This document shows, piece by piece, positions 1-64,000 of a stretch of DNA of 64,000 nucleotides. The DNA comes from Treponema primitia ZAS-2. Its GTDB lineage: Bacteria; Spirochaetota; Spirochaetia; Treponematales; Breznakiellaceae. Made by a program: the position numbers and the translations under genes. The stretch spans positions 1,240,001-1,304,000 of the forward strand of contig NC_015578.1 in the NCBI RefSeq assembly GCF_000214375.1, in the 5' to 3' direction. The notes beneath the pieces are model-generated. The model made no database searches. It was not told the origin of the DNA and saw only the letters and a list, made by a program, of their open reading frames with translations. The first letter of the stretch is position 1; the number at the start of each line of letters is the position of its first letter.

Positions 1-1134
1 CTGGTCCTGACCAACAAAATTGTCCAGGCGGCTTATATGATCTCCGTGTCTATGGGTGATAAAGATGCTTATGGGAAGAGTCTTGTTTATCAGAACATTG
101 TCCCTGATAAATTCGTACAGATTGCCCGCCCCCATGCCGGTATCAATAATGACCACTTTTTCGGCATCCTCAACCACATGGATCTTCCCAAGTTCATAAT
201 CCAATATTTCCGTCACGCCCCCTATTGTCTTCTTTATGGTATAACCCAGGGATGGGTTTGTGGTATTCCCATTGGACCGGGTGAGGGATTGCTCGAAGAG
301 CCAGTTGTAGGCGGTGAGGCCGGTGAAAATTTTCTGCCAAGCTTCATGGGGCGGGACGATAGAACCGGGGGTGTAGTTTTCGGATTTTATGCAGGCGCTG
401 CCGGCTGCTTTCAAAGCATCTACCGCATCGGTCATGGCATTTACGGGAACCACATCATCATCCGCGGCATGATTGACCCAAATAGCCATATTGGCGATTG
501 CCTTGAAGGCAGCTCCGTTATTTTCATAGTACTTTTGATCCACCTGGGCGCTGATAGGCAAGGCGCCGGCAAATTTTGTCGGGTTTTTCAGGATATAATC
601 CCAAACACCATTGCCCCCCAGAGAGATTCCCACGATGTAGAGCCTGTTGGTATCAATTGAGGCATTTGCATTAATTAGATCATTTAGGGCTTTAAAGACG
701 AGGGTATAAACCACATCATCGGTCCAAGTCTTGCCTTGTGGACATTGGGGGGCAAGCACATATACCGGATTTTTGGTGATAAGATCATCCGCAACCCAGA
801 AGGTAGCGCCGTTGGATTCGGTCAACTGCGCTATATTATCGGTTCCCAAGCCTTTTTCGCCATGCAGATAGAGGACAAGAGGATATTTTCCATCGGCGGA
901 GGCCCTATTAACAGCTATAGGATCAACCGTAGGGTCGAAATATCTGTAGGGTATCTGGTTTTTCCCCTCTGTCACGCTTCCTGCTTTAAATCCGCCGGGA
1001 ACATAGGTATTTTTTTCAGCCGCCGGACCAGCCATCACGGTAGCGGTAAACCATAAGGAAACCACCAACATCAGACCTAGCATCAATGCAGCGCGATTTT
1101 GCCCCCATTGCCATTTGATTCGTTTCTTATCCAT
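1..1134 (-). CDS. Exported esterase fused to a metallo-beta-lactamase-fold domain (partial at window edge)
   Basis: The frame stays open from an ATG at 1134, behind a GGAGG ribosome site, to the left edge, so the C-terminus is missing. Residues 1-35 form a signal peptide (basic start, hydrophobic core, AGPAA cleavage region). Residues 40-290 look like an alpha/beta hydrolase of the PHB-depolymerase/feruloyl-esterase type: an LYLHG oxyanion motif, nucleophile GISLGG with Ser171, Asp225-227 in HAADDDVVPV, and His263 in PHEAW. From about residue 305 a second domain begins, with IIDTGMG followed by THRHGDH at 360-366, the HxHxDH metal site of the metallo-beta-lactamase fold. The protein is therefore probably periplasmic or secreted, with two hydrolase domains. 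The substrate is unknown; a plant or aryl ester is a guess. Confidence 0.8.
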   Translation of the reverse strand, partial: MDKKRIKWQWGQNRAALMLGLMLVVSLWFTATVMAGPAAEKNTYVPGGFKAGSVTEGKNQIPYRYFDPTVDPIAVNRASADGKYPLVLYLHGEKGLGTDNIAQLTESNGATFWVADDLITKNPVYVLAPQCPQGKTWTDDVVYTLVFKALNDLINANASIDTNRLYIVGISLGGNGVWDYILKNPTKFAGALPISAQVDQKYYENNGAAFKAIANMAIWVNHAADDDVVPVNAMTDAVDALKAAGSACIKSENYTPGSIVPPHEAWQKIFTGLTAYNWLFEQSLTRSNGNTTNPSLGYTIKKTIGGVTEILDYELGKIHVVEDAEKVVIIDTGMGAGNLYEFIRDNVLINKTLPISIFITHRHGDHISRLDNFVGQDQ

Positions 1135-1267
1135 CTTAACCTCCTAGATATTTATATATTCAAAATAGAATATAAACTAGATTCAAGGTAATGTATCGAG
1201 GATTTCTTTGTCAATGCGCTCTGAATAAGGGGCCGGGTCTGTTTTGACCACCCTGGGCCGTCCCTGA

Positions 1268-1325
1268 CCCCCCCCCCTTCCCATTCTCCCCCCTTTGTTG
1301 TATAGTGATAAAAATGATCATTTTT
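1268..1325 (+). promoter_or_regulatory. C-tract and palindrome upstream of yebC
   Basis: The gap before yebC holds a run of ten C (1268-1277) and a perfect palindrome AAAAATGATCATTTTT at 1310-1325, just ahead of the AAGGAG ribosome site. The palindrome could be an operator or a small hairpin near the 5' end of the message. No good -35/-10 pair is visible. Confidence 0.35.
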
Positions 1326-1338
1326 ACAAGGAGCAATC

Positions 1339-2079
1339 ATGTCCGGCCATAGTAAATGGGCGACTATTAAACACGCTAAGGGCGCAGCGGATGCAAAACG
1401 CGGCCAAATTTTTACCAAGCTGATCAAGGAAATTTCCATTGCCGCCAGGATGGGTGGGGGGAGTCCCGATGCCAATCCGCGCTTGCGGACCGCTATTCTC
1501 AAGGCCCGGGGGGCCAATATGCCCAAGGATAACATCGACAGGGCTATCAAAAAGGGTACCGGCGAGCTTGAAGGGGTCAATTACGAAGAATTGATCTACG
1601 AAGCCTATGCCCCAGGGGGTGTGGCGATTTTCATCGAGGTCCTGACGGACAATAAAAACCGGGCCGCTGCGGATATCCGCAATATGCTGACCCGGGCGGG
1701 GGGGCAGCTTGCCACTTCCGGTTCGGTTTCCCGGCTCTTCAAACGCGAGGGGATCATCACCGTGGATGGGGAAAAGTACACCGAGGACCAGATCATGGAG
1801 ATCGCCATCGAGGGGGGCGCGGAAGACGTGGCCCTTTCCGACGGGATCATCGAGGTTACCACCGCGCCCGAGGATTTCGAGTCCGTGGCGAACTGCCTGA
1901 ACGATAAGGGCATCGAAACCATGAGCGCCGAGGTGAGCATGGTGGCTGATGTCGAGGTGGCCCTGGATTTGGATGCCACCGGCAAGGTAGCTAAGCTTAT
2001 CGACCGGCTGGAAGAAAACGAAGACGTGCAGAACGTGTATTCCAACCTGGAGATCCCCGAAGGCTTTGAGTCGGAGTAA
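1339..2079 (+). CDS. yebC: YebC/PmpR-family protein
   Basis: A full-length 246-residue member of the YebC/PmpR family (DUF28), historically called transcriptional regulators; some members have more recently been shown to aid ribosomes at proline stretches. The start is diagnostic (MSGHSKWATIKHAKGAADAKRG), and NPRLRTAILKARGANMPKDNIDRAI is typical. The ATG has an AAGGAG site 8 bases upstream. The acidic C-terminus (LEENEDVQNVYSNLEIP) is also characteristic. The gene overlaps ruvC by 14 bp, so the two are co-transcribed and probably translationally coupled. The yebC-ruvC pairing is common in bacteria. Confidence 0.95.
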   Translation: MSGHSKWATIKHAKGAADAKRGQIFTKLIKEISIAARMGGGSPDANPRLRTAILKARGANMPKDNIDRAIKKGTGELEGVNYEELIYEAYAPGGVAIFIEVLTDNKNRAAADIRNMLTRAGGQLATSGSVSRLFKREGIITVDGEKYTEDQIMEIAIEGGAEDVALSDGIIEVTTAPEDFESVANCLNDKGIETMSAEVSMVADVEVALDLDATGKVAKLIDRLEENEDVQNVYSNLEIPEGFESE

Positions 2080-2746
2080 AAAGGCCGCCGCCGAGCCTCC
2101 GGCTGGCCCGGTTTCCCCGGCAAAGCAGCCTGCTCCAGCTAAAACTGGGGCAGGGGTGGCAAAACCGCCGGCATCCGGGACCGCTGGGACCGGGCTGCTG
2201 CTTAAGGCCGGTGCGGTAAAAGCCAGCACGGCTAAAGCCGAAACCGGGTCGCTGGTAAAAGCCAGCGCGGCACGGCGGATTATCGGGGTTGACCCCGGGC
2301 TTGCCTCCACAGGCTGGGGGGTTATCGACATTAGGGGCCGGCGGCTGGTGCATATTGCCCACGGTAGCATTGAAAGCAAGGCGGATCGCCCCCAGGCGGA
2401 ACGCCTTTTTTCTATATATACGGCCTTCCGGCAGATTTTGGAGACCTATAAGCCCGGGGAATCCGCCATGGAGACCCTTTACTTTGGCCGGAATGTGTCC
2501 AGCGCCCTGCCGGTGGCGGAAGCCCGGGGGGTGCTTTCCCTGGCCTTGGTGGAACAGGGGCTGGTGGTGGTGGAATTTTCCCCCAATGCTATTAAAAAGG
2601 CGGTGACCGGGGTTGCCCGGGCGGATAAAAGCCAAATTCAGGAGATGGTCCGGCTTATTCTGGGGCTGGACGGGATTCCTAAGCCGGATCATGCTGCGGA
2701 TGCCTTGGCTATGGCTATTTGTTCGGCTAATACCCTTTTACTTTAA
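2066..2746 (+). CDS. ruvC: Holliday junction resolvase RuvC with long low-complexity N-terminal extension
   Basis: RuvC cuts Holliday junctions in homologous recombination. The catalytic core starts near residue 70: GVDPG with Asp76, METLYFG with Glu136, and DHAADAL at 208-214, the four-residue metal site of the RNase H-fold family. The first ~70 residues are an unusual Ala/Pro/Lys-rich segment with imperfect KAS/KAG repeats, which ordinary RuvC (about 160-180 residues) lacks. The extension is supported by the overlap with yebC, but a later in-frame start cannot be excluded. ruvA and ruvB are not in the window. Confidence 0.93.
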   Translation: MSRSKKAAAEPPAGPVSPAKQPAPAKTGAGVAKPPASGTAGTGLLLKAGAVKASTAKAETGSLVKASAARRIIGVDPGLASTGWGVIDIRGRRLVHIAHGSIESKADRPQAERLFSIYTAFRQILETYKPGESAMETLYFGRNVSSALPVAEARGVLSLALVEQGLVVVEFSPNAIKKAVTGVARADKSQIQEMVRLILGLDGIPKPDHAADALAMAICSANTLLL

Positions 2747-2765
2747 AGGCGGCTTGTATTATACT
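2737..2765 (+). promoter_or_regulatory. Candidate sigma-70 promoter for cheW
   Basis: TTTACT (2737-2742) lies 17 bases before TATACT (2760-2765). It overlaps the end of ruvC and sits about 55 bp before cheW. The spacing is ideal; the -35 box is weak. Confidence 0.4.
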
Positions 2766-2818
2766 TGCAGAAAGATCGATTCAATAGTACAGTGGGGTGA
2801 GGATAAGAGGGAGTTGCT

Positions 2819-3292
2819 ATGGCTGATCAGAATCAATTAGTTACCTTTCAGCTTGGGGAAGAATTATACGGGATCAATATCATGGACGTGAAGGAAATCG
2901 TCCGGGTACAGGAAATTCGGGCTATCCCCAACGCTCCGGCCTATGTGGAAGGTATTTTCAACCTTCGCAGTGAGATAATTCCGATTGTTAACCTTCACAA
3001 GCGCTTCCACCTTAAAAGGATCACCCATACAGAGGAAGATGAATTGCTCTCGGGCTTTATTATCCTGGATATTGACGGGATGAAGCTGGGGGTTATCATT
3101 GACCGGGTTTCCCGGGTGGTGACTATAGAACGGGAAGAAATCCAGCCTCCTCCGCAAATGCTCAGCGGTATTGGGGCGGAATATATAAAAGGGGTTGTCC
3201 GTCAGGAGTATGGGTACCTTATTATCCTGAATATACGGGATCTCTTTAATGCCAAAGAGTTGCAGAAGATCGCGGAACTTAACAGGCGATAG
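2819..3292 (+). CDS. cheW: Chemotaxis coupling protein CheW
   Basis: A 157-residue single-domain CheW protein that links chemoreceptors to CheA at the membrane array. Typical features are the opening QLVTFQLGEELYGINIMDVKEI, the ILDIDGMKLGVIIDRVSRVV strand pair, and the closing YLIILNIRDLF. A GAGG ribosome site precedes the ATG. No cheA or cheY adjoins it, so it is probably a stand-alone cheW. The receptor at 12588-14489 is a possible client. Confidence 0.93.
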   Translation: MADQNQLVTFQLGEELYGINIMDVKEIVRVQEIRAIPNAPAYVEGIFNLRSEIIPIVNLHKRFHLKRITHTEEDELLSGFIILDIDGMKLGVIIDRVSRVVTIEREEIQPPPQMLSGIGAEYIKGVVRQEYGYLIILNIRDLFNAKELQKIAELNRR

Positions 3293-3425
3293 ATCGCCCG
3301 GCCGGGCCTAATACATTTAAAGAACAGCCAAGCCCGTTCTGCGATTGGGTTGGTTAATTATAATTATTGACAGGTAAGAAATTATGCAATTTTTTACCCG
3401 GCAAATCTAAATCTATGGAGTATAC

Positions 3426-4535
3426 ATGAAGATTGAGGTCTATTCTCCGACCATCAGACGTAAAGAGATGGACGCGGTTCTTACCGCCCTGGTGGAGGAT
3501 AAAATCGGCCCCGGCGAGCATACCCAGCATCTGGTCCAGATTGCCAAGGAACGGCTCAAGTTCGACTATTCATTGGCCCTGCGGAGTCCCGTCATTGCCC
3601 TTTCCCTGGCCCTGAAATCCCTGAACCTGGAGGATGGTCAGGGGGTGATCATCTCCGCCCTGTCCCCCGGTTATTATAAGCAGGTGATTGAAGATCTGCG
3701 GCTGGTTCCGATCTATGCGGATGTGCTGCCCTCTTCGGCATCCATAGGCCCGGAAACCATTGAGGCCGCCCGATCCCGGCAAGCTTCCGCCCGGTGCGTT
3801 GTGGTTCACCATACCCTGGGCTTTGTGCCCGATATGGCTGCCATCCTTGATCTGGGCCTCCCGGTGATCGATGACCGCTCCCAAAGTTACGGCGCCCTTT
3901 CCGCTGAACGGCCTGTACCTGCGTCTATTGTTGCGGCAGCTGAATCTTCCGCTGAAGCGCCGGCGGTACAGGCGGTGGAACCGGCGCCGGAAACCCCCTA
4001 TTCCCCGGGGGCGCTGACCATACTGGGCCTGGAGGAGAAGGATCTGCTCACTGCCGGGGGTGGGGCGTTGCTCTATGCCATGAACCGACGGGAAGCGGGG
4101 GTGCTTCGGAACTATGCGGAGCTGCTTCCGGAATACGGCCTGCCGGATATGAACGCCGCCATGGGTGTGGTCCAGTTTAGAGAAGCGGGAAAGAACCTGG
4201 AAAAGCGGAAGGAGATCGCAAAGATCTATGCCCAGGCAAGTCAGCGGACCCGGCATAAACGGTTTGTCCAGAACGATATTTACGAATACAATAACTATGT
4301 CTTTCCCCTGATCCTGGAGACCGGGATGAAGGATGTAAAGGCCTATGCTAAAAAGAAGGATATTGCGGTGGAAAGTGCTCTGGAGGATACCCTCATGGGG
4401 GCCGGCCTGGTTCCCACCGAGGATTGTCCGGAAAGCTACTCACTTTCCCTTAGAACGGCCCTCTTTCCCCTCTATCCCCGGCTCAGCGGGGCGGAGATTG
4501 AAAAGGTCTCCAAGCTTATCCTGACCCTTCCGTAA
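3426..4535 (+). CDS. DegT/DnrJ/EryC1-family aminotransferase-like protein
   Basis: The 369-residue protein resembles PLP-dependent sugar aminotransferases of the DegT/DnrJ/EryC1/StrS family. A conserved opening fold is followed by GLPVIDDRSQSYGA (the Asp that holds the PLP ring nitrogen) and LEEKDLLTAGGGALL, where the Lys aligns with the PLP lysine before the usual GEGG turn. An Ala/Pro/Glu-rich insert of about 35 residues lies between these two motifs, which is unusual. The match over the C-terminal half is weaker, so activity may have changed. A GGAG site precedes the ATG. It heads a run with nadK and recN, 23 bp from nadK. The substrate is unknown. Confidence 0.75.
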   Translation: MKIEVYSPTIRRKEMDAVLTALVEDKIGPGEHTQHLVQIAKERLKFDYSLALRSPVIALSLALKSLNLEDGQGVIISALSPGYYKQVIEDLRLVPIYADVLPSSASIGPETIEAARSRQASARCVVVHHTLGFVPDMAAILDLGLPVIDDRSQSYGALSAERPVPASIVAAAESSAEAPAVQAVEPAPETPYSPGALTILGLEEKDLLTAGGGALLYAMNRREAGVLRNYAELLPEYGLPDMNAAMGVVQFREAGKNLEKRKEIAKIYAQASQRTRHKRFVQNDIYEYNNYVFPLILETGMKDVKAYAKKKDIAVESALEDTLMGAGLVPTEDCPESYSLSLRTALFPLYPRLSGAEIEKVSKLILTLP

Positions 4536-4558
4536 ACCGGAAAACAAAGGAGTGTGGG

Positions 4559-5452
4559 ATGGGTGAAATCAAACGGGCTTTGTTGATTATTAACCTTCAC
4601 AAAGAGAACGCCCAATCTCTGGGACGGAAAATTGAGGCGGAACTTGGGCGTCGGGATATAGGGGTCCATTCTTTTTCCTTTGACGGGCAGGGTGATTTTA
4701 GCCCCGATGGGGAATATGCCTGCTGTTTCAGCCTGGGCGGGGATGGTACGGTCCTCTATGCCGCCCGGACCTTGGCGCAGTTGGGGGTTCCCATTTTACC
4801 GATAAACCTGGGGTCCCTGGGCTTCATCGCCGCGGTTCATCCCGATGAATGGCTGCAGGTCTTTGAGTCCTGGCTCCGGGGTGAGGCGGTTCTTTCGCGG
4901 CGGCTCATGCTGGATGTCTGGGTGGAACGGCAGGGTAAAATCATAGCCCGTGAAACCTGCCTGAACGATGCGGTGATTTCTGCCCTGGGGATCGCCAGGC
5001 TGATAAGCCTGGGGGTTGCAACGGAATTTTCTTCCGGGGATAAAACTAGCCGCATACACCTGGGGCACTACCGGTCCGACGGGCTCATCGTGGCCACCCC
5101 CACAGGCTCCACCGCCTACTCGGTGGCCGCCGGGGGGCCCATTCTGGACCCGGAACTGGCGGCGGTGATTATCAATCCTCTCTGCCCCTTTACCCTGTCC
5201 AACCGCCCCCTGGTGGTCCCGGCCAATGAAACGGTGATCGTGGAACTGGAAAACGAACAGCGCAGCGGTATCATCCTCACTGTGGACGGCCAGGTAACCG
5301 AGGCCCTGGAACCCCGGGACCGGATCTATATACACCGTGCCCCCCGGGACGCCCTGCTCATTGCTTCTGACCGGGAAGGCTTTTACAAAGCCCTGCGCAC
5401 AAAGCTTAACTGGTCAGGGGGGAGTTTAACCGGCGGAGCGGGCAATGCTTGA
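4559..5452 (+). CDS. nadK: NAD kinase
   Basis: The 297-residue enzyme phosphorylates NAD to NADP using ATP or polyphosphate. It carries the signature SLGGDGTVLYAAR, with the GGDGT catalytic motif near residue 60, then INLGSLGFIA and the second conserved block TPTGSTAYSVAAGGPIL. The length is normal. An AAGGAG site lies before the ATG, and the stop overlaps the start of recN by 8 bp. The nadK-recN pair is a common bacterial arrangement. Confidence 0.95.
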   Translation: MGEIKRALLIINLHKENAQSLGRKIEAELGRRDIGVHSFSFDGQGDFSPDGEYACCFSLGGDGTVLYAARTLAQLGVPILPINLGSLGFIAAVHPDEWLQVFESWLRGEAVLSRRLMLDVWVERQGKIIARETCLNDAVISALGIARLISLGVATEFSSGDKTSRIHLGHYRSDGLIVATPTGSTAYSVAAGGPILDPELAAVIINPLCPFTLSNRPLVVPANETVIVELENEQRSGIILTVDGQVTEALEPRDRIYIHRAPRDALLIASDREGFYKALRTKLNWSGGSLTGGAGNA

Positions 5453-7265
5453 AGAACTTAATGTCCGCAACTACGCCCTGATAGATACTCTTTCTGCTTC
5501 CTTTGAGAGGGGCCTCACTATCCTTACCGGGGAAACCGGGGCAGGGAAGTCCATCATCGTGGGGGCCTTAAGTTTTCTTTTGGGGGCCAAGGCGGACACC
5601 ACAGTGATTCGTACCGGAAGCGAGGAAGCTTCAGTTTCTGCGGTGGTCTCCATCAGTGAAGGCAACCGGGATGTACTGACATGGCTGACGAGCAGGGATA
5701 TTGAAGCCGAGGATCGGCGCATCATAGTCCGGCGGAGTATAAAAACTAACGGTCGATCTTCCATCTACATACAGGACGTACCGGTCACCCGGAACGATCT
5801 GGAAGAGTTTATGGCCCTGCTTTTCGATCTCCACGGCCAGCATTCCCACGAATCCCTGCTCCGCAAGGAAAGCCACCGTAAATTTTTGGATCGCTTTGCC
5901 GGCCTGGAAGAGGAAGCCGCCGCTTTTAACCGGATCTTTACGGACCTGGCGGATAAGCGGAAGGCCCTGGATGGCTTACTGTCCAATGAGCGGGACCGGG
6001 ATGCCCGGCTGGAACTGCTCCGCTACGCTGTGGAGGAGATAGACAAGGCGGCGGTGAAAAGCGGGGAAAGCCGGGATCTGGAAATTGAGTCCCGGCGGCT
6101 TGCTTCTTTTGAAAAGCTGGCGGGCCACATGAATGCTGCTGGGGATGCTTTTTTTGACGGCGAAACCTCGGGTCTTGATCTGATCCGGCGGGCCCGGAGT
6201 TCTCTTGAAGCTGCCGCCGCCATAGACAGCGATCTAGGCGCCCTGCAGCAGCGTATGGCAGACCTTTATTACGAGGCGGAGGATTTGGCGGAGGAATTCC
6301 GGGGTTATAGGGACGGCCTCCGCGATGAGCCCGGGCGGCTTGAGGAAGTGGAGGAACGGCTTGCCCTGCTGTACCGGCTGCGGAAGAAGTACGGAAGCGC
6401 TGAAGCTGTACCCGAAGAGGATGGGATACTGGCCTATAAGGCTGAGGCTGAAGCTGAGATTGAAGCCCTGTCCAATGCGGGTGAAAACCGGGGAAAACTT
6501 TCCGCTGAGATTGCCCTGCTGGAAAAGGAGATTGCGCAGCGGGCCGCCGCCCTGGGTGAAAAAAGACGGGCCGCTTCGCTAAAGCTGGGGGAACGGATCA
6601 CCGGCATACTCACGGGCCTGGGAATGCCCAATGCCCGCTTTGCGGTGGGGGTAAATCCCAAGGTGAGGGCAGCGGACCCGGAGGGCGAGGCGGCTAGGGG
6701 ACAAGGGCGGCCAAGCAGCCAGCAATCCCTACCGGGGCGGCAGGCCTCTCTGGTTATCGGTCCCTGGGGGGCAGAGGATGTGGAATTCCTCATTTCCGCT
6801 AATACCGGGGAGCCCGTAAAGGACCTTTCCCGTATTGCCTCCGGGGGGGAGCTTTCCCGGGTTATGCTGGCCATCAAGACCGTACTTGCGGGGACGGATT
6901 CTTCAAGCGCTTCTTTTGGAAGTTCTGCTTCCAAAAGAAGCGCCGATTCCCAGGAAACCCTGGTCTTTGACGAGATTGACACCGGCATCGGAGGGGAGGT
7001 TGCCCTGGCTGTGGGGGAATACCTTTCCAAGATCGGAAAGATTAAACAGATTTTTTGCGTTACCCACCTTGCCAGCATCGCGGTTCGGGCGGATAATAAT
7101 CTGAAGGTTGAGAAGAAAACCTCCGGTGGGCGGACGGCAACTTCCATTTCCATGCTGTCCGCCGATGCTCTGCGGAAGGAAATTGCCAGAATGCTGGCGG
7201 GGGATGCGGCCGGTACCGCGGCCTTGGCCCATGCGGATGAATTGCTCGCGAAGTACAGAAAGTAA
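5445..7265 (+). CDS. recN: DNA repair protein RecN
   Basis: An SMC-like ATPase for double-strand break repair, 606 residues. Walker A is GETGAGKS near residue 30, followed by the DLHGQHSHESLL block and the two arms of a coiled coil (about residues 150-390). The ABC signature is ASGGELSRVMLA, Walker B is TLVFDEIDTGIGGEVA, and the C-terminal VTHLASIA is present. Two inserts look foreign to the family: a Gly/Gln/Pro-rich stretch before the signature motif and a Ser-rich loop (SSSASFGSSASKRSADSQ) just before Walker B. The second insert is encoded by a perfect DNA hairpin. Confidence 0.94.
   Translation: MLEELNVRNYALIDTLSASFERGLTILTGETGAGKSIIVGALSFLLGAKADTTVIRTGSEEASVSAVVSISEGNRDVLTWLTSRDIEAEDRRIIVRRSIKTNGRSSIYIQDVPVTRNDLEEFMALLFDLHGQHSHESLLRKESHRKFLDRFAGLEEEAAAFNRIFTDLADKRKALDGLLSNERDRDARLELLRYAVEEIDKAAVKSGESRDLEIESRRLASFEKLAGHMNAAGDAFFDGETSGLDLIRRARSSLEAAAAIDSDLGALQQRMADLYYEAEDLAEEFRGYRDGLRDEPGRLEEVEERLALLYRLRKKYGSAEAVPEEDGILAYKAEAEAEIEALSNAGENRGKLSAEIALLEKEIAQRAAALGEKRRAASLKLGERITGILTGLGMPNARFAVGVNPKVRAADPEGEAARGQGRPSSQQSLPGRQASLVIGPWGAEDVEFLISANTGEPVKDLSRIASGGELSRVMLAIKTVLAGTDSSSASFGSSASKRSADSQETLVFDEIDTGIGGEVALAVGEYLSKIGKIKQIFCVTHLASIAVRADNNLKVEKKTSGGRTATSISMLSADALRKEIARMLAGDAAGTAALAHADELLAKYRK
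6907..6943. repeat. Perfect 16-bp inverted repeat inside recN
   Basis: GCGCTTCTTTTGGAAG at 6907-6922 is repeated in perfect reverse complement at 6928-6943 around a 5-base loop. It encodes the Ser-rich loop just before the RecN Walker B strand. It looks like an in-frame insertion of a palindromic element. Confidence 0.85.
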
Positions 7266-7277
7266 GCGGGGGGTACC

Positions 7278-8129
7278 ATGGCAAAGATCTCTACTATTGA
7301 GCGGCTCCGGTATCTGGAAAAAATTAAAACCTATAGTGAGAATGTTGAAACCCTGCTGCTCCGGGAAAAGGGAACCCTTACCCTCATACACCAGAAAAGT
7401 CAAGGGGCAGGTATGAGGCAGATTGCCCTGTCAGAAGATATGCTCAACCTGGCTTCCAACTACCTTATCATGAACGGTGTTTCCCAGGCGGTGCTGGGTA
7501 TCAAAAACGAGGATGCCCTCAATGATGCCCGGAAGTCCCTCTACAAGAGCATGATTTACATAGAAGAGGCGGTGAGTAATTATGTGGATGCTCCTGTTTC
7601 GGATTACGAGGACAAGCTTAAGGAAATAGCGGAAATTGACGCCGCCGGGCGTTACCGGCTGATACGGAAAATGAGGCTCACCATCAGGCTCCTGGAAGAC
7701 GCCTACGGGGATAACTCAAAATGGAAGTGGTCCTTCGTTGAGCTTGAGGGACGTTCTGCGGCGGTGGCAAAGAACATTTTTGATTTGAAAAAGGCCCGAA
7801 TCAATACGGATCCCCGCTCGACCGACTATGAACCCACGGTATACCATCTGCGGCTGATAAAGGAACTGCTGGCCCAGGCAGCAGACCGGTACCGGGAAAA
7901 GTATGAGCTGTCCAGTAATAGTATTGAAGATTTTAAGATGGGGATCAATTTTCTTTCGGCTCTGCGGCGTATCCATGCTCTTTTGGGGGACCGGGACAAG
8001 ATAGTACTGACAAAGAAAAAACTCGATATATGGACCGCCAAACTTGAAGCGGACATAAAACGGAATAGTGGAACCTTGCCAAAAAGAATGCAGGATGAAG
8101 GGGACGGCGACGACCAAGCAGAAGAATAG
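7278..8129 (+). CDS. Conserved hypothetical protein, helical
   Basis: A soluble 283-residue protein that I do not recognise. It has no signal peptide and no membrane segment. The sequence is charged and predicted mostly helical (for example RLRYLEKIKTYSENVETLLLREKG and KMRLTIRLLEDAYGDNSKWKW). The C-terminus is acidic (DEGDGDDQAEE). It starts 12 bp after recN behind a GGGG site and overlaps the following exporter gene, so it belongs to the same transcription unit. It may be a Treponema-specific family; no function is proposed. Confidence 0.7.
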   Translation: MAKISTIERLRYLEKIKTYSENVETLLLREKGTLTLIHQKSQGAGMRQIALSEDMLNLASNYLIMNGVSQAVLGIKNEDALNDARKSLYKSMIYIEEAVSNYVDAPVSDYEDKLKEIAEIDAAGRYRLIRKMRLTIRLLEDAYGDNSKWKWSFVELEGRSAAVAKNIFDLKKARINTDPRSTDYEPTVYHLRLIKELLAQAADRYREKYELSSNSIEDFKMGINFLSALRRIHALLGDRDKIVLTKKKLDIWTAKLEADIKRNSGTLPKRMQDEGDGDDQAEE

Positions 8130-9918
8130 GGTTTCCCTGGGGGAATATAGGGCCATTCTGCCCTACCTGACCCGGTACCGCAAACAGTATATTCTGGGTT
8201 TCCTCTGCCTTATGATCGTTGATGCAGCGCAGGTGCTGATCCCCCAGTTTACCCGTCGGGCAGTGGATTTGATAGCTGCCGGGGGCGGGAGCGCTTCTGA
8301 TCGGCGCAGTATTATTATTCTCTGTCTTTGTATGATTGGCGCCATGGCCCTGATTTCATCAGGCCGGTTCCTTTGGCGTTATTTTATTCACGGTTCTTCC
8401 CGGCGCATTGAAATGGAACTCCGGGACCGGCTCTTTGACCGGCTCCTTACCCTGTCCTATGATTTTTATCAGGAGAACAAGATTGGCGACCTCATGGCCA
8501 GGGCCACCAACGATGTGGGAGCGGTACGGAACGCCATAGGTATGGGCCTGGTCGCCCTGGTGGACGGCACTGTCCTGGCCGCAGCTATTCTGGTGATCGT
8601 TTTTATCCAGGATGCCCGGACTGCGTCCTTTGCGGTATTGCCCATACTCCCCATAACTGTGTTAATACTCCGCTTTGGCAATACTGTGGGAAAGCAATTC
8701 CACCAGGCTCAGGAAACCTACTCTGCTATGAGCGACACGGTTCAGGAAACCTTCGCCGGTATCCGGGTGGTTAAATCCTTTGTCAAGGAATGGTGGTTTG
8801 TAAAGAAATTCGCCGACACCAACGATGATTACCGGGACGCCAACATGGCCCTGGTCAAGACCTTCGGCCTCTTCTTTCCCTTCATAACTTTTTTGTCCGG
8901 GATTACTACCCTGATCCTGCTCCTGGTGGGGGGAGGCCGGGTGGTAGAAGGGCTCATGAGCCCTGGGGAACTGGTGGCCCTCTTCGGCTATCTCCAGATG
9001 CTCATCTGGCCCCTCATGGGCGCAGGGTTTATGGTAAATCTGATCCAGCGGGGTGCAGTGTCCCTGGGCCGGGTAAACGCGGTGCTGAACACCCAGCCTT
9101 CTATTGCCCCGCCTTCCTACCCGAAACGCCCGGATCCTAACCTAAGGGGGGACACGGAAATTGAAATCCGGAACCTGAGCTTTGCTTACAAAGATAAACC
9201 GGTTCTGGAGAATATCAGCCTGAAGGTAAGCCGGGGTTCCTGGGTGGGTATCCTGGGCCGGACAGGCTCCGGGAAATCTACCCTGCTTAAGGCCCTGACC
9301 CGTATGGTGGATCCACCGGAGGGAACAGTATTTGTGCGGGGTGTTGATGTGCGGGACTGGGACCCGGAGGAACTGCGCTCCCTCTTTGGGGTGACCCCTC
9401 AGGATAGTTACCTTTTTTCGGATTCCATCAAAAACAACATCGGCTACGGCCTGGAAGATGCCTCGGATTCCCGGATTCAGAGGAGCGTTGAACTTTCCGC
9501 ACTGGACCGGGACCTGGCTGGTTTTACTCAGGGCCTGGATACCCTGGTAGGGGAGCGGGGGCTTACCCTGTCGGGAGGGCAGAAACAGCGGACCGCCATT
9601 TCCCGGGCGGTGATCATGGATACGGACTTCCTTATCCTGGACGATTCCCTTTCTGCGGTGGATGTGGAAACGGAAAAGCGGGTTCTTAGGGGGCTTTTGG
9701 AAGAACGGGAGCGGAAGCTTAAGGGGGGCGGTAGTTCTACTGCCATTATTGTTTCCCACCGGGTTTCTACCCTGGCCTACACAGACACGGTGTTGGTCCT
9801 GGATCAGGGCCGTATTACAGAAAGCGGTTCCCCCCGGGAACTTATATCCCGGGGCGGCTTCTACGCCAGGATGGCGGATCTGCAGCGGCTGGAACAGGGG
9901 GATCTGCCCAATGGGTGA
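8095..9918 (+). CDS. ABC exporter half-transporter with degenerate ATPase site
   Basis: A 607-residue type IV (multidrug/lipid) ABC exporter half: six membrane segments (about residues 25-310), then an ATPase domain with Walker A GRTGSGKS, signature LSGGQKQR and Walker B LILDDSLSAVD. The usual catalytic Glu after Walker B is Asp (LDDS rather than LDEA), as in the degenerate site of heterodimeric exporters such as BmrC/LmrC types. The chosen ATG at 8095 overlaps the upstream gene by 35 bp; a GTG at 8068 is an alternative. It pairs with the next gene, which it overlaps by 8 bp. The substrate is unknown. Confidence 0.88.
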   Translation: MKGTATTKQKNRVSLGEYRAILPYLTRYRKQYILGFLCLMIVDAAQVLIPQFTRRAVDLIAAGGGSASDRRSIIILCLCMIGAMALISSGRFLWRYFIHGSSRRIEMELRDRLFDRLLTLSYDFYQENKIGDLMARATNDVGAVRNAIGMGLVALVDGTVLAAAILVIVFIQDARTASFAVLPILPITVLILRFGNTVGKQFHQAQETYSAMSDTVQETFAGIRVVKSFVKEWWFVKKFADTNDDYRDANMALVKTFGLFFPFITFLSGITTLILLLVGGGRVVEGLMSPGELVALFGYLQMLIWPLMGAGFMVNLIQRGAVSLGRVNAVLNTQPSIAPPSYPKRPDPNLRGDTEIEIRNLSFAYKDKPVLENISLKVSRGSWVGILGRTGSGKSTLLKALTRMVDPPEGTVFVRGVDVRDWDPEELRSLFGVTPQDSYLFSDSIKNNIGYGLEDASDSRIQRSVELSALDRDLAGFTQGLDTLVGERGLTLSGGQKQRTAISRAVIMDTDFLILDDSLSAVDVETEKRVLRGLLEERERKLKGGGSSTAIIVSHRVSTLAYTDTVLVLDQGRITESGSPRELISRGGFYARMADLQRLEQGDLPNG

Positions 9919-12067
9919 TTTTTTTGAAACCGAAGAAGTGGTAAAGGGTTACGACGGTACTATTATCAAACGCATACTCAGTTATGTTAAACCCTACCGT
10001 TTTCTGACCGTAATCATGTTCTTTGCCCTGGCCCTTTCCACCATTGGAGAACTGGCGCTTCCCATGATTCAGCAGCGCCTCATCGATGATGCGATACTGG
10101 CCCGTTTTCTTCTTCTCCGTATTCCCGTGGCCTTCACCGGAAATATGACGGTGGAAGCGCAGAAGTCCCTGGATGTACTCCGGCTTTCCCGGGGCAGTAT
10201 TGCTGTGGGATCAGATCTTTTCGTACCCCAAAACCGGGACCGGAATATATCTTCCCGGGCGGAAGAGGAGCTGCGTTCCCTGGGGCTTCTGGGTGATGAA
10301 CAGTGGTACGCCTTCACCCTGGAGCCGGCGGATCCTGCCCTGGCCCTTATCAGGGATCGCCGTGATCTGTTCCTTTTGGATGAACCTTCCGCGGGAAGCG
10401 CCGACCTTAGTCGGAACCCCGGAAGTACTGCCGCTATCAGGGTGGCAGACCTCTACGCCCTGTCCCTGGATGAAATCCGGCTGATACGGGGCCGCGATTT
10501 GGGCAGCATTTTCCGCACAGTTACGGAAATGTTGATCATCCTTGCCCTGGTCTTTGTGTGTACTTTTTGCCAGACCTGGAACGCATCTCTCATAGGCCAG
10601 CGGGCCATGAAGGATATGCGTCTGGCACTGTTCCAAAAAACTGCTTCTCAATCCACAGCGTTTCTGGCCCGGCACCCTGTAGGGAGGATCGTTACCCGGC
10701 TTACCGGGGACGTAGAAACACTGAACGAATTTTTTACTACCGTCCTGGTGGCCTTCCTCAAAGACTTCTCTGTTATGGCAGGTGTTCTGGTAACCCTCTT
10801 TATACTTTCCCCCAAACTGGCAGTGGTGGTCCTCCTGATTCTGCCTCCTGTGATGATCATCACCGCAGTGAGCCGGCTCAAGGCCCGGGACGCCTTTCGC
10901 CGGCAGCGGGTAGCCTCCTCTCGGGTAAACTCCTATCTTTCGGAACGTATCTCCGGGATCCAGGTGGTACAGCTCTTCAGGGGTGAAAAGAAAAGCAACC
11001 GGGAATTTTCAGAGCGAAATAAGGAACTCCTGGACGCCAACCTGGGGGAGATGTTTGTCTTCGCCACTTTTCGGCCATTGGTAGAATTTTTGTCCACAGT
11101 AACGGTGGCGGCAGTTATCGTGGTGGGAGCCAATATGGTTTTCAGCCTCTCCCTTTCCCTGGGGGTGCTTATCGCCTTTATCAATCTGGTGTCTATGTTC
11201 TATTCGCCGGTGATGGATATTTCGGAAAAGTATACCCTGCTCCAGTCTGCTATGGCCGGGGGTGAGCGGGTTTTTAAGCTTTTGGATACCGAAGAGCACA
11301 TCAGTGATACCGGAACTGTATCTGTGGAAGGTTCGGTCAGAGGGGATATTGCTTTTGAGAATGTCCGGTTCTCCTATAAGGAAGGTGATCCCATACTGAA
11401 GGATCTTAGCTTTTCTGTCAAAGCTGGTGAGATGATAGCCATTGTGGGCTATACCGGGGCGGGGAAGACCACCATTACTAACGTTCTTGCCCGGCTCTGG
11501 GATATTGATTCCGGGCGCATTACCCTGGATGGCATTCCTGTGACCGAGATCCCGTTACAGGAACTGCGCCGCTCGGTGCTTCCGGTATTACAGGACGTGT
11601 TCCTCTTTTCCGGCACCGTGGCGGATAATATACGCCTGGGCTCTCCCCTGACTGATGCACAGGTAGAGGACGCCGCCCGGGCGGTTCATGCCCACGAATT
11701 TATCACCCGGCTCAGCGAGGGCTATCAAACCAAACTTTCCGAGGGGGCCGCCAATATCTCTTCGGGCCAGCGGCAGCTCATCAGCTTTGCCCGGGTCATT
11801 GCCCACAACCCGGCGGTGGTGATTTTGGATGAGGCCACCAGTTCCATTGATACCGAGACGGAGCACCTTATCCAGATGGGACTCCAGCGGGTACTGGCAA
11901 ACCGCACATCAATTGTAATCGCCCACCGGCTCTCCACCATACGACATGCAAACCGCATCCTGGTACTTTCCGGAGGCCGCCTGGTGGAGCAGGGCTCTCA
12001 CCAGGAACTAATTGATCATAACGGGCTTTATGCAGGGCTGTATCGATTACAGTACGAAGGGGAGTGA
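9911..12067 (+). CDS. ABC exporter half-transporter with canonical ATPase site and large extracytoplasmic insert
   Basis: The 718-residue partner of the preceding gene. It starts at ATG 9911, overlapping the upstream stop by 8 bp; the frame is open further upstream, but that stretch is the antecedent gene read in another frame. About 140 extra residues lie between membrane segments 1 and 2 (roughly residues 60-200), probably outside the membrane, as in LmrD/YheH-type subunits. The ATPase domain has Walker A GYTGAGKT, signature ISSGQRQL and Walker B VILDEATSSID with the catalytic Glu. Together the two halves form one working and one degenerate ATP site. A short palindrome (10401-10414) lies within the insert. 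Confidence 0.9.
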   Translation: MGDFFETEEVVKGYDGTIIKRILSYVKPYRFLTVIMFFALALSTIGELALPMIQQRLIDDAILARFLLLRIPVAFTGNMTVEAQKSLDVLRLSRGSIAVGSDLFVPQNRDRNISSRAEEELRSLGLLGDEQWYAFTLEPADPALALIRDRRDLFLLDEPSAGSADLSRNPGSTAAIRVADLYALSLDEIRLIRGRDLGSIFRTVTEMLIILALVFVCTFCQTWNASLIGQRAMKDMRLALFQKTASQSTAFLARHPVGRIVTRLTGDVETLNEFFTTVLVAFLKDFSVMAGVLVTLFILSPKLAVVVLLILPPVMIITAVSRLKARDAFRRQRVASSRVNSYLSERISGIQVVQLFRGEKKSNREFSERNKELLDANLGEMFVFATFRPLVEFLSTVTVAAVIVVGANMVFSLSLSLGVLIAFINLVSMFYSPVMDISEKYTLLQSAMAGGERVFKLLDTEEHISDTGTVSVEGSVRGDIAFENVRFSYKEGDPILKDLSFSVKAGEMIAIVGYTGAGKTTITNVLARLWDIDSGRITLDGIPVTEIPLQELRRSVLPVLQDVFLFSGTVADNIRLGSPLTDAQVEDAARAVHAHEFITRLSEGYQTKLSEGAANISSGQRQLISFARVIAHNPAVVILDEATSSIDTETEHLIQMGLQRVLANRTSIVIAHRLSTIRHANRILVLSGGRLVEQGSHQELIDHNGLYAGLYRLQYEGE
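10401..10414. repeat. Palindromic element inside the ABC exporter gene
   Basis: CCGACCTTAGTCGG, followed by GGAACCCCGGAAGT. It is nearly the same as the element at 27482-27495 in ftsK, flanks included, but is read in a different frame (SADLSRNPGS here, APTLVGTLEV there). Confidence 0.75.
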
Positions 12068-12070
12068 GGA

Positions 12071-12102
12071 GTGTTACGGCCCACAATCCGGGCCCGTAAC
12101 AC
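12071..12102. terminator. GC-rich hairpin between convergent genes
   Basis: GTGTTACGGCCC pairs with GGGCCCGTAACAC with one bulged base. It lies just after the exporter stop and before the convergent monooxygenase gene. No T-run follows, so it may be a weak terminator or an mRNA 3' end. Confidence 0.5.
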
Positions 12103-12112
12103 CGGTCTCAAA

Positions 12113-12400
12113 TCATTTAAATTCTTCTAATAATTGTATGGTCATATCTTTGGTTTTGAACTTGCCGATTTGGGGGATAATCCTGGTGAAATGCTCAGAG
12201 GCCATGTGTTTATCCAGGACGGCTTGATTTTCCCATTCCTCGATAAAAATATAAACCCCTTTTTCATCCGGTTTTTTAAAAAGCCGGTATTCGATGCAGC
12301 CACTTTCTTTGCGGGTTGCCGCGATGAGTTCACGAAAAAGCGGATTAAATGCTTCCTCTTGTTCCTGTTTGAGGTAGTTTGTTGCGATTACTTTGATCAT
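12113..12400 (-). CDS. ABM-family (antibiotic biosynthesis monooxygenase-like) small protein
   Basis: A 95-residue protein starting at ATG 12400 behind AAAGGAG; an upstream in-frame ATG at 12427 has no ribosome site. It matches the dimeric alpha+beta-barrel ABM/YgiN fold: KVIATNYLKQEQEEAF, then ESGCIEYRLFKKPDEKGVYIFIEEWENQ, and HMASEHFTRI. Family members oxidise quinols or act on small aromatic compounds, and some are stress proteins. Function here is not certain. It stands alone and faces the exporter operon. Confidence 0.8.
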   Translation of the reverse strand: MIKVIATNYLKQEQEEAFNPLFRELIAATRKESGCIEYRLFKKPDEKGVYIFIEEWENQAVLDKHMASEHFTRIIPQIGKFKTKDMTIQLLEEFK

Positions 12401-12587
12401 TTTTTTCTCCTTTACTAAAACTAGCATATTTTTTATACACTCGTCAATGATCTTTTACCTGGGACCGATAATTTCCGGTTTATGATACAGAGCTGGACCG
12501 AAAAATTAATCGTAATCAGTACATTTGCCCAGGAAGATGGTTGTTATAAATATGGATTTTGTGTAGTATAAAATGAAGAGGAATTTT

Positions 12588-14489
12588 ATGAACAATAAAA
12601 AAACCGTTTTTATCCTGACCATGGGCATTTGCTGCGTGCTGTCATCGGCGTTGATTTTTTTGATTACTTTTTTTATGGGCGACCTGGATACCCCACTGGG
12701 ACAAACCATATTGGGCCTGGTCCTGCCCCTGGTGCTCTATCCGGCCCTGACCATCGCCGCCCTTTTTCCCAAGGCCAGCCTCTTCGGGGATCAAAATTTT
12801 ACTGCCCTGAAGAAAATCCCCTCGGGAACCAACAATAAGGCGGATAACGAATCCTATAAAAAAAACCTGAAAAAATTGGGCAGTTTGCCCCTGGCTGTTT
12901 TCGGTATTAATATCCTTGTCAGCCTGGTATTCCTGCTGATTATTTATTCCCGGCATGATGCGGTGGGGGTTTCCACGGCTCTCCTGAATCCCCTGTTTCT
13001 CCTCTGCCTTTCCACGGCCATGTTTGTTTCCGCCTTCGCCTATGTGCTGTCCGACAGCCTGGTATCCAAAACCTTTTCGTCCTATAACCTTATTTCCTAT
13101 CCCCGGGACCTGCGGGAAGGCCGGATGAGCGTGAAGATGCTTATCATTCCCATGGCGATATTGGTGATTGCCCTGCTCTTTGAACTGGGCCTGACCGTCT
13201 ATTCGGCGGTAGTTTCCGGAAAGCCCATGACGGAAATGAATGATGCGGCGGACTGGACCGTGTCCCTAATCCTTACGGTTCCCTTTGTGGTGGGCGTTGC
13301 CGCTCTTGCGCTGGCGCTGAAAAAAAATACCGCTTCCCTTTTTGCTTCGGTTATTGCCCAGTTGGAAAACCTTTCCTCGGAGAAAAGGGACCTTACCCGG
13401 CGGATTTCAATCTGTTCCGTGGATGAGCTGGGGACCATTTCCGGTATGGTAAACAGTTTTACTGAGAACATGGAAAACGGTATGCGGGAGATAAAAAATG
13501 GCCAGCACAGCCTGTCCGCCTCGGGGGTGGAATTGGGGCAGAACGCACAAAGCATGGTCGAATCGGTGGCCCGCATCCAGGGGGGCATTGAACAGGTCCG
13601 GGAAAAGGCGGACCGGCAGATGCGCAGCGTTTCAGAGTCCTCCAGCGCCATACAGGAGATTGCCAAAAACATTGAGTCCCTGGATAGTTCCATATCCCAT
13701 CAAACTGAAAGTATGAACCAGGCTTCCGCCGCGGTAGAGGAAATGGTGGGCAATATCAAATCTATCGGCTCCATGGTAGAAAAGATGCAGGGTCAGTTCG
13801 GGACCGTAAATACCGCCGCTGTGGAGGGCGGGAAGATACAGCAGGAGAGCGCTGCCAAGGTGCAGGAAATTGTGCAGGAGTCTCAGTCCCTTCTGGAGGC
13901 GAATAAAATTATTGCCACCATTGCTGCCCAGACAAACCTCTTGGCCATGAACGCCGCCATCGAAGCCGCCCATGCAGGGGAGGCCGGCCGGGGTTTTGCG
14001 GTGGTAGCCGATGAAATCCGCAAGCTGGCGGAAAATTCTGCCCATGAATCTCAGCGGATCAGCGCGGAACTTAAACAGATTAGCGGGACCATTGACGGTA
14101 TTGTTAAGGGAACCCGGGCTTCCGAGGAGGCCTTTACGGTTGTTGCTGAGCGGGTGGGGGACACGGAAACATTGATTTATGAGGTAAGCAACGCCGTCCG
14201 GGAACAGCAGACCGGGGCCGATCAGGTACTGGGAGCCCTTAAAACCATGAAGGATATCAGCTACGAAGTCAGTACCGGTTCCAAGGAGATGAATGAGGGC
14301 AACGCATCCATGCTTTCGGAGATGACAAAACTGCAAAGCGATTCCCGGGAAATATTTTCAGGCATGGAAGAGATGGTCACCGGTATGGCGGACATAAATT
14401 CCGGCGCACAGAAAGTTTCCACCTTGGCGGAGGGTAATCAGGAGACTGTTAAAGCTATTACCCTTGTGGCCGACGGGTTTGAGGTGTAG
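12588..14489 (+). CDS. Methyl-accepting chemotaxis protein with polytopic membrane domain
   Basis: A 633-residue receptor. The ATG at 12588 is preferred because GAAGAGG lies 7 bases upstream; an earlier in-frame ATG at 12573 overlaps that site. The N-terminal ~270 residues contain about six hydrophobic segments and no obvious periplasmic sensor domain. A HAMP-like stretch and a long coiled coil follow, with the receptor hairpin tip IAAQTNLLAMNAAIEAAHAGEAGRGFAVVADEIRKLAE. The lack of a Cache or four-helix ligand domain suggests sensing within the membrane (energy state, a lipid-soluble cue, or a partner protein). It ends just before a strong terminator. Confidence 0.92.
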   Translation: MNNKKTVFILTMGICCVLSSALIFLITFFMGDLDTPLGQTILGLVLPLVLYPALTIAALFPKASLFGDQNFTALKKIPSGTNNKADNESYKKNLKKLGSLPLAVFGINILVSLVFLLIIYSRHDAVGVSTALLNPLFLLCLSTAMFVSAFAYVLSDSLVSKTFSSYNLISYPRDLREGRMSVKMLIIPMAILVIALLFELGLTVYSAVVSGKPMTEMNDAADWTVSLILTVPFVVGVAALALALKKNTASLFASVIAQLENLSSEKRDLTRRISICSVDELGTISGMVNSFTENMENGMREIKNGQHSLSASGVELGQNAQSMVESVARIQGGIEQVREKADRQMRSVSESSSAIQEIAKNIESLDSSISHQTESMNQASAAVEEMVGNIKSIGSMVEKMQGQFGTVNTAAVEGGKIQQESAAKVQEIVQESQSLLEANKIIATIAAQTNLLAMNAAIEAAHAGEAGRGFAVVADEIRKLAENSAHESQRISAELKQISGTIDGIVKGTRASEEAFTVVAERVGDTETLIYEVSNAVREQQTGADQVLGALKTMKDISYEVSTGSKEMNEGNASMLSEMTKLQSDSREIFSGMEEMVTGMADINSGAQKVSTLAEGNQETVKAITLVADGFEV

Positions 14490-14503
14490 CGCAGTCTTGA
14501 GGA

Positions 14504-14543
14504 GCACAAAAAAACCGCAGGTTACCCTGCGGTTTTTTTGTGC
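14504..14543. terminator. Strong bidirectional terminator
   Basis: An 18-base arm GCACAAAAAAACCGCAGG pairs with CCTGCGGTTTTTTTGTGC around a 4-base loop. Built-in A and T runs make it a rho-independent terminator on both strands, serving the receptor gene and the convergent ankyrin gene. Confidence 0.93.
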
Positions 14544-14554
14544 CTATCCAGCCA

Positions 14555-17374
14555 CTAACTGTTCAGCAATGCTGCGATATCCGAGCGGCGCCATTTAATC
14601 GCCACATCCGCAGGACTTTCGGAGGAGATGTTCCGTATGGTCTTGTTGGCCCCCAGATCGATGAGCAAGGAGATAAGATCCGGCGTGCCCGTATGGGCGG
14701 CGTAGTGCAGGATGGTATTGCCCGTGGGGTCCTTGGCGGCTATGGCGTTGCCACTGAACAGGGCGTTGATTGCCGGGCGGCCCTTGATAAGGGCGACTTC
14801 TGCGGGGGTTTTCCCGTCACCGGCCACGGTAAAGACGTTGGATCCCGCATCGGCCAGAAGTTTTGCCTGCTCCCACTTTTCCTGTTCCAGAGCCAGCCTG
14901 AGGGGGGTATACCCGTCGGCATCGATGGAAGAGACCCGACCGCCCATGTCAATGATGGTTTTTATTACTTCCGCCGGGGCGCTTGACAGTATTGCTATGT
15001 GCAAGGGGGTGTGGCCGTCATCATCCGGCGCCAGGAGCCAGTCTCTGGTCAGGAGGGCGGACACCATACGGGGAGAAGTGATCAGAGCTACCTGGAAGGG
15101 GGTTGTCCCCAGGATGTTTTTCGCATGGATCTTGGCGCCCATGTTGAGGAGCAGGACAACAAGGTCAGTGCGGTCCTGGGCCACCGCTATATGGAGCGGG
15201 GTATCCCCCCGGTTGTTTCTGATATTGGGATCCGCCCTGATGTCCGCCAGCCGTTCTGCGGAGGCGCCGGAGCCGGCGATGATGGCTTCCATGAAGGGGG
15301 TATTCCCCTCGTTATCCCGGGCCTCCAGGTCTGCGCCGTTTCCTATGAGCAGGGTTTCCATCCTCACTATGCCCCAGCGTATAGAATCGTGGAGCGGGGT
15401 CTTCCCATTTAGGGCATGGGCGTTGATGTTCGCCGCTTTTGCGATCAGGGTCTGGGCGGCGTTAACTGAATTCCAGCGTACAGCCGCATGGAGGCAGTTG
15501 TTCCCCTGAGAATCCCGGAAATCGATCTGGGCCCCTGCGGCGAGCAGCACTATTACGGTGCTCCGGGAATCTTCCTTAACCGCCTTAAATAGGGGCGGTT
15601 CTCCCATGGCGTTGGGAATGTTGGGGTTCATACCCTTCTGGATCATCAGGGGGATATGGTCGTCCAGTTTCCACTGGGCCGCATAGTGAAGGATCGTATT
15701 CCCCGCACCATCCCGTGCAGTAACGGTGGTGGGGTTGATGATCCATTCCCGTACTTTTCCCGGGGGAATCTTCTCGGGGAAACTCAGGTAGAGGGGGCTT
15801 TCCCCCCTGGCATTGTTGGCGAATATATCCGCTCCCCGGCTTATCAGTAATTCTCCGCTTTCCTGTAGATCCTGGCGGACCGTAATATGGAGGCTGGTGT
15901 CTCCTTCTTTATTCCTGGCGTTAACCAGGGCTTTCTTATCAAGCATGAGCACCAGGATGTCCGCTCTTGCCTCCGCCTTTACTGCAATATGAAGGGCGGT
16001 GTTTCCGGTGCTGTCGCTCTGGGCCATGGTTTCTTCGGTGATCAGGAAAGGCAGGGCCTCCCCATCGTTCCTCAGGGCAATATCCAGGGGAGTAATGCCG
16101 GCGTTATCCGCAGCAAAGATATCCGATTTATACTGAAGCAGTATAGGAATACTGTTGAGACGGTTTTCCTGCACCGCCAGGTAGAGGGGAGTTTTGCCTT
16201 CGATATTCCGGAAGCTTACATCCGCCCCGCTTGCCAACAGTACTCCTGTTATGGATGGGTCCCGGTTCAGGGTTATCAGTATATGCAGGGGTGAATCCCC
16301 GTGTTCATCCCGGAGATTAGGATCCGCCCCATTGAGGATGAGCAGGCTCAGGGCCGCCTGGTGGCTTTCCAGGGGGACGCCGATGTGCATGGGGGTATTC
16401 CCCTTGCCGTCCCGGGCATTCACATCCGCCCCATTGCGGATGAGTAAATCCATGATCCCCGTCTGACCTCCCCGGGCCGCTTCATGGAGGGGGGTAGTGC
16501 CGGCGGCATTTTTAACATTGATATCCGCCCGCTTGTCCAGGAGGAATTCCACCAGGCCGACATAGCCCTCTCCGGCGGCATAATGCAGTGGGGTAATGCC
16601 GTCTCCGATGCGGGTGTTGTAGTTGGAACTACGCACTGCCGGAGCCAGGTAGGTATAGATGGGATTGGCAGAAACCGCGCCGGCGAGGATCAGTTTTTCT
16701 GCTGTTTCCATGTGCTCTTTAGAATTTGTTTCAGCCAGCGCCAGGTCCAGGGCGGTCTTCCCTTGTTTGTCAGTTTTTTTCAGGTTCCTGTCCGCCCCCA
16801 GAATGATCTCCGCCGATGAAGCGTTCCCCGCTATGGCAGCCAGGTGCAACAGATTTCTTCCATTGTCGTCCACGGTTTCTAAAGTGGTAGGGGTCAGGAT
16901 AGCTTTAAGAAATTCCCCCCCAATGGCAATGGCCCGTACCGCCGGGGTTTGCCGTCTTGGCTGGGGATGATGAATATTAGCGCCCCCGTCGATGAGCATC
17001 CGGGCTATTGTGCCGTCACGGTGCTCTGTGGCGATGGACAGGGGGGTATAGTTCTGGTTGTCCAGCAGATCCGGTTTCGCGCCCAGGGCAATAAAAAAGG
17101 CTGCCCATTCGGAGGCGCCGGTCTCCGCGGCGATATGCAGGGGGGTGCGCCCCTGGGGATCCGTGGAGTTAAGGTTAGTCCGGCCCTGGAAGTGCTGTTG
17201 GGCCTGGGCAAAATCACCCTTTTCCAGCAGGGTCCAGACATCATCTTCCACCTCCTCAACCGGAGGCGGAGGAGCGGGCGGGGGCGGGCTGGCGCAGGCT
17301 GCGACAAGCAGGAACGCGAGGCTGACAAGGAGCGCCAGCTTAAAAGTACAATTCGCACTATTCGTTTTCATCAT
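14555..17374 (-). CDS. Ankyrin-repeat lipoprotein (939 aa)
   Basis: The protein begins with a lipoprotein signal (LALLVSLAFLLVAAC, lipidated Cys near residue 27), then a proline run (SPPPPAPPPP). It continues as about 25 tandem ankyrin repeats of ~33 residues (GRTPLHIAA, GNTPLHIAV, DNAGITPLDIALR and so on) to the C-terminus. Export and lipidation place it on the periplasmic or outer surface of a membrane, an unusual site for such a long ankyrin solenoid. It probably acts as a protein-binding scaffold. The start is ATG 17374 behind an AGG; a second ATG follows at once. The partner is unknown. Confidence 0.9.
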   Translation of the reverse strand: MMKTNSANCTFKLALLVSLAFLLVAACASPPPPAPPPPVEEVEDDVWTLLEKGDFAQAQQHFQGRTNLNSTDPQGRTPLHIAAETGASEWAAFFIALGAKPDLLDNQNYTPLSIATEHRDGTIARMLIDGGANIHHPQPRRQTPAVRAIAIGGEFLKAILTPTTLETVDDNGRNLLHLAAIAGNASSAEIILGADRNLKKTDKQGKTALDLALAETNSKEHMETAEKLILAGAVSANPIYTYLAPAVRSSNYNTRIGDGITPLHYAAGEGYVGLVEFLLDKRADINVKNAAGTTPLHEAARGGQTGIMDLLIRNGADVNARDGKGNTPMHIGVPLESHQAALSLLILNGADPNLRDEHGDSPLHILITLNRDPSITGVLLASGADVSFRNIEGKTPLYLAVQENRLNSIPILLQYKSDIFAADNAGITPLDIALRNDGEALPFLITEETMAQSDSTGNTALHIAVKAEARADILVLMLDKKALVNARNKEGDTSLHITVRQDLQESGELLISRGADIFANNARGESPLYLSFPEKIPPGKVREWIINPTTVTARDGAGNTILHYAAQWKLDDHIPLMIQKGMNPNIPNAMGEPPLFKAVKEDSRSTVIVLLAAGAQIDFRDSQGNNCLHAAVRWNSVNAAQTLIAKAANINAHALNGKTPLHDSIRWGIVRMETLLIGNGADLEARDNEGNTPFMEAIIAGSGASAERLADIRADPNIRNNRGDTPLHIAVAQDRTDLVVLLLNMGAKIHAKNILGTTPFQVALITSPRMVSALLTRDWLLAPDDDGHTPLHIAILSSAPAEVIKTIIDMGGRVSSIDADGYTPLRLALEQEKWEQAKLLADAGSNVFTVAGDGKTPAEVALIKGRPAINALFSGNAIAAKDPTGNTILHYAAHTGTPDLISLLIDLGANKTIRNISSESPADVAIKWRRSDIAALLNS

Positions 17375-17437
17375 AATACCTATGATATCGACAGAAATTA
17401 GGTGTTTTAACAGGGATAATTTTGGCGGAAGGCGCGG

Positions 17438-18847
17438 CTATTTCTTTTTCTGAGCCCCTGCAGGGGTCGCGGCGGCTTTAAGGTCCACATTGTTCAGGAT
17501 CGCGGAAAGGCGGTCCTTTTCTATCAGATCTATGAGCCGGGCCTCGGTAAAGCGTTTGGCCTCTTCTGTAAAATTGCCCACCGTGACACAGATACCCTTA
17601 CCGGCCTTCACTTCCTTAAGGTGGGAGTGGAAATCCCGCATGATAAGCTCCCCCACTGAGCCCGGGGATCTGATAAAACGGAACATCACGATATCGGACC
17701 ACTTGGGGGTGTCCACCTCCGCCTGGATATCCGCCCATTCGTTTTTATTGACCGAAATATTGGTGATCTTTGTTTTTGCCTTTTGGTAAAAGGTCATTAC
17801 TATCTTACGGCAAAGGGCGACAAAATCCGCCGAAGGGGCCATGAGGAAAATTTGCAAATTCCTGTTGGCGTTCAATTCCTGGTACTTCCCGATCAGCAGA
17901 GGTACATCTTTATAGGAGGCATTCTGGTTTTGGATAGCCTTGAGGTGCCCCAGAGCTTTGCCGATTTCCTGCTTTTTCAGGTAGACCGTGGCAAGCCGGT
18001 ACTTCAATTCCAGCAAAATATCAGGTTTGATGTTTTCATGCTTCAGCCCAATCTCAAAATCCTGGATAGCCTTTTCTTCCTGGTGCTGGTTCATGTTGAT
18101 GGTCCCCGCAAAGAGGCTGGCAGAGGGGCCCAGAACCGGATCGGGCCTGAGATGGCTGAAGATTTTCAAAGCCTGATCCACCTGGTTAGCATCATAGTAA
18201 CATTCCGCCAGGGTATAGAGGGAATCCTTGTCATCCGGGGCTATCTCAATAGCCTTACGTATGAAGTTCATCGCCTCCTTGTACTTTTTTAACTTAAAAA
18301 AAGAATGACCGATATAACGGAGGGTAGCGGGATTTTCCGGGTCTTGGGTGCGGGCCTGCTGGAGAAGCTGGATAGCTTTTTCGTAATTTTTTTTCTGAAA
18401 TTCCAGGTACCCCAGATTAAAATTAACCTCAAAATTACCCTGATTGAGGTTACGGGCCGTGGTGAGCCCCTTGTACGCCTCATCGATCATCCCCAGCTTT
18501 AAGGCAGATACACCGTAGCGGAGATTTGCTTCAAATTCATTGATATCCGGCTTTGCCCCAACCATTTCTACCAGGGCCTGGTAGGTTTTAAAGGCATTAT
18601 CCCAGGCTTCTTCCCGGTAATATAGATCCCCCATGGCACTCAGAGCCTGGACATCCTGGGGGTTTTGCGCCAGCCTTTTGTTGGCGTCCTTAAGGATGGA
18701 CTCCCTGCCCTTGGTTCTTTTCCCCGGTTTGCCCCCTGAGTCATCCACCCCACCTATCTCTTTGGTCCGGGTCATTATGGTTATGGCAACAAAAACCCCG
18801 AGGATAAGTAGAACTACCACGCCAAGAATCGGAAGAAATCCACCCAT
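17438..18847 (-). CDS. Membrane-anchored TPR protein with Mrr-like C-terminal domain
   Basis: From the preferred ATG at 18847 the protein has 469 residues; the frame extends to a TTG at 18904, but the hydrophobic start favours ATG. There is one membrane helix (GGFLPILGVVVLLILGVFVAITI), a basic linker, then roughly seven TPR units (about residues 60-320; for example NFNLGYLEFQKKNYEKAIQLLQQA). The last ~110 residues resemble the Mrr-type restriction-endonuclease-like fold (DIVMFRFIRSPGSVGELIMRDFHSHLKE, GICVTVGNFTEEAKRF, LIDLIEKDRL). The usual catalytic Asp/Glu-x-Lys pattern is not clear, so the domain may be non-catalytic. It lies downstream of nothing obvious and 63 bp before the ankyrin gene. 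Confidence 0.75.
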   Translation of the reverse strand: MGGFLPILGVVVLLILGVFVAITIMTRTKEIGGVDDSGGKPGKRTKGRESILKDANKRLAQNPQDVQALSAMGDLYYREEAWDNAFKTYQALVEMVGAKPDINEFEANLRYGVSALKLGMIDEAYKGLTTARNLNQGNFEVNFNLGYLEFQKKNYEKAIQLLQQARTQDPENPATLRYIGHSFFKLKKYKEAMNFIRKAIEIAPDDKDSLYTLAECYYDANQVDQALKIFSHLRPDPVLGPSASLFAGTINMNQHQEEKAIQDFEIGLKHENIKPDILLELKYRLATVYLKKQEIGKALGHLKAIQNQNASYKDVPLLIGKYQELNANRNLQIFLMAPSADFVALCRKIVMTFYQKAKTKITNISVNKNEWADIQAEVDTPKWSDIVMFRFIRSPGSVGELIMRDFHSHLKEVKAGKGICVTVGNFTEEAKRFTEARLIDLIEKDRLSAILNNVDLKAAATPAGAQKKK

Positions 18848-19062
18848 GACATGATTATCGGTAAAAACCGCACATTTCTCAAGGAGGCCTTCTATATAGA
18901 GCAATTTTTACTTATGATTAGCTGTATTAGCGCCGTTTACTCTCCATCTCCATGGTAAATCTCTCTGATAAATCCTGCGCAGGCTGGCGTCGTAAAAAAA
19001 AACAATTCATTAAAGCAAAATCCCTCCTTATCCCCCTAACCCCCTCTATAAGGAGAATTTTT

Positions 19063-19989
19063 ATGAACAATCAAGAATCCGACACCTTCACCGTAATCCC
19101 CGCTGACAAAAAGCGGGTACAGCTCAAAGCGGAAGACGATCTCCTGGATATCTCCCAGGACCCGATCTTCAAAGCCGTGCTTACCCAGGACACACCCGCC
19201 TCCCGAAACGCCCTCCGCTTCCTCGTTTCCGCCGCCATCGGGCAGCCGGTCACTATCATTTCCGTTTCTACCAACGAACCCCCGGTCAGGGGAATCCGGG
19301 ACCGGCAGCTCCGGTACGACATTTCCGTCAAATTTAACGACGGCAGCCTGGGCGACATCGAAATGACCGTGTACCCTGATGTCTATGAACATTTCAGGCA
19401 GGAATACTACCTCGCCCGGCTTTTTACTACCCAGGATATCAAAGGTACCGAGCTCGGCTATAGGAATTTGAAGCCCACCTGGCAGATATCCCTTCTGGGG
19501 GAAAATATCCATGCTGACAACGCCCTGGTTCACCAGTTCCGGTACTATGACAAGGAAAATAACTTGCCATTCCGGGGGCTGACCTCTATAATAGATATCG
19601 AGCTGCCAAAGGCGGAACAGTTCCTGGAAAAACCGGTCTCAGAGATGGCGCCCATAGAACGCTGGGCGGTATTTTTTCGGTATAGCCAGGACCCGACGCG
19701 GCGGGCTTTGATCAATGAAATACTGGACCAGGAGGAAGGGATACAAATGGCGACGGAAGAACTCTTATTGATAAGCGAGGACGAAAACAGGCGGTTTCAG
19801 CTTGAACATGAGCTTAAGAATTTCCTGGATATAAAGTGCGGGATGGTAGACGCCAGATGGGAAGGGTATAAACAGGCTAAAGAAGAATATGCAGGAATAA
19901 TCCAGGAGAAGGATGCGGCGATCCAGGCGGTGCTTCAGGAGAAGGATCGGGAAATAGCGGAACTCAGGGCAAAGCTCGGTAGGCCGTAA
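19063..19989 (+). CDS. Rpn/PD-(D/E)XK nuclease-family transposase-like protein, copy 1
   Basis: A 308-residue protein starting at ATG 19063 after AAGGAGAA. It belongs to the group annotated as Rpn-family recombination-promoting nuclease or PD-(D/E)XK transposase: DPIFKAVLTQDTPASRNALRFLVSAAIG, then RYDISVKFNDGSLGDIEMTVYP (the Asp and Glu of the nuclease core, though the usual K/Q after EM is T). The C-terminus is a charged helix (IIQEKDAAIQAVLQEKDREIAELRAKL). A close paralogue lies at 41601-42521. Such families multiply in Treponema genomes and can vary by repeat-driven change. Confidence 0.82.
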   Translation: MNNQESDTFTVIPADKKRVQLKAEDDLLDISQDPIFKAVLTQDTPASRNALRFLVSAAIGQPVTIISVSTNEPPVRGIRDRQLRYDISVKFNDGSLGDIEMTVYPDVYEHFRQEYYLARLFTTQDIKGTELGYRNLKPTWQISLLGENIHADNALVHQFRYYDKENNLPFRGLTSIIDIELPKAEQFLEKPVSEMAPIERWAVFFRYSQDPTRRALINEILDQEEGIQMATEELLLISEDENRRFQLEHELKNFLDIKCGMVDARWEGYKQAKEEYAGIIQEKDAAIQAVLQEKDREIAELRAKLGRP

Positions 19990-19997
19990 CTTATTCG

Positions 19998-20018
19998 GCA
20001 AGTTCCTGCGGAACTTGC
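19998..20018. repeat. Hairpin downstream of Rpn gene
   Basis: A perfect 9-bp stem (GCAAGTTCC/GGAACTTGC) around TGC. Its CGGCAAGTTCC arm is shared with the sequence following the palindrome in the lytic transglycosylase gene (24645-24655). Confidence 0.6.
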
Positions 20019-20150
20019 TTCGTGGTGAAATTCTTCTTCTGCTTGTTATGATTCAAGTGTAACCATCAAATTTGACATAAACGACGAAACACCGCGACGG
20101 GGTTTTGGGATATCTTTGCGTCGTGGCGCCGGGCGCTATTTTTCTGCGCC

Positions 20151-20184
20151 AAAAAAAGCCCTCCCTGCGTTGTGCGGGGAGGGC
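20151..20184 (-). terminator. Terminator of the repeat lipoprotein gene
   Basis: GCCCTCCCTGC pairs with GCGGGGAGGGC (one G-T pair), flanked by seven A on the + strand, i.e. a T-run after the stem on the minus strand. It lies about 30 bp beyond the stop of the lipoprotein gene. Confidence 0.85.
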
Positions 20185-20211
20185 CGATTTAACGGTACGT
20201 TTGCGGGGCTG

Positions 20212-22860
20212 TTAGATGCCGGTTGCAACCGTTACTGAGCTAATCTTTAGATCATCATCGCTAGTGGGGCCTGTTATGGTGTTATTGGCGGCGGCGCCGG
20301 TAATCCTGGTTAAGGTACCGGAACCACTTGCTGAAGAGTTTCCTGTTAAGCCAGTGTCAACAGCTATGCCATTGGTGCCATCCCCCAATGCAGTTTTAAG
20401 AGCTGCATTACTAAGCGTACCAGTTGCAGCGCCAGTGCCAAAGTACAGTATGGATGTAGGATCCAGGGTAACGGTGGCTGCGGGGCTTGCCGTTTTGAGC
20501 ACCAGGGAGCCTTTATCAGCAAAGTTAATAGCAGTAACTTCGTTGCTATCACCCTCTACAACATAAAGGTAATCCGAGGCGTCACCTGCCTGGGTTATTG
20601 CTGCGCCGGCTTCTATTGCCGTTAATGTCGCATCGTCTTCATGAGCTTGAATGCCCGTAACGTTGTAAGTATCGGTATAAGATATGGCGATAGCTCCTCC
20701 TGCTGCTCCAACTCCCTGCCATTGGCCGGTAATGGTGGTAGAACCTGCAAGAAGCTTCCCAGTCCCTTTGAGTATTGCACCCTTAGTACCAGTACCCGCC
20801 CCTAACGCTAAAGCGCCGCCGTCATTAATATTGACTAGCGCTGCATTGGTGAGGCTTTTTCCCGGTTGAATAATGAGAGGGCTCTCAAGATTGAGGGTTC
20901 CGTTGATGGTAATGTTCCCATCAGGGGAAGAATAATCCGCCGGAGTCACATTCGTACTTTTAATCGTAAGGCTTTTCCCAGCAGCTATGGTAAGGTTAGT
21001 CCCGGCGCCACCTGCTTTGATATGATCGATGGAAAGGTCTTGAATGCCCAGGAGCTTGCTTATTACAGTGGATTGATGGCCTTCCGTGAAGGTGGCCTCG
21101 AGGGTGCCGTTTCCGCTTGCGGTAAGCCCGCTGGCGGTAAATGTGCCTTCTGGGGCAGTGAAGGTCCCGGCTACGGTGAGTTTCGTAAGCTTTTCAAAGG
21201 TGCTGATGGCGGCAGTGAAGGTCCCGTCTACGGTAAGTTTCGTAAGTTTTTCAAAGGTGCCGGCAGGGGCGGTGAAGGGCTGCTTCACGGTGAGTTCTGT
21301 AAGCTTTTCAAAGGTGCCGGCGGTGGCAGTGAAGGCCCCGTCTACGGTGAGTTTCGTAAGCTTTGCAAAGGTACCACTGGCAGCGTTGAAGGTTCCGTTC
21401 ACGGTGAGGTCTGTAAGGGCCGCAAATACTGCGCCGGTGGTATCAACATCAATGGTGACACCTGCGGGTATTGTCAGGGTCGTTGCCCCAAAGTCTGCGA
21501 CTTCATTATAGGTAACGCTGGAGCCGGTCACGAGTTTTGCCAGGTTGGCCGTGTTAAGGGCAAAGTAGTTATTATTTCCTGCCGTCGCCGCTGTGGCAAG
21601 GTCACCCTTCAGTTTTGCGTTGCCTACAATAGCGAGGGTATCGGTGAGAGTGATAGTGGCGGCGTTTGCTAAGACAAAGGTATTTCCTTCCAGCTCACTC
21701 ACTTTGAAAGCGGGGTTGACGGCGCCTAAGGTAAGTTTATTGGCTGGAACTGCTGCGGCAAAAGACGTAAGGGCAGCGCCATATACGCCGTTAGCAGCAA
21801 CGAAACCGCTTATGCTGTCTACCTGAAGACTGGTTGCATTTGCAATGGATACGTCCTGGTTGTTCCCAATTATGGCGCTAAGTTTTAAGGGGACAGGGGC
21901 GCCGGTGGTGGCAGGACCGGGGATGGTAAGGGTGGTCGCGCCGGTTGCCGCGCTGAAGTCCAGGGTTGCATCGGATACATCGAAATTGCCGGCTAGTGCA
22001 AGAGCTGTGCCGGTGGCGAGTTTAAGCGTGCCCTTTACAACCACGCCCGGGTCAGTAGCACTACCTCCGGTAATCGCAATGCCACTGGGAACGGTAACAA
22101 TCGCGTCTTTGCCTATAATAAGCTTGCCACCGGAAGTAGTGTTGATTGAACTGACAGTATTTGTGCCGATGAGGGTCACCGTTTTTCCTGCGCGGATTTC
22201 AGTGGCTGCAAGCGCGGTACCAGCGTTGGTGATAACCAGGTCATCACCAGTCCCGGGACTATTATCCCAGTAATCGGCTATGTTTGTACTAGTTATTGGT
22301 GTTGTTCCGCCCAGGACTTTTTTGGCACTCCCGGCAAATGAAACGCCGGACGGCGATGTAAACTGGCCTATATCGTATATTATAATGCCCGTGCCGTTGG
22401 AAAATCCGCCTGGCTGAAAAGCTAAAGTGCCGCCTGCGCCTGTGTAGGCATTAAACACGGCGCCTTCTCTTATTTTGAGGTCGCCATAGACGTTAAGGGT
22501 TCCGCCGCTCAGAACCACTGGGTTGCCTATCACCTCAAGGGTGCGGCCTGCCGGTACTTCACCTTCAACGTCTGTCACCGAGCTTGCAAGGTAGACATTG
22601 CCTCCGTAGGTGGTGCCTGCGCGGTATTTTTCACCTTTTGTAATCTCAAATGCCGCTGCAAGGTCCGCTGCTCTTACAATGGGGCCCGTAAGGAATGCCG
22701 GGCCTAAAATGGTATCCCCTTCTGCGCCGGGTTCGCCCGCCGTGCCGCTTATGCCGTTTATACCGCTTGTGCCGTCAGCCGGACTTTCGCAGCTGATGAT
22801 AAAGCATGACAGCGTAAAGACGCTAATCATGACCAGAATAGAAATCTTTTTCAAATTCAT
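20212..22860 (-). CDS. Repeat-rich surface lipoprotein, predicted beta-helix
   Basis: An 882-residue protein with a lipoprotein signal (ILVMISVFTLSCFIISC) and a GGGAG ribosome site. A short Gly-X-Y-like stretch (GINGISGTAGEPGAEG) follows the lipid anchor. The body is Ala/Gly/Thr-rich with alternating strand-like segments (GGTLNVYGDLKI, GKSLTIKSTN) typical of right-handed beta-helix adhesins. Five 19-residue units of the pattern TFEKLTKLTVDGTFTA sit near residues 480-570. It has no recognised catalytic motif. It is probably a cell-surface or outer-membrane protein of spirochete type; adhesion or a structural role is inferred. Confidence 0.75.
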   Translation of the reverse strand: MNLKKISILVMISVFTLSCFIISCESPADGTSGINGISGTAGEPGAEGDTILGPAFLTGPIVRAADLAAAFEITKGEKYRAGTTYGGNVYLASSVTDVEGEVPAGRTLEVIGNPVVLSGGTLNVYGDLKIREGAVFNAYTGAGGTLAFQPGGFSNGTGIIIYDIGQFTSPSGVSFAGSAKKVLGGTTPITSTNIADYWDNSPGTGDDLVITNAGTALAATEIRAGKTVTLIGTNTVSSINTTSGGKLIIGKDAIVTVPSGIAITGGSATDPGVVVKGTLKLATGTALALAGNFDVSDATLDFSAATGATTLTIPGPATTGAPVPLKLSAIIGNNQDVSIANATSLQVDSISGFVAANGVYGAALTSFAAAVPANKLTLGAVNPAFKVSELEGNTFVLANAATITLTDTLAIVGNAKLKGDLATAATAGNNNYFALNTANLAKLVTGSSVTYNEVADFGATTLTIPAGVTIDVDTTGAVFAALTDLTVNGTFNAASGTFAKLTKLTVDGAFTATAGTFEKLTELTVKQPFTAPAGTFEKLTKLTVDGTFTAAISTFEKLTKLTVAGTFTAPEGTFTASGLTASGNGTLEATFTEGHQSTVISKLLGIQDLSIDHIKAGGAGTNLTIAAGKSLTIKSTNVTPADYSSPDGNITINGTLNLESPLIIQPGKSLTNAALVNINDGGALALGAGTGTKGAILKGTGKLLAGSTTITGQWQGVGAAGGAIAISYTDTYNVTGIQAHEDDATLTAIEAGAAITQAGDASDYLYVVEGDSNEVTAINFADKGSLVLKTASPAATVTLDPTSILYFGTGAATGTLSNAALKTALGDGTNGIAVDTGLTGNSSASGSGTLTRITGAAANNTITGPTSDDDLKISSVTVATGI
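21141..21430. repeat. 57-bp tandem repeats in the lipoprotein gene
   Basis: About five imperfect 57-bp units, each encoding 19 residues of the TFxKLTxLTVxGxFTAxxG pattern. Unit number could change by slippage while the frame is kept. Confidence 0.75.
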
Positions 22861-23256
22861 ATATATTCTCCCTTATAACTTGTCTGTTCACACAGACCAT
22901 ATATTTGTCCGCTTAGATGGACATCTTAACCCCGTATAAACGGGAAAAAAGCCTGGAAAATAGTTGAGCGTCAAGGATGTAGAACTTGGAGCCGGAGTTG
23001 GTATTTTTGCGGCATATAGTCATAGGACCATAATAACCATATTTATGTAAAAAAAGAAAGGGGTATATAGGGGGAAAATGGTAAAAAAGTATAGAAAATT
23101 AGTGCGAAAAAAGAGGTATTTGGAAGGGACCCCTACTCCCGGCCATTTTTTGGCTGTTATGGTTGACAAATAGCAATGACCACGACTAAAGTCTATAGAG
23201 GACTCGTTTTCTCTCCAGGCTTGGATCTGAGTGTTGTATAATAAGGAGCAGGGCCG
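22861..23256. other. 396-bp AT-rich intergenic region
   Basis: This is the divergent region between the lipoprotein (minus) and LysM (plus) genes. It holds a small perfect palindrome, GTCTGTTCACACAGAC (22884-22899), in the lipoprotein leader, and TTGACA (23163-23168), which may be the -35 of the LysM gene, with TAAAGT 18 bases on. A TATAAT at 23237 abuts the AAGGAG ribosome site, so it is unlikely to be the -10 box. No ORF is seen. Confidence 0.5.
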
Positions 23257-24312
23257 ATGGCATCAACTATTGGTATAAAAATAGCCAATGGTGAATTTTA
23301 TCCGATTATGGAGGAGAATTCATCTATTAAGAAGCGGCTTGTTCTTACCACTGTTCATGATAAACAGAAAAGTGTGCAGATAGATCTCTATAATAGCTTC
23401 GCGAAAACCATGGCGGATGCCCTCTATATAGGTACCCTAGTGGTGGAGAATATCAAATCCCGGCCCAAGGGGGAGGCCTCCATAGAAATGATCCTGAGTT
23501 CCAATTCAAAGGGGGAAATTTCCGCCGATGCGGTGGATTTGGACGCAAGCTCCGGAGAACACCAGCGTTTGAACGTTTCCCTTACTTCCATGGAAGAAGA
23601 TGATCCCTTTGCGGAAATGCCCGATTTTGATCTGGATTCCCAGGACCATCCGCCCCTGGGGCTCTATGATAAGGATTCGATTATTCATGAAAGGGAGCAA
23701 AAAAAGCGCTTCCCTTGGGGTATATTTGCGGTCATTTGTATCGTTGTACTGGCTGTTTGCGCCTTGTTGTATTTTTTCTTCTTAACCGACACCGGCGCGG
23801 CTGTCCGTACCGGTATTAGCCGGCGTTTTTCGAGTTCTTCCACAGTGATTCCTCCCCGGTCTACCCCGGCTCCGGTGGCACCCTCAAGCCCGGCCCCGGC
23901 GGCTCCGGTGACACAAGCCCCGGTCCCGGCAGCGTCTTCACCCCCGGCGCCGCAAACCCCGGCAGCTCCGGTGACACAAACCCCGGTCCCGGCAAGCCCG
24001 ACACCGCCGGCTTCCCCGGCGGCCCCATCGGTGCCGCTTATCTCCGCATCCCAGCAGCCGGCGCAAAGTCCGGCTCCGGCAGCAGCCCGGCAGACCCGGT
24101 CCGGGCCGCCGGTGGCTTCGTATAAGGTTCCCCAAACCATTCCCAGAGCCGGGGCGCCTTATACTGTACGCTGGGGAGATACACTCTGGGATATTTCGGA
24201 GGCATTTTATCGTAACCCTTGGCTATATCCGCGCATTGCCCGGTTTAATAATATCCGCAACCCGGATTTTATCATTTCTGGAAGAACCATCAGAATCCCC
24301 CCCAGAAATTAG
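23257..24312 (+). CDS. LysM-domain membrane protein with Hsp70-like N-terminus
   Basis: A 351-residue protein. Residues 1-100 resemble the substrate-binding part of Hsp70 (ANGEFYPIMEENSSIKKRLVLTT, SVQIDLYNS). An acidic linker, one membrane helix (about 152-172, FPWGIFAVICIVVLAVCALLYFFFL), a ~110-residue Pro/Ala/Thr-rich spacer, and a C-terminal LysM domain (about 302-350, YTVRWGDTLWDISEAFY) follow. The orientation would place LysM in the periplasm bound to peptidoglycan and the Hsp70-like part in the cytoplasm. It precedes the lytic transglycosylase by 40 bp, pointing to a cell-wall role. Confidence 0.83.
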   Translation: MASTIGIKIANGEFYPIMEENSSIKKRLVLTTVHDKQKSVQIDLYNSFAKTMADALYIGTLVVENIKSRPKGEASIEMILSSNSKGEISADAVDLDASSGEHQRLNVSLTSMEEDDPFAEMPDFDLDSQDHPPLGLYDKDSIIHEREQKKRFPWGIFAVICIVVLAVCALLYFFFLTDTGAAVRTGISRRFSSSSTVIPPRSTPAPVAPSSPAPAAPVTQAPVPAASSPPAPQTPAAPVTQTPVPASPTPPASPAAPSVPLISASQQPAQSPAPAAARQTRSGPPVASYKVPQTIPRAGAPYTVRWGDTLWDISEAFYRNPWLYPRIARFNNIRNPDFIISGRTIRIPPRN

Positions 24313-24352
24313 GGGTAAGCGGCGCGGCACTTCCAAGTCGTTTTCCCGGAGT

Positions 24353-26638
24353 ATGAAACTTTTTGGCCCCGGTGGAGGATTCAGGCTTCTCTTTTCCCTT
24401 CTTTTTTTCTCCCTTCTCAGCCTCGCTTCCTGCGGGGCTCAAACTGTTTTGGGCCTGAGTCGGAATGAGGCGGGCCGGAGATTAAAGGAGGGGGATATTG
24501 ATTTTATCCTGGATAAAGCCCCGTACCGTATGGAGGAGATCGGTCTGATCCACCCCTCCGCCCCCTATTACGCAGGGATGCTGGTGAAAGCCCGGGCCGG
24601 GGAATTGCCCGCGGATGGGGCACTACTTGCAACACCGACTTTAGTCGGCAAGTTCCCCGCGCAAGCTCTGCCTGAGCATGGGACCCAGGCCCTTGCCGAA
24701 GCCCTGTTTGAGGCTGCCTTGGACGGGAAGGGTAAGATACAGCGTGAAGCTGCCCGGGAACTTATGGGGCCATTGTTGGCTAAGGACCCTGGTGCCGCCG
24801 GATCATTCCTGGACCGGCTTGAGCAAAGGCCTCCCTCGGTGCTTCTGGCGCCTGATGTGTTGGTTCTGCGGGGGGCGGCGCTGTATAAACTGGGGCGCTA
24901 TGATGAGGCGGCGGCCCTTTTTGAGGGGCGGGACGGGGATGAGGGCGCTGGCTGGGACAGGGCTTTTGCCCTTTTGTCCGCCCTGGAGGCTAAAAATTGG
25001 GGGGCCGGGGCTAAAGAAGAACTGACGACCTTCTTTTTAAGCCGTGCCCCCGGTGAAGCCCAGCAATGGGCCCAGGGGGAACTGGGGGACCGGCTTCAGG
25101 AACTGCTGGGCCCGGCCCGGGCTGCCGCTGTAAGGGGCCGTTTTGCCCTGGCCGGTTGGGCCTATGGTCAGGGGCTTGGGTATTTCCGGGAAGCTCTGGC
25201 CGGGGAGGAGGACCTGTTCTTCCGTTACCCGGATATGCTGGGGGATTTGGGTCGGGCTTTTCTCTATGGACCAGGGCGGAGCCAGGGGCTGGAACTGCTC
25301 CTGGGGTGGGACCGGAGTTTACGCGAGGCGTCAGCTGGGAAAGACTGGGATATTCGGGGTTTGCGGTACCGCATCCTCTACTATGCAGGCAGGATACAGC
25401 GGCAGTCAGGGCAGTATGCTGATGCTGCGAAGAGCTTTGATTCTGCCCTGGAATTTGCTCCCGACGGGCTTCAGAGGGATGCCTGTATCTGGTACATCCT
25501 CAGCATGGGCTTCCAGGAACAACCCGGGGAAACTGTCGCTTTGCTGCGGAAATACCTGCCCCGCTGGCATTCCCCAGTCTACTTTGAGGATATTATGGAC
25601 CGTCTGGCCCGGTATCTCACGGTAAACCGGCGCTGGGATACCCTGGCGGAGCTGTTTTCCCTGATTCGGGACAGCCGGGACGGGGGAACTGTTGCAAAAT
25701 ACGCCTATATCCTGGGCCGGGCCCTTTCGGAGGGGTTTTTGCCAGCCGCATCGGCGCCTATGAAGGCGGAGGAGCTGTTCCGGATAGCCTTTGAACAGGA
25801 AAAGGGCTCTTTCTATTACCGGGCCCTGGCCGCTTCCCGGCTGGGGAGGACCACGGTTCCTGTCCCCGAAAAGGCCGAGGCGCCGGGGAAGGGTCCGGAT
25901 TTTGGGGAGGATGCGGAATTTATCCTGGGGTTTTTTGAGTATGGCTTGGGGGGACTGGCTTTTTCATACCTGGGCGACACGACAGAGTTTTCCCCGGAGG
26001 AACTGCGGGCCATGGCCGGCGCCTTTGCCGGGGCTGGGCTTTGGGCTGAATCGATACGGGTGGTTTCCGCCTATATGGGCCGGGAGGATTTTGGGGTAAC
26101 CCGGCAGGATTTGGAGCTTTACTACCCGCGGGCTTTCACGGATATGGTGGAGACCCGGGCTAAGGAAACGGAGATTCCCGCGGAACTGCTCTTTGCTCTT
26201 GTCCGCACTGAAAGCGCCTTTGTCCCGGAAATTCGATCCCAGGCCGGGGCGGTGGGGCTTACCCAGCTCATGCCGGCTACTGCCCTGGATATGGCGGGCC
26301 GTATCAGGAGGCAGGGGGGGACCGATTACCTTGAAGAAGGGAAGATCAACCTGGAGGACCCGAAAACCAATATCCACCTGGGGGCGGTGTACCTGGCCTA
26401 TCTTGAGGACCGGATGGAAAGCCCCATGTTTGCCCTGCTGGCCTATAACGGCGGCATGGGTCGGGTGCGGAACTGGCGGCGCTCTGCCCCTGCCTTGCCC
26501 GGGGACCTTTTCCTGGAAACCATCGAATATCCTGAAACCCGGGAATACGGGCGAAAGGTACTGGCGGCAGCGGCGGCGTACGGATATCTGTATTATGGTA
26601 TGACGATGGAAGCGGTTGTTGCCGATATATATAGATAG
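24353..26638 (+). CDS. Soluble lytic murein transglycosylase-like lipoprotein
   Basis: A 761-residue enzyme starting at ATG 24353 after a GGAG. The signal LLFFSLLSLASC ends in a lipobox Cys. A long helical, TPR-like superstructure (about 60-600) precedes the Slt catalytic domain: LVRTESAFVPEIRSQAGAVGLTQLMPATA with catalytic Glu620 and the later LLAYNGGMGRVRNW. It should cleave glycan strands of peptidoglycan, forming anhydromuropeptides. The sequence TPTLVGKFP (near residue 97) is encoded by a palindromic element also seen in ftsK. Confidence 0.9.
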   Translation: MKLFGPGGGFRLLFSLLFFSLLSLASCGAQTVLGLSRNEAGRRLKEGDIDFILDKAPYRMEEIGLIHPSAPYYAGMLVKARAGELPADGALLATPTLVGKFPAQALPEHGTQALAEALFEAALDGKGKIQREAARELMGPLLAKDPGAAGSFLDRLEQRPPSVLLAPDVLVLRGAALYKLGRYDEAAALFEGRDGDEGAGWDRAFALLSALEAKNWGAGAKEELTTFFLSRAPGEAQQWAQGELGDRLQELLGPARAAAVRGRFALAGWAYGQGLGYFREALAGEEDLFFRYPDMLGDLGRAFLYGPGRSQGLELLLGWDRSLREASAGKDWDIRGLRYRILYYAGRIQRQSGQYADAAKSFDSALEFAPDGLQRDACIWYILSMGFQEQPGETVALLRKYLPRWHSPVYFEDIMDRLARYLTVNRRWDTLAELFSLIRDSRDGGTVAKYAYILGRALSEGFLPAASAPMKAEELFRIAFEQEKGSFYYRALAASRLGRTTVPVPEKAEAPGKGPDFGEDAEFILGFFEYGLGGLAFSYLGDTTEFSPEELRAMAGAFAGAGLWAESIRVVSAYMGREDFGVTRQDLELYYPRAFTDMVETRAKETEIPAELLFALVRTESAFVPEIRSQAGAVGLTQLMPATALDMAGRIRRQGGTDYLEEGKINLEDPKTNIHLGAVYLAYLEDRMESPMFALLAYNGGMGRVRNWRRSAPALPGDLFLETIEYPETREYGRKVLAAAAAYGYLYYGMTMEAVVADIYR
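24635..24648. repeat. Palindromic element inside the transglycosylase gene
   Basis: CCGACTTTAGTCGG, flanked by ACTTGC upstream and GCAAGT downstream, which pair as outer arms. It is translated as PTLVG, the same frame as the ftsK copy. Confidence 0.75.
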
Positions 26639-26701
26639 AGGGAATCCCTAAAACCCGGCTGGTTTTTGCCCAAAAATCTGAAATATGGAGGACTTCGGTC
26701 T

Positions 26702-28999
26702 GTGCCGCTGAAACTGTTGGAACTTCTGAAAACCCTGAAAGCCATGAAGGCGCCCCATCCTCTGCAGGCGCTGAAGGCCTTTCGCGCCCGCCGGGATTTC
26801 CGGTTTCGCCTGGCCTCCCTGATTGCCACCTTTTCCCTGGCCCTTATTGCCCTGCTCCTGGGCATTTCCATTGCCGGGGCGGTTTTTAATATACCGGAAC
26901 TTGCCGCAGGGCCCGGGGATTTTCTGGTTCGCTCCTACGGTATTCTGGCCTTCATGATCCCCATCTACCTCCTGGCAGCGGGGCTTATCCTGGCGGATAC
27001 CCATTTTCGGCCTGACCGGATCTTTATCCTGACGGGAACCACCTTTCCCTTCCTGACCCTGGCCATAGGCTTCGCCTTCCTTAGGGACTACAATACCCGG
27101 GCTGAGCAATGGGATTTTCTGGCCCGGGCCGGGCGTATTGGGTTCAGCCTGATCATCATTTTGATGACGGTTATCGAAAGCTTCCTGATTATGGCCCTGA
27201 CTTCCCTCTTTTTTCCCGGCCCCGAGTCGCTTAAGCCCCCGGAAGAGGAGCCTGAAAAAGAAAAGGAGCCCTCCGGGGTTTTTCTGCTTCCCGGTCCCAC
27301 GGGAACTACGGATCCCATTGCAGTCCCGGCCTTTCTCAACGATCTTGATGAAAGGGCCTTAACAATACCTGGGGATGAAGAAGATGAGTCGGCATTTGAG
27401 CCGGGAGAGCCTGAGCTTGATCCCTTTTTTGAAACCCTCTACAGTTCCAAATCCGGGGACATTCCGGATCCCCTGGAAGCGCCGACTTTAGTCGGAACCC
27501 TGGAAGTTCCGGATGATACGTCTCTGCCCTATACCCCGCCCAAAGGAAAGGCCCCCAGGGCGAAACGCCGGGCGGTCTACTCGGTGCCCGTGGAGGGCAT
27601 CCTGAACCAGTACCCTGATGGTCAATATTGGATCATCGATCAGACCACCAGGGACGCCGCAGTAATCCTGCGGGAGACCCTGGAAGAATTTAAGATACAA
27701 GCGGAGGTTACCGGGATAAGCAAGGGGCCGGTGATCACCATGTTCGAGATACTCCCCGCAGCGGGGATACGGCTTGGCAAGATCGAGGGCCTGGCGGACA
27801 ATATCGCCATGCGCCTGGCAGCCCAGTCCGTGCGTATTGTGGCCCCCATACCGGGGAAACACGCCGTGGGCATCGAAGTGCCTAATAAAAAGCGGAACAT
27901 CGTATCCTTCCGGGAGATCATCGAAGGGGAACTGCGCCGGGAAAAGGACCGGGATGCGAAAAAGCTGGAGATTCCGGTGATTTTGGGCAAAGATATAACC
28001 GGGGAAGCCCAGACCGTGGACCTGGTCCAGACCCCCCATCTGCTCATCGCCGGCGCCACGGGTTCCGGAAAGTCGGTCTGCGTGAACGCTATGATACTCT
28101 CCATCCTGTACCAGCGTTCCCCCTCAGAATGCCGGCTCATCCTGATAGATCCCAAGCGGGTGGAACTCAAACTCTACAATGATATTCCCCATCTCCTGAC
28201 ACCGGTGATCACGGAACCGAAAAAGGCGTTCCAGGCCCTGCAATACTGTATCTACGAGATGGAACGCCGCTACGCCTGCCTGGATTCCATGGGGGTCCGG
28301 GACATACGGAGTTACAATAAGCGGATAAAAGAGCGTAATATCGCTGCGGAACACATGCCCTACATCGTGGTGGTGATCGACGAATTTGCGGACCTTATGG
28401 CCACCACGGGCAAGGAGCTGGACCGCACGGTATCCCGCCTGGCCGCCATGAGCCGGGCCGTGGGCATACACCTGGTCCTAGCCACCCAGCGGCCCTCTAT
28501 CGACGTCATCACCGGCATTATCAAAGCCAACATCCCCAGCCGCATCGCCTTCATGGTGGCCGGCAAGATGGACAGCCGGATCATCATCGATCAGGTAGGC
28601 GCCGACAAGCTCCTGGGCAAAGGTGATATGCTCTACGCCGGTGTGGTGGACCCCTTCCCGGTCCGCATCCAGGGGGCCTTTGTCTCCGAGGAAGAGGTAG
28701 AGCGGGTGGTGGACTATGTCAAAACTCTGGGAGAGCCGGACTACATTGACGACGAAATCTTTATTGACGATGACGAAGAAGACCTGACCCCCTCCCTCTT
28801 TGGGGAAGGTGATGATCCCCTCTACGAAAAAGCCCTGGAAATTGTCATGCAGCAGGGCAAAGCCAGCGCCAGCTACATACAGCGCCGTCTCCAAATAGGC
28901 TACAACCGCGCAGCCCGTCTGGTAGAGGAAATGGAACACCAGGGACTGGTAGGCCCCGCCCAGGGGTCAAAGCCCCGGGAATTGCTGCGCGGGGTATAG
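26702..28999 (+). CDS. ftsK: DNA translocase FtsK/SpoIIIE
   Basis: The 765-residue protein starts at GTG 26702, with GGAGGA 9 bases upstream; the frame opens earlier at a TTG without a ribosome site. About four membrane helices fill residues 30-180, then an acidic Pro/Glu linker (about 180-290), then the RecA-like motor with Walker A GATGSGKS (451-458), Walker B IVVVIDEFADLM, and a C-terminal gamma winged helix (YIQRRLQIGYNRAARLVEEME) that reads KOPS-type polar sequences. It pumps chromosome ends through the division septum. The linker contains the palindrome-encoded APTLVGTLEV. Confidence 0.94.
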   Translation: MPLKLLELLKTLKAMKAPHPLQALKAFRARRDFRFRLASLIATFSLALIALLLGISIAGAVFNIPELAAGPGDFLVRSYGILAFMIPIYLLAAGLILADTHFRPDRIFILTGTTFPFLTLAIGFAFLRDYNTRAEQWDFLARAGRIGFSLIIILMTVIESFLIMALTSLFFPGPESLKPPEEEPEKEKEPSGVFLLPGPTGTTDPIAVPAFLNDLDERALTIPGDEEDESAFEPGEPELDPFFETLYSSKSGDIPDPLEAPTLVGTLEVPDDTSLPYTPPKGKAPRAKRRAVYSVPVEGILNQYPDGQYWIIDQTTRDAAVILRETLEEFKIQAEVTGISKGPVITMFEILPAAGIRLGKIEGLADNIAMRLAAQSVRIVAPIPGKHAVGIEVPNKKRNIVSFREIIEGELRREKDRDAKKLEIPVILGKDITGEAQTVDLVQTPHLLIAGATGSGKSVCVNAMILSILYQRSPSECRLILIDPKRVELKLYNDIPHLLTPVITEPKKAFQALQYCIYEMERRYACLDSMGVRDIRSYNKRIKERNIAAEHMPYIVVVIDEFADLMATTGKELDRTVSRLAAMSRAVGIHLVLATQRPSIDVITGIIKANIPSRIAFMVAGKMDSRIIIDQVGADKLLGKGDMLYAGVVDPFPVRIQGAFVSEEEVERVVDYVKTLGEPDYIDDEIFIDDDEEDLTPSLFGEGDDPLYEKALEIVMQQGKASASYIQRRLQIGYNRAARLVEEMEHQGLVGPAQGSKPRELLRGV
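27482..27495. repeat. Palindromic element inside ftsK
   Basis: CCGACTTTAGTCGG, preceded by GGAAGCG and followed by GAACCCTGGAAGTTCC. The same core and flanks occur in the exporter gene at 10401-10414. Confidence 0.75.
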
Positions 29000-29080
29000 G
29001 GCCTATCGTCCTCCCTTGAACCAGGCCCCCATACTCTATTATGAATAATAGTCTTAAGGTGTATGCAAGGGATAAAGGCA

Positions 29081-29172
29081 GGGAGGGGAGGGCAATTCGC
29101 CTCTGTCCCCGTCTCTGGAATTCCCTGCCGGAGGAGACCTACCGGGCTCCGCAGGCAGACTCTACAGGTTAG
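29081..29172. repeat. Long palindromic repeat, copy 1, left part (split by IS110)
   Basis: Begins with GGGAGGGGAGGGCAATTCG and includes GTCTCTGGAATTCC and CTACAGGTTAGGG, in the same order as the intact copy at 35766-35890. Its right end is at 30571-30593, beyond the insertion sequence. Confidence 0.85.
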
Positions 29173-29203
29173 GGCTCCCTCGCGCAAGCGTCTATGATAA
29201 ATG

Positions 29204-30328
29204 TCAAGCACTTTTTTTCAAAACCGCCGCATTTTTTTGCCCTTTCAGGAATCGGCGGTATTCGGCCATCTTTGCCTCATGTTTTTTGGGATCCCGGCCA
29301 TAATGATACTCCCCTTTTTTCAGCATCTGAAAGATTTCTGCAAAGACTCGCCGCCGTAAACCCGTTCGTACTAGCCCCGGCTTCTTGTACTCCGCCAGCC
29401 GGTCATACCAGCGCCGGAGTTTAGGGCTGACCGCCATCACATGGTTGAGGGACTGGGTTAGCAGGGTCGCCGACAGTTTCCGCCCTTTCTTGTTGGTTCC
29501 CCGGATACTCGTTGAGGTATTGGAATTGGCCACATGGGGCGCCGACCGCAGATAGGAGGTAAAGGCCTTGGCGTTTCTGAATCGGCTCACCTCAATGATG
29601 TCTGCGATGATGGCTATGGCAATGAACACGCTCACCCCCTTCATGCTGGTCAGGATTTCTATCTGCGCCATAAACGGGGCGGCCTGAAGTAATACCTGGT
29701 CTTTCAGGGCTTCCGCATCGACCTCGTCCCGCTCAAGCCGGTCCAGCAGCTGGTTTAGTTGGAAGCGGAGAACCGGATCATCGGAGATGTCCCGTATCTC
29801 CTGGCGGCTCTTCCGACCGAAGATTTCTTCCTGGGTAAAACCGTACAAGTGCTCCTTCAGCAGGGAGTGTATCCGGTTTTTCAGCTGGGTATTCTGCTTC
29901 TTGTAGAGTCGGTAGGTGGAAAACAGACTCCGCAGGTCCTGGATCTCCTTCGGGGGGATGGTTACCGGGGAGATCGTCTGCTCCCGGGAAAGTACCTGCA
30001 TCTTGAGTATCCGACACAATTTGTCCGCATCTATCTTGTCCGTATTACACCGGGCAAGGCTAATCTGTTTCAGCTCGTAGGTATTGGCGATGACTACCTC
30101 CTTCACCCGGTCCCGAAACAGACGGGCAAACGAGAAGGTCGTTATCGTCGCCTCTACGAGCACGTAGGTATCTACCGTCAGGGTGGCATAAAAGGCCGCC
30201 AGCCCTTCCGCGTCCAGCTCAAAGGTCTTGACGACCCGGTCTTTTCGGGGGTCTTCCATCGATGCCCACTCATCCCGGTAACAGCAAGTAAACCGGTTGG
30301 TATGCAGATCAATGCCGATAAAGTTCAT
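29204..30328 (-). CDS. IS110-family transposase (DEDD recombinase)
   Basis: A 374-residue recombinase starting at ATG 30328 behind GGAGG; an upstream in-frame start at 30340 is less likely. The N-terminal RuvC-like DEDD domain opens FIGIDLHTNRFTCCYRD (first Asp), with YVLVEATITTFSFARLF (Glu) and CNTDKIDADKLCRIL (paired Asp). The C-terminal Transposase_20 domain holds SMKGVSVFIAIAIIADI and AFTSYLRSAPHVANSNTS, including the region of the conserved catalytic Ser. It looks intact. Family members are guided by an element-encoded bridge RNA. Confidence 0.92.
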   Translation of the reverse strand: MNFIGIDLHTNRFTCCYRDEWASMEDPRKDRVVKTFELDAEGLAAFYATLTVDTYVLVEATITTFSFARLFRDRVKEVVIANTYELKQISLARCNTDKIDADKLCRILKMQVLSREQTISPVTIPPKEIQDLRSLFSTYRLYKKQNTQLKNRIHSLLKEHLYGFTQEEIFGRKSRQEIRDISDDPVLRFQLNQLLDRLERDEVDAEALKDQVLLQAAPFMAQIEILTSMKGVSVFIAIAIIADIIEVSRFRNAKAFTSYLRSAPHVANSNTSTSIRGTNKKGRKLSATLLTQSLNHVMAVSPKLRRWYDRLAEYKKPGLVRTGLRRRVFAEIFQMLKKGEYHYGRDPKKHEAKMAEYRRFLKGQKNAAVLKKSA

Positions 30329-30340
30329 CTGAACCTCCAC

Positions 30341-30570
30341 AGAGAAAAGATTGATTGTTCGGTTGAATTCCGGTATACTGATACCATGCGTCTATTCGGG
30401 GTGTTGATCGGGCTAAGGACCAGCCCCCAAGAAGCAAATGCGGCTACCGGTTGTTAATCGAGTTCACGGGGTCATTACTGCTCCAGCTTGCGCTACAACC
30501 GGTAGTTGTTCTTCCGAACGCCTACAGTATACCAGGTAACCGCATGCTTTTATCATAGCTTCGAGTTCTT
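30341..30570 (-). ncRNA. Candidate bridge (seek) RNA region of the IS110 element
   Basis: This is the long non-coding leader upstream of the transposase. It contains nested inverted repeats: CTACCGGTTGT (30444-30454) with ACAACCGGTAG (30495-30505), and GGTATACTG (30371-30379) with CAGTATACC (30525-30533), giving a long stem with internal loops. That is the shape expected for an IS110 bridge RNA, which in this subgroup lies 5' of the recombinase. The guide loops were not assigned. Confidence 0.6.
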
Positions 30571-30593
30571 GAGGCGAATTGCCCTCCCCTCCC
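30571..30593. repeat. Long palindromic repeat, copy 1, right end
   Basis: GAGGCGAATTGCCCTCCCCTCCC, the inverted partner of the left arm at 29081, displaced by the IS110 insertion. Confidence 0.82.
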
Positions 30594-30696
30594 GGTCACT
30601 GTCTATACAATCACCATTAAACCAATCCATTACTGATACAATAATTATTCTCTAAATCATTGGACATTTAACAATTTCTTTACTATTGTTTAAGAG

Positions 30697-33642
30697 GTGA
30701 GACGAACAACATTGTTACTGCTTCTTACCTTTCCCCTGCTCTGCTGTACCGGCAAGTCGGAATATTCTGCAAAAAACAGTAAAAGAAACCCGGAGTATCC
30801 CCCGCATTATCGGAGTTATAAAGAAATACCCGGGGTGAGTGATGAAGAAATAAAAGCCATCGAAGCCCTGAAGGAAACTTACAGTTTTTTTACCTACGGT
30901 ATGAACTACAGTTCCGACTGTTTTTACCAGAATGACGGAACCCTTGGGGGATATGCGGTCCTGTTCAGCCGGTGGTTGGAGGATCTTTTTGGTATACCCT
31001 TTGTGATAAAAATTCACGAATGGGACGAACTTGTTTCCGGCCTGGAATCCGGGGAAATTGGTTTTACCGGGGAATTAACCGCCACTGAGGAGCGCCGGAA
31101 AATCTACCACATGACCGATGCTATCTCCGAGCGGCCGGTTATATTTGTGCAGATCCGGGGCAGGGAAACCCTTGGGGAGCTGGTGAAGCTGCGGCCCCTG
31201 CGTTTGGGATTCTTTTCCGGGTCTATCTTTCGTGATCTAGTGGCTCCCTTTATCAGCGGCCCATGGGAGTCCTTCTTCATTGATGATTACGAGACTGTGT
31301 ATCGTATGCTGAAATCCGGTGAGATCGACGCCTTTTACGATGGCAGTACCCCAGAGGCGCTCTTTGATCAATACGAGGATGTGGTTACCATGGAATTTTC
31401 TCCCCTCATCTATGAGCATGTGTCCTTCAGTACCCGGCGGGAAGAACTGGCGCCTGTGATATCGGTGGTGCAGAAATACCTGGACCAGGGGGCGATCTAT
31501 CATCTGACCAACCTGTATAATCAGGGGCAGGATGAATATCAGCGGCACAAACTCTACGACCGCTTGACCCGGGAGGAACAGGCATGGTTACTGAGCCGAC
31601 AGGCTGTGGATGAACCCATACCGGTGGCTGCAGGGTACGATAATTATCCTGTCAGTTTTTACAACCAGCAGGAGCGTCAATGGCAGGGGATAGTCTGGGA
31701 TCTGCTTAAAAAAGCGGAGGAGTTAACAGGGCTGCGCTTTGTCCGGGTGAACTGTGACAGCAACCAGAGGGCGGAGCTTTCGGAGCTGATGGATTCCGGA
31801 AAGGCGGTGATGATCGCTGAGCTTATCCCCCCTGAAAGCCTGTCCAGCCGTTATTTACTGGCCAATAGCCCCTATCAAAGCGATTACTTCGCCCTTTTAT
31901 CCGCCATGAATTACCAGGATATCAGCTTAAATGATGTGCCCTTTACCAGGATAGGGTTGATAAAAAATTCCGCCTGGACGGAGGTGTTTAATACATGGTT
32001 CCCAAACCACACTAATACTGTGTACTACAATAACAGTACTCTGGCTTTTGATGCCCTGGGCAGGGGGGATGTGGAGATGGTCATGGCGGACCGCAACCAG
32101 CTCCTATACCTGACTAATTATATGGAACAGCCCTGGTTCAAGGCGAACCTGATTTTTGACCGGACTTATGATTCTTACTTTGGGTTTAACCCCGGTGAAG
32201 GGATACTCTGTTCGATTATGTCCAAGGCCCAGGGTTTTATCAACACAAAAATTATCGTGGATCTCTGGAGCCGGCGTATCTTCGATTACCGGGGCAAGCT
32301 GGCCCGGGCCCAGGTTCCCTATCTGGTGGGCCTTTCCCTGCTCCTGGCCTGTGTCCTGGTCCTGGTAACAAGCCTGCTGGTCCGGCGCAGGAATACCGGC
32401 AGATACCTGGAAGCCACTATAAACGAGCGTACCAAGGCCCTGGAGATTCAAACTGCCGCAGCAAAGGTAGCCTCCCAATCCAAGAGTGAATTCTTGGCCC
32501 GGATGAGCCATGAAATCCGCACACCCCTGAACGCTATCATCGGTATGACCCACATTGCCCGAAAGTCCGCAGGAACCCTGTCGGCAGCAAATCTGAGTTC
32601 CGAAAGAAACCGGATGGTCTCCGCAATAGAGGAAATTTCACTGGCATCTTCTCATCTCCTGGACATACTTAACGATGTCCTGGATATGTCAAAGATCGAG
32701 TCGGGAAAATTTATCCTGGTTAATGCGGCTTTTTCAATGGAACAAGCCCTGGAAGAGGTATCGGATATCATCAGGAACCGCTGCCTGGAAAGGGGTGTCA
32801 AATTTGTCATCAACTTTGGGGCACTCCCTGCCACAGGGGTTCTGGGCGATCGGCTGCGACTTAAACAGACACTGATCAACCTCCTGGGAAATGCGGTGAA
32901 GTTTACCTCCAAGGGAGGATCCGTTACTTTTAGTATGGAACTCTGCGGGGAAACCGATGAACAGATCCTTCTTAAATTCACGGTAACCGATACAGGCATA
33001 GGCATGACCGAAGAGCAGTCTTCCCGGCTCTTTACTGCCTTTGAACAGGCTGATGAAAGTATTGCTGCCCGCTTCGGCGGTACCGGCCTGGGGCTTGCTA
33101 TCAGCCAGAGATTGGTGCGCCTCATGGGAGGTAATATTACCGTTAAGAGTAAAATAGGGGAGGGTTCTGAATTTTCTTTCACCATAGGCCTTGAAAAAAC
33201 CGAGTACGCCCGGGAACAGTCGGTGGATCCCCTGTTGTCCCTGCCGGATTTGACAGGCCGGCGTTTGCTGTTGACTGAGGATATTGAAATAAACCGGATC
33301 ATACTCCGGGAACTGCTGTCTGAAACCCATGTGGAGATCCGGGAAGCGGTGGACGGACAGGATGCCCTGGAACAGTTTTCTGCTTCCGATTCAGGATACT
33401 ACGATCTTATCTTCATGGATGTGCAGATGCCCCGCATGGACGGTTACGAAGCGACCCGCCGGATCCGCGCCCTGGATCGCCGGGATGCAGAAAATGTACC
33501 GATTGTTGCCATGACCGCCAACGCCTACCGTGAGGATATAGAGAAAGCCCTTGCCTCAGGGATGAACGATCACCTGGCGAAACCCATCGATATCCAGGCT
33601 ACAGGGCGGGCCCTGGCAAAATGGCTGGTGAAGAAAACTTGA
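30697..33642 (+). CDS. Hybrid sensor histidine kinase with two periplasmic binding-protein domains
   Basis: A 981-residue protein. It starts at a GTG (30697) with a signal-like start RRTTLLLLLTFPLLCC; a TTG at 30712 is better spaced from AGAGGTGA and is an alternative. Two SBP_bac_3-type solute-binding domains (about 60-280 and 300-530) are followed by a membrane helix (~548-567). HisKA with FLARMSHEIRTPLNAIIG (His605), HATPase (NLLGNAVKFTSKGG; GTGLGLAISQRLV), and a C-terminal receiver with IFMDVQMPRMDGYEA (Asp908) complete it. This BvgS-like layout suggests it senses a small solute and relays phosphate onward. No partner regulator adjoins it. Confidence 0.9.
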   Translation: MRRTTLLLLLTFPLLCCTGKSEYSAKNSKRNPEYPPHYRSYKEIPGVSDEEIKAIEALKETYSFFTYGMNYSSDCFYQNDGTLGGYAVLFSRWLEDLFGIPFVIKIHEWDELVSGLESGEIGFTGELTATEERRKIYHMTDAISERPVIFVQIRGRETLGELVKLRPLRLGFFSGSIFRDLVAPFISGPWESFFIDDYETVYRMLKSGEIDAFYDGSTPEALFDQYEDVVTMEFSPLIYEHVSFSTRREELAPVISVVQKYLDQGAIYHLTNLYNQGQDEYQRHKLYDRLTREEQAWLLSRQAVDEPIPVAAGYDNYPVSFYNQQERQWQGIVWDLLKKAEELTGLRFVRVNCDSNQRAELSELMDSGKAVMIAELIPPESLSSRYLLANSPYQSDYFALLSAMNYQDISLNDVPFTRIGLIKNSAWTEVFNTWFPNHTNTVYYNNSTLAFDALGRGDVEMVMADRNQLLYLTNYMEQPWFKANLIFDRTYDSYFGFNPGEGILCSIMSKAQGFINTKIIVDLWSRRIFDYRGKLARAQVPYLVGLSLLLACVLVLVTSLLVRRRNTGRYLEATINERTKALEIQTAAAKVASQSKSEFLARMSHEIRTPLNAIIGMTHIARKSAGTLSAANLSSERNRMVSAIEEISLASSHLLDILNDVLDMSKIESGKFILVNAAFSMEQALEEVSDIIRNRCLERGVKFVINFGALPATGVLGDRLRLKQTLINLLGNAVKFTSKGGSVTFSMELCGETDEQILLKFTVTDTGIGMTEEQSSRLFTAFEQADESIAARFGGTGLGLAISQRLVRLMGGNITVKSKIGEGSEFSFTIGLEKTEYAREQSVDPLLSLPDLTGRRLLLTEDIEINRIILRELLSETHVEIREAVDGQDALEQFSASDSGYYDLIFMDVQMPRMDGYEATRRIRALDRRDAENVPIVAMTANAYREDIEKALASGMNDHLAKPIDIQATGRALAKWLVKKT

Positions 33643-33691
33643 TAAGGTTTAGAAAAACTGCGGTTCCGGAAAGCAGCGCAATCTTCCCTTG

Positions 33692-34077
33692 TTATTTCGC
33701 CTTAAGGGCGGCTTCGTAGAGCCCTGTGCCATCCCCGGGCTTGGGGCAGAATGTAGGGTTGTGAAACTGATAGATATCGATATGATCGGTTTTCAGGTTT
33801 CTAAGGCTGGTTTCCAGATCCCCTGTCATATCCTCTCCTTTTTTTGCCGGGGACTTGGTGGCCAGGAAAAATCCCCCCGCCGGGAAGACAATGCGGCTCC
33901 CAGTTTTTTTTCGCTGTCCGTATAGCCCCGAGCGGTATCAAAAAAATTGATGCCCCTGTCCAAGGCTCTCCGCAGTAATGCTACTGCCTCTGTCATAGGT
34001 GTGCGCTGCACCGGTAATGCGCCGAATCCGTCTTTGTTTATCCTAATGCCTGTCCGCCTCAATGTGATCTCCGGCAT
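33692..34077 (-). pseudogene. Aldo/keto reductase remnant, frameshifted and truncated
   Basis: From ATG 34077 the frame gives PEITLRRTGIRINKDGFGALPVQ and DRGINFFDTARGYTDSEKKLG, the N-terminus of an aldo/keto reductase with the catalytic Asp and Tyr of the GINFFDTARGY motif. Near 33870-33900 the reading frame shifts; in the new frame FFLATKSPAKKGEDMTGDLE and TDHIDIYQFHNPTF continue the same family, with the His motif, before a stop at 33692. About half of a normal ~330-residue protein is left, so it cannot be a working enzyme. Confidence 0.85.
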
Positions 34078-34120
34078 GATATACCCCTTGTATTCTTTGT
34101 CTAAGGATACTATAAAAAAC

Positions 34121-34939
34121 TCACAATGTTTGTGTGTAGGAAAGCCCTGCCCCGATAGCAGTGGTGTATTCGGCCTCAGCGGGGTATTCAAAATGTACTG
34201 AGTACATGACGGTTATGGCGTCCAGGATTTTTTTGCCTATAGGGTTGTGGCTGCCGTTCCCGGTAACGATGACCCTGTCGGTACCCTTGCTCTTCGCGGC
34301 AAACACCGAAACCATACCGATTACCTGGAACACCAGGTTAAGAAGACCCAGGGCTATATCCTCGTTCCGGGCGGTGTCCAGCATCTTGCCGAAGTTGGAG
34401 GCCGTGGTTTCCCGGTTAAGAAAGCTCATTTCCATGTCCGTAATGTCTTCCATATTCAGATCCACCTGGTTCAGAATCCCATGCTCCGCCAGTTCCATGA
34501 TACCGTTGAAGTCCGAGGTAGATATGAGCTTCTTTGCCAGCCCCAGGATGGTGCCTCCCCCAACCCCGGAGCCCCCCATGTGGGTGATGGATCCCTTTTT
34601 CGCGTAGATGATCGCCGTACCGGTACCGATGTTGGTGATCACAATATCTTCTTTGCCCGAAAGGAACATTCCCCCGATGCCGATGGCTTGCATCTCGTCC
34701 ACCCGCTGGGTGGGGATGCCGAAAAGATCGTTTTTGATCATGGAAGCCCCGGCGCCGGTGATCATGATACGGCTGATATCCCCAATTTTGAAATTGTTCT
34801 CCACCAGCATTTTGCCGAAGGCCCCGGTGGCGGAGGTTACGGCGTCCATGGCCTTGGTTTTGATCTTCCTGATCTTTCCGCCCTCTTCAATAGATACCGC
34901 CTTGGTGGTGGTGCTGCCTATATCTATTCCTATGATCAT
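34121..34939 (-). CDS. coaW: Type II pantothenate kinase
   Basis: A 272-residue ASKHA-fold kinase that phosphorylates pantothenate, the first step of coenzyme A synthesis. It has the phosphate motif GIDIGSTTTKAV, then NIGTGTAIIYAKKG, GGSGVGGGTILGLAKKL, and ETTASNFGKM, which match the staphylococcal/eukaryotic type II enzyme; BadF-type activases share the fold but lack the later motifs. The stop of the upstream acetyltransferase touches its ATG, so the two are co-transcribed. Confidence 0.85.
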   Translation of the reverse strand: MIIGIDIGSTTTKAVSIEEGGKIRKIKTKAMDAVTSATGAFGKMLVENNFKIGDISRIMITGAGASMIKNDLFGIPTQRVDEMQAIGIGGMFLSGKEDIVITNIGTGTAIIYAKKGSITHMGGSGVGGGTILGLAKKLISTSDFNGIMELAEHGILNQVDLNMEDITDMEMSFLNRETTASNFGKMLDTARNEDIALGLLNLVFQVIGMVSVFAAKSKGTDRVIVTGNGSHNPIGKKILDAITVMYSVHFEYPAEAEYTTAIGAGLSYTQTL

Positions 34940-35449
34940 TTACAGTTCTTCCTTTGAGAATTCATTTTTCAGATTGAGGGTCCAGTATCCCACATCAAGC
35001 CACTGGTCCATTTTATAGCCTATCTCCGGAAACTGGGCAACCTTTTTAAAGCCGAATTTTTCATGAAGCCCCATGCTCCGGTCATTGGGAAGGGTGATGC
35101 CCGCCACAATGGTGCGGAGTTCCATTTTCCGAAGTTCTCCCAGCAGGGAGCTGAGGAGCTTTTGCCCCAGCCCTTTACCTTCAAAGCCGTGTTTTATATA
35201 GATGGAATTCTCCACAGAATAACGGTAGGCGCTCCGTTCCTTCCACTGATGGGCATAGGCATAACCCAGAACCTGCCCCGCATCTTCCCAGACGATCCAG
35301 GGGAAGCCGCTGCAAACTTCCGCGATACGGCTTTCCATTTCCTCTACCGGAACAGAGAGTTCCTCAAAGGTGGCAACGGTATTCTGAATAAAATAGTTAT
35401 ATATACCGCAGATACTTTCCGCATCTTGGGTTTTCACTGACCGTATCAT
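34940..35449 (-). CDS. GNAT-family N-acetyltransferase (phosphinothricin acetyltransferase-like)
   Basis: A 169-residue protein starting at ATG 35449 after GGAGG. The N-terminus IRSVKTQDAESICGIYNYFIQNTVATFE and YSVENSIYIKHGFEGKGLGQKLLSSLL (acetyl-CoA binding, residue Q/R-x-x-G-x-G/A) match the PAT/MnaT subgroup, which acetylates small amino compounds such as phosphinothricin or methionine sulfoximine-like analogues. It ends with LHEKFGFKKV. The native substrate is unknown. It heads a two-gene unit with coaW. Confidence 0.85.
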   Translation of the reverse strand: MIRSVKTQDAESICGIYNYFIQNTVATFEELSVPVEEMESRIAEVCSGFPWIVWEDAGQVLGYAYAHQWKERSAYRYSVENSIYIKHGFEGKGLGQKLLSSLLGELRKMELRTIVAGITLPNDRSMGLHEKFGFKKVAQFPEIGYKMDQWLDVGYWTLNLKNEFSKEEL

Positions 35450-35512
35450 GGGCGCCTCCATATACCTTATGATAACGATTATTTTTGCTTTAACCAATAT
35501 AGTGGCGCTATT

Positions 35513-35637
35513 CTCCGGGAGGGGAGGGGATTACCCCCGGCCCCTAACCTGTAGAGCCTGCTTGCGGAGCCCAGTAGGTCTCCTCCAGCAGAGAATTCCA
35601 GAGACGGGTCCAGGGGTAATCCCCACCCCTCCCGGAG
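35513..35637. repeat. Long palindromic repeat, copy 3 (inverted orientation)
   Basis: Arms CTCCGGGAGGGG and CCCCTCCCGGAG bound 125 bp; the arms extend about 28 bp with one mismatch. Inside are CCCCTAACCTGTAGAG and GAATTCCAGAGACG, the same motifs as copies 1 and 2 but in reverse order. Confidence 0.85.
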
Positions 35638-35658
35638 CCTGGGTCAACATTTGGGAAA

Positions 35659-35740
35659 GTTCGGTTTAAGGCATTGTGTCCTGGTGTGTATAGCAGTCGC
35701 TTTAAGGCATTCCTCACGATTGTATATAGCAATGTTTTTA
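35659..35740. repeat. Short imperfect tandem repeat
   Basis: Two units of about 37 bp, each with TTTAAGGCATT followed by TATAGCA, between palindromic copies 3 and 2. No coding role is seen. Confidence 0.5.
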
Positions 35741-35765
35741 TGGTAGGCATACCGGGACAGAGGCA

Positions 35766-35890
35766 GGGAGGGGAGGGCAATTCGTCTCCGCCCCCGTCTC
35801 TGGAATTCCTCCCCGGAGCAGACCGCGTAGCGGGCTGACGGAGGGGAATTCTACAGGTTAGGGGGTGGAGGCGAATTGCCCTCCCCTCCC
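35766..35890. repeat. Long palindromic repeat, copy 2 (intact)
   Basis: Terminal inverted repeats of about 30 bp (two mismatches) starting GGGAGGGGAGGGCAATTCG. The centre holds GTCTCTGGAATTCC, a GC-rich inner hairpin, and CTACAGGTTAGGG. It folds as one long hairpin. Confidence 0.88.
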
Positions 35891-35948
35891 GGTCGCTGCC
35901 ACAATATAGTTATCATAAACCAAGAATTGCTATATACTAAAAGCCTCT

Positions 35949-37013
35949 ATGATTTTAATACTATGTTTTTTTCTTGCCCTGTCCTCCTGCGCCTCGGCGC
36001 CTCAGCCGCCTGATCCTGTTCCGGAACAGTCCCCAGATGATCCGGCTCGGGATATCCCGGCGGATGAGGAGGATGTACCTGAAATATTCGTCTATGGGGA
36101 AATACCCGACGACGCAAAGAATCTGCCGGTTCTGCTCTTTGATGAAATTTGGGGCTATGTGATGGCTGGCCGGGAACAGGCTTTGAAAACAAATTACCCC
36201 CTGAGCGATGTGGGATACTTTGGTGCTGAAATAGATGTCTACGGCAAACTTACCGATGTGCCCCGTCGGAGCAGGCTCCGCAGCTTTCCCGGGCGGGTCC
36301 ACCTGGTGGTGGTCTGTAACAGCATGGCCCTGACCCACTTTGTTCTGGAACCGGGAAGTCCGGTTCGAAAACAATTGGTGGCGGATCTCCTGGAAGCTTC
36401 AAGAGCTTACGATGGCTTGCAGATCGATTTTGAAAACATCCCCGCTAGGGATGGGGCCAATTTCCTTTCCTTCTTGCAGGATCTACGGGAGGGCCTGGGG
36501 AACCGGCTTTTTACCATTGCCCTGAAAGCCCGGACCAGAACCCTCCAGGATGATGCCTACGATTACGGGAAGATAAAGCCCCTGGTGGATCGGATTCTGG
36601 TAATGGCCTACGATGAGCATTGGTCCCGGGGTGAGCCGGGCCCCATCGCGTCCATGGGTTGGAGCCGCCAGGTGGCGGATTATGCCCTGAAAACCGTGGG
36701 CCCGGAAAAGCTGATCATGGGCCTGCCTTTTTACGGCCGGACCTGGGGAGACACAGACCCCTTCAGCGCTTACGTCTACTCGGGCATTGAGCGAATCAAA
36801 AGCGAAAACGCAATAACCGAGATCAACCGGGAAAACGGGGTTCCCAACTTTTCATATAATGTATCCGTAAAAATGTGGGCCTATTACGAGGATGTTTTTT
36901 CCCTGAATATCCGGAGCAGTCTGTACCTGGACATGGGTATTCGGTCCATAGGGTTCTGGCGTATCGGGCAGGAGGACCCCCTTATATGGAACTTCCTCCA
37001 AATAGCCAATTGA
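35949..37013 (+). CDS. Glycoside hydrolase family 18-type lipoprotein
   Basis: A 354-residue exported protein with lipobox LALSSC near residue 14 and a Pro/Asp/Glu linker. The GH18 barrel carries DGLQIDFE at 155-162, the DxxDxDxE motif with catalytic Glu162, and later VMAYDEHWSRGEPG and MGLPFYGRTWG. This subgroup resembles the spore-cortex hydrolases (SleL/YaaH type) that act on peptidoglycan N-acetylglucosamine, so a cell-wall or chitin-like substrate is likely. No LysM is present. It stands alone after the repeat region. Confidence 0.87.
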   Translation: MILILCFFLALSSCASAPQPPDPVPEQSPDDPARDIPADEEDVPEIFVYGEIPDDAKNLPVLLFDEIWGYVMAGREQALKTNYPLSDVGYFGAEIDVYGKLTDVPRRSRLRSFPGRVHLVVVCNSMALTHFVLEPGSPVRKQLVADLLEASRAYDGLQIDFENIPARDGANFLSFLQDLREGLGNRLFTIALKARTRTLQDDAYDYGKIKPLVDRILVMAYDEHWSRGEPGPIASMGWSRQVADYALKTVGPEKLIMGLPFYGRTWGDTDPFSAYVYSGIERIKSENAITEINRENGVPNFSYNVSVKMWAYYEDVFSLNIRSSLYLDMGIRSIGFWRIGQEDPLIWNFLQIAN

Positions 37014-37112
37014 TTGTTTTTATCGTTTTTATTATGTTTTGTTGTTCCTCTTGTGTAAAATCGGTGTATATGATATAAGGAAAGCGGATAATACGATCCA
37101 AAGGAGATAAGA

Positions 37113-37934
37113 ATGAAGAGAGGAATTATTCGTTTTGTTAAGGTTTTATTGGTAAGTAGCCTGATTCTGCCGGCGGCTCTGTTTGGGGGCGGAAAAAAGG
37201 ATGCGGCCCCCCAGTCTGCCCCGGTGGAACAGCATGAGCCGGTCACCATCCTGGTAGCCGCCGCTGCAAGCCTGGAATATTCATACGTGCAGCAGCTCAT
37301 CCCCCTGTTCCAGAGCAAGTACCCCTGGATCACCGTAGAGGGAACCTACGATAGTTCCGGTAAGCTCCAGACCCAGATTGAGTCGGGGCTCCAGGCTGAT
37401 GTGTTTATGTCCGCCGCTACCACCCAGATGGATAACCTGGTGGGCAAAAACCTCATAGCCCCGGATTCTGTAAAGCCCTTGTTGGAAAACAAGATCGTTC
37501 TGATCAAGCCCGCAGGGGGCGCCACCACGGTGACCGGTTTCCAGAACGCGACCCAGGCCCGGGTCATCGCCCTGGGAGACCCCGCCAGTGTGCCCGCAGG
37601 GCAATACGCCCGTGAAGCCTTTACCAGCCTGGGCATTTGGGACGCTGTGTCCGCCAAGGCTAGCCTGGGAACCAATGTCACGGAAGTGCTGAACTGGGTA
37701 GGGGAGGCCAGCGCTGAAGTGGGAGTGGTCTACGCTACCGATGCAGCCACCACCAAAAAGGTGGAAGTAATCGCCGAGGCCCCTGCGGGAAGCCTGGCCC
37801 GGAAGGTGATCTACCCCGTGGGAATCACCGCTTCCTCCGCACACCCCGCTGAGGCAAAACTGTTTGTGGATTTCCTCGCCTCCCCTGATGGTCTGGCTGT
37901 CTTTATAAGTTACGGTTTCGCCCCGAATCTATGA
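37113..37934 (+). CDS. modA: Molybdate ABC transporter, substrate-binding protein
   Basis: A 273-residue periplasmic binding protein with a signal (VLLVSSLILPAALFGGG). Landmarks of ModA are ILVAAAASLEYSYVQQLIPLF, TYDSSGKLQTQIESGLQADVFMSA and EVGVVYATDA. It binds molybdate or tungstate outside the membrane. AAGGAG precedes the ATG, and the stop overlaps the modB start (ATGA). Confidence 0.93.
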   Translation: MKRGIIRFVKVLLVSSLILPAALFGGGKKDAAPQSAPVEQHEPVTILVAAAASLEYSYVQQLIPLFQSKYPWITVEGTYDSSGKLQTQIESGLQADVFMSAATTQMDNLVGKNLIAPDSVKPLLENKIVLIKPAGGATTVTGFQNATQARVIALGDPASVPAGQYAREAFTSLGIWDAVSAKASLGTNVTEVLNWVGEASAEVGVVYATDAATTKKVEVIAEAPAGSLARKVIYPVGITASSAHPAEAKLFVDFLASPDGLAVFISYGFAPNL

Positions 37935-38632
37935 ATTTTTCGCCCATACTGATATCCATAAAAACCGCCTCTGCGGCGATTGTGGTTACCTTTTTTCTGG
38001 GCCTCTTCGCCGCCAAGTGGGTGGCAGGTATCAGGCGCCGTTTTCTCAAGATGATCCTGGACGGCATCCTGACCCTGCCCCTGGTACTGCCCCCCACGGT
38101 GGCGGGTTTTTTCCTGCTCTATATCTTCGGGGCCAGGCGTCCGGTGGGTCAATTCTTCCTGGATTATTTTAGCATACGCATCGCCTTTTCCTGGGGCGCC
38201 ACAGTCCTGGCGGCGGTGGCCATCTCCTTTCCCCTGATGTACCGTTCCGCCCGGGGCGCCCTGGAGCAGGTTGATGAAAACCTCATTTACGCCGCCCGTA
38301 CCCTGGGCCTTTCCGAGTGGAGCATATTCTGGCGCATCTGCCTGCCCACCGCCCTGCCGGGAATCGCTTCCGGCGGGGTCCTGGCCTTTGCCCGGGGCCT
38401 GGGGGAATTTGGCGCCACCGCCATGATCGCCGGCAACATAGCCGGCAAAACCCGGACCTTGCCCCTGGCTATCTATTCAGCAGTCGCCTCAGGGGACATG
38501 GAAAGCGCCTACACCCACGTGCTCATCATTGTGCTCATCTCCTTTGTGGTGGTGGCCCTGATGAACTACTTTACGGTGTTAGAGGGGAAGGCCTTCACCG
38601 GGCGCGGACGTGGCAGCAGGCGGTCCCGGTGA
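37931..38632 (+). CDS. modB: Molybdate ABC transporter, permease
   Basis: A 233-residue permease with about five membrane helices. It has the coupling-helix EAA loop (ARTLGLSEWSIFWRICLPTALPGIASG) and GEFGATAMIAGN, typical of ModB. It overlaps modA by 4 bp and modC by 4 bp (GTGA), so the three are translated as a unit. Confidence 0.94.
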   Translation: MNFSPILISIKTASAAIVVTFFLGLFAAKWVAGIRRRFLKMILDGILTLPLVLPPTVAGFFLLYIFGARRPVGQFFLDYFSIRIAFSWGATVLAAVAISFPLMYRSARGALEQVDENLIYAARTLGLSEWSIFWRICLPTALPGIASGGVLAFARGLGEFGATAMIAGNIAGKTRTLPLAIYSAVASGDMESAYTHVLIIVLISFVVVALMNYFTVLEGKAFTGRGRGSRRSR

Positions 38633-39705
38633 GTATTAGTGTTACTGTGCGCAAGCGCCTGTCCCGGCAGTTCACCCTGGAAACGGAATTCAAAACCGGC
38701 GAAGGCTGCCTGGGGATACTGGGCGCTTCGGGCTGCGGGAAGAGCATGACCCTCAAGTGTATAGCCGGCATTGAAACCCCTGACGAAGGCTTTATCTCGG
38801 TTAACGGCCGGGTCCTTTTTGATTCTGCAAAGGGAATCAACCTCAAGCCCCAGGAACGCCGGGTGGGCTACCTCTTTCAGAATTACGCCCTTTTCCCCCG
38901 GATGACTGTACTGGGTAATATCACTGTGGGCCTCTCCGGTCCTGGTTCTGAAAACACCGCCCTGGCCCGCACCTGGCTTAAGCGCTTCGGCATTGAGGAC
39001 TTAGAAGACCGGTATCCGGCCCAGCTTTCCGGGGGCCAGCAACAGCGGGCCGCCCTGGCCCGTATGCTTATCCGGGAGCCGGAACTACTGCTGCTGGACG
39101 AGCCTTTTTCCGCCCTGGACAGTTTTCTTAGGGAACAGATGCAGCTTCAGCTGCTGGAACTTCTGGGGGTCCATCGGGATATAATCATGGTGACCCACAG
39201 CCGGGACGAGGTGTACAAGATCTGCGATGAACTTTTAGTCATGGACGCCGGCCGCTCCCTTGCCCAGGGCAATACCCGAGAACTATTTCTGAACCCCGAT
39301 ACGGTGCAGACCGCCCGGCTTACGGGGTGCAAAAATATTTCCCCTATCAAGTGGACAGGCCCCCAGGAAGCCTGCGCCCTGGACTGGGGCCTCCAACTTC
39401 GTATGCCGGTTCCCGCGGATACCCGCATTACCCACATCGGCATACGGGCCCACGACTTTGTCCCGGTTTCGGATAGTGGAACTGCTGCCTCCGGGGAAAA
39501 ATTTAACCAAGTACGGATCAAAGTGACGGTCAGTTCTGAATCCCCCTTTGAGCGCATCGTCCTATTTACCAATGCCGACACCCCCGGGCAGGCAACTGAA
39601 CTCTGGTGGTTGTACAGTAAGTATACCCGGTGTATAATACCTGAACGGCTCTTTATTCCCCCGGAGGCGATCTTGCCCCTGAGGGAGATGATACCGGCGG
39701 GGTGA
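38629..39705 (+). CDS. modC: Molybdate ABC transporter, ATP-binding protein
   Basis: A 358-residue ATPase starting at GTG 38629 within the modB stop. Walker A is GASGCGKS, signature LSGGQQQRAALARM, Walker B LLLLDEPFSALD. The C-terminal ~120 residues form a regulatory TOBE/Mop-like region (THIGIRAHDFVPVSDSG). It energises uptake of molybdate, needed by nitrogenase encoded 15 kb downstream. Confidence 0.93.
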   Translation: MSISVTVRKRLSRQFTLETEFKTGEGCLGILGASGCGKSMTLKCIAGIETPDEGFISVNGRVLFDSAKGINLKPQERRVGYLFQNYALFPRMTVLGNITVGLSGPGSENTALARTWLKRFGIEDLEDRYPAQLSGGQQQRAALARMLIREPELLLLDEPFSALDSFLREQMQLQLLELLGVHRDIIMVTHSRDEVYKICDELLVMDAGRSLAQGNTRELFLNPDTVQTARLTGCKNISPIKWTGPQEACALDWGLQLRMPVPADTRITHIGIRAHDFVPVSDSGTAASGEKFNQVRIKVTVSSESPFERIVLFTNADTPGQATELWWLYSKYTRCIIPERLFIPPEAILPLREMIPAG

Positions 39706-39736
39706 AACAGCCCCGTACATTTTCCGGAGGTAGAGT

Positions 39737-39949
39737 ATGAAAATCAGTGCGCGGAATCAGTTAAAAGGAAAGGTCCTGAGTATTAAGGAAGGGGCGGTGA
39801 ACGGCATCGTACTCCTGGATATAGGGGGCGGAAACAAGATTTCTTCTACCATCTCCATAGATGCCATAAAGGAGCTGGGCCTTACGGTGGGCAGCGAAGC
39901 CTACGCCATCATCAAGGCCACCTCGGTGATGATCGGCATCGACCACTAA
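39737..39949 (+). CDS. mop: Molbindin (single Mop/TOBE domain)
   Basis: A 70-residue protein with the whole Mop fold: MKISARNQLKGKVLSIKEGAVN, then ISSTISIDAIKELGL and VGSEAYAIIKATSVMIGID. Free molbindins form hexamers that store molybdate. GGAGG precedes the ATG, and the gene follows modC by 31 bp. Its stop overlaps the convergent padR stop by 4 bp. Confidence 0.93.
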   Translation: MKISARNQLKGKVLSIKEGAVNGIVLLDIGGGNKISSTISIDAIKELGLTVGSEAYAIIKATSVMIGIDH

Positions 39950-40503
39950 GAGTCCATGATACGTTTTAACAGGGCTATGCTCCGTTCAAACCATTGGATA
40001 TCTGCCTGTTCACGGTAAATAGTCAGTTCCAGGGCAAGGTAGTCCCCCCGGTCAGCCCGACTGAGCAGGGTGGGATCGATTTCGTCGTAGCTTTTTTCAA
40101 GCCGTATGGCGTACCGTTCTCGGCGAACCTTCAGCTGGGATTCCAGTTGGGTAAGCAGATTGGCGTCACTCATGCTGCCGGAAAAGTAGAGCCGTAGTTT
40201 GAACACATCCTTGGTGTTTAATTCCATCGGTTCATCCCGGGTAAGCCATTGTAAAAATTCGTCCTGCCCCGGTTTGGTAAGGGTATAGAGTTTCTTTTCC
40301 AGTTTTCCCTGGGACACCACATCAAACACTACCAATGCTTCATCCACCAGTTTTTTCAGTTCCGGATAAATCTGGCTATGGGTGGCGTTCCAGTACCGCA
40401 GGAGCCCGTGGCTGAATTCCTTGCTTAAATCATAACCGGTCATCGGTTCACGGGAGAGCAGGCCCAGGATGGCGTATTTTAAGGTGCGAACTTCATTTTT
40501 CAT
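39946..40503 (-). CDS. PadR-family transcriptional regulator
   Basis: A 185-residue PadR-type regulator: winged helix (LKYAILGLLSREPMTGYDLSKEF, SQIYPELKKLVDEALV) and a C-terminal helical domain (Vir_act_alpha_C type). PadR proteins often respond to phenolic acids. It is divergent from the corrinoid protein gene at 40623, so that gene is a likely target, which fits use of methoxylated aromatics. Confidence 0.88.
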   Translation of the reverse strand: MKNEVRTLKYAILGLLSREPMTGYDLSKEFSHGLLRYWNATHSQIYPELKKLVDEALVVFDVVSQGKLEKKLYTLTKPGQDEFLQWLTRDEPMELNTKDVFKLRLYFSGSMSDANLLTQLESQLKVRRERYAIRLEKSYDEIDPTLLSRADRGDYLALELTIYREQADIQWFERSIALLKRIMDS

Positions 40504-40537
40504 CTATGCTATAACAGATAATACACTTTTCCGGGGG

Positions 40538-40549
40538 AATTGATCAATT
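40538..40549. promoter_or_regulatory. Palindrome in the padR promoter
   Basis: A perfect 12-bp palindrome, AATTGATCAATT, in the divergent region. Read on the minus strand it includes TTGATC, 18 bases before TATTAT, a possible padR promoter, so it could be an autoregulatory operator. Confidence 0.4.
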
Positions 40550-40568
40550 ATCCTAAAACAGGTATTTC

Positions 40569-40597
40569 TTGACATATCAGGATAAACATACTAAAAT
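40569..40597 (+). promoter_or_regulatory. Sigma-70 promoter of the first corrinoid protein gene
   Basis: TTGACA (40569-40574), 17 bases, TAAAAT (40592-40597). The spacing and both boxes are close to consensus. Transcription would start near 40604, which rules out the upstream TTG start. Confidence 0.75.
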
Positions 40598-40622
40598 AGA
40601 CCCAGCTGATAGGATGGTTCAC

Positions 40623-41249
40623 GTGGGCAGGATCAAGGACTCTTTGTTTAAGCTGGAAGATGAGAAAGTTTTAGCGGAAGTACAAAAGACCCTGGACGCC
40701 GGGGTTCCCCCGGAAAAAGTTCTGGAAGAATGTAAGACCGCCATGGTCGCTTTCAGCGAGGCCTTTTTGCAAGGAAAGATGTTCGTCTCGGACCTCCTCA
40801 TTTCCGGGGTAATTTTTGAAGATATCAACAAACTGGTGATGCCCAGGATGAAAGCCTCGGCGGCGAAAAAAAACGCCGGCAAGGTAGTCATCGGTACGGT
40901 AAAAAATGATATTCACAACATAGGGAAAATTTTCGTATCCAACATGCTGGCTGCCTCAGGTTTTGAGGTCATCGATGTGGGGGTTGATGTGCCCCCGAAA
41001 AACTTTATCGAGGCCGTAGGGGACAGCAACGCCCGGGCCCTTGCCATGTCATGCCTTCTGGCTAACTGTTATGATTCCATTAAGGAAACTGTCGAAGCCC
41101 TGGAAAAAGCGGGGCTTCGGGATCGGGTGAAGATCATCATAGGCGGCGGCTGGGTGGACGCCCATGTGGTCAGATACTCCGGGGCAGATGCCTTTGGGTT
41201 CAATCCCCAGCAATGCGTTCATTTTTGTGAGGAAGTGTACGCCCGGTGA
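40623..41249 (+). CDS. Corrinoid (B12-binding) methyltransferase protein, copy 1
   Basis: The 208-residue protein carries a methyl group on cobalamin. A helical cap (about 1-85) precedes the Rossmann domain with D96-I-H98-N-I-G101, the DxHxxG motif whose His ligates cobalt, then the SCLL and GGGWVDAHV motifs. Start GTG 40623 is chosen because it aligns with the paralogue at 45918 and has AGGATG 6 bases upstream; ATG 40614 is the alternative. It is 64% similar by eye to that paralogue but has no methyltransferase next to it. Confidence 0.9.
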   Translation: MGRIKDSLFKLEDEKVLAEVQKTLDAGVPPEKVLEECKTAMVAFSEAFLQGKMFVSDLLISGVIFEDINKLVMPRMKASAAKKNAGKVVIGTVKNDIHNIGKIFVSNMLAASGFEVIDVGVDVPPKNFIEAVGDSNARALAMSCLLANCYDSIKETVEALEKAGLRDRVKIIIGGGWVDAHVVRYSGADAFGFNPQQCVHFCEEVYAR

Positions 41250-41600
41250 GGCGGGCTCTGCGGTGCGTATCTATTGAATAGGGGATAATATAAAAATAAT
41301 GACCAATAATAATATTGGACAAATAAGATTGCTCGTCTTTATTCGCAAGCGGGTTTAATACCCTCTGCACACTTTCGCGTGCGAGCTTTAGGGCGGTTTT
41401 ATCCCGGTAAAAACCCTGGATTGTAGTGGTTTTAAACCCGCATACAATCCATACCTTACAGAACAACATACCCAGTTGCTCTGCAGCGGGGTATGTTGAT
41501 TCAATATTTCCCTCCAAAAATTCCCTAAAAAAAACAAATATTTTAGGCTTACTAAAGCAAATTTCCCCTCGATGACATCTCTTTGGCAAGGAGAATTGTT
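41250..41600. other. Intergenic region without a recognised gene
   Basis: An AT-rich 351-bp gap. The minus strand has an open frame (about 41200-41589) with some protein-like character (AAEQLGMLFCKVWIVCGFKT), but it has no ribosome site and overlaps the corrinoid gene. It could be a decayed gene fragment. No promoter is clear; an AAGGAG site for the next gene lies at its end. Confidence 0.4.
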
Positions 41601-42521
41601 ATGATTGATACAAACCCCAGCCAAAATCCCGAAAATACCGGCTTGAAAAAGCGGGTGCAACTTAGCCCGGAAGACGACCCACTGGATATCACCCGCGACC
41701 CTGTCTTCAAGGCCGTGCTGACCAGAGAAACCCCCGAGTCCCGCAATGCCCTGCGTTGCCTCGTCTCCGCTGCCATCGGGCAGCCGGTTACCGTTATTTC
41801 CGTTGTCGCCAACGAGCCCCCGGTCAACGATATCCGGGATCGCCAGATCCGCTACGATATTTCAATCAGGTTTAACGATGGTAATCTGGGTAATATCGAA
41901 ATGACCCTATACCCGGATACGCATGAACATCTCAGGCAGGAATGCCACCTCGCCTGGCTCTTTGCCACCCAGGACATCAGGGGAATTGAACACCGCTATG
42001 GGGATCTACAGCCCGCTTACCAAATATCTCTTCTGGGCGAGAACCTCCACAAGGATGATGTACTGGTCCATCGATTCCGGTATTACGATCCGGAGCATAA
42101 CTTGTCATTCGGGGGGCTGACCTCTATAATTGACATAGAGTTACCGAAAGCGGAGCAGTTCCTGGCAAAACCGGTTTCTGGAATGACGGAGATTGAGCGC
42201 TGGGCGGTATTTTTCCGGTATATCCAGGATTTTGAGCAGCGGGAACTGATCAATGATCTACTTGACCAGGAGGAGGGCCTAGCCATGGCAACGGCGGAAC
42301 TTTTAACGGTGAGCAAGGACGATGAAATGCGGGCCCGGCTTGAGAGCCAGCTCAAGAACCAACTGGATTGGCAGAGCGGCATGGTAAATGCGAAACAGGA
42401 CGGAGAAGCCGTCGGGTATGAGAAGGCTAAAAGGGAATACACAGGGATAATCGGGGAGAAGGACGCAAAAATCCAGGCTTTGGAGCAAAAATTGCGGGAC
42501 TTGGGGCTGACGGCGGAGTAA
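41601..42521 (+). CDS. Rpn/PD-(D/E)XK nuclease-family transposase-like protein, copy 2
   Basis: A 306-residue paralogue of the protein at 19063-19989, about 65% identical by eye over its first 250 residues. It has the same landmarks: DPVFKAVLTRETPESRNALR, RYDISIRFNDGNLGNIEMTLYP, GLTSIIDIELPKAEQFL, and a charged coiled-coil tail. The start is ATG 41601 after AAGGAGAA. The tails of the two copies differ in length, as is common for Rpn-type families. Confidence 0.82.
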   Translation: MIDTNPSQNPENTGLKKRVQLSPEDDPLDITRDPVFKAVLTRETPESRNALRCLVSAAIGQPVTVISVVANEPPVNDIRDRQIRYDISIRFNDGNLGNIEMTLYPDTHEHLRQECHLAWLFATQDIRGIEHRYGDLQPAYQISLLGENLHKDDVLVHRFRYYDPEHNLSFGGLTSIIDIELPKAEQFLAKPVSGMTEIERWAVFFRYIQDFEQRELINDLLDQEEGLAMATAELLTVSKDDEMRARLESQLKNQLDWQSGMVNAKQDGEAVGYEKAKREYTGIIGEKDAKIQALEQKLRDLGLTAE

Positions 42522-42587
42522 ATTCCCAAGACGAAAGCCGTTGAGATGCGGAGCGCTTAGCCGCTACGGCGAAAGGGGCAGACTCGC

Positions 42588-45014
42588 TTACTTTTTCGAA
42601 GCCGCTGCATTTCGCAGGGCGCTGTAAAATATATCGACGTCAATAGGTTTGGTCAGGTGGTCTTCCATGCCCAGGGCAATGCAGCGCTCCTTTTCCTCGG
42701 GGAACGCATGGGCGGTCAGCGCATAAACCGGCATGTCCTTGTATTCGGGAGTTTCCTTGATGATCCGGGTAGCCTCGTAACCGTCCATAACCGGCATTTG
42801 GAGATCCATCAGCACCAGGTCAAAGGGCGGAAGCTGCGACTTGGCTTTATCGGAAAGAATATCCAAAGCTTCCTGGCCGTTTTGCGCCGTGGTAACTTCC
42901 ATGCCAACCGCACTGAGGAGTTCCTGAACGATCATAGCGTTAATTTCATTGTCTTCTACCAGTAGAACGCGTACGCCATGCAATACGGCATTTTCAGTAT
43001 TCGCCGGCGCCGTATCCTTGGCTACCCGGGGAACTTCGTTAGCTATGCGGAGAACTTCGTTGAAAGCGGCGGTTTTTTCCGCTGCCCCTGGCACTGCCAA
43101 CGGCTCCGCCAGGGGAGCAGCCAGCGGGAAGGTACAGGAAAACAGGAAGGTTGTTCCGTTTTTCAGTTCACTGGTGGCGGAAATTTTTCCGCCCATGAGC
43201 TCCACTATTTCACGGGTGACCGCAAGCCCCATGCCTGCCCCTCCGTATTTACGGGTTGCGGAATTATCCGCCTGGTCAAAGGCGGCGAATAGTTTTTCCA
43301 TCTGATCCCGGCTCATGCCTATGCCCGTATCCCGAACCGCAAAGTCCAGGGTAGCACTAGTACTGTCATGTTTGGATACGATCGCACGAACCGTGATGGA
43401 ACCTTTTTCGGTAAACTTATATGCGTTACCGATAAGGTTGGTAAAGATCTGCCTTAGCCGTTGTTCGTCTCCCACAATGGAGGTAGGCAGGGCAGAATCC
43501 AGTTCAAAGCGCAGATCAAGCGATGAGTTTTTGTTTTTCTCCCGGAAAAATACCGAAAGTTCATCGAACATTTTACGTATATCAAAGGGGGCATTTTTTA
43601 GTTTCATGTGCCCTTCTTCGGCTTCGGAAAAATCGAGGATATCATTGACCAGGCCGAGCAGGGTTGCGGAAGCGCCTTTTATTTTTTCAATGTAGTCCCG
43701 CTGTTTGTCGTCCACATTGGTTTTAAGCAGGAGATCGTTCAGCCCCATAACGGCATTCAAGGGTGTGCGAATCTCATGGCTTATGTTTGCCATAAAGAGG
43801 CCTTTCGCCTTATTTGCATCCACCGCTTCTTTCATGGCGCCGTTCAGTTTTTCTACCATGAACTTAAATGCCTTTGACAGGGCTCCGATTTCATCATTGC
43901 TTTTTATAAGAGGCACCTCGGTATCAAAATGGCCTTCCCCCAGGGTTTTGGCCGTATCCGAAAGTATAAGTATAGGTTTTGTAACGCTTCTTACAATAAA
44001 ATATAAAATAATTGCGATTACAAATATTGCGATAAGTGAAACCAGGATAACGTAATTACGAATACTGTCGGCATTGGCCAGAATTTTTGCCATAGGGATA
44101 CTGACTGCAACTGACCAGGGATTCGTAACACTGCTGAATTGGATGGGCATATATACGGTATAAAAATTCTTACCCGTTGAAATATACATTTCGCCGCTAT
44201 TTATGGCGCTTTTGATCTCATCAATATGTTGAAGCCGGCTCTGGCCTTCCACCAAAGTTTCCTCTAAATCCTTTCCCAAATAATCTTTATTGGGATGGGC
44301 TATAACAGCGCCTGAATGTGAAATAATTTCCGTATAGCCTTCCTGCCCGTGGGGGTTTACCTTGTCGACCATTTCCTGGAGCTTGTCCAGGACGATGTCG
44401 GAAGAGATGATGCCAATAAATTTATCACTATGAATAATCGGAAAAATCAGACTGGCCAGCATAACTGTTCTTCCCTGAAGCCCATAAGGGTAGGGGTCGG
44501 TGATATATTCATGGCGTTCAGCCTTGGGAACAATATACCAGTCTTCGCTGTCAATGTCGGGCAGAAATTCAACGTCGATATTGCCCCCCAGTTTGTTCCA
44601 ATAGGGGGCATAGCGCCCGGTCTCGTCATAGGCCGGCCCCTGCCCTGCATACTGGGCGTCCTTCCCGTCCATGGCGTTAGGGTCATAGGCGATACAAAAA
44701 GCGGTGATGTATTCCTTATTCGCCAGGGCATTCTTGAGTATGTCATTCATCATATCCCGGTCGGTAAGGTTATAATCCTTTAAGGTTTCAAAAACCGTTG
44801 AGAATGTTTCCGCAGTTATCCGGGCGCCCTGCAATTCCGCAATAATTGCGTTTTTGTATTTATCCGCCGTTTCCTGGGCCAGGCTGAAAGCGTCTTTCTG
44901 GGCCATTTCGATAGACCTGTTGGAAACGATTATGGTAAGGGTCAGGAACGAAACGATGACAACCGCCGAAACCAGGAAGAAAATCTTAAATTTCAGGCTT
45001 AAATTTTTGAACAT
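42588..45014 (-). CDS. Hybrid sensor histidine kinase with Cache domain
   Basis: An 808-residue protein. There is one membrane helix near residues 12-30, then a periplasmic double-Cache domain (about 40-310, with AYDPNAMDGKDAQYAGQGP, YEYITDPYPYGLQG-like motifs), and a second helix (~322-345). HAMP, HisKA with MANISHEIRTPLNAVMGL (His413), HATPase (NLIGNAYKFTEKG; GAGMGLAVTREIV) and a receiver with LVLMDLQMPVMDGYEA (Asp737) follow. Cache domains of this type bind small metabolites. The partner regulator is not in view. Confidence 0.9.
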   Translation of the reverse strand: MFKNLSLKFKIFFLVSAVVIVSFLTLTIIVSNRSIEMAQKDAFSLAQETADKYKNAIIAELQGARITAETFSTVFETLKDYNLTDRDMMNDILKNALANKEYITAFCIAYDPNAMDGKDAQYAGQGPAYDETGRYAPYWNKLGGNIDVEFLPDIDSEDWYIVPKAERHEYITDPYPYGLQGRTVMLASLIFPIIHSDKFIGIISSDIVLDKLQEMVDKVNPHGQEGYTEIISHSGAVIAHPNKDYLGKDLEETLVEGQSRLQHIDEIKSAINSGEMYISTGKNFYTVYMPIQFSSVTNPWSVAVSIPMAKILANADSIRNYVILVSLIAIFVIAIILYFIVRSVTKPILILSDTAKTLGEGHFDTEVPLIKSNDEIGALSKAFKFMVEKLNGAMKEAVDANKAKGLFMANISHEIRTPLNAVMGLNDLLLKTNVDDKQRDYIEKIKGASATLLGLVNDILDFSEAEEGHMKLKNAPFDIRKMFDELSVFFREKNKNSSLDLRFELDSALPTSIVGDEQRLRQIFTNLIGNAYKFTEKGSITVRAIVSKHDSTSATLDFAVRDTGIGMSRDQMEKLFAAFDQADNSATRKYGGAGMGLAVTREIVELMGGKISATSELKNGTTFLFSCTFPLAAPLAEPLAVPGAAEKTAAFNEVLRIANEVPRVAKDTAPANTENAVLHGVRVLLVEDNEINAMIVQELLSAVGMEVTTAQNGQEALDILSDKAKSQLPPFDLVLMDLQMPVMDGYEATRIIKETPEYKDMPVYALTAHAFPEEKERCIALGMEDHLTKPIDVDIFYSALRNAAASKK

Positions 45015-45194
45015 AATTTATCCTTGAGCATATATTATCGAATATTATAACATTCTATGAAAGATCGTGTAAACGGTATGCGTTGAACAGAGTCCTAAAT
45101 TTCCATTAATCCATATATATTGTATTTAATATATATTATTATGTATTTGAGAGTAAGTGCCTGGCGCCATAATTATTTGGGAATGATGAACTCT

Positions 45195-45208
45195 CCGACT
45201 AAAGTCGG
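45195..45208. repeat. Intergenic copy of the CCGACT palindromic element
   Basis: CCGACTAAAGTCGG. Read on the minus strand it is CCGACTTTAGTCGG, preceded by ACTTACAACG and followed by GAGAGTTC, matching the flanks of the transglycosylase copy at 24635. It lies after the antitoxin gene. Confidence 0.7.
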
Positions 45209-45250
45209 CGTTGTAAGTTGTGCTCAAGTCTTTAGGGCGAGGTTGTTGAT

Positions 45251-45487
45251 TCACCCGGCAGCCTTGGAGGCAAGGCGTTCCTGGACCAGTTCACCGATGA
45301 TTTGGGCAGGGGTTTTATGCGCCGATTCCGCCCATGCAACAACACTGCCGGTAGTTTTAGGGTCTAGTTTTACCATCATTCCGTATTTGCGGGCAAAATA
45401 GCCCGGTTTGTTTAAATCCGGCATGATAGTGTTCTCGGTAAAGTAGGTGTCCAGCGCGTCCGCTTCTTCTTCGGTCATTTCTGCCAT
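45251..45487 (-). CDS. Probable antitoxin of a BrnTA-like pair
   Basis: A 78-residue acidic protein with a C-terminal segment resembling a ribbon-helix-helix domain (GMMVKLDPKTTGSVVAWAESAHKTPAQIIGELVQERLAS). A GGAGG site precedes the ATG. It follows the toxin-like gene by 25 bp on the same strand, the usual order for brnT-brnA systems, where BrnA represses the operon. Confidence 0.6.
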   Translation of the reverse strand: MAEMTEEEADALDTYFTENTIMPDLNKPGYFARKYGMMVKLDPKTTGSVVAWAESAHKTPAQIIGELVQERLASKAAG

Positions 45488-45512
45488 ACTACCCTCCTAT
45501 AGATTGAAAAAA

Positions 45513-45755
45513 TCACGATACGCCTTGCGGCATGGCATGAAAAACATTGATAGTCCGCTCATCAATCACATTATAAAGGATTTCCAATAAATTACCATTG
45601 CGGTCAATCCCGATCAGGAGATTCTTGTCTTCTTCACCAGGCAAGAGGTGATCATAGAGGCGTAGCTCAAACGCATGCCGAATATCCAGCTCTTTTATAT
45701 TATGCTTGAAGGCGGATGCCCTAAAAACGATTTTTTCTTCCACAATATGTTTCAA
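45513..45755 (-). CDS. Probable toxin of a BrnT-like family
   Basis: An 80-residue protein with the pattern KHNIKELDIRHAFELRLYDHLLPGEEDKNLLIGIDRNGNLLEILYNVI and a C-terminal DERTINVFHAMP. It resembles BrnT/RelE-fold ribonucleases, though one or more catalytic residues cannot be confirmed by eye. It precedes an antitoxin-like gene, which supports the toxin-antitoxin call. Confidence 0.6.
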   Translation of the reverse strand: MKHIVEEKIVFRASAFKHNIKELDIRHAFELRLYDHLLPGEEDKNLLIGIDRNGNLLEILYNVIDERTINVFHAMPQGVS

Positions 45756-45860
45756 ATATAGCCGGGAAGGAAGAGGATTTCAAGGAAACGAGAGGCGTCT
45801 GGCGCCGAATTTGACAGATTTCATATATATTACTCATCTCAAGATTCGTGAATATTTTGC

Positions 45861-45889
45861 TTGACATGTTGATATTGACATGTTATCAT
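45861..45889 (+). promoter_or_regulatory. Sigma-70 promoter of the methyltransferase operon
   Basis: TTGACA (45861-45866), 17 bases, TATCAT (45884-45889). TTGACATGTT occurs twice (45861 and 45875), an overlapping direct repeat that could also be an operator. A GGAGG site and ATG follow. Confidence 0.75.
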
Positions 45890-45917
45890 GCACATATCTT
45901 AGAGATGGAGGTTAATT

Positions 45918-46541
45918 ATGGGTGTGATTAAGGATTCGTTATCCAACCTGGATGATGAAAAAGCTTTAGCGGAAGTCAAAAAGGCCCTGGACGCCAATAC
46001 GGCGCCGGACAAAATCCTGGGGGAGTGCCAGGACGCCATGGTAGCCATAGGCAACGCCTTTTCTGCGGGGACTATGTTCGTTTCGGACCTGATGATGGCC
46101 GGGGCCATCTTCGAGGATATCAGCAAACTGGTATTGCCTAAAATAAAAGCAGCCGGAACCGGGAAAAGTGGCGCCAAGGTGGTCATCGGCACGGTTAAAA
46201 ACGATATCCACAATATCGGCAAGGACATTGTAGCCAATATGCTGACCGCCTCGGGGTTTGATGTTATTGATGTGGGGGTTGATGTGCCGGCGGAAAATTT
46301 TGTCAAAGCGGTGAAGGACAGCGGCGCTAAGGCGCTGGCCATGTCCTGTCTGCTGGTTTCCTGTTATGATTCCATTAAGGATACTGTGGAGGCTCTGAAA
46401 AAAGAAGGGCTTAGGGACAAGGTAAAGATCATCATAGGCGGCGGGCCGGTGGATGATCATGTGGTTAAGTATTCAGGGGCGGATGGCTTTGGTTTGGATC
46501 CCCAGGCATGTATCCATCTCTGCGAGGAGGCTTATGCATGA
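45918..46541 (+). CDS. Corrinoid methyltransferase protein, copy 2 (MtvC/OdmC-like)
   Basis: A 207-residue B12-binding shuttle, paralogous to the protein at 40623. The cap domain is followed by DIHNIGKD (Asp96, His98, Gly101), and SCLLVSCYDS and GGGPVDDHV line the cobalamin tail pocket. It should accept a methyl group from the UroD-type enzyme encoded next and pass it to tetrahydrofolate via the enzyme at 47679. Its stop overlaps the next start by 4 bp (ATGA). Confidence 0.92.
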   Translation: MGVIKDSLSNLDDEKALAEVKKALDANTAPDKILGECQDAMVAIGNAFSAGTMFVSDLMMAGAIFEDISKLVLPKIKAAGTGKSGAKVVIGTVKNDIHNIGKDIVANMLTASGFDVIDVGVDVPAENFVKAVKDSGAKALAMSCLLVSCYDSIKDTVEALKKEGLRDKVKIIIGGGPVDDHVVKYSGADGFGLDPQACIHLCEEAYA

Positions 46542-47659
46542 ATTACAATGATTTGTATAACCAACGCTATGATAAGATCAAAGACACAATCGCTTTTAAG
46601 AATAAACATGCCACTGCAGTCTATATGGGCAGTACAACCCCTGCAGCGGAAGAGGGCATGACCATCGCCGAATATCTGACTGATCCGCACAAAACGATGG
46701 ACCTTTTTTTCCATTATGTAGGACGTCTCAACGAGAGGGGTCAGATAGACGGGTTGAATACCATGCATCCAACTGTTCAAAATGTGCCTCTTGCCTCCAG
46801 ATGGTGGTCATTAATCAAGATGCCGGGACGGGAACTTCCTCCCAATTCGATATGGCAGGTTGATGAAAAGGCTAATATTGATGTTAGTGATTATGATTTC
46901 ATTATCAAGAATGGTTTGGATGCAATGACCCAAAGGTTATTGCCGAGCCTTGTCCCTGACGAAGATTTAAAAATTTTCAAGACCGCAGTCCAGGAGCGGC
47001 CACAGATAATGCAGAGATATGTTGATGAGGGATATCCTCTGTTATCCTGTGGAACCATTGCTCCGCCTTTTGAAACATTGTGCGGTGGGCGGGGGATGAA
47101 TAAATTCTATATGGACTGCTATAAAATACCCGATAAAATCAAGGAAACCCTGGATGTGATGATGGTGGATATCCGAAAAAATATTGCGGGGATGTCTACT
47201 GAGAAATTCATGCTAGGCGTCTGGATTGGCGGATGGCGTGGGGCTAGTAATTTAGTTAATCAGAAGATATGGGATACTTTGGTATGGCCTTATATAAAAG
47301 AAATCGCAGGACTTTTAATTGCTAAGGGTATTACACCTATTCTGCATATGGATGCCTGCTGGGACCGGGATATTGCGCGTTTCAAGGAACTGCCTGCCAG
47401 ATCCGTAATTCTCAATACTGATGGAATGACCGACCTTCGCAAGGCCCGTAAAATTTTAGGTGATCACGCCGCTTTCTTGGGTGATGTACCCGTACAGATG
47501 CTGGCGATCTCATCAAAAGCGGAAGTCGAGGAATATATCCGCCGTCTTATCGGTGATATCGGCGCCCAGGGACTACTCCTTGCTCCCGGCTGTGACGCCC
47601 CATCAAACGCTAAGTTTGAAAACATGGCTGCTATTTACGAGCTGGCCAAAGAGTTTTAA
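46538..47659 (+). CDS. UroD-family methyltransferase I (MtvB/MtaA-like)
   Basis: A 373-residue zinc methyltransferase of the uroporphyrinogen decarboxylase family. The likely zinc ligands are in ILHMDACWD (His and Cys) and LLLAPGCDAP (Cys). The family moves methyl groups from a donor (for example an aryl methyl ether in MtvB/OdmB) to the corrinoid protein. The start is ATG 46538 within the preceding stop; the frame also opens at 46508. The donor cannot be read from sequence, but an O-demethylase role fits the organism. Confidence 0.82.
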   Translation: MNYNDLYNQRYDKIKDTIAFKNKHATAVYMGSTTPAAEEGMTIAEYLTDPHKTMDLFFHYVGRLNERGQIDGLNTMHPTVQNVPLASRWWSLIKMPGRELPPNSIWQVDEKANIDVSDYDFIIKNGLDAMTQRLLPSLVPDEDLKIFKTAVQERPQIMQRYVDEGYPLLSCGTIAPPFETLCGGRGMNKFYMDCYKIPDKIKETLDVMMVDIRKNIAGMSTEKFMLGVWIGGWRGASNLVNQKIWDTLVWPYIKEIAGLLIAKGITPILHMDACWDRDIARFKELPARSVILNTDGMTDLRKARKILGDHAAFLGDVPVQMLAISSKAEVEEYIRRLIGDIGAQGLLLAPGCDAPSNAKFENMAAIYELAKEF

Positions 47660-47678
47660 GGCAAAGGAATAGGACGAT

Positions 47679-48482
47679 ATGATATTCATCGGTGAAAAGA
47701 TAAACGGCACCAGAAAGATTGTACAACAGGCGGTGCTGGACCGTAACGCCGCCTACATTGCCGAAGCGGCTAAGGCCCAGGCGGAAGCAGGGGCGGATTA
47801 CCTGGACATCAATGCGGGTACCTCCCCGGAGCGGGAAACCGCTGACATGCTCTGGCTCATTGATACGGTGCAGGCTGCAGTAGAGACCCCAATCTGTATT
47901 GACAGCTCTTCCCCAAAAACCCTGATAGCCGCCCTGGAACGGGTCAAAAGGACACCCCTGGTCAATTCGGTAAACGCCGACCCGGCCCGGCTTAACAGTT
48001 TCCTGCCCCTGATACGGGAGAAAAACTGCGCGGTCATCGCCCTGGCCATGGATGAATCAAAGTCCGGGATGCCTAAGGATAACGGTGAACGCCGGAAAAA
48101 CATCGAAACCATTTTTACGGCCACCAGAGAAGCGGGTATACCTGACGACAGTGTTTTTGTGGACCCTCTTATCATGGCGGTGGCCACCGATCAGACCGCA
48201 GGAACCCAGGCCTTTGAGATGATCCGATGGATACGGGAAAGCTATGCCGAGGCTCACATTACCGGGGGGTTTAGCAATATTTCCTTCGGGCTTCCCAACC
48301 GTGCCTTGGTGAACCGGAGCTTCCTCAGTCTGGCCATAGCCTTTGGGGCGGACGCTGCGGTGATTGACCCATGCAGTGTTACTATCATAGAATCACTTAA
48401 AGCAACGGATATGCTGCTGGGTAAAGACCGGTTCTGCCGGAAATACACCATGGCTGCTAAAGAGGGGTTTGTCAGGAAATGA
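47679..48482 (+). CDS. Methyltetrahydrofolate:corrinoid methyltransferase (pterin-binding)
   Basis: A 267-residue TIM-barrel of the pterin-binding family (AcsE/MtvA/MtgA type). It has IGEKINGT, AEAGADYLDINAGTSPERE, ICIDSSSPKT, and GGFSNISFGLPNR, the folate-pocket motifs. It should transfer the methyl from the corrinoid protein to tetrahydrofolate, feeding the Wood-Ljungdahl or C1 pathway. It starts 19 bp after the UroD-type gene. Confidence 0.87.
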   Translation: MIFIGEKINGTRKIVQQAVLDRNAAYIAEAAKAQAEAGADYLDINAGTSPERETADMLWLIDTVQAAVETPICIDSSSPKTLIAALERVKRTPLVNSVNADPARLNSFLPLIREKNCAVIALAMDESKSGMPKDNGERRKNIETIFTATREAGIPDDSVFVDPLIMAVATDQTAGTQAFEMIRWIRESYAEAHITGGFSNISFGLPNRALVNRSFLSLAIAFGADAAVIDPCSVTIIESLKATDMLLGKDRFCRKYTMAAKEGFVRK

Positions 48483-48571
48483 CCTCAAATCTCTGACCGG
48501 ATGAGTTAAAGAGTTATTTTAGAGGATGGTGATAAGTTATTCCCTATTTTGTTTTTTTGGAGGATTATCAT

Positions 48572-49750
48572 ATGAAGAAACTTGGCGTTATCGGTCTGGC
48601 AGGTCTGTTTTGCGTATGCCTGCTCCAGGGCGGGGCTACGATTTTAAGTCCTGCCGTTGCAGGTATTGCGGGAAATTTGAACCTTAATTCTGCTGTTGTT
48701 GCCCAGATAGTGACTCTGCCGGCAATTTTTGCGGTTCTTATCAATTTGTTAGTCGGCAGCCTTGCTGGCAGGATTATAAAATATAAGACGTTCCTGATTG
48801 TTTCTCTGCTGATTTCAATTGTCGGAGGGTCCTGTGCAGTATTTATTCCCACATGGCCCGTCATTCTGTTTTCACGAGCCTGTGTTGGTATTGGCGTCGG
48901 CGCCGCTTTTTCGCTTCCTCCTGCACTCATTCAGAAATTTTATTCCGGTGATCAGCAGCATAATTATCTTGGCATAGCCAATGCCTTTGGATCCGGAGGT
49001 GGTCTCATAATGATGTGGCTTGTTGGCCTTCTGGTTGACATTCAGTGGAATCTCGTTTTTATTGTGTATGTCATTGGAATATTCGGTTTTATTCTGGTAC
49101 TGGTCGGTCTGCCCGAGCCGGAAAAAGCCGTTACTGTACCAAAAGAGCCTGGCGCTGTTAAAGCAAAAGTTAAGGTGAGTGCGCCAGTGATTTTTAACTG
49201 TGTATTGATATTCCTGGCATATACTTTGTGGGTTCCTGCCCTTGCACTTATTTCTAACGTGGTTATTGAACGGGGCCTTGGAACTGGCCTTCATGCGGGT
49301 ACTGTAGCGATTATGTTCAATGTTTCTGCGCTTGTTTTATCATTTTTATTCGGAAAAATTTATAAAATATTTAAGAAGTTTCTTGTTGTAATCATACTTG
49401 CAGTAATTACCGTTGGTATGGCTTTAGTATATTATGCAAATAGTCTTTTTATGGCAGGCGCTGGAATGTTCTGTGTTGGCTCTGTTTTGCTTTTAATCCC
49501 TACTTTGCTGTCGGATAACGGTAAATACCTTGCCCCGGAAAGCATAACTGTGGTTACATCAATATTTATGATAGTTATGAACATAGGAAGGTTTGCTGCG
49601 GGTCCTTTTATGCAGATCTCGGCGGCCATCAACCCAACAATTCCTCTGGCCGGACTTTTTATGGCGATATTCGGCATGGGTGCGGCAACGGTGATATACC
49701 TCATTATAAGAATTTTGCAAAAAGATCCAATTGAGGCAAAGACAGTTTAA
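48572..49750 (+). CDS. MFS transporter
   Basis: A 392-residue major facilitator with about 12 membrane helices. GGAGG lies 8 bases before ATG 48572. The motif RACVGIGVGAAF and the loop NLLVGSLAGRIIKYKT (DRxGRR-like, degenerate) are visible. Its place in the operon suggests it imports the methyl donor, such as a methoxylated aromatic acid, or exports the demethylated product. Confidence 0.85.
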   Translation: MKKLGVIGLAGLFCVCLLQGGATILSPAVAGIAGNLNLNSAVVAQIVTLPAIFAVLINLLVGSLAGRIIKYKTFLIVSLLISIVGGSCAVFIPTWPVILFSRACVGIGVGAAFSLPPALIQKFYSGDQQHNYLGIANAFGSGGGLIMMWLVGLLVDIQWNLVFIVYVIGIFGFILVLVGLPEPEKAVTVPKEPGAVKAKVKVSAPVIFNCVLIFLAYTLWVPALALISNVVIERGLGTGLHAGTVAIMFNVSALVLSFLFGKIYKIFKKFLVVIILAVITVGMALVYYANSLFMAGAGMFCVGSVLLLIPTLLSDNGKYLAPESITVVTSIFMIVMNIGRFAAGPFMQISAAINPTIPLAGLFMAIFGMGAATVIYLIIRILQKDPIEAKTV

Positions 49751-49773
49751 ATTATTTTTAAAGGGGCAAAAAA

Positions 49774-49833
49774 AATAAAGTTCCGGAGAAGGCGTTATTT
49801 TTCTAAACAAATAGCGTTTTCTTCGGCTTTATT
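49774..49833 (+). promoter_or_regulatory. Long imperfect hairpin before cobW
   Basis: AATAAAG (49774-49780) and CTTTATT (49827-49833) close a stem that continues with GGAGAAGGCGTTATTT pairing, imperfectly, to AAATAGCGTTTTCTTC. It ends 6 bases before the cobW ATG, which has no ribosome site of its own. It may be a terminator, attenuator or leader element. Confidence 0.5.
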
Positions 49834-49839
49834 CAAATT

Positions 49840-50850
49840 ATGAAACAGACCATCAAGATAGATATCATCTCCGGCTTCCTGGGTGCCGGGAAAACCACCC
49901 TGATCAACAAGCTGCTGGCCGAAGCCTATGCAGGTGAACGGGTTGCCCTGCTGGAAAACGAATTCGGAGAGATCGGTATTGACGGTGACCTGTTACAGGG
50001 CTCGGGCATTACGGTAAAGGAGCTTGCCAACGGCTGTATCTGCTGTACTTTGCAGGGAGATTTTGTCGACGGCATCAGGGAACTGGTGGAAACCTGTAAT
50101 CCCGAGCGCATTATCATTGAACCCACGGGCTTGGCAAAACTTTTGGATATCATCGCTCCCTGTAAAAAAGCGGCTGAATCCCTTCCCCTGGAAATCAACC
50201 TGGTAGTATCACTGGTCAATGCAGCGTCCTATACCCCATTGATAAATGTGGGCGGGGAGTTTTTTACCAATCAGATTATTGACGCATGGTTTATCCTCAT
50301 CAGCGCGGTACAGGACATACCGGATGACGACATGAGCCTTGCGGAAATTGTGGAATCTATACGCACCCTTAATGATAAAGCCCCGATTTTTACTGATCCC
50401 TGGGACACTACCGACGGCCTTACCCTGCTGACGGCGGCGGAACAAGCCGCCGTCATGGGGCAAGCTACCGCTGAGGAGCAGGCCGCTGTTAAGGCCGGGC
50501 AGGACCCGCATGAAGAATATCACCATGATCATGAACATGATAGTCATCACGACCATGTCCATGATCATAATCATGATACCAACGGTTTTTCCTCAGTCTC
50601 TTTCCACTTGAAATCTCCATGGACCGCAGAGAAAGTACAAGGACTGGCAGCTATTTTTAAAAGCGGTGAATGTGGCGAAGTTTTTCGGGCAAAAGGTTTA
50701 CTGCCCACGGATAAAAAAAGGGCTCTCAAGTTTGACTATGTATATGGAACAGTAAAACTAATTGAAATTGACTTTCCGGGTGAAGGAAAACTGGTGATCA
50801 TAGGACGGGACCTTAAAACGGACAGACTGGAAAGCTATTTAAAGGTATAG
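49840..50850 (+). CDS. CobW/G3E-family GTPase metallochaperone
   Basis: A 336-residue GTP-binding protein with Walker A GFLGAGKTT, LLENEFGEIGIDGDLL, the metal motif GCICC in ELANGCICCTLQGDF, and EPTGLAK. A histidine-rich stretch (EEYHHDHEHDSHHDHVHDHNHD, residues ~225-246) binds transition metals; a C-terminal CobW_C domain follows. G3E proteins load metals such as cobalt, nickel or zinc; here, cobalt supply or zinc for the methyltransferase is plausible. No ribosome site is visible. Confidence 0.85.
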   Translation: MKQTIKIDIISGFLGAGKTTLINKLLAEAYAGERVALLENEFGEIGIDGDLLQGSGITVKELANGCICCTLQGDFVDGIRELVETCNPERIIIEPTGLAKLLDIIAPCKKAAESLPLEINLVVSLVNAASYTPLINVGGEFFTNQIIDAWFILISAVQDIPDDDMSLAEIVESIRTLNDKAPIFTDPWDTTDGLTLLTAAEQAAVMGQATAEEQAAVKAGQDPHEEYHHDHEHDSHHDHVHDHNHDTNGFSSVSFHLKSPWTAEKVQGLAAIFKSGECGEVFRAKGLLPTDKKRALKFDYVYGTVKLIEIDFPGEGKLVIIGRDLKTDRLESYLKV

Positions 50851-50862
50851 GAGGCTTTTTCT

Positions 50863-51525
50863 ATGGATAACATACATATCCTGGCCTGTGAAACCCTCAA
50901 ACCGGAACTCAGCCTGGTGATGTCTTCCCAGGGCTGCGACTATCCCATTGCATGGGTTGAATCGGGGAAGCACGCCTGGCCGGATAAGCTCCATGTGTGC
51001 ATCCAGGAGACCCTTGACAAAATTCCTCCTACCTATAAGACCATACTTTTAGTGTTCGGTTTCTGCGGAAACGCCATGGTGGGTATTAAGGCCGGTGAAC
51101 ACCAGTTGGTACTGCCCCGGGCGTCCGATTGTATTCCTATTTTTCTGGGTTCTCAGAAAAAACGGGAAGAGTACGGCGCGGCCACTTATTTTTTTACCGA
51201 AGGGTATCTCAATTCGGAGACCAATGTTGCCACCGAGCATATCCAGTATATAAAAAAATATGGTGAAGAAAAGGCGCTCATGGTTACAAGAATGATGATG
51301 GAGCATTATAAGCAAATTGCCATCATAGACACCGGCGCTTTTAATCCTGAGGATGTGGTTCGCAAGGTTGAGCCCTTTGCTAAAATCATCGATACGCCGC
51401 TTTCCATAATCTCCGGGAATTTACGGCTTATCGACGCGCTTCTGGCGGGAAATTGGGATACCGGCGAATTCCTCATTGTTCCCCCAAAGGGCGTCATCAG
51501 TTTTGAGGATTCCTTTTTTAAATAA
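50863..51525 (+). CDS. DUF1638 protein
   Basis: A 220-residue protein of the DUF1638 family. Recognisable blocks are ILACETLKPEL, LVFGFCGNAMVGI, LVLPRASDCIPIFLGS, and a conserved Cys-rich core. GGAGG lies close before the ATG, 12 bp after cobW. The family recurs next to corrinoid methyltransferase genes in acetogens and methanogens, suggesting a link to cobalamin or methyl transfer. The molecular role is unknown. Confidence 0.8.
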   Translation: MDNIHILACETLKPELSLVMSSQGCDYPIAWVESGKHAWPDKLHVCIQETLDKIPPTYKTILLVFGFCGNAMVGIKAGEHQLVLPRASDCIPIFLGSQKKREEYGAATYFFTEGYLNSETNVATEHIQYIKKYGEEKALMVTRMMMEHYKQIAIIDTGAFNPEDVVRKVEPFAKIIDTPLSIISGNLRLIDALLAGNWDTGEFLIVPPKGVISFEDSFFK

Positions 51526-51593
51526 GGCACCCCGCCTGTTGACTGATTGCAAATTCCAGGGTTTGCCTCTATACTGGAGAAAGAGGTAGAACC

Positions 51594-52154
51594 ATGCCGC
51601 TTGCCAAAGAAGAGACCTATTATACCTACGCCGATTACCTGGAATGGGATGAGGGCGTCCGGTGCGAAATTATCGACGGGGAAGCTTTTATGATGGCCCC
51701 CCCTACCCGTATGCACCAGGGAATCAGCGGGGAATTGTTTGTCAAAATCAAAAATTTTTTGGTCGGGAAACCCTGTAAGGTATATTCAGCGCCTTTCGGG
51801 GTCCGTTTGAACCCGAAAAAGGACAACAGCGACGATACTGTTCTGGAACCGGATATCTCGGTGATCTGCGATCCTTCAAAACTGGATGACCGGGGCTGCA
51901 ACGGGGCTCCGGATCTGGTGATAGAGGTACTTTCCCCTTCCACCGCCCGGCATGATCGGGTTGTGAAATTCCGCAAGTACCAGGAAGCGGGGGTCCGGGA
52001 ATACTGGACTGTGGACCCGGACACAAAATCTGTGCAGGTGTTTACCCTTAATGATGGGCAGTATATCGTCTCCACTTACGACGATACCGACATGGCGCCC
52101 ATCTCTGTCCTGCCGGGCTGCGAGATTAAGCTGGGGGATGTGTTCGCCGAATAG
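51594..52154 (+). CDS. Uma2-family putative endonuclease (DUF820)
   Basis: A 186-residue PD-(D/E)XK-fold protein: RCEIIDGEAFMMAPPTRMHQGI, then VLEPDISVICD (Asp), APDLVIEVLSPST (Glu) and RKYQEAGVREYWTVDP. Uma2 members are abundant and often linked to mobile DNA. The stop lies 4 bp from the convergent nifA stop. It probably has no link to nitrogen fixation. Confidence 0.85.
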   Translation: MPLAKEETYYTYADYLEWDEGVRCEIIDGEAFMMAPPTRMHQGISGELFVKIKNFLVGKPCKVYSAPFGVRLNPKKDNSDDTVLEPDISVICDPSKLDDRGCNGAPDLVIEVLSPSTARHDRVVKFRKYQEAGVREYWTVDPDTKSVQVFTLNDGQYIVSTYDDTDMAPISVLPGCEIKLGDVFAE

Positions 52155-52158
52155 CCCA

Positions 52159-53784
52159 TTAAACCCCGGCGTTATTACCGGCGTTCCCTTCGCTCCCATC
52201 AGGTTCTCTGGTTTTTAGCCCGTACCTGGATACCCGCAATGCCATGACCCGTCCTGATATGCCTAAATTTCCGGCTGCCCTGGTGATGTTTCCCCGGGTC
52301 CACCGTAGTTCTTCTTCAATCAGTTCCTTCTCTACCCGTTCCAGGACTTCCTTCAGGGTTTGCCGGCCTTCGCTGTGACCGGCCTGTTTTTTCTGTAAAC
52401 TTGGGGGCAGATGGTAACTGTGGATGGTTCCATCGGTAGACAGAATAACTGCTCGCTCAATACAGTTTTCCAGTTCCCGGACATTGCCGGGCCAGGAATA
52501 ACTGGTCATTAAATTAATTGCACCGGGGGAAATATTGTGGATCTTCTTATTATGTCCGGCGGAGAATTTTTCTACGAAGTGATCCGCTAAGAGCATAACG
52601 TCCGTTTTCCGTTCCCGCAAAGGCGGGACAACCAGGGGGAAGACGCTGAGCCGGTAGTAAAGATCCTCCCGAAACTTCCCCTCCCGAATCAGTTTGGTCA
52701 AATCCCGGTTGGTGGCGGCAATGACCCTAATATCCACCTTGATAGTTTGGGCGCCCCCGATACGTTCAAATTCCCGTTCCTGGAGAACCCGGAGAAATTT
52801 TATCTGAGCCGCCGGGGGCATTTCCCCGATTTCGTCCAGGAATATGGTGCCGCAGTGGGCCTGCTCAAAATAGCCCTTGTGCTGGTTGATGGCCCCGGTG
52901 AAGGAACCCCTCTCATGGCCGAAGAGAGCGCTTTCGATAAGGTTTTCCGGGATAGCGGCGCAGTTCAGTTTTACGAAGGGCTTATTCACCCGGGGGGAGG
53001 CGTAGTGAATGGCGTTGGCTATCCGTTCTTTGCCGACTCCGCTTTCACCCAATAGTAAAACTGTGGCGGTAGTTCCGCTGACCTGTTCCATCTGCTGGTA
53101 CAGGAGCCGCATGATCTTTGAATTGCCCACCACATACTTGGGCCGATCATAATGGGTCTCCAGCTCCTTGCGTAGCAATTTTTGTAAGCGTAGGTTTTCC
53201 GCCTTGAGGTTCTCCATCTCCTCATACTTGAGCTGACGGATACGGACTATCTGGCTAATGGAGGCCGCAACGATGGTGAGTATACATAGCTCGTGGTCCA
53301 GGCCGGTTTCAGTATAGGGAAGGTCAATCCCGATGGCGCCGATAACCTCGGCGCCGGTGTGGATGGGGACGCAGACAAAGGAGATGTCCCGGGTTTCGGC
53401 GTTTTTCCGGGCCCCGGTACGGTTGAGAAACCGGGGCTCGTCGGCGATCCGTTTAATGGTCACCGGGTTCCCGGTCTCAATAACCTTGCCGGTGATGCCC
53501 TCTCCCAGACCATAGCGGCCTTTGAGTTTTTGGGAGCCGTCCAGCCCCCAGGCTTCGGCGGTGGCGATTTCCCCCTTGTTGCGGTTCAGGATGGTGATCA
53601 TCCCCCGGATGGCGCCAAGACAGGTGGCGATACGATCCAGGATTAGTTTCAGGCTAGTCTCCATGGTTTCCGATTCCGAGAGAAGCTTGCTGATGTCAAA
53701 GAGCAGATGCAGCCCTTCCTGTTCACGCCGGCGGGCCGGGTGTTCATAGGAGGATGATTTCAAAGGGTAGTTATGGGCTTCCAT
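52159..53784 (-). CDS. nifA: Nif-specific sigma-54 activator NifA
   Basis: A 541-residue enhancer-binding protein: a GAF domain (about 20-190), a coiled linker, AAA+ with Walker A GESGVGKE (246-253) and the sigma-54 contact loop GSFTGA (293-298; GAFTGA is usual), Walker B TIFLDEIGEMP, and a C-terminal FIS-type helix-turn-helix (RAAGNLGISGRVMALRVSRYG, ~505-530). It is divergent from nifH with a sigma-54 promoter between. The GAF domain may bind 2-oxoglutarate or a signal protein. No strong ribosome site is seen at the ATG. Confidence 0.9.
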   Translation of the reverse strand: MEAHNYPLKSSSYEHPARRREQEGLHLLFDISKLLSESETMETSLKLILDRIATCLGAIRGMITILNRNKGEIATAEAWGLDGSQKLKGRYGLGEGITGKVIETGNPVTIKRIADEPRFLNRTGARKNAETRDISFVCVPIHTGAEVIGAIGIDLPYTETGLDHELCILTIVAASISQIVRIRQLKYEEMENLKAENLRLQKLLRKELETHYDRPKYVVGNSKIMRLLYQQMEQVSGTTATVLLLGESGVGKERIANAIHYASPRVNKPFVKLNCAAIPENLIESALFGHERGSFTGAINQHKGYFEQAHCGTIFLDEIGEMPPAAQIKFLRVLQEREFERIGGAQTIKVDIRVIAATNRDLTKLIREGKFREDLYYRLSVFPLVVPPLRERKTDVMLLADHFVEKFSAGHNKKIHNISPGAINLMTSYSWPGNVRELENCIERAVILSTDGTIHSYHLPPSLQKKQAGHSEGRQTLKEVLERVEKELIEEELRWTRGNITRAAGNLGISGRVMALRVSRYGLKTREPDGSEGNAGNNAGV

Positions 53785-53832
53785 ATTTGCTTAAAATATC
53801 GATATTTATACATTAGATCAATAGTAAATGTA

Positions 53833-53845
53833 TAATGATTCATTA
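53833..53845. promoter_or_regulatory. Palindrome in the nifA upstream region
   Basis: TAATGATTCATTA, centred on one base, about 50 bp ahead of the nifA ATG on the minus strand. It could be an operator near the nifA promoter. The boxes themselves were not identified. Confidence 0.35.
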
Positions 53846-53908
53846 TTTTGTATAGAACGCTTTCTTTTTTCCTACAAAAATGTATCATTTTAATCCTGGA
53901 TGTTACAT

Positions 53909-54951
<1,043 letters not shown>

Positions 54952-54952
54952 T

Positions 54953-54979
54953 TGGAGTTTTAACTTTGTTAAAACTCCA
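54953..54979 (+). repeat. Hairpin 2 of the nifH-nifI1 element
   Basis: A perfect 12-bp stem TGGAGTTTTAAC/GTTAAAACTCCA around a TTT loop. It could protect the 3' end of a processed nifH message. The stem ends and loop match those at 58840-58869. Confidence 0.85.
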
Positions 54980-55023
54980 CATGTTATATAGATAATATTA
55001 TTACTGCAATCAACCGGAGGATA

Positions 55024-55389
55024 ATGATGGTAATGATTAGAGCGATAGTGCGGCCTGAAAAGGCGGACTCGGTGATGGCCGCCCTGATGGCGGATGGGTT
55101 CCCCGCAGTAACCCGGATGAATGTATCCGGTCGGGGCAAGCAGCGGGGTATCAAGATAGGGGATGTTACCTATGATGAGATCCCCAAGGAACAGTTGCTC
55201 ATGGTGGTCAAGGATACTGACAAGGATTTTGTTATAAAAAAAATAATGGAAGTAGCCCGGACCGGGAAAGGTTCCTTTGGGGACGGGAAGATATTTGTGT
55301 CCCCGGTGGATGAGGTTTACACAGTCAGTTCCGGCCTCAAGGAAGCATCGGACGAAAAGCCGACAGTGGCCCTGGAGGAAACCCCATGA
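55024..55389 (+). CDS. nifI1: PII-family nitrogenase regulator NifI1
   Basis: A 121-residue PII-like protein with IRAIVRPEKADSVMAALMADGFPAVT, GRGKQRG, and TGKGSFGDGKIFVSPVDE. With NifI2 it binds dinitrogenase and stops its activity when ammonium is present, relieved by 2-oxoglutarate; this is known in archaea and inferred here. GGAGG lies just before ATG 55024 (ATG 55027 is possible too). The T-loop lacks the Tyr used for uridylylation in GlnB. Confidence 0.92.
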   Translation: MMVMIRAIVRPEKADSVMAALMADGFPAVTRMNVSGRGKQRGIKIGDVTYDEIPKEQLLMVVKDTDKDFVIKKIMEVARTGKGSFGDGKIFVSPVDEVYTVSSGLKEASDEKPTVALEETP

Positions 55390-55763
55390 AGGAGGTAATG
55401 GCCATAGTCCGGCTCAATATGATGAACCGGACCAAACGCGCCCTGGCGGATGCGGGGATTACCTCCATGCACGCCAAGGAATGTCTTGGCCGGGGAAAGG
55501 GGCTGGTGGAGATTCCCATTCTCAATGGCGCTGAGAAGCGCTATGAGGAAATGATGGACGAACTGGGCAGCGCAGGCCGGTTGGTTCCCAAACGGATGAT
55601 TAGTATTATTGTGCCCAACAAACTGGTTAAGACCGTGGTGGATACCATTATCACGGTAAATAAGACCGGCAAAAGCGGGGACGGTAAAATATTTGTGTTA
55701 CCCGTGGCAAATGCCCACCGGGTGCGTACCGGAGAATCCGGGGACGAAGTTCTAGACTTATAA
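55386..55763 (+). CDS. nifI2: PII-family nitrogenase regulator NifI2
   Basis: A 125-residue PII-like partner of NifI1, overlapping it by 4 bp (ATGA). The pattern is KEVMAIVRLNMMNRTKRALADAGI, with a long variable T-loop (ECLGRGKGLVEIPILNGAEKRYEE) as usual for NifI2, then TGKSGDGKIFVLPVANAHRVRTGE. The pair between nifH and nifD is the layout of methanogens, clostridia and some anaerobes. Confidence 0.93.
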   Translation: MKEVMAIVRLNMMNRTKRALADAGITSMHAKECLGRGKGLVEIPILNGAEKRYEEMMDELGSAGRLVPKRMISIIVPNKLVKTVVDTIITVNKTGKSGDGKIFVLPVANAHRVRTGESGDEVLDL

Positions 55764-55772
55764 GGAGTATCC

Positions 55773-57413
55773 ATGTTACCAGTGCAGGAATTGTCATCTG
55801 TGGAGGATTTCAAGGCTAACATTCTTGAAGCCTATCCGCCCAAGATCGCCAAGAAACGGGCCAGGCAGATAATTGTTAATAAAGTTGAAAACACAGAAGA
55901 TGTGCCCGTGATTATGGCCAACACCAGAACTATTCCGGGGATCATCACTATGCGGGGCTGTGCCTATGCAGGGTGTAAGGGAGTTGTGCTGGGGCCCACC
56001 AGGGATATACTTCAGATAACCCACGGTCCTATAGGCTGCGGGTTCTACAGCTGGCTGACTCGGCGGAACCAGACCAGGCCTACTTCAGACCAGGATGAAA
56101 ACTACATGACCTACGCCATGTCCACGGATTTGCAGGAAGACGAGATAATCTTTGGAGGGGAGAAAAAACTGCGGGCCGCGGTTGAAGAAGCGGTTGCCCT
56201 ATTTCACCCTAAAGCCATCGGTATCTTTGCCACCTGCCCTGTGGGGCTTATCGGTGACGATGTTCATGCTGTAGCCCGGGCCATGGAAGAAAAGTACCCG
56301 GATATTAATATTTTTGCATTTTCCTGTGAGGGGTATAAAGGGGTCAGCCAGTCGGCGGGACACCATGTGGCGAATAACAAGGTTTTTACCGATGTGGTTG
56401 GCCAAGATGATACCTTCAGTAAGCCCGGGGAATTTAAATTCAACATCCTGGGTGAGTACAACATAGGAGGAGATGCCTTTGAGATCGAGCGGATTGTGGA
56501 AGACTGCGGTCTGACCCTCCACTCCACCTTCAGCGGAAATTCTACCTATCAGGAATTTTCCTCCGCCCATAATGTGGACCTTAATGTGGTTATGTGCCAC
56601 AGGTCCATCAACTACCTGGCGGAAATGATGGATAAAAAATACGGCATCCCATGGTTTAAGGTAAACTTTGTGGGCGCCGAAGGGACTTCAAAATCCCTGC
56701 GGAAGATTGCACAGTTCTACCAGAATGATGATCTGGCCAAAAAAACTGAGGCGGTGATTGAAAGGGAAATGGTGGAAGTGGCAAAGGTTCGGGATGATGT
56801 AAAGTCCCGGTGCGAGGGAAAAACTGCGGTACTCTACGTGGGCGGTTCCCGGGCACACCATTACCAGGACCTGCTCCGGGAAATCGGGGTGGTTACCATT
56901 TCTGCGGGTTACGAATTTGCCCACCGGGATGACTATGAGGGACGGAAGGTGATGCCCAGCATCACTGTGGATGCCGATTCCCGGAATATCGAGGAACTCA
57001 GCGTGGAGGCGGATCCTGCACGGTACAAGCCGAGGATCAGTGCGGAGGAACGGGCCAAGCGGGAGAGCGAAGGTTTTGAGTTCGCTGATTATCACGGCAT
57101 GATGCCTGATATGGAAGATTCCACCCTGATTATCGATGACTGCAATCACTATGAGTTAGAAGAACTGCTGGATCGATTCCACCCGGATTTGGTCTGCGCA
57201 GGGGTTAAGGAAAAATATGTGGTCCAGAAGCGGGGCATACCCATGAAGCAGCTCCACAGCTACGACTATATGGGGCCCTTTGCGGGGTATAAGGGGGCGA
57301 TCAACTTCTACAAAGAAATTGACCGGCTCCTGAACTGCAATGCTTTTAAATTTACGAAAGCCCCCTGGGATACGGAGCCCGAGCTTTCCGCCACCTACAG
57401 TTACAATGATTAA
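55773..57413 (+). CDS. nifD: Nitrogenase molybdenum-iron protein alpha chain
   Basis: A 546-residue subunit. P-cluster ligands are Cys63 (RGCAYAGC), Cys89 (GPIGCGFYSW) and Cys155 (FATCPVGLIGDD). FeMo-cofactor ligands are Cys275 (VMCHRS) and His495 (LHSYDYMGPFAGY). It is about 50 residues longer than Azotobacter NifD owing to an insert after residue ~390 (KVMPSITVDADSRNIEELSVEADPARYK), typical of the anaerobe-type (group II/III) enzymes. All ligands are present, so it should be a working Mo-nitrogenase. Confidence 0.97.
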   Translation: MLPVQELSSVEDFKANILEAYPPKIAKKRARQIIVNKVENTEDVPVIMANTRTIPGIITMRGCAYAGCKGVVLGPTRDILQITHGPIGCGFYSWLTRRNQTRPTSDQDENYMTYAMSTDLQEDEIIFGGEKKLRAAVEEAVALFHPKAIGIFATCPVGLIGDDVHAVARAMEEKYPDINIFAFSCEGYKGVSQSAGHHVANNKVFTDVVGQDDTFSKPGEFKFNILGEYNIGGDAFEIERIVEDCGLTLHSTFSGNSTYQEFSSAHNVDLNVVMCHRSINYLAEMMDKKYGIPWFKVNFVGAEGTSKSLRKIAQFYQNDDLAKKTEAVIEREMVEVAKVRDDVKSRCEGKTAVLYVGGSRAHHYQDLLREIGVVTISAGYEFAHRDDYEGRKVMPSITVDADSRNIEELSVEADPARYKPRISAEERAKRESEGFEFADYHGMMPDMEDSTLIIDDCNHYELEELLDRFHPDLVCAGVKEKYVVQKRGIPMKQLHSYDYMGPFAGYKGAINFYKEIDRLLNCNAFKFTKAPWDTEPELSATYSYND

Positions 57414-57425
57414 AGGGAGAGAATT

Positions 57426-58802
57426 ATGCTTTTAAGACATACGCCAAAAGAAATATCCGAGCGGAAAGCCCTGACCATAAACCCGGCAAAGACCTGCCAG
57501 CCCGTGGGGGCCATGTACGCCGCCCTGGGGATTCACCGCTGCCTGCCCCATAGCCACGGCTCACAGGGATGCTGCGCCTATCACCGGAGCGCCCTGACCC
57601 GCCACTATGCGGAGCCCATCATGGCAAGTACCTCGTCCTTCACCGAAGGGGCCTCGGTATTCGGCGGCCAGTCGAATATGCTGGAATCTATCCAGAATAT
57701 CTTTGCCCTTTACGATCCGGATATCATCGCGGTAAACACCACCTGCCTGTCCGAAGTTATCGGGGACGATCTTAAGCAGATAATCAACCGGGCCATGGGG
57801 GACAATAAGATACCCCCGGGGAAAACGGTGATGTACGCCAGTACCCCCAGTTTCAAGGGTTCCCATGTTACAGGTTATGCCAATATGCTTAGCGCTATTG
57901 TGCAGAATTTTGCTGTCGCTACTGGAACCAGAAATGATGCGATAACTATTCTGCCCTCCTTTATTGAGCCCAGTGATATGAGCGAAATCAAGCATATTGC
58001 CGAGGAAATGGGGATAAAATACATTATGTACCCCGATACCAGCGATGTGGTGAACGCCCCCATGGACGGGAAGTTCCATATGTACCCCAAAGGGGGCACC
58101 ACAAAGGAACTTATCCGGCAGTCCGGAGATTCACGGCGCGCCATAGCACTTGGCAGGGTGGGGGTATTTCCTGCGGCCCAGCTTTTGGACACCAAGTGTA
58201 AGGTTAAGACCGATATTCTCGACCTGCCCATCGGTATCACCGCCACCGACACCTTTGTAGATACCCTGCGGAAAATAGCCGGGGTTACGGTTCCTGAAAG
58301 CATCAATGATGAGCGGGGGCGGCTGGTGGATGTGCTGTGCGACAAGGCGCAGTATGTCTACGGGAAAAAGGTTTCCCTCATGGGGGACCCGGACACCCTT
58401 TTCGGCCTGGCCCAGTTTTGCAAAGATGCGGGTATGCAGGTGCTCCATGTGGTTACCGGCACCCCTGCAGGGGCCAAGTGGGACCGGCGGGTGAAGGAAC
58501 TTTTGGGAGATGGAACTATTGTCAAGTCCGGCGCCCAAGCGGACCTGTTCTATCTCCACCAGCTTATGCAGAATGATAAGCCTGATTTGCTTTTCGGGAA
58601 CACCTATTGCAAGTACATAGCCCGGGATATGGACATCCCCCTGATCCGTACCGCATTCCCGATTTACGACCGTATGGGCCATTCATATTTTCCCATTACC
58701 GGTTACCGGGGCGGTCTCCACCTGCTGATCAAGGTTCTTGACGCCTTTATGGACCGCCAGGACCGGGATGCGCCGGAAGAGAAATTCGAACTGGTCATGT
58801 GA
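57426..58802 (+). CDS. nifK: Nitrogenase molybdenum-iron protein beta chain
   Basis: A 458-residue subunit, short at the N-terminus like other group II/III NifK. P-cluster ligands are Cys24 (KTCQPVGAM), Cys49/50 (GSQGCCAYH) and Cys107 (NTTCLSEVIGDD). STSSFTEGASVFGGQSN is characteristic. A GGGAGAG site precedes the ATG, 12 bp after nifD. The stop is the base of a long hairpin. Confidence 0.97.
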   Translation: MLLRHTPKEISERKALTINPAKTCQPVGAMYAALGIHRCLPHSHGSQGCCAYHRSALTRHYAEPIMASTSSFTEGASVFGGQSNMLESIQNIFALYDPDIIAVNTTCLSEVIGDDLKQIINRAMGDNKIPPGKTVMYASTPSFKGSHVTGYANMLSAIVQNFAVATGTRNDAITILPSFIEPSDMSEIKHIAEEMGIKYIMYPDTSDVVNAPMDGKFHMYPKGGTTKELIRQSGDSRRAIALGRVGVFPAAQLLDTKCKVKTDILDLPIGITATDTFVDTLRKIAGVTVPESINDERGRLVDVLCDKAQYVYGKKVSLMGDPDTLFGLAQFCKDAGMQVLHVVTGTPAGAKWDRRVKELLGDGTIVKSGAQADLFYLHQLMQNDKPDLLFGNTYCKYIARDMDIPLIRTAFPIYDRMGHSYFPITGYRGGLHLLIKVLDAFMDRQDRDAPEEKFELVM

Positions 58803-58838
58803 GACTTTCAAAAGGCGTTGGCGCCTTTTGAAAGTCTC
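58801..58838 (+). repeat. Hairpin 1 of the nifK-nifE element
   Basis: A perfect 17-bp stem, GAGACTTTCAAAAGGCG with CGCCTTTTGAAAGTCTC, around TTGG. It begins in the nifK stop codon. A TTG in the loop opens the nifE frame early but is unlikely to be used. Confidence 0.85.
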
Positions 58839-58839
58839 T

Positions 58840-58869
58840 TGGAGAAAAATTGCTTTGCAATTTTCTCCA
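58840..58869 (+). repeat. Hairpin 2 of the nifK-nifE element
   Basis: TGGAGAAAAATTGC pairs with GCAATTTTCTCCA (one bulged A) around TTT. Stem ends TGGAG/CTCCA and the TTT loop repeat those of the hairpin at 54953, with a different but still paired interior. Confidence 0.85.
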
Positions 58870-58898
58870 GAAATGATTTTACGACTATTGAGGACTAT

Positions 58899-60368
58899 AT
58901 GGTAGAAGTATTAGCGGCGCGGAAACAACAGGTTCTCGAAAAAGGGAAGGATGTATTCAATATTGAATGCGAAAAGCCCAGTACTGCCGGTTCTGTGAGC
59001 CAGCGGGCCTGCGTGTTTTGCGGGTCCCGGGTGGTGTTGTACCCCATTGCGGATGCGGTACACCTTATCCATGGGCCCATAGGCTGCGCGGCCTATACTT
59101 GGGAGCTGCGGGGTTCCCTGTCCAGCGGACCAGAGCTTCACCGGCTTAGTTTTTCTACGGATATCCGGGAACATGAAGTTATTTATGGTGGTGAAAAGAA
59201 ACTCTATGCTGCCTTGAAAGAACTCATCGGCGCCTATAAGCCTAACGCAGCTTTTGTGTACTGTACCTGCATTATCGGCCTTATCGGGGATGATGTGGAG
59301 GCGGTGTGTGCAAAAGTCGAAAAGGAAGTGGGTATCCCGGTCATCCCGGTTCACTCCGAAGGTTTCAAGGGTACCAAGAAGGATGGGTATAAGGCTGCCT
59401 GTGAAGCGGCGTTTAAGCTTGTCGGAAAGGATGATATCACTCCGGTTTCTAAAACGAGCATTAATATTCTTGGCGAATTTAATCTTGCCGGGGAAACCTG
59501 GATCATAAAGGATTACTACAAGCGCATGGGAGTGGAGGTTACTGCCTGCATTACCGGGGACGGAAGGGTGGCGGAGATTGGACGGGCCCACCGGGCCAAG
59601 CTCAATGTGGTGCAGTGTTCCGGCTCCATGACCTACCTTGCAAAAATGATGGAAGAAAAGTACGGCATCCCCTATATCCGGGTCTCTTATTTTGGAATAG
59701 AAGATATGAGCAAGGCCCTCTACGATGTGGCGGAATATTTTAAGGATGAAACTATTCTGCACAATACCCAGGAGCTGGTGAAGTCCGAGGTGAACGCATT
59801 GCTGCCGAAGCTTACGGAATACCGGAAAGATCTGGAGGGGAAAAAAGCCGGGGTCTATGTGGGCGGGTCTTTCAAGGCTTTCTCCATGGTTAAGGCCCTG
59901 CGCCATCTGGGTATGGAAACCGTGGTGGTAGGTTCCCAGACCGGCTCCCCGGAGGATTATGAATACCTCAAGGAAATTACCAATGAGGGGACCATCATCC
60001 TGGATGACACTAATCCCCTGGAACTTTCGGGATTTATTTTGGAGAAGGGGGCGGATCTCCTGATCGGCGGGGTCAAGGAACGGCCAATTGCCTATAAAAT
60101 GGGCATTGGTTTCTGCGATCACAACCATGAGCGGAAGGAAGCTCTGGCAGGTTATGAGGGGATGCTCAACTTTGCCCGGGAAGTCCATACATCGGTGACC
60201 AGTCCGGTGTGGAAATATTCTCCTGCACGCATTAAGGCTGCGGAAGCTGCCCAGGCTGCGGAAGCTGCCCAGGCTGCGGAAGCTGCCCAGGCTGCGGAAG
60301 CTGCCCAGGCTGCGGAAGCTGCCCAGGCTGCGGAAGCTGCCCGAGCTGGGAAGGAAATTTTGGTATGA
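58899..60368 (+). CDS. nifE: FeMo-cofactor scaffold protein NifE with C-terminal Ala/Glu/Gln repeat tail
   Basis: A 489-residue NifE homologue. Start ATG 58899 has a GAGG 5 bases upstream. Conserved Cys38 (RACVFCGSRVVLYP), GPIGCAAYTWELRG, and CTCIIGLIGDDVEAVC match the NifE/NifD family; it forms the NifEN scaffold on which the FeMo-cofactor precursor is completed. After residue ~445 the tail is six copies of AEAAQA from an 18-bp tandem repeat, absent from typical NifE. The stop overlaps nifN. Confidence 0.94.
   Translation: MVEVLAARKQQVLEKGKDVFNIECEKPSTAGSVSQRACVFCGSRVVLYPIADAVHLIHGPIGCAAYTWELRGSLSSGPELHRLSFSTDIREHEVIYGGEKKLYAALKELIGAYKPNAAFVYCTCIIGLIGDDVEAVCAKVEKEVGIPVIPVHSEGFKGTKKDGYKAACEAAFKLVGKDDITPVSKTSINILGEFNLAGETWIIKDYYKRMGVEVTACITGDGRVAEIGRAHRAKLNVVQCSGSMTYLAKMMEEKYGIPYIRVSYFGIEDMSKALYDVAEYFKDETILHNTQELVKSEVNALLPKLTEYRKDLEGKKAGVYVGGSFKAFSMVKALRHLGMETVVVGSQTGSPEDYEYLKEITNEGTIILDDTNPLELSGFILEKGADLLIGGVKERPIAYKMGIGFCDHNHERKEALAGYEGMLNFAREVHTSVTSPVWKYSPARIKAAEAAQAAEAAQAAEAAQAAEAAQAAEAAQAAEAARAGKEILV
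60237..60344 (+). repeat. 18-bp tandem repeat (6 units) in the nifE 3' end
   Basis: Six units of GCTGCGGAAGCTGCCCAG; five are identical and the last ends CCGA. The unit is a multiple of three, so copy number can change without losing the frame. Confidence 0.95.
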
Positions 60369-61753
60369 CAGTATCGGTCGCTGAAGAAAACTACACATCT
60401 ACGCGGAACGCCTGTAAACTTTGTTCACCATTGGGTGCCTGTTTGGTTCTTAGGGGCATTGAGGGCTGCATTCCTCTGATCCACGGGTCCCAGGGCTGCT
60501 CGACGTATATACGCCGTTATGGGATAAGCCACTTCAGGGAACCTTTGGATATCGCTTCTTCTAACTTTGTGGAATCTACGGCGATATTCGGGGGCAGGGA
60601 AAATCTTTTTACCGCCCTGGACAACGTTACCCGATCCTATAAGCCTGAAGCTATCGGCATTACTTCTACCTGTCTGGCTGAGACTATCGGCGAGGATGTG
60701 CCCATGTACCTCAGGCAGTATCTGGCGTCCCGAGAGAAGGGCGGCCGTGATACTAAGGGCCTCGCACCGGTACTGTTCTATGCTTCTACTCCCTCTTACA
60801 AGGGAACCCACATGGACGGCTTCCATGAGGCTATTTTGGCTGCGGTGAGCGCCCTGGCGGGTTTCGGAGAGAGAGTCCCTGTTAAGACTGACCGTATCAA
60901 CCTTGTTTCAAATTTTGTATCCGCAGAAGATCTGCGGGAGCTGCACAGCATCCTGCAATCCTTCGGTGTTCCCTATACCCTGCTTCCGGATTATTCCGAA
61001 AGCCTGGATGGGGGGACTTGGGAGACCTATCAAAAACTCCCCGAAGGGGGAACTAAAATTGCGGATATAGGGCGTATGGGGGAGGCCGCAGGAACGGTGT
61101 ACCTGGGTATTCCGCCGGGTAAAAAGGACGCAGGAAAATGGCTGGAAGAAAACTGCGGGGTTCCCCTTTTCAGGCGGGAACTTCCCATAGGCATTGAGAA
61201 CAATGACGCCTTCTTCAGCAGTCTTTCTGAAATAAGCGGAAAGCCTGTTCCGGATCTGTGGGAGCGGCAACGGAGCCGGCTCATTGACGCCTACATTGAC
61301 GGCCACAAGTACGTGAACGGAAAGCGGGCGGTGATTTACGGCGAAGAGGATTTTGTGGCTGCTCTGGCGGCCTTCTTGGACGAAATTGGTGTTGTCCCGG
61401 TAATCGCCGCCACCGGCGCCAGCAATCCCGGTTTTAAGGCCCACATACAGGGGGCGCTAAAAAATACCCGCCGGGATGTGGAAATTCTGGACGACGCCGA
61501 CTTTGTTACCATACTGGCCCATGCCCGGGAATTGGCGCCGGATTTTATTCTGGGCCACAGTAAAGGTCTCTACCTTTCCCGTGAGCTGGGAATACCCCTG
61601 ATACGCTGCGGTTTCCCGGTCCATGACCGGATAGGCGGCCAGCGCATACTTCACCTGGGCTACCGGGGAACCCTAAACCTGTTTGACCTTATCTGTAATT
61701 CACTCATGGAGGCGAAGCAGAATCAATTTGACAAGGGGTACACCTATTTATGA
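60365..61753 (+). CDS. nifN: FeMo-cofactor scaffold protein NifN
   Basis: A 462-residue NifN homologue, partner of NifE. The N-terminal NACKLCSPLGACLVLRGIEGCIPLIHGSQGC and STCLAETIGEDV retain the cysteine pattern of the NifK/NifN family, and SSNFVESTAIFGGREN parallels nifK. It overlaps nifE by 4 bp and nifB by 4 bp, so the three cofactor genes are coupled. Confidence 0.94.
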   Translation: MTVSVAEENYTSTRNACKLCSPLGACLVLRGIEGCIPLIHGSQGCSTYIRRYGISHFREPLDIASSNFVESTAIFGGRENLFTALDNVTRSYKPEAIGITSTCLAETIGEDVPMYLRQYLASREKGGRDTKGLAPVLFYASTPSYKGTHMDGFHEAILAAVSALAGFGERVPVKTDRINLVSNFVSAEDLRELHSILQSFGVPYTLLPDYSESLDGGTWETYQKLPEGGTKIADIGRMGEAAGTVYLGIPPGKKDAGKWLEENCGVPLFRRELPIGIENNDAFFSSLSEISGKPVPDLWERQRSRLIDAYIDGHKYVNGKRAVIYGEEDFVAALAAFLDEIGVVPVIAATGASNPGFKAHIQGALKNTRRDVEILDDADFVTILAHARELAPDFILGHSKGLYLSRELGIPLIRCGFPVHDRIGGQRILHLGYRGTLNLFDLICNSLMEAKQNQFDKGYTYL

Positions 61754-63036
61754 TCTCAGGACAGGAAACTAAAAAAGATTTTTCAAATCACCCCTGTTTT
61801 AGCAGCGATGCCCGGCATAGTACCGGCAGAATACACCTGCCGGTGGCAGGGAAATGCAATGTCCAGTGCAACTTTTGTAACCGTAAGTATAACTGCGTCA
61901 ACGAAAGCCGCCCTGGGGTAAGCAGCGCCCTTCTTTCACCCTTCCAGGCCCTGGATTATCTGAAATCGGTACTGAATATCGTGGACAATATTTCTGTGAT
62001 AGGAATAGCCGGCCCGGGTGATCCCTTTGCCAATCCTGAGGAAACCCTGGCAACCATGGAACTGGTGCAGAAAAACTACCCTGACAAGATACTGTGTCTG
62101 GCTACCAACGGCCTGGCCCTCTCTGATTACGGGGAACGCCTGGGAAAGCTCAATATCTCCCATGTGACCATCACGGTGAACGCCGTGGACCCCGCCATAG
62201 GGGCAAAGATCTACGCCTGGGTCCGCTACGGTCCCCATGTCTACCGGGGCGTCACCGGGGCGGACCTGCTTATCCAGCGCCAGACAGAAGCTATCAAGGT
62301 CCTCAAGTCCCTGGGAATCATAGTTAAAATAAACACTGTTGTTATTCCCGGCATCAACGATGCTCATGCCGCCGAGGTGGCTGCCTATACCGCGTCTCTG
62401 GGGGCGGATGTACAGAACTGTATCCCCATGATGCACGTGGAAGAAACCGCCTTTGCGGATATCCCTTCTCCTACAGGGGAATCCATGACGGCTCTGCGGC
62501 TTGAAACGGGGAAGCACTTAAGACAGATGTCACATTGCGCCCGCTGCCGGGCTGACGCCGCAGGGTTTCTGGGGGAGGAAAACCCCCGGGAAATAGAGCG
62601 ATTGCTGGAAGAGGCAAAGTTACTGCGGCCCACAGCGGAGCGGCCCTATGTGGCGGTGGCTTCCATGGAAGGGCTCTTTGTAAACCAGCATTTGGGGGAA
62701 GCGACACAGATGTGGATCTTCGGCTTTGAAGAGGGGAAGCTGGTCCTGAAAGGCCAGCGGCCCACCCCGGCGCCGGGCTCAGGGGACAAACGCTGGGAAA
62801 GACTTGCGGATACCCTGGAGGACTGTATCGCCATCCTGGTGAGTAACTGCGGGGAAACTCCAAAACGGATACTGGAAAAGCAGGGCCTTGCGGTTATTGC
62901 CGGAGAAGGACTTATCACTGATCTTGCGCTTCCCCTGTTTCAGGGCAGAAGCATTCCGAAAATATTTACTGTAACTCCGGGCCAATGCGGCGTAGGTGTT
63001 TCCTGCGGCGGTAAGGGTATGGGTTGCGGAGCATAA
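61750..63036 (+). CDS. nifB: Radical SAM protein NifB with C-terminal NifX-like domain
   Basis: A 428-residue protein that makes the NifB-co (8Fe-9S-C) core of FeMo-co. The radical SAM motif CNVQCNFC has Cys36, Cys40 and Cys43; GIAGPGDPFANPEETL is diagnostic. The last ~120 residues (from PYVAVASMEGLFVNQHLGEA) form a NifX/NafY-like domain that can hold the precursor. No separate nifX or nafY is seen, so this domain may do that job. Confidence 0.95.
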   Translation: MISGQETKKDFSNHPCFSSDARHSTGRIHLPVAGKCNVQCNFCNRKYNCVNESRPGVSSALLSPFQALDYLKSVLNIVDNISVIGIAGPGDPFANPEETLATMELVQKNYPDKILCLATNGLALSDYGERLGKLNISHVTITVNAVDPAIGAKIYAWVRYGPHVYRGVTGADLLIQRQTEAIKVLKSLGIIVKINTVVIPGINDAHAAEVAAYTASLGADVQNCIPMMHVEETAFADIPSPTGESMTALRLETGKHLRQMSHCARCRADAAGFLGEENPREIERLLEEAKLLRPTAERPYVAVASMEGLFVNQHLGEATQMWIFGFEEGKLVLKGQRPTPAPGSGDKRWERLADTLEDCIAILVSNCGETPKRILEKQGLAVIAGEGLITDLALPLFQGRSIPKIFTVTPGQCGVGVSCGGKGMGCGA

Positions 63037-63102
63037 GCATAATAATGCAACTGTGTAGCTGCGGAGTAGCAGCGTTACGCATAAAAAAGGGAGAGTAGAA
63101 AA

Positions 63103-63411
63103 ATGACGAAACCAAAGCATCATGTTTTTGTATGCGGGTCCTTTAGGGCCAATGGGACGCCTCAGGGAGTTTGTAGCAAGGGCGGTTCCATGCAGCTCAT
63201 GCAGTATTTGGAGGAAGAATTAGCGGATAAGGGGCTCGTGGATGTGAGCGTGTCCAGCACCGGATGCCTCAAGGTCTGCGACCGGGGGCCCGCCTTGGTG
63301 GTATACCCGGAAAACTGGTGGTTCGGTCATATCGACAGCGAAGAAGCTATCGACGCGGTGATCGGCTCCATTGAGAGCGGAACCCCTGCGGCAGATTATG
63401 TGATAGCTTAA
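63103..63411 (+). CDS. Thioredoxin-like [2Fe-2S] ferredoxin
   Basis: A 102-residue ferredoxin of the Shethna/NuoE-like type: HHVFVCGSF, GVCSKGGSMQ, and STGCLKVCDRGPALVVYPENWWFG carry the four Cys ligands (near residues 12, 25, 55 and 59). It starts 66 bp after nifB behind GGGAGAG. In nif operons of several anaerobes this protein is linked to electron supply or enzyme protection. Confidence 0.87.
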   Translation: MTKPKHHVFVCGSFRANGTPQGVCSKGGSMQLMQYLEEELADKGLVDVSVSSTGCLKVCDRGPALVVYPENWWFGHIDSEEAIDAVIGSIESGTPAADYVIA

Positions 63412-63497
63412 AAAGCTTGTAACTTTACTTTACAGAAACACTCAATGCTTCTACTGGGAATGGATACTCAATGTTTGGTAGAAGGGGGAAATAAAAA

Positions 63498-64000
63498 GTG
63501 AGGATACATTACCTGCAGCATGTTCCTTTTGAAAATCCCGGGTATATTTTGACCTGGGCAAAAAATCATGGCTGGGGGATGACGAACACCCTCCTCTATG
63601 AGTACCCTTCGGGGAATGTTCCTTTTCCCCTGGCCCGTAATTATGATTGGCTGGTGATCATGGGGGGCCCCATGAATATCTACGAGGATGCGGAATATCC
63701 CTGGCTTGTGGAAGAAAAAGAATTCATTAAACATGCCATTGATAAGGGAAAGGTAGTTATCGGCCTCTGCCTGGGGGCGCAGCTTCTTGCCGGTGTTCTG
63801 GGGGGAACGGTTACGCAAAACCCGCAAAAGGAAATAGGCTGGTTTCCGGTAACCCTGAGCCCTGAAGCCCGGTCGCTGCCGCTTTTTTCCTTTCTGCCGG
63901 AAAAACCTTTAGTCTTTCAATGGCATGGAGACACTTTTAGTACCCTGCCGGCGGAAGCGGTTCTTTTAGCTTCCAGCGAAGCCTGTAAGAACCAGGCGTT
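63498..64000 (+). CDS. Class I glutamine amidotransferase (partial at window edge)
   Basis: The frame is open from GTG 63498 (GAAGGGGG site upstream) to the right edge; 167 residues are visible. It is a GATase1 domain of the GMP-synthase-like subgroup: LVIMGGPMNIYEDAEYPWL, catalytic Cys in GLCLGAQLLAG, and FQWHGDTF with the catalytic His. It hydrolyses glutamine to release ammonia for some acceptor or acts on gamma-glutamyl compounds. It is on the same strand as nif genes, 86 bp after the ferredoxin, but a shared transcript is uncertain. Confidence 0.88.
   Translation, partial: MRIHYLQHVPFENPGYILTWAKNHGWGMTNTLLYEYPSGNVPFPLARNYDWLVIMGGPMNIYEDAEYPWLVEEKEFIKHAIDKGKVVIGLCLGAQLLAGVLGGTVTQNPQKEIGWFPVTLSPEARSLPLFSFLPEKPLVFQWHGDTFSTLPAEAVLLASSEACKNQA

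What the first reader, a model, noticed from the sequence alone, without database searches (positions are those of the whole stretch)
29081..30593. IS110-family element inserted into a long palindromic repeat
The repeat intact at 35766-35890 is split here, with the IS between CTACAGGTTAGGG and GAGGCGAATTGCC. IS110 elements are steered by a bridge RNA, and several known ones choose palindromic repeats. The intact copies give an in-window view of the unoccupied site.
Basis: partly seen in the sequence, partly recalled or inferred. Interest (0 to 1): 0.7.

Follow-up and report, generated by a model that had tools for sequence, protein, structure and literature searches.

The report
RNA-guided IS110 inside nested hairpin repeats
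A jumping gene that carries its own RNA address label has landed in a 23-letter hairpin repeat that itself sits inside a bigger hairpin repeat, and the RNA label matches the small hairpin exactly, so the target choice can be read straight from the sequence.

Summary
The window (genome of 4,059,867 bp, the size I remember for Treponema primitia ZAS-2) carries a 1,373-bp IS110-family element, split into a ~130-bp palindromic repeat with about 40 copies in this genome. Between palindrome and IS lies a split 23-nt mini-hairpin, AAGAACTCG|CTTGCGCGAGGGAG. The same mini occurs elsewhere, once identical, with compensatory stem variants, in 82 of 200 related genomes.

The IS encodes a bridge/seek RNA upstream of its transposase. 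Its two guides match the split mini at 14 of 14 bases. In relatives, guides match their own flanks far above re-pairing (0 of 100,000 permutations on each side). One close relative carries a changed guide (GAGCCCG) and sits against the matching mini variant.

So IS110 was steered to the mini, not to the long palindrome. The element mixes IS1111-type features (sub-terminal inverted repeats, guide order) with an IS110-type upstream RNA.

The minis replace exactly 4 nt (NGNC) at every site where the empty sequence can be read or inferred. I found no description of that, and its mover is unknown. No wet-lab evidence.

The parts
29076..29174 (+). 5' arm and core of the long palindromic repeat (LPR), ending ...CTACAGGTTAGGG
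   Evidence: matches the intact repeat at 35766-35890
29175..29190 (-). 3' part of the 23-nt mini-hairpin (tnp strand: CG-CTTGCGCGAGGGAG), including the CG core at 29189-29190
   Evidence: the 23-mer rebuilt from both sides is AAGAACTCGCTTGCGCGAGGGAG, found without an IS elsewhere
29191..30563 (-). IS110-family insertion sequence, 1373 bp (one CG core counted)
   Evidence: ends fixed by alignment with relatives
29191..29207 (-). right end (RE): TTGACA (-35-like, 29202-29207) ... sub-terminal inverted repeat ATCATAG, then A-CG
29204..30328 (-). transposase, 374 aa from ATG preceded by GGAGG (378 aa from GTG at 30340); DEDD_Tnp_IS110 and Transposase_20
30375..30545 (-). bridge/seek RNA region (two-loop RNA); limits approximate
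   Evidence: conserved two-module structure in 11 relatives; single-sequence fold z -2.3
30487..30493 (-). 5' target guide GCGCAAG, complementary to the right flank CTTGCGC
   Evidence: 7/7 match
30459..30465 (-). 3' target guide GAACTCG, identical to the left flank GAACTCG
   Evidence: 7/7 match
30432..30436 (-). 5' donor guide TGCTT (complement of left-end AAGC)
   Evidence: sequence
30389..30395 (-). 3' donor guide ATAGACG (identical to right end ATAGACG)
   Evidence: sequence
30552..30557 (-). -10-like box TATGAT in the left end; with RE TTGACA it forms TTGACA-17-TATGAT when the ends are joined in a circle
   Evidence: 17-nt spacing in 9 of 9 elements with both ends
30562..30570 (-). 5' part of the mini-hairpin (tnp strand: AAGAACT-CG); the CG core at 30562-30563 is shared
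30571..30597 (+). 3' arm of the long palindromic repeat
   Evidence: complementary to 29081-29103
35766..35890 (+). intact long palindromic repeat, without mini-hairpin or IS
35513..35637 (-). second intact copy of the long palindromic repeat, in opposite orientation

Best explanation
Three layers were laid down in order. (1) A long hairpin repeat (~130 bp, conserved ~67-nt core, variable but self-complementary arms) was present upstream of the sensor-kinase gene at 30697. (2) A 23-nt mini-hairpin (AAGAA-CYYGC-TTNC-GCRRG-GGAG) replaced 4 nt of its 3' arm. (3) An IS110-family element with bridge RNA then inserted, without target duplication, at the CG dinucleotide inside the mini-hairpin. The 5' target guide (GCGCAAG) pairs with the right flank and the 3' guide (GAACTCG) specifies the left flank. 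The excised circle joins RE and LE into a TTGACA-17-TATGAT promoter that would drive the bridge RNA and transposase. Shown from sequence: the nesting, the ends, the 14/14 guide match, guide-flank agreement across relatives, the conserved two-loop RNA, the junction promoter spacing. Inferred: that the RNA is made and used, the circle, the order of events, and that the mini is mobile.
For: Ends conserved in relatives with different flanks. Guide-flank agreement: left 63 of 72 bases over 12 distinct guide/flank pairs against a permutation mean of 32.4; right 52 of 77 over 11 pairs against 22.2; 0 of 100,000 permutations reach either. The window element itself matches 14 of 14. L165/L206, a relative with 85% identity over the matched protein part, has two changes in the left guide (GAGCCCG), and its flank AAGAGCCC|G is the matching mini variant. 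The guide segments fall in the unpaired, hypervariable columns of an otherwise conserved fold. Junction promoter spacing is 17 nt in 9 of 9. Intact minis without IS. Empty sites with 4 nt where occupied ones have 23 nt.
Against: Only one copy of this exact IS exists in this genome, so its target preference cannot be tallied here. L165 ends at a contig edge, so only its left flank can be checked. L065, L085 and L087 match poorly on the right side (1-3 of 7). No other perfect 14-nt target exists in the genome, so the element could not spread here without mismatch tolerance. A family-wide search for the right IS end joined to a mini half found only the window copy. No RNA or transposition data.
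Confidence: 0.9

Rival explanations
1. The IS recognises the long palindrome by its cruciform or hairpin shape rather than by an RNA guide, as first implied.
For: It does lie in a strong hairpin (stems about -70 kcal/mol by duplex fold), and IS110/IS1111 elements in REP and attC hairpins are known (PMC1525189, PMC11187229).
Against: Guides match the mini, not the long repeat. Relatives with the same ends sit in non-hairpin sequence such as TTTAACCAC|G, with guides to match. About 40 other long palindromes in the genome lack the IS.
Confidence: 0.04
2. The bases I call mini-hairpin halves are simply the outermost ends of the IS, and the IS inserted directly into the long palindrome between CTACAGGTTAGGG and GAGGCGAATTGCC.
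Against: The 23-mer is intact and IS-free in another genome (L051) and in variants in this genome. Relatives of the IS end at the CG core and carry other bases beyond it.
Confidence: 0.02
3. The dispersed mini-hairpins are footprints left by excision of IS110 elements rather than independent repeats.
For: The window IS and L165 lie at or against minis.
Against: IS110-type excision restores the target and leaves no scar (established knowledge). Minis occur in 82 of 200 family genomes, many without this IS. Stem variants covary. Some minis lie in reading-frame-like sequence.
Confidence: 0.03

Closest known systems
IS621 and other IS110 elements with bridge RNA (PMC11208160, PMC11208158)
   Same: DEDD transposase, two-loop RNA from an upstream non-coding region, target and donor guides around a dinucleotide core, promoter rebuilt at the RE-LE junction, insertion in a dispersed palindromic repeat (IS621 uses REP)
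   Different: CG core here instead of CT; guide order is the reverse of IS621 (the segment complementary to the top strand comes first); clear sub-terminal inverted repeats; no PDB sequence match to IS621 or any other chain
IS1111 group (ISEc11, ISKpn4, ISPa11; PMC11187229)
   Same: sub-terminal inverted repeats (CTATGATAAAA) with asymmetric extensions (5 and 3 here, 7 and 3 typical); top-strand complement precedes bottom-strand match
   Different: non-coding RNA lies upstream of tnp (usual in IS110, rare in IS1111); longer transposase (374-378 aa against 330-350)
IS elements in REP sequences (IS621, ISPpu9/10; PMC1525189, PMC8450116)
   Same: an IS110-family element sits in a short dispersed palindrome
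   Different: here the short palindrome is itself nested in a longer palindrome, and two relatives target two stem variants of it
REP / CGTC-tagged palindromes, RPE, cyanobacterial short dispersed repeats (PMC3733652 and general knowledge)
   Same: 20-40 nt dispersed hairpins, intergenic and sometimes genic, with compensatory stem variants
   Different: no GTAG or CGTC tag; precise replacement of 4 nt at the insertion point; none described for Treponema in the papers I could search

Membership tests
IS110 superfamily (DEDD transposase) | DEDD_Tnp_IS110 plus Transposase_20 domains | tested here: met
   NCBIfam NF033542 169.5 bits against cut-off 140
IS110 superfamily (DEDD transposase) | C-terminal G--P----S(t)G motif | tested here: inconclusive
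   serine conserved (PHVANS) but followed by N, not G, here and in the one relative read
IS110 superfamily (DEDD transposase) | target-specific insertion without target duplication around a shared dinucleotide | tested here: met
   single CG shared by target and donor; the two flanks joined at one CG give the 23-nt mini exactly
bridge/seek RNA system | non-coding RNA with guides matching both target flanks | tested here: met
   14/14 in the window; 63/72 and 52/77 across relatives, permutation 0 of 100,000
bridge/seek RNA system | donor-binding guides matching RE and LE | tested here: met
   ATAGACG and TGCTT match the RE-LE junction ATAGA-CG-AAGC by sequence; not permutation-tested because the ends are conserved
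bridge/seek RNA system | RNA expressed and bound by the transposase | not testable with these tools
   needs RNA-seq or co-purification
IS110 group proper | non-coding region upstream of tnp | tested here: met
   about 220 nt upstream, 13 nt downstream
IS110 group proper | bottom-strand match precedes top-strand match in the RNA | tested here: not met
   order is reversed
IS1111 group | sub-terminal inverted repeats of 11-13 bp with asymmetric extensions | tested here: met
   10 of 11 in the window copy, 11 of 11 in L064; extensions 5 and 3
IS1111 group | top-strand complement precedes bottom-strand match in the RNA | tested here: met
IS1111 group | non-coding RNA downstream of tnp | tested here: not met
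   it lies upstream; the seekRNA paper notes a few such exceptions
REP (GTAG/RAYT type) | GTAG-type tag and associated RAYT transposase | not tested
   no GTAG in the mini consensus; RAYT gene not searched in this genome

The most novel reading that the evidence does not exclude
The 23-nt mini-hairpin is a mobile (trans-mobilised) element of Treponemataceae that enters DNA by replacing exactly four nucleotides of the form NGNC, usually after CCC, and that serves as a landing pad tracked by IS110 bridge RNAs, which change their guides in step with the mini's compensatory stem variants.
Probability: 0.35. Interest if true: 0.75.

Novelty: new variant of a known kind. Interest (0 to 1): 0.52.

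Why it matters
It is a natural case in which the target of an RNA-guided recombinase can be read, base by base, from an occupied site, near-empty sites and re-targeted relatives. It adds a lineage that mixes IS1111-type ends and guide order with an IS110-type upstream RNA, which bears on how the two groups split. The mini-hairpin with precise 4-nt replacement may be an undescribed way for very small DNA repeats to spread; occupied and empty sites in multicopy repeats make that testable.

Tried and rejected
Rfam search of the region gave only chance matches far below the families' cut-offs. The idea that the long palindrome is a sense-oriented 5' leader RNA: rejected, its neighbours show no strand bias (16 same, 18 opposite). 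The idea that it is an integron attC site: rejected by eye, no outer RYYYAAC/GTTRRRY boxes. No PDB sequence match. ISEc11 and ISEc21 reference records could not be fetched, so no tree against named references was built. No mini-hairpin in viral contigs for the CC/GG stem variant; no long repeat in plasmids. Plasmid and phage relatives of the transposase are below 30% identity. Two further left-end pattern hits (L207, L209) are chance matches, not IS ends. Literature on such repeats in Treponema: nothing found.

Full report
What is there. The window lies in a single-contig genome of 4,059,867 bp; that size is the one I remember for Treponema primitia ZAS-2, and a related genome in the set (3,855,671 bp) fits T. 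azotonutricium ZAS-9. A transposase gene on the minus strand (29204-30328, ATG after GGAGG; 30340 if GTG) has both IS110 domains. On either side lie the two halves of a long palindromic repeat, with intact copies at 35766-35890 (+) and 35513-35637 (-).

The true ends. A protein search of 294 genomes of the order, a scan of genome contigs, and a pattern search gave a clade of relatives. All share CG-AAG-CTATGAT at the end upstream of the transposase and (T)TATCATAG-A-CG at the other, while the bases beyond differ. This puts the window IS at 29191-30563, 1,373 bp.

The hidden layer. The left-over bases join, through the shared CG, to AAGAACTCGCTTGCGCGAGGGAG on the transposase strand. This 23-mer stands intact and IS-free in another genome (L051), and variants lie at 2518428, 1498187, 317270 and further sites of this one. 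From 38 copies the consensus is AAGAA-CYYGC-TTNC-GCRRG-GGAG; the two variable stem positions covary (CC/GG 24, TC/GA 6, CT/AG 3, and single TT/AA, GG/CC, AC/GT), with a preference for CCC before and G after. A degenerate pattern finds it in 82 of 200 family genomes, up to 62 hits in one; the reversed-pattern control gives 0 or 1 per strand.

Minis replace four bases. Where the empty site can be read from another copy of the host repeat: TTTAATACCC-CGCC-CTTTAGG becomes TTTAATACCC-[23]-CTTTAGG (L100; also L119 in another genome), and ACATACCT-CGTC-C becomes ACATACCT-[23]-T (L102). In the long palindrome, GGAATTCCC-CGCC-GTAGCAG becomes [23] in L092 and L192, and TTCCAG-AGAC-G becomes [23] in L051 and nearly so in L094. 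In L031 and the window copy the lost four bases (CGCC, TGTC) are inferred from the opposite arm. All four distinct tetranucleotides fit NGNC. I searched the held literature and found no description; that library is incomplete.

The guide RNA. About 220 nt upstream of the transposase fold into two modules conserved in 11 relatives, with 10 of 37 pairs showing changes on both sides; the single sequence folds at z -2.3. The two hypervariable unpaired segments of the first module are GCGCAAG and GAACTCG. They specify GAACTCG|CTTGCGC, which is the split mini, 14 of 14. Over relatives, own flanks are matched at 63 of 72 (left) and 52 of 77 (right) bases against 32 and 22 for re-paired flanks; no permutation of 100,000 reaches either. 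Weak right-side matches (L065, L085, L087) remain unexplained. The second module carries ATAGACG and TGCTT, matching the RE-LE junction. Joining the ends gives TTGACA (or TTGACT)-17-TATGAT in all 9 elements with both ends, as in IS621 (PMC11208158).

Re-targeting. L165 (= G004 contig 125, a Spirochaetia MAG; 85% identity over the matched protein part) has the left guide GAGCCCG and the left flank AAGAGCCC|G, which is the CC/GG mini variant GAGCCCGCTTGCGC; the right flank is off the contig. Several relatives (L064 in G147; L140, L141, L157-160 in G003/G004) sit at TTTAACCAC|G or the like; where their guides can be read they match. A 56%-identical relative in this genome lies at CGCATAAC|G with its own, partly matching guide.

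Kind. Guide order (top-strand complement first) and the sub-terminal inverted repeat with a 3-bp right extension are IS1111 traits, whereas the upstream non-coding region is the IS110 arrangement (PMC11187229). The serine of the S(t)G motif is kept, but the next residue is asparagine. Plasmid and phage relatives are below 30% identical.

The long repeat. Forty distinct copies (most from this genome, the rest from relatives) pair their own arms at 93% of positions over 24 bp but other copies' arms at only 60%; mean arm identity is 50%. The core is strongly conserved. Copies often come as divergent pairs; flanking genes show no strand bias. What the repeat does is unknown; self-templated correction of the arms during replication would explain perfect but divergent stems (inference).

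Verdict. A new variant of a known kind: RNA-guided IS110/IS1111-type element in a dispersed hairpin. The nested mini-hairpin, the matched re-targeting and the 4-nt replacement lift it above routine.

Noticed in passing
L100, L102, L092, L192, L051, L094, L031, window 29175-29190/30562-30570: 23-nt mini-hairpins replace four bases (CGCC, CGTC, AGAC, TGTC, i.e. NGNC) at each site where the empty sequence can be read or inferred; no enzyme is known for this.
   Followed up: partly
window 35513-35637 and 35766-35890; about 40 places in G000: Long palindromic repeat with a conserved ~67-nt core and arms that differ between copies yet stay complementary within each; often in divergent pairs 130-450 bp apart. 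Not in Rfam.
   Followed up: partly
L064, L140, L141, L157-L160; also L099, L101: The motif TTTAACCACGAAG...CACACGG recurs as a target of related IS110 elements and as a host site of mini-hairpins.
   Followed up: partly
L066, L085, L087, L002: Related IS110 elements of T. primitia and its relatives insert at TAAC|G sites, three of them followed by TGTATACGAA; could be an attC-like or another repeat.
   Followed up: no
window 10401, 24635, 27482, 45195: Another short dispersed palindrome, CCGACTTTAGTCGG, four copies where 0.03 are expected.
   Followed up: no
L118 and L133: Mini-hairpins at the same place in similar, gene-like sequence of two genomes, suggesting an old insertion inside a coding region.
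   Followed up: no
window 21139-21423 and 60217-60360: 57-bp and 18-bp tandem repeats, probably within coding sequence.
   Followed up: no
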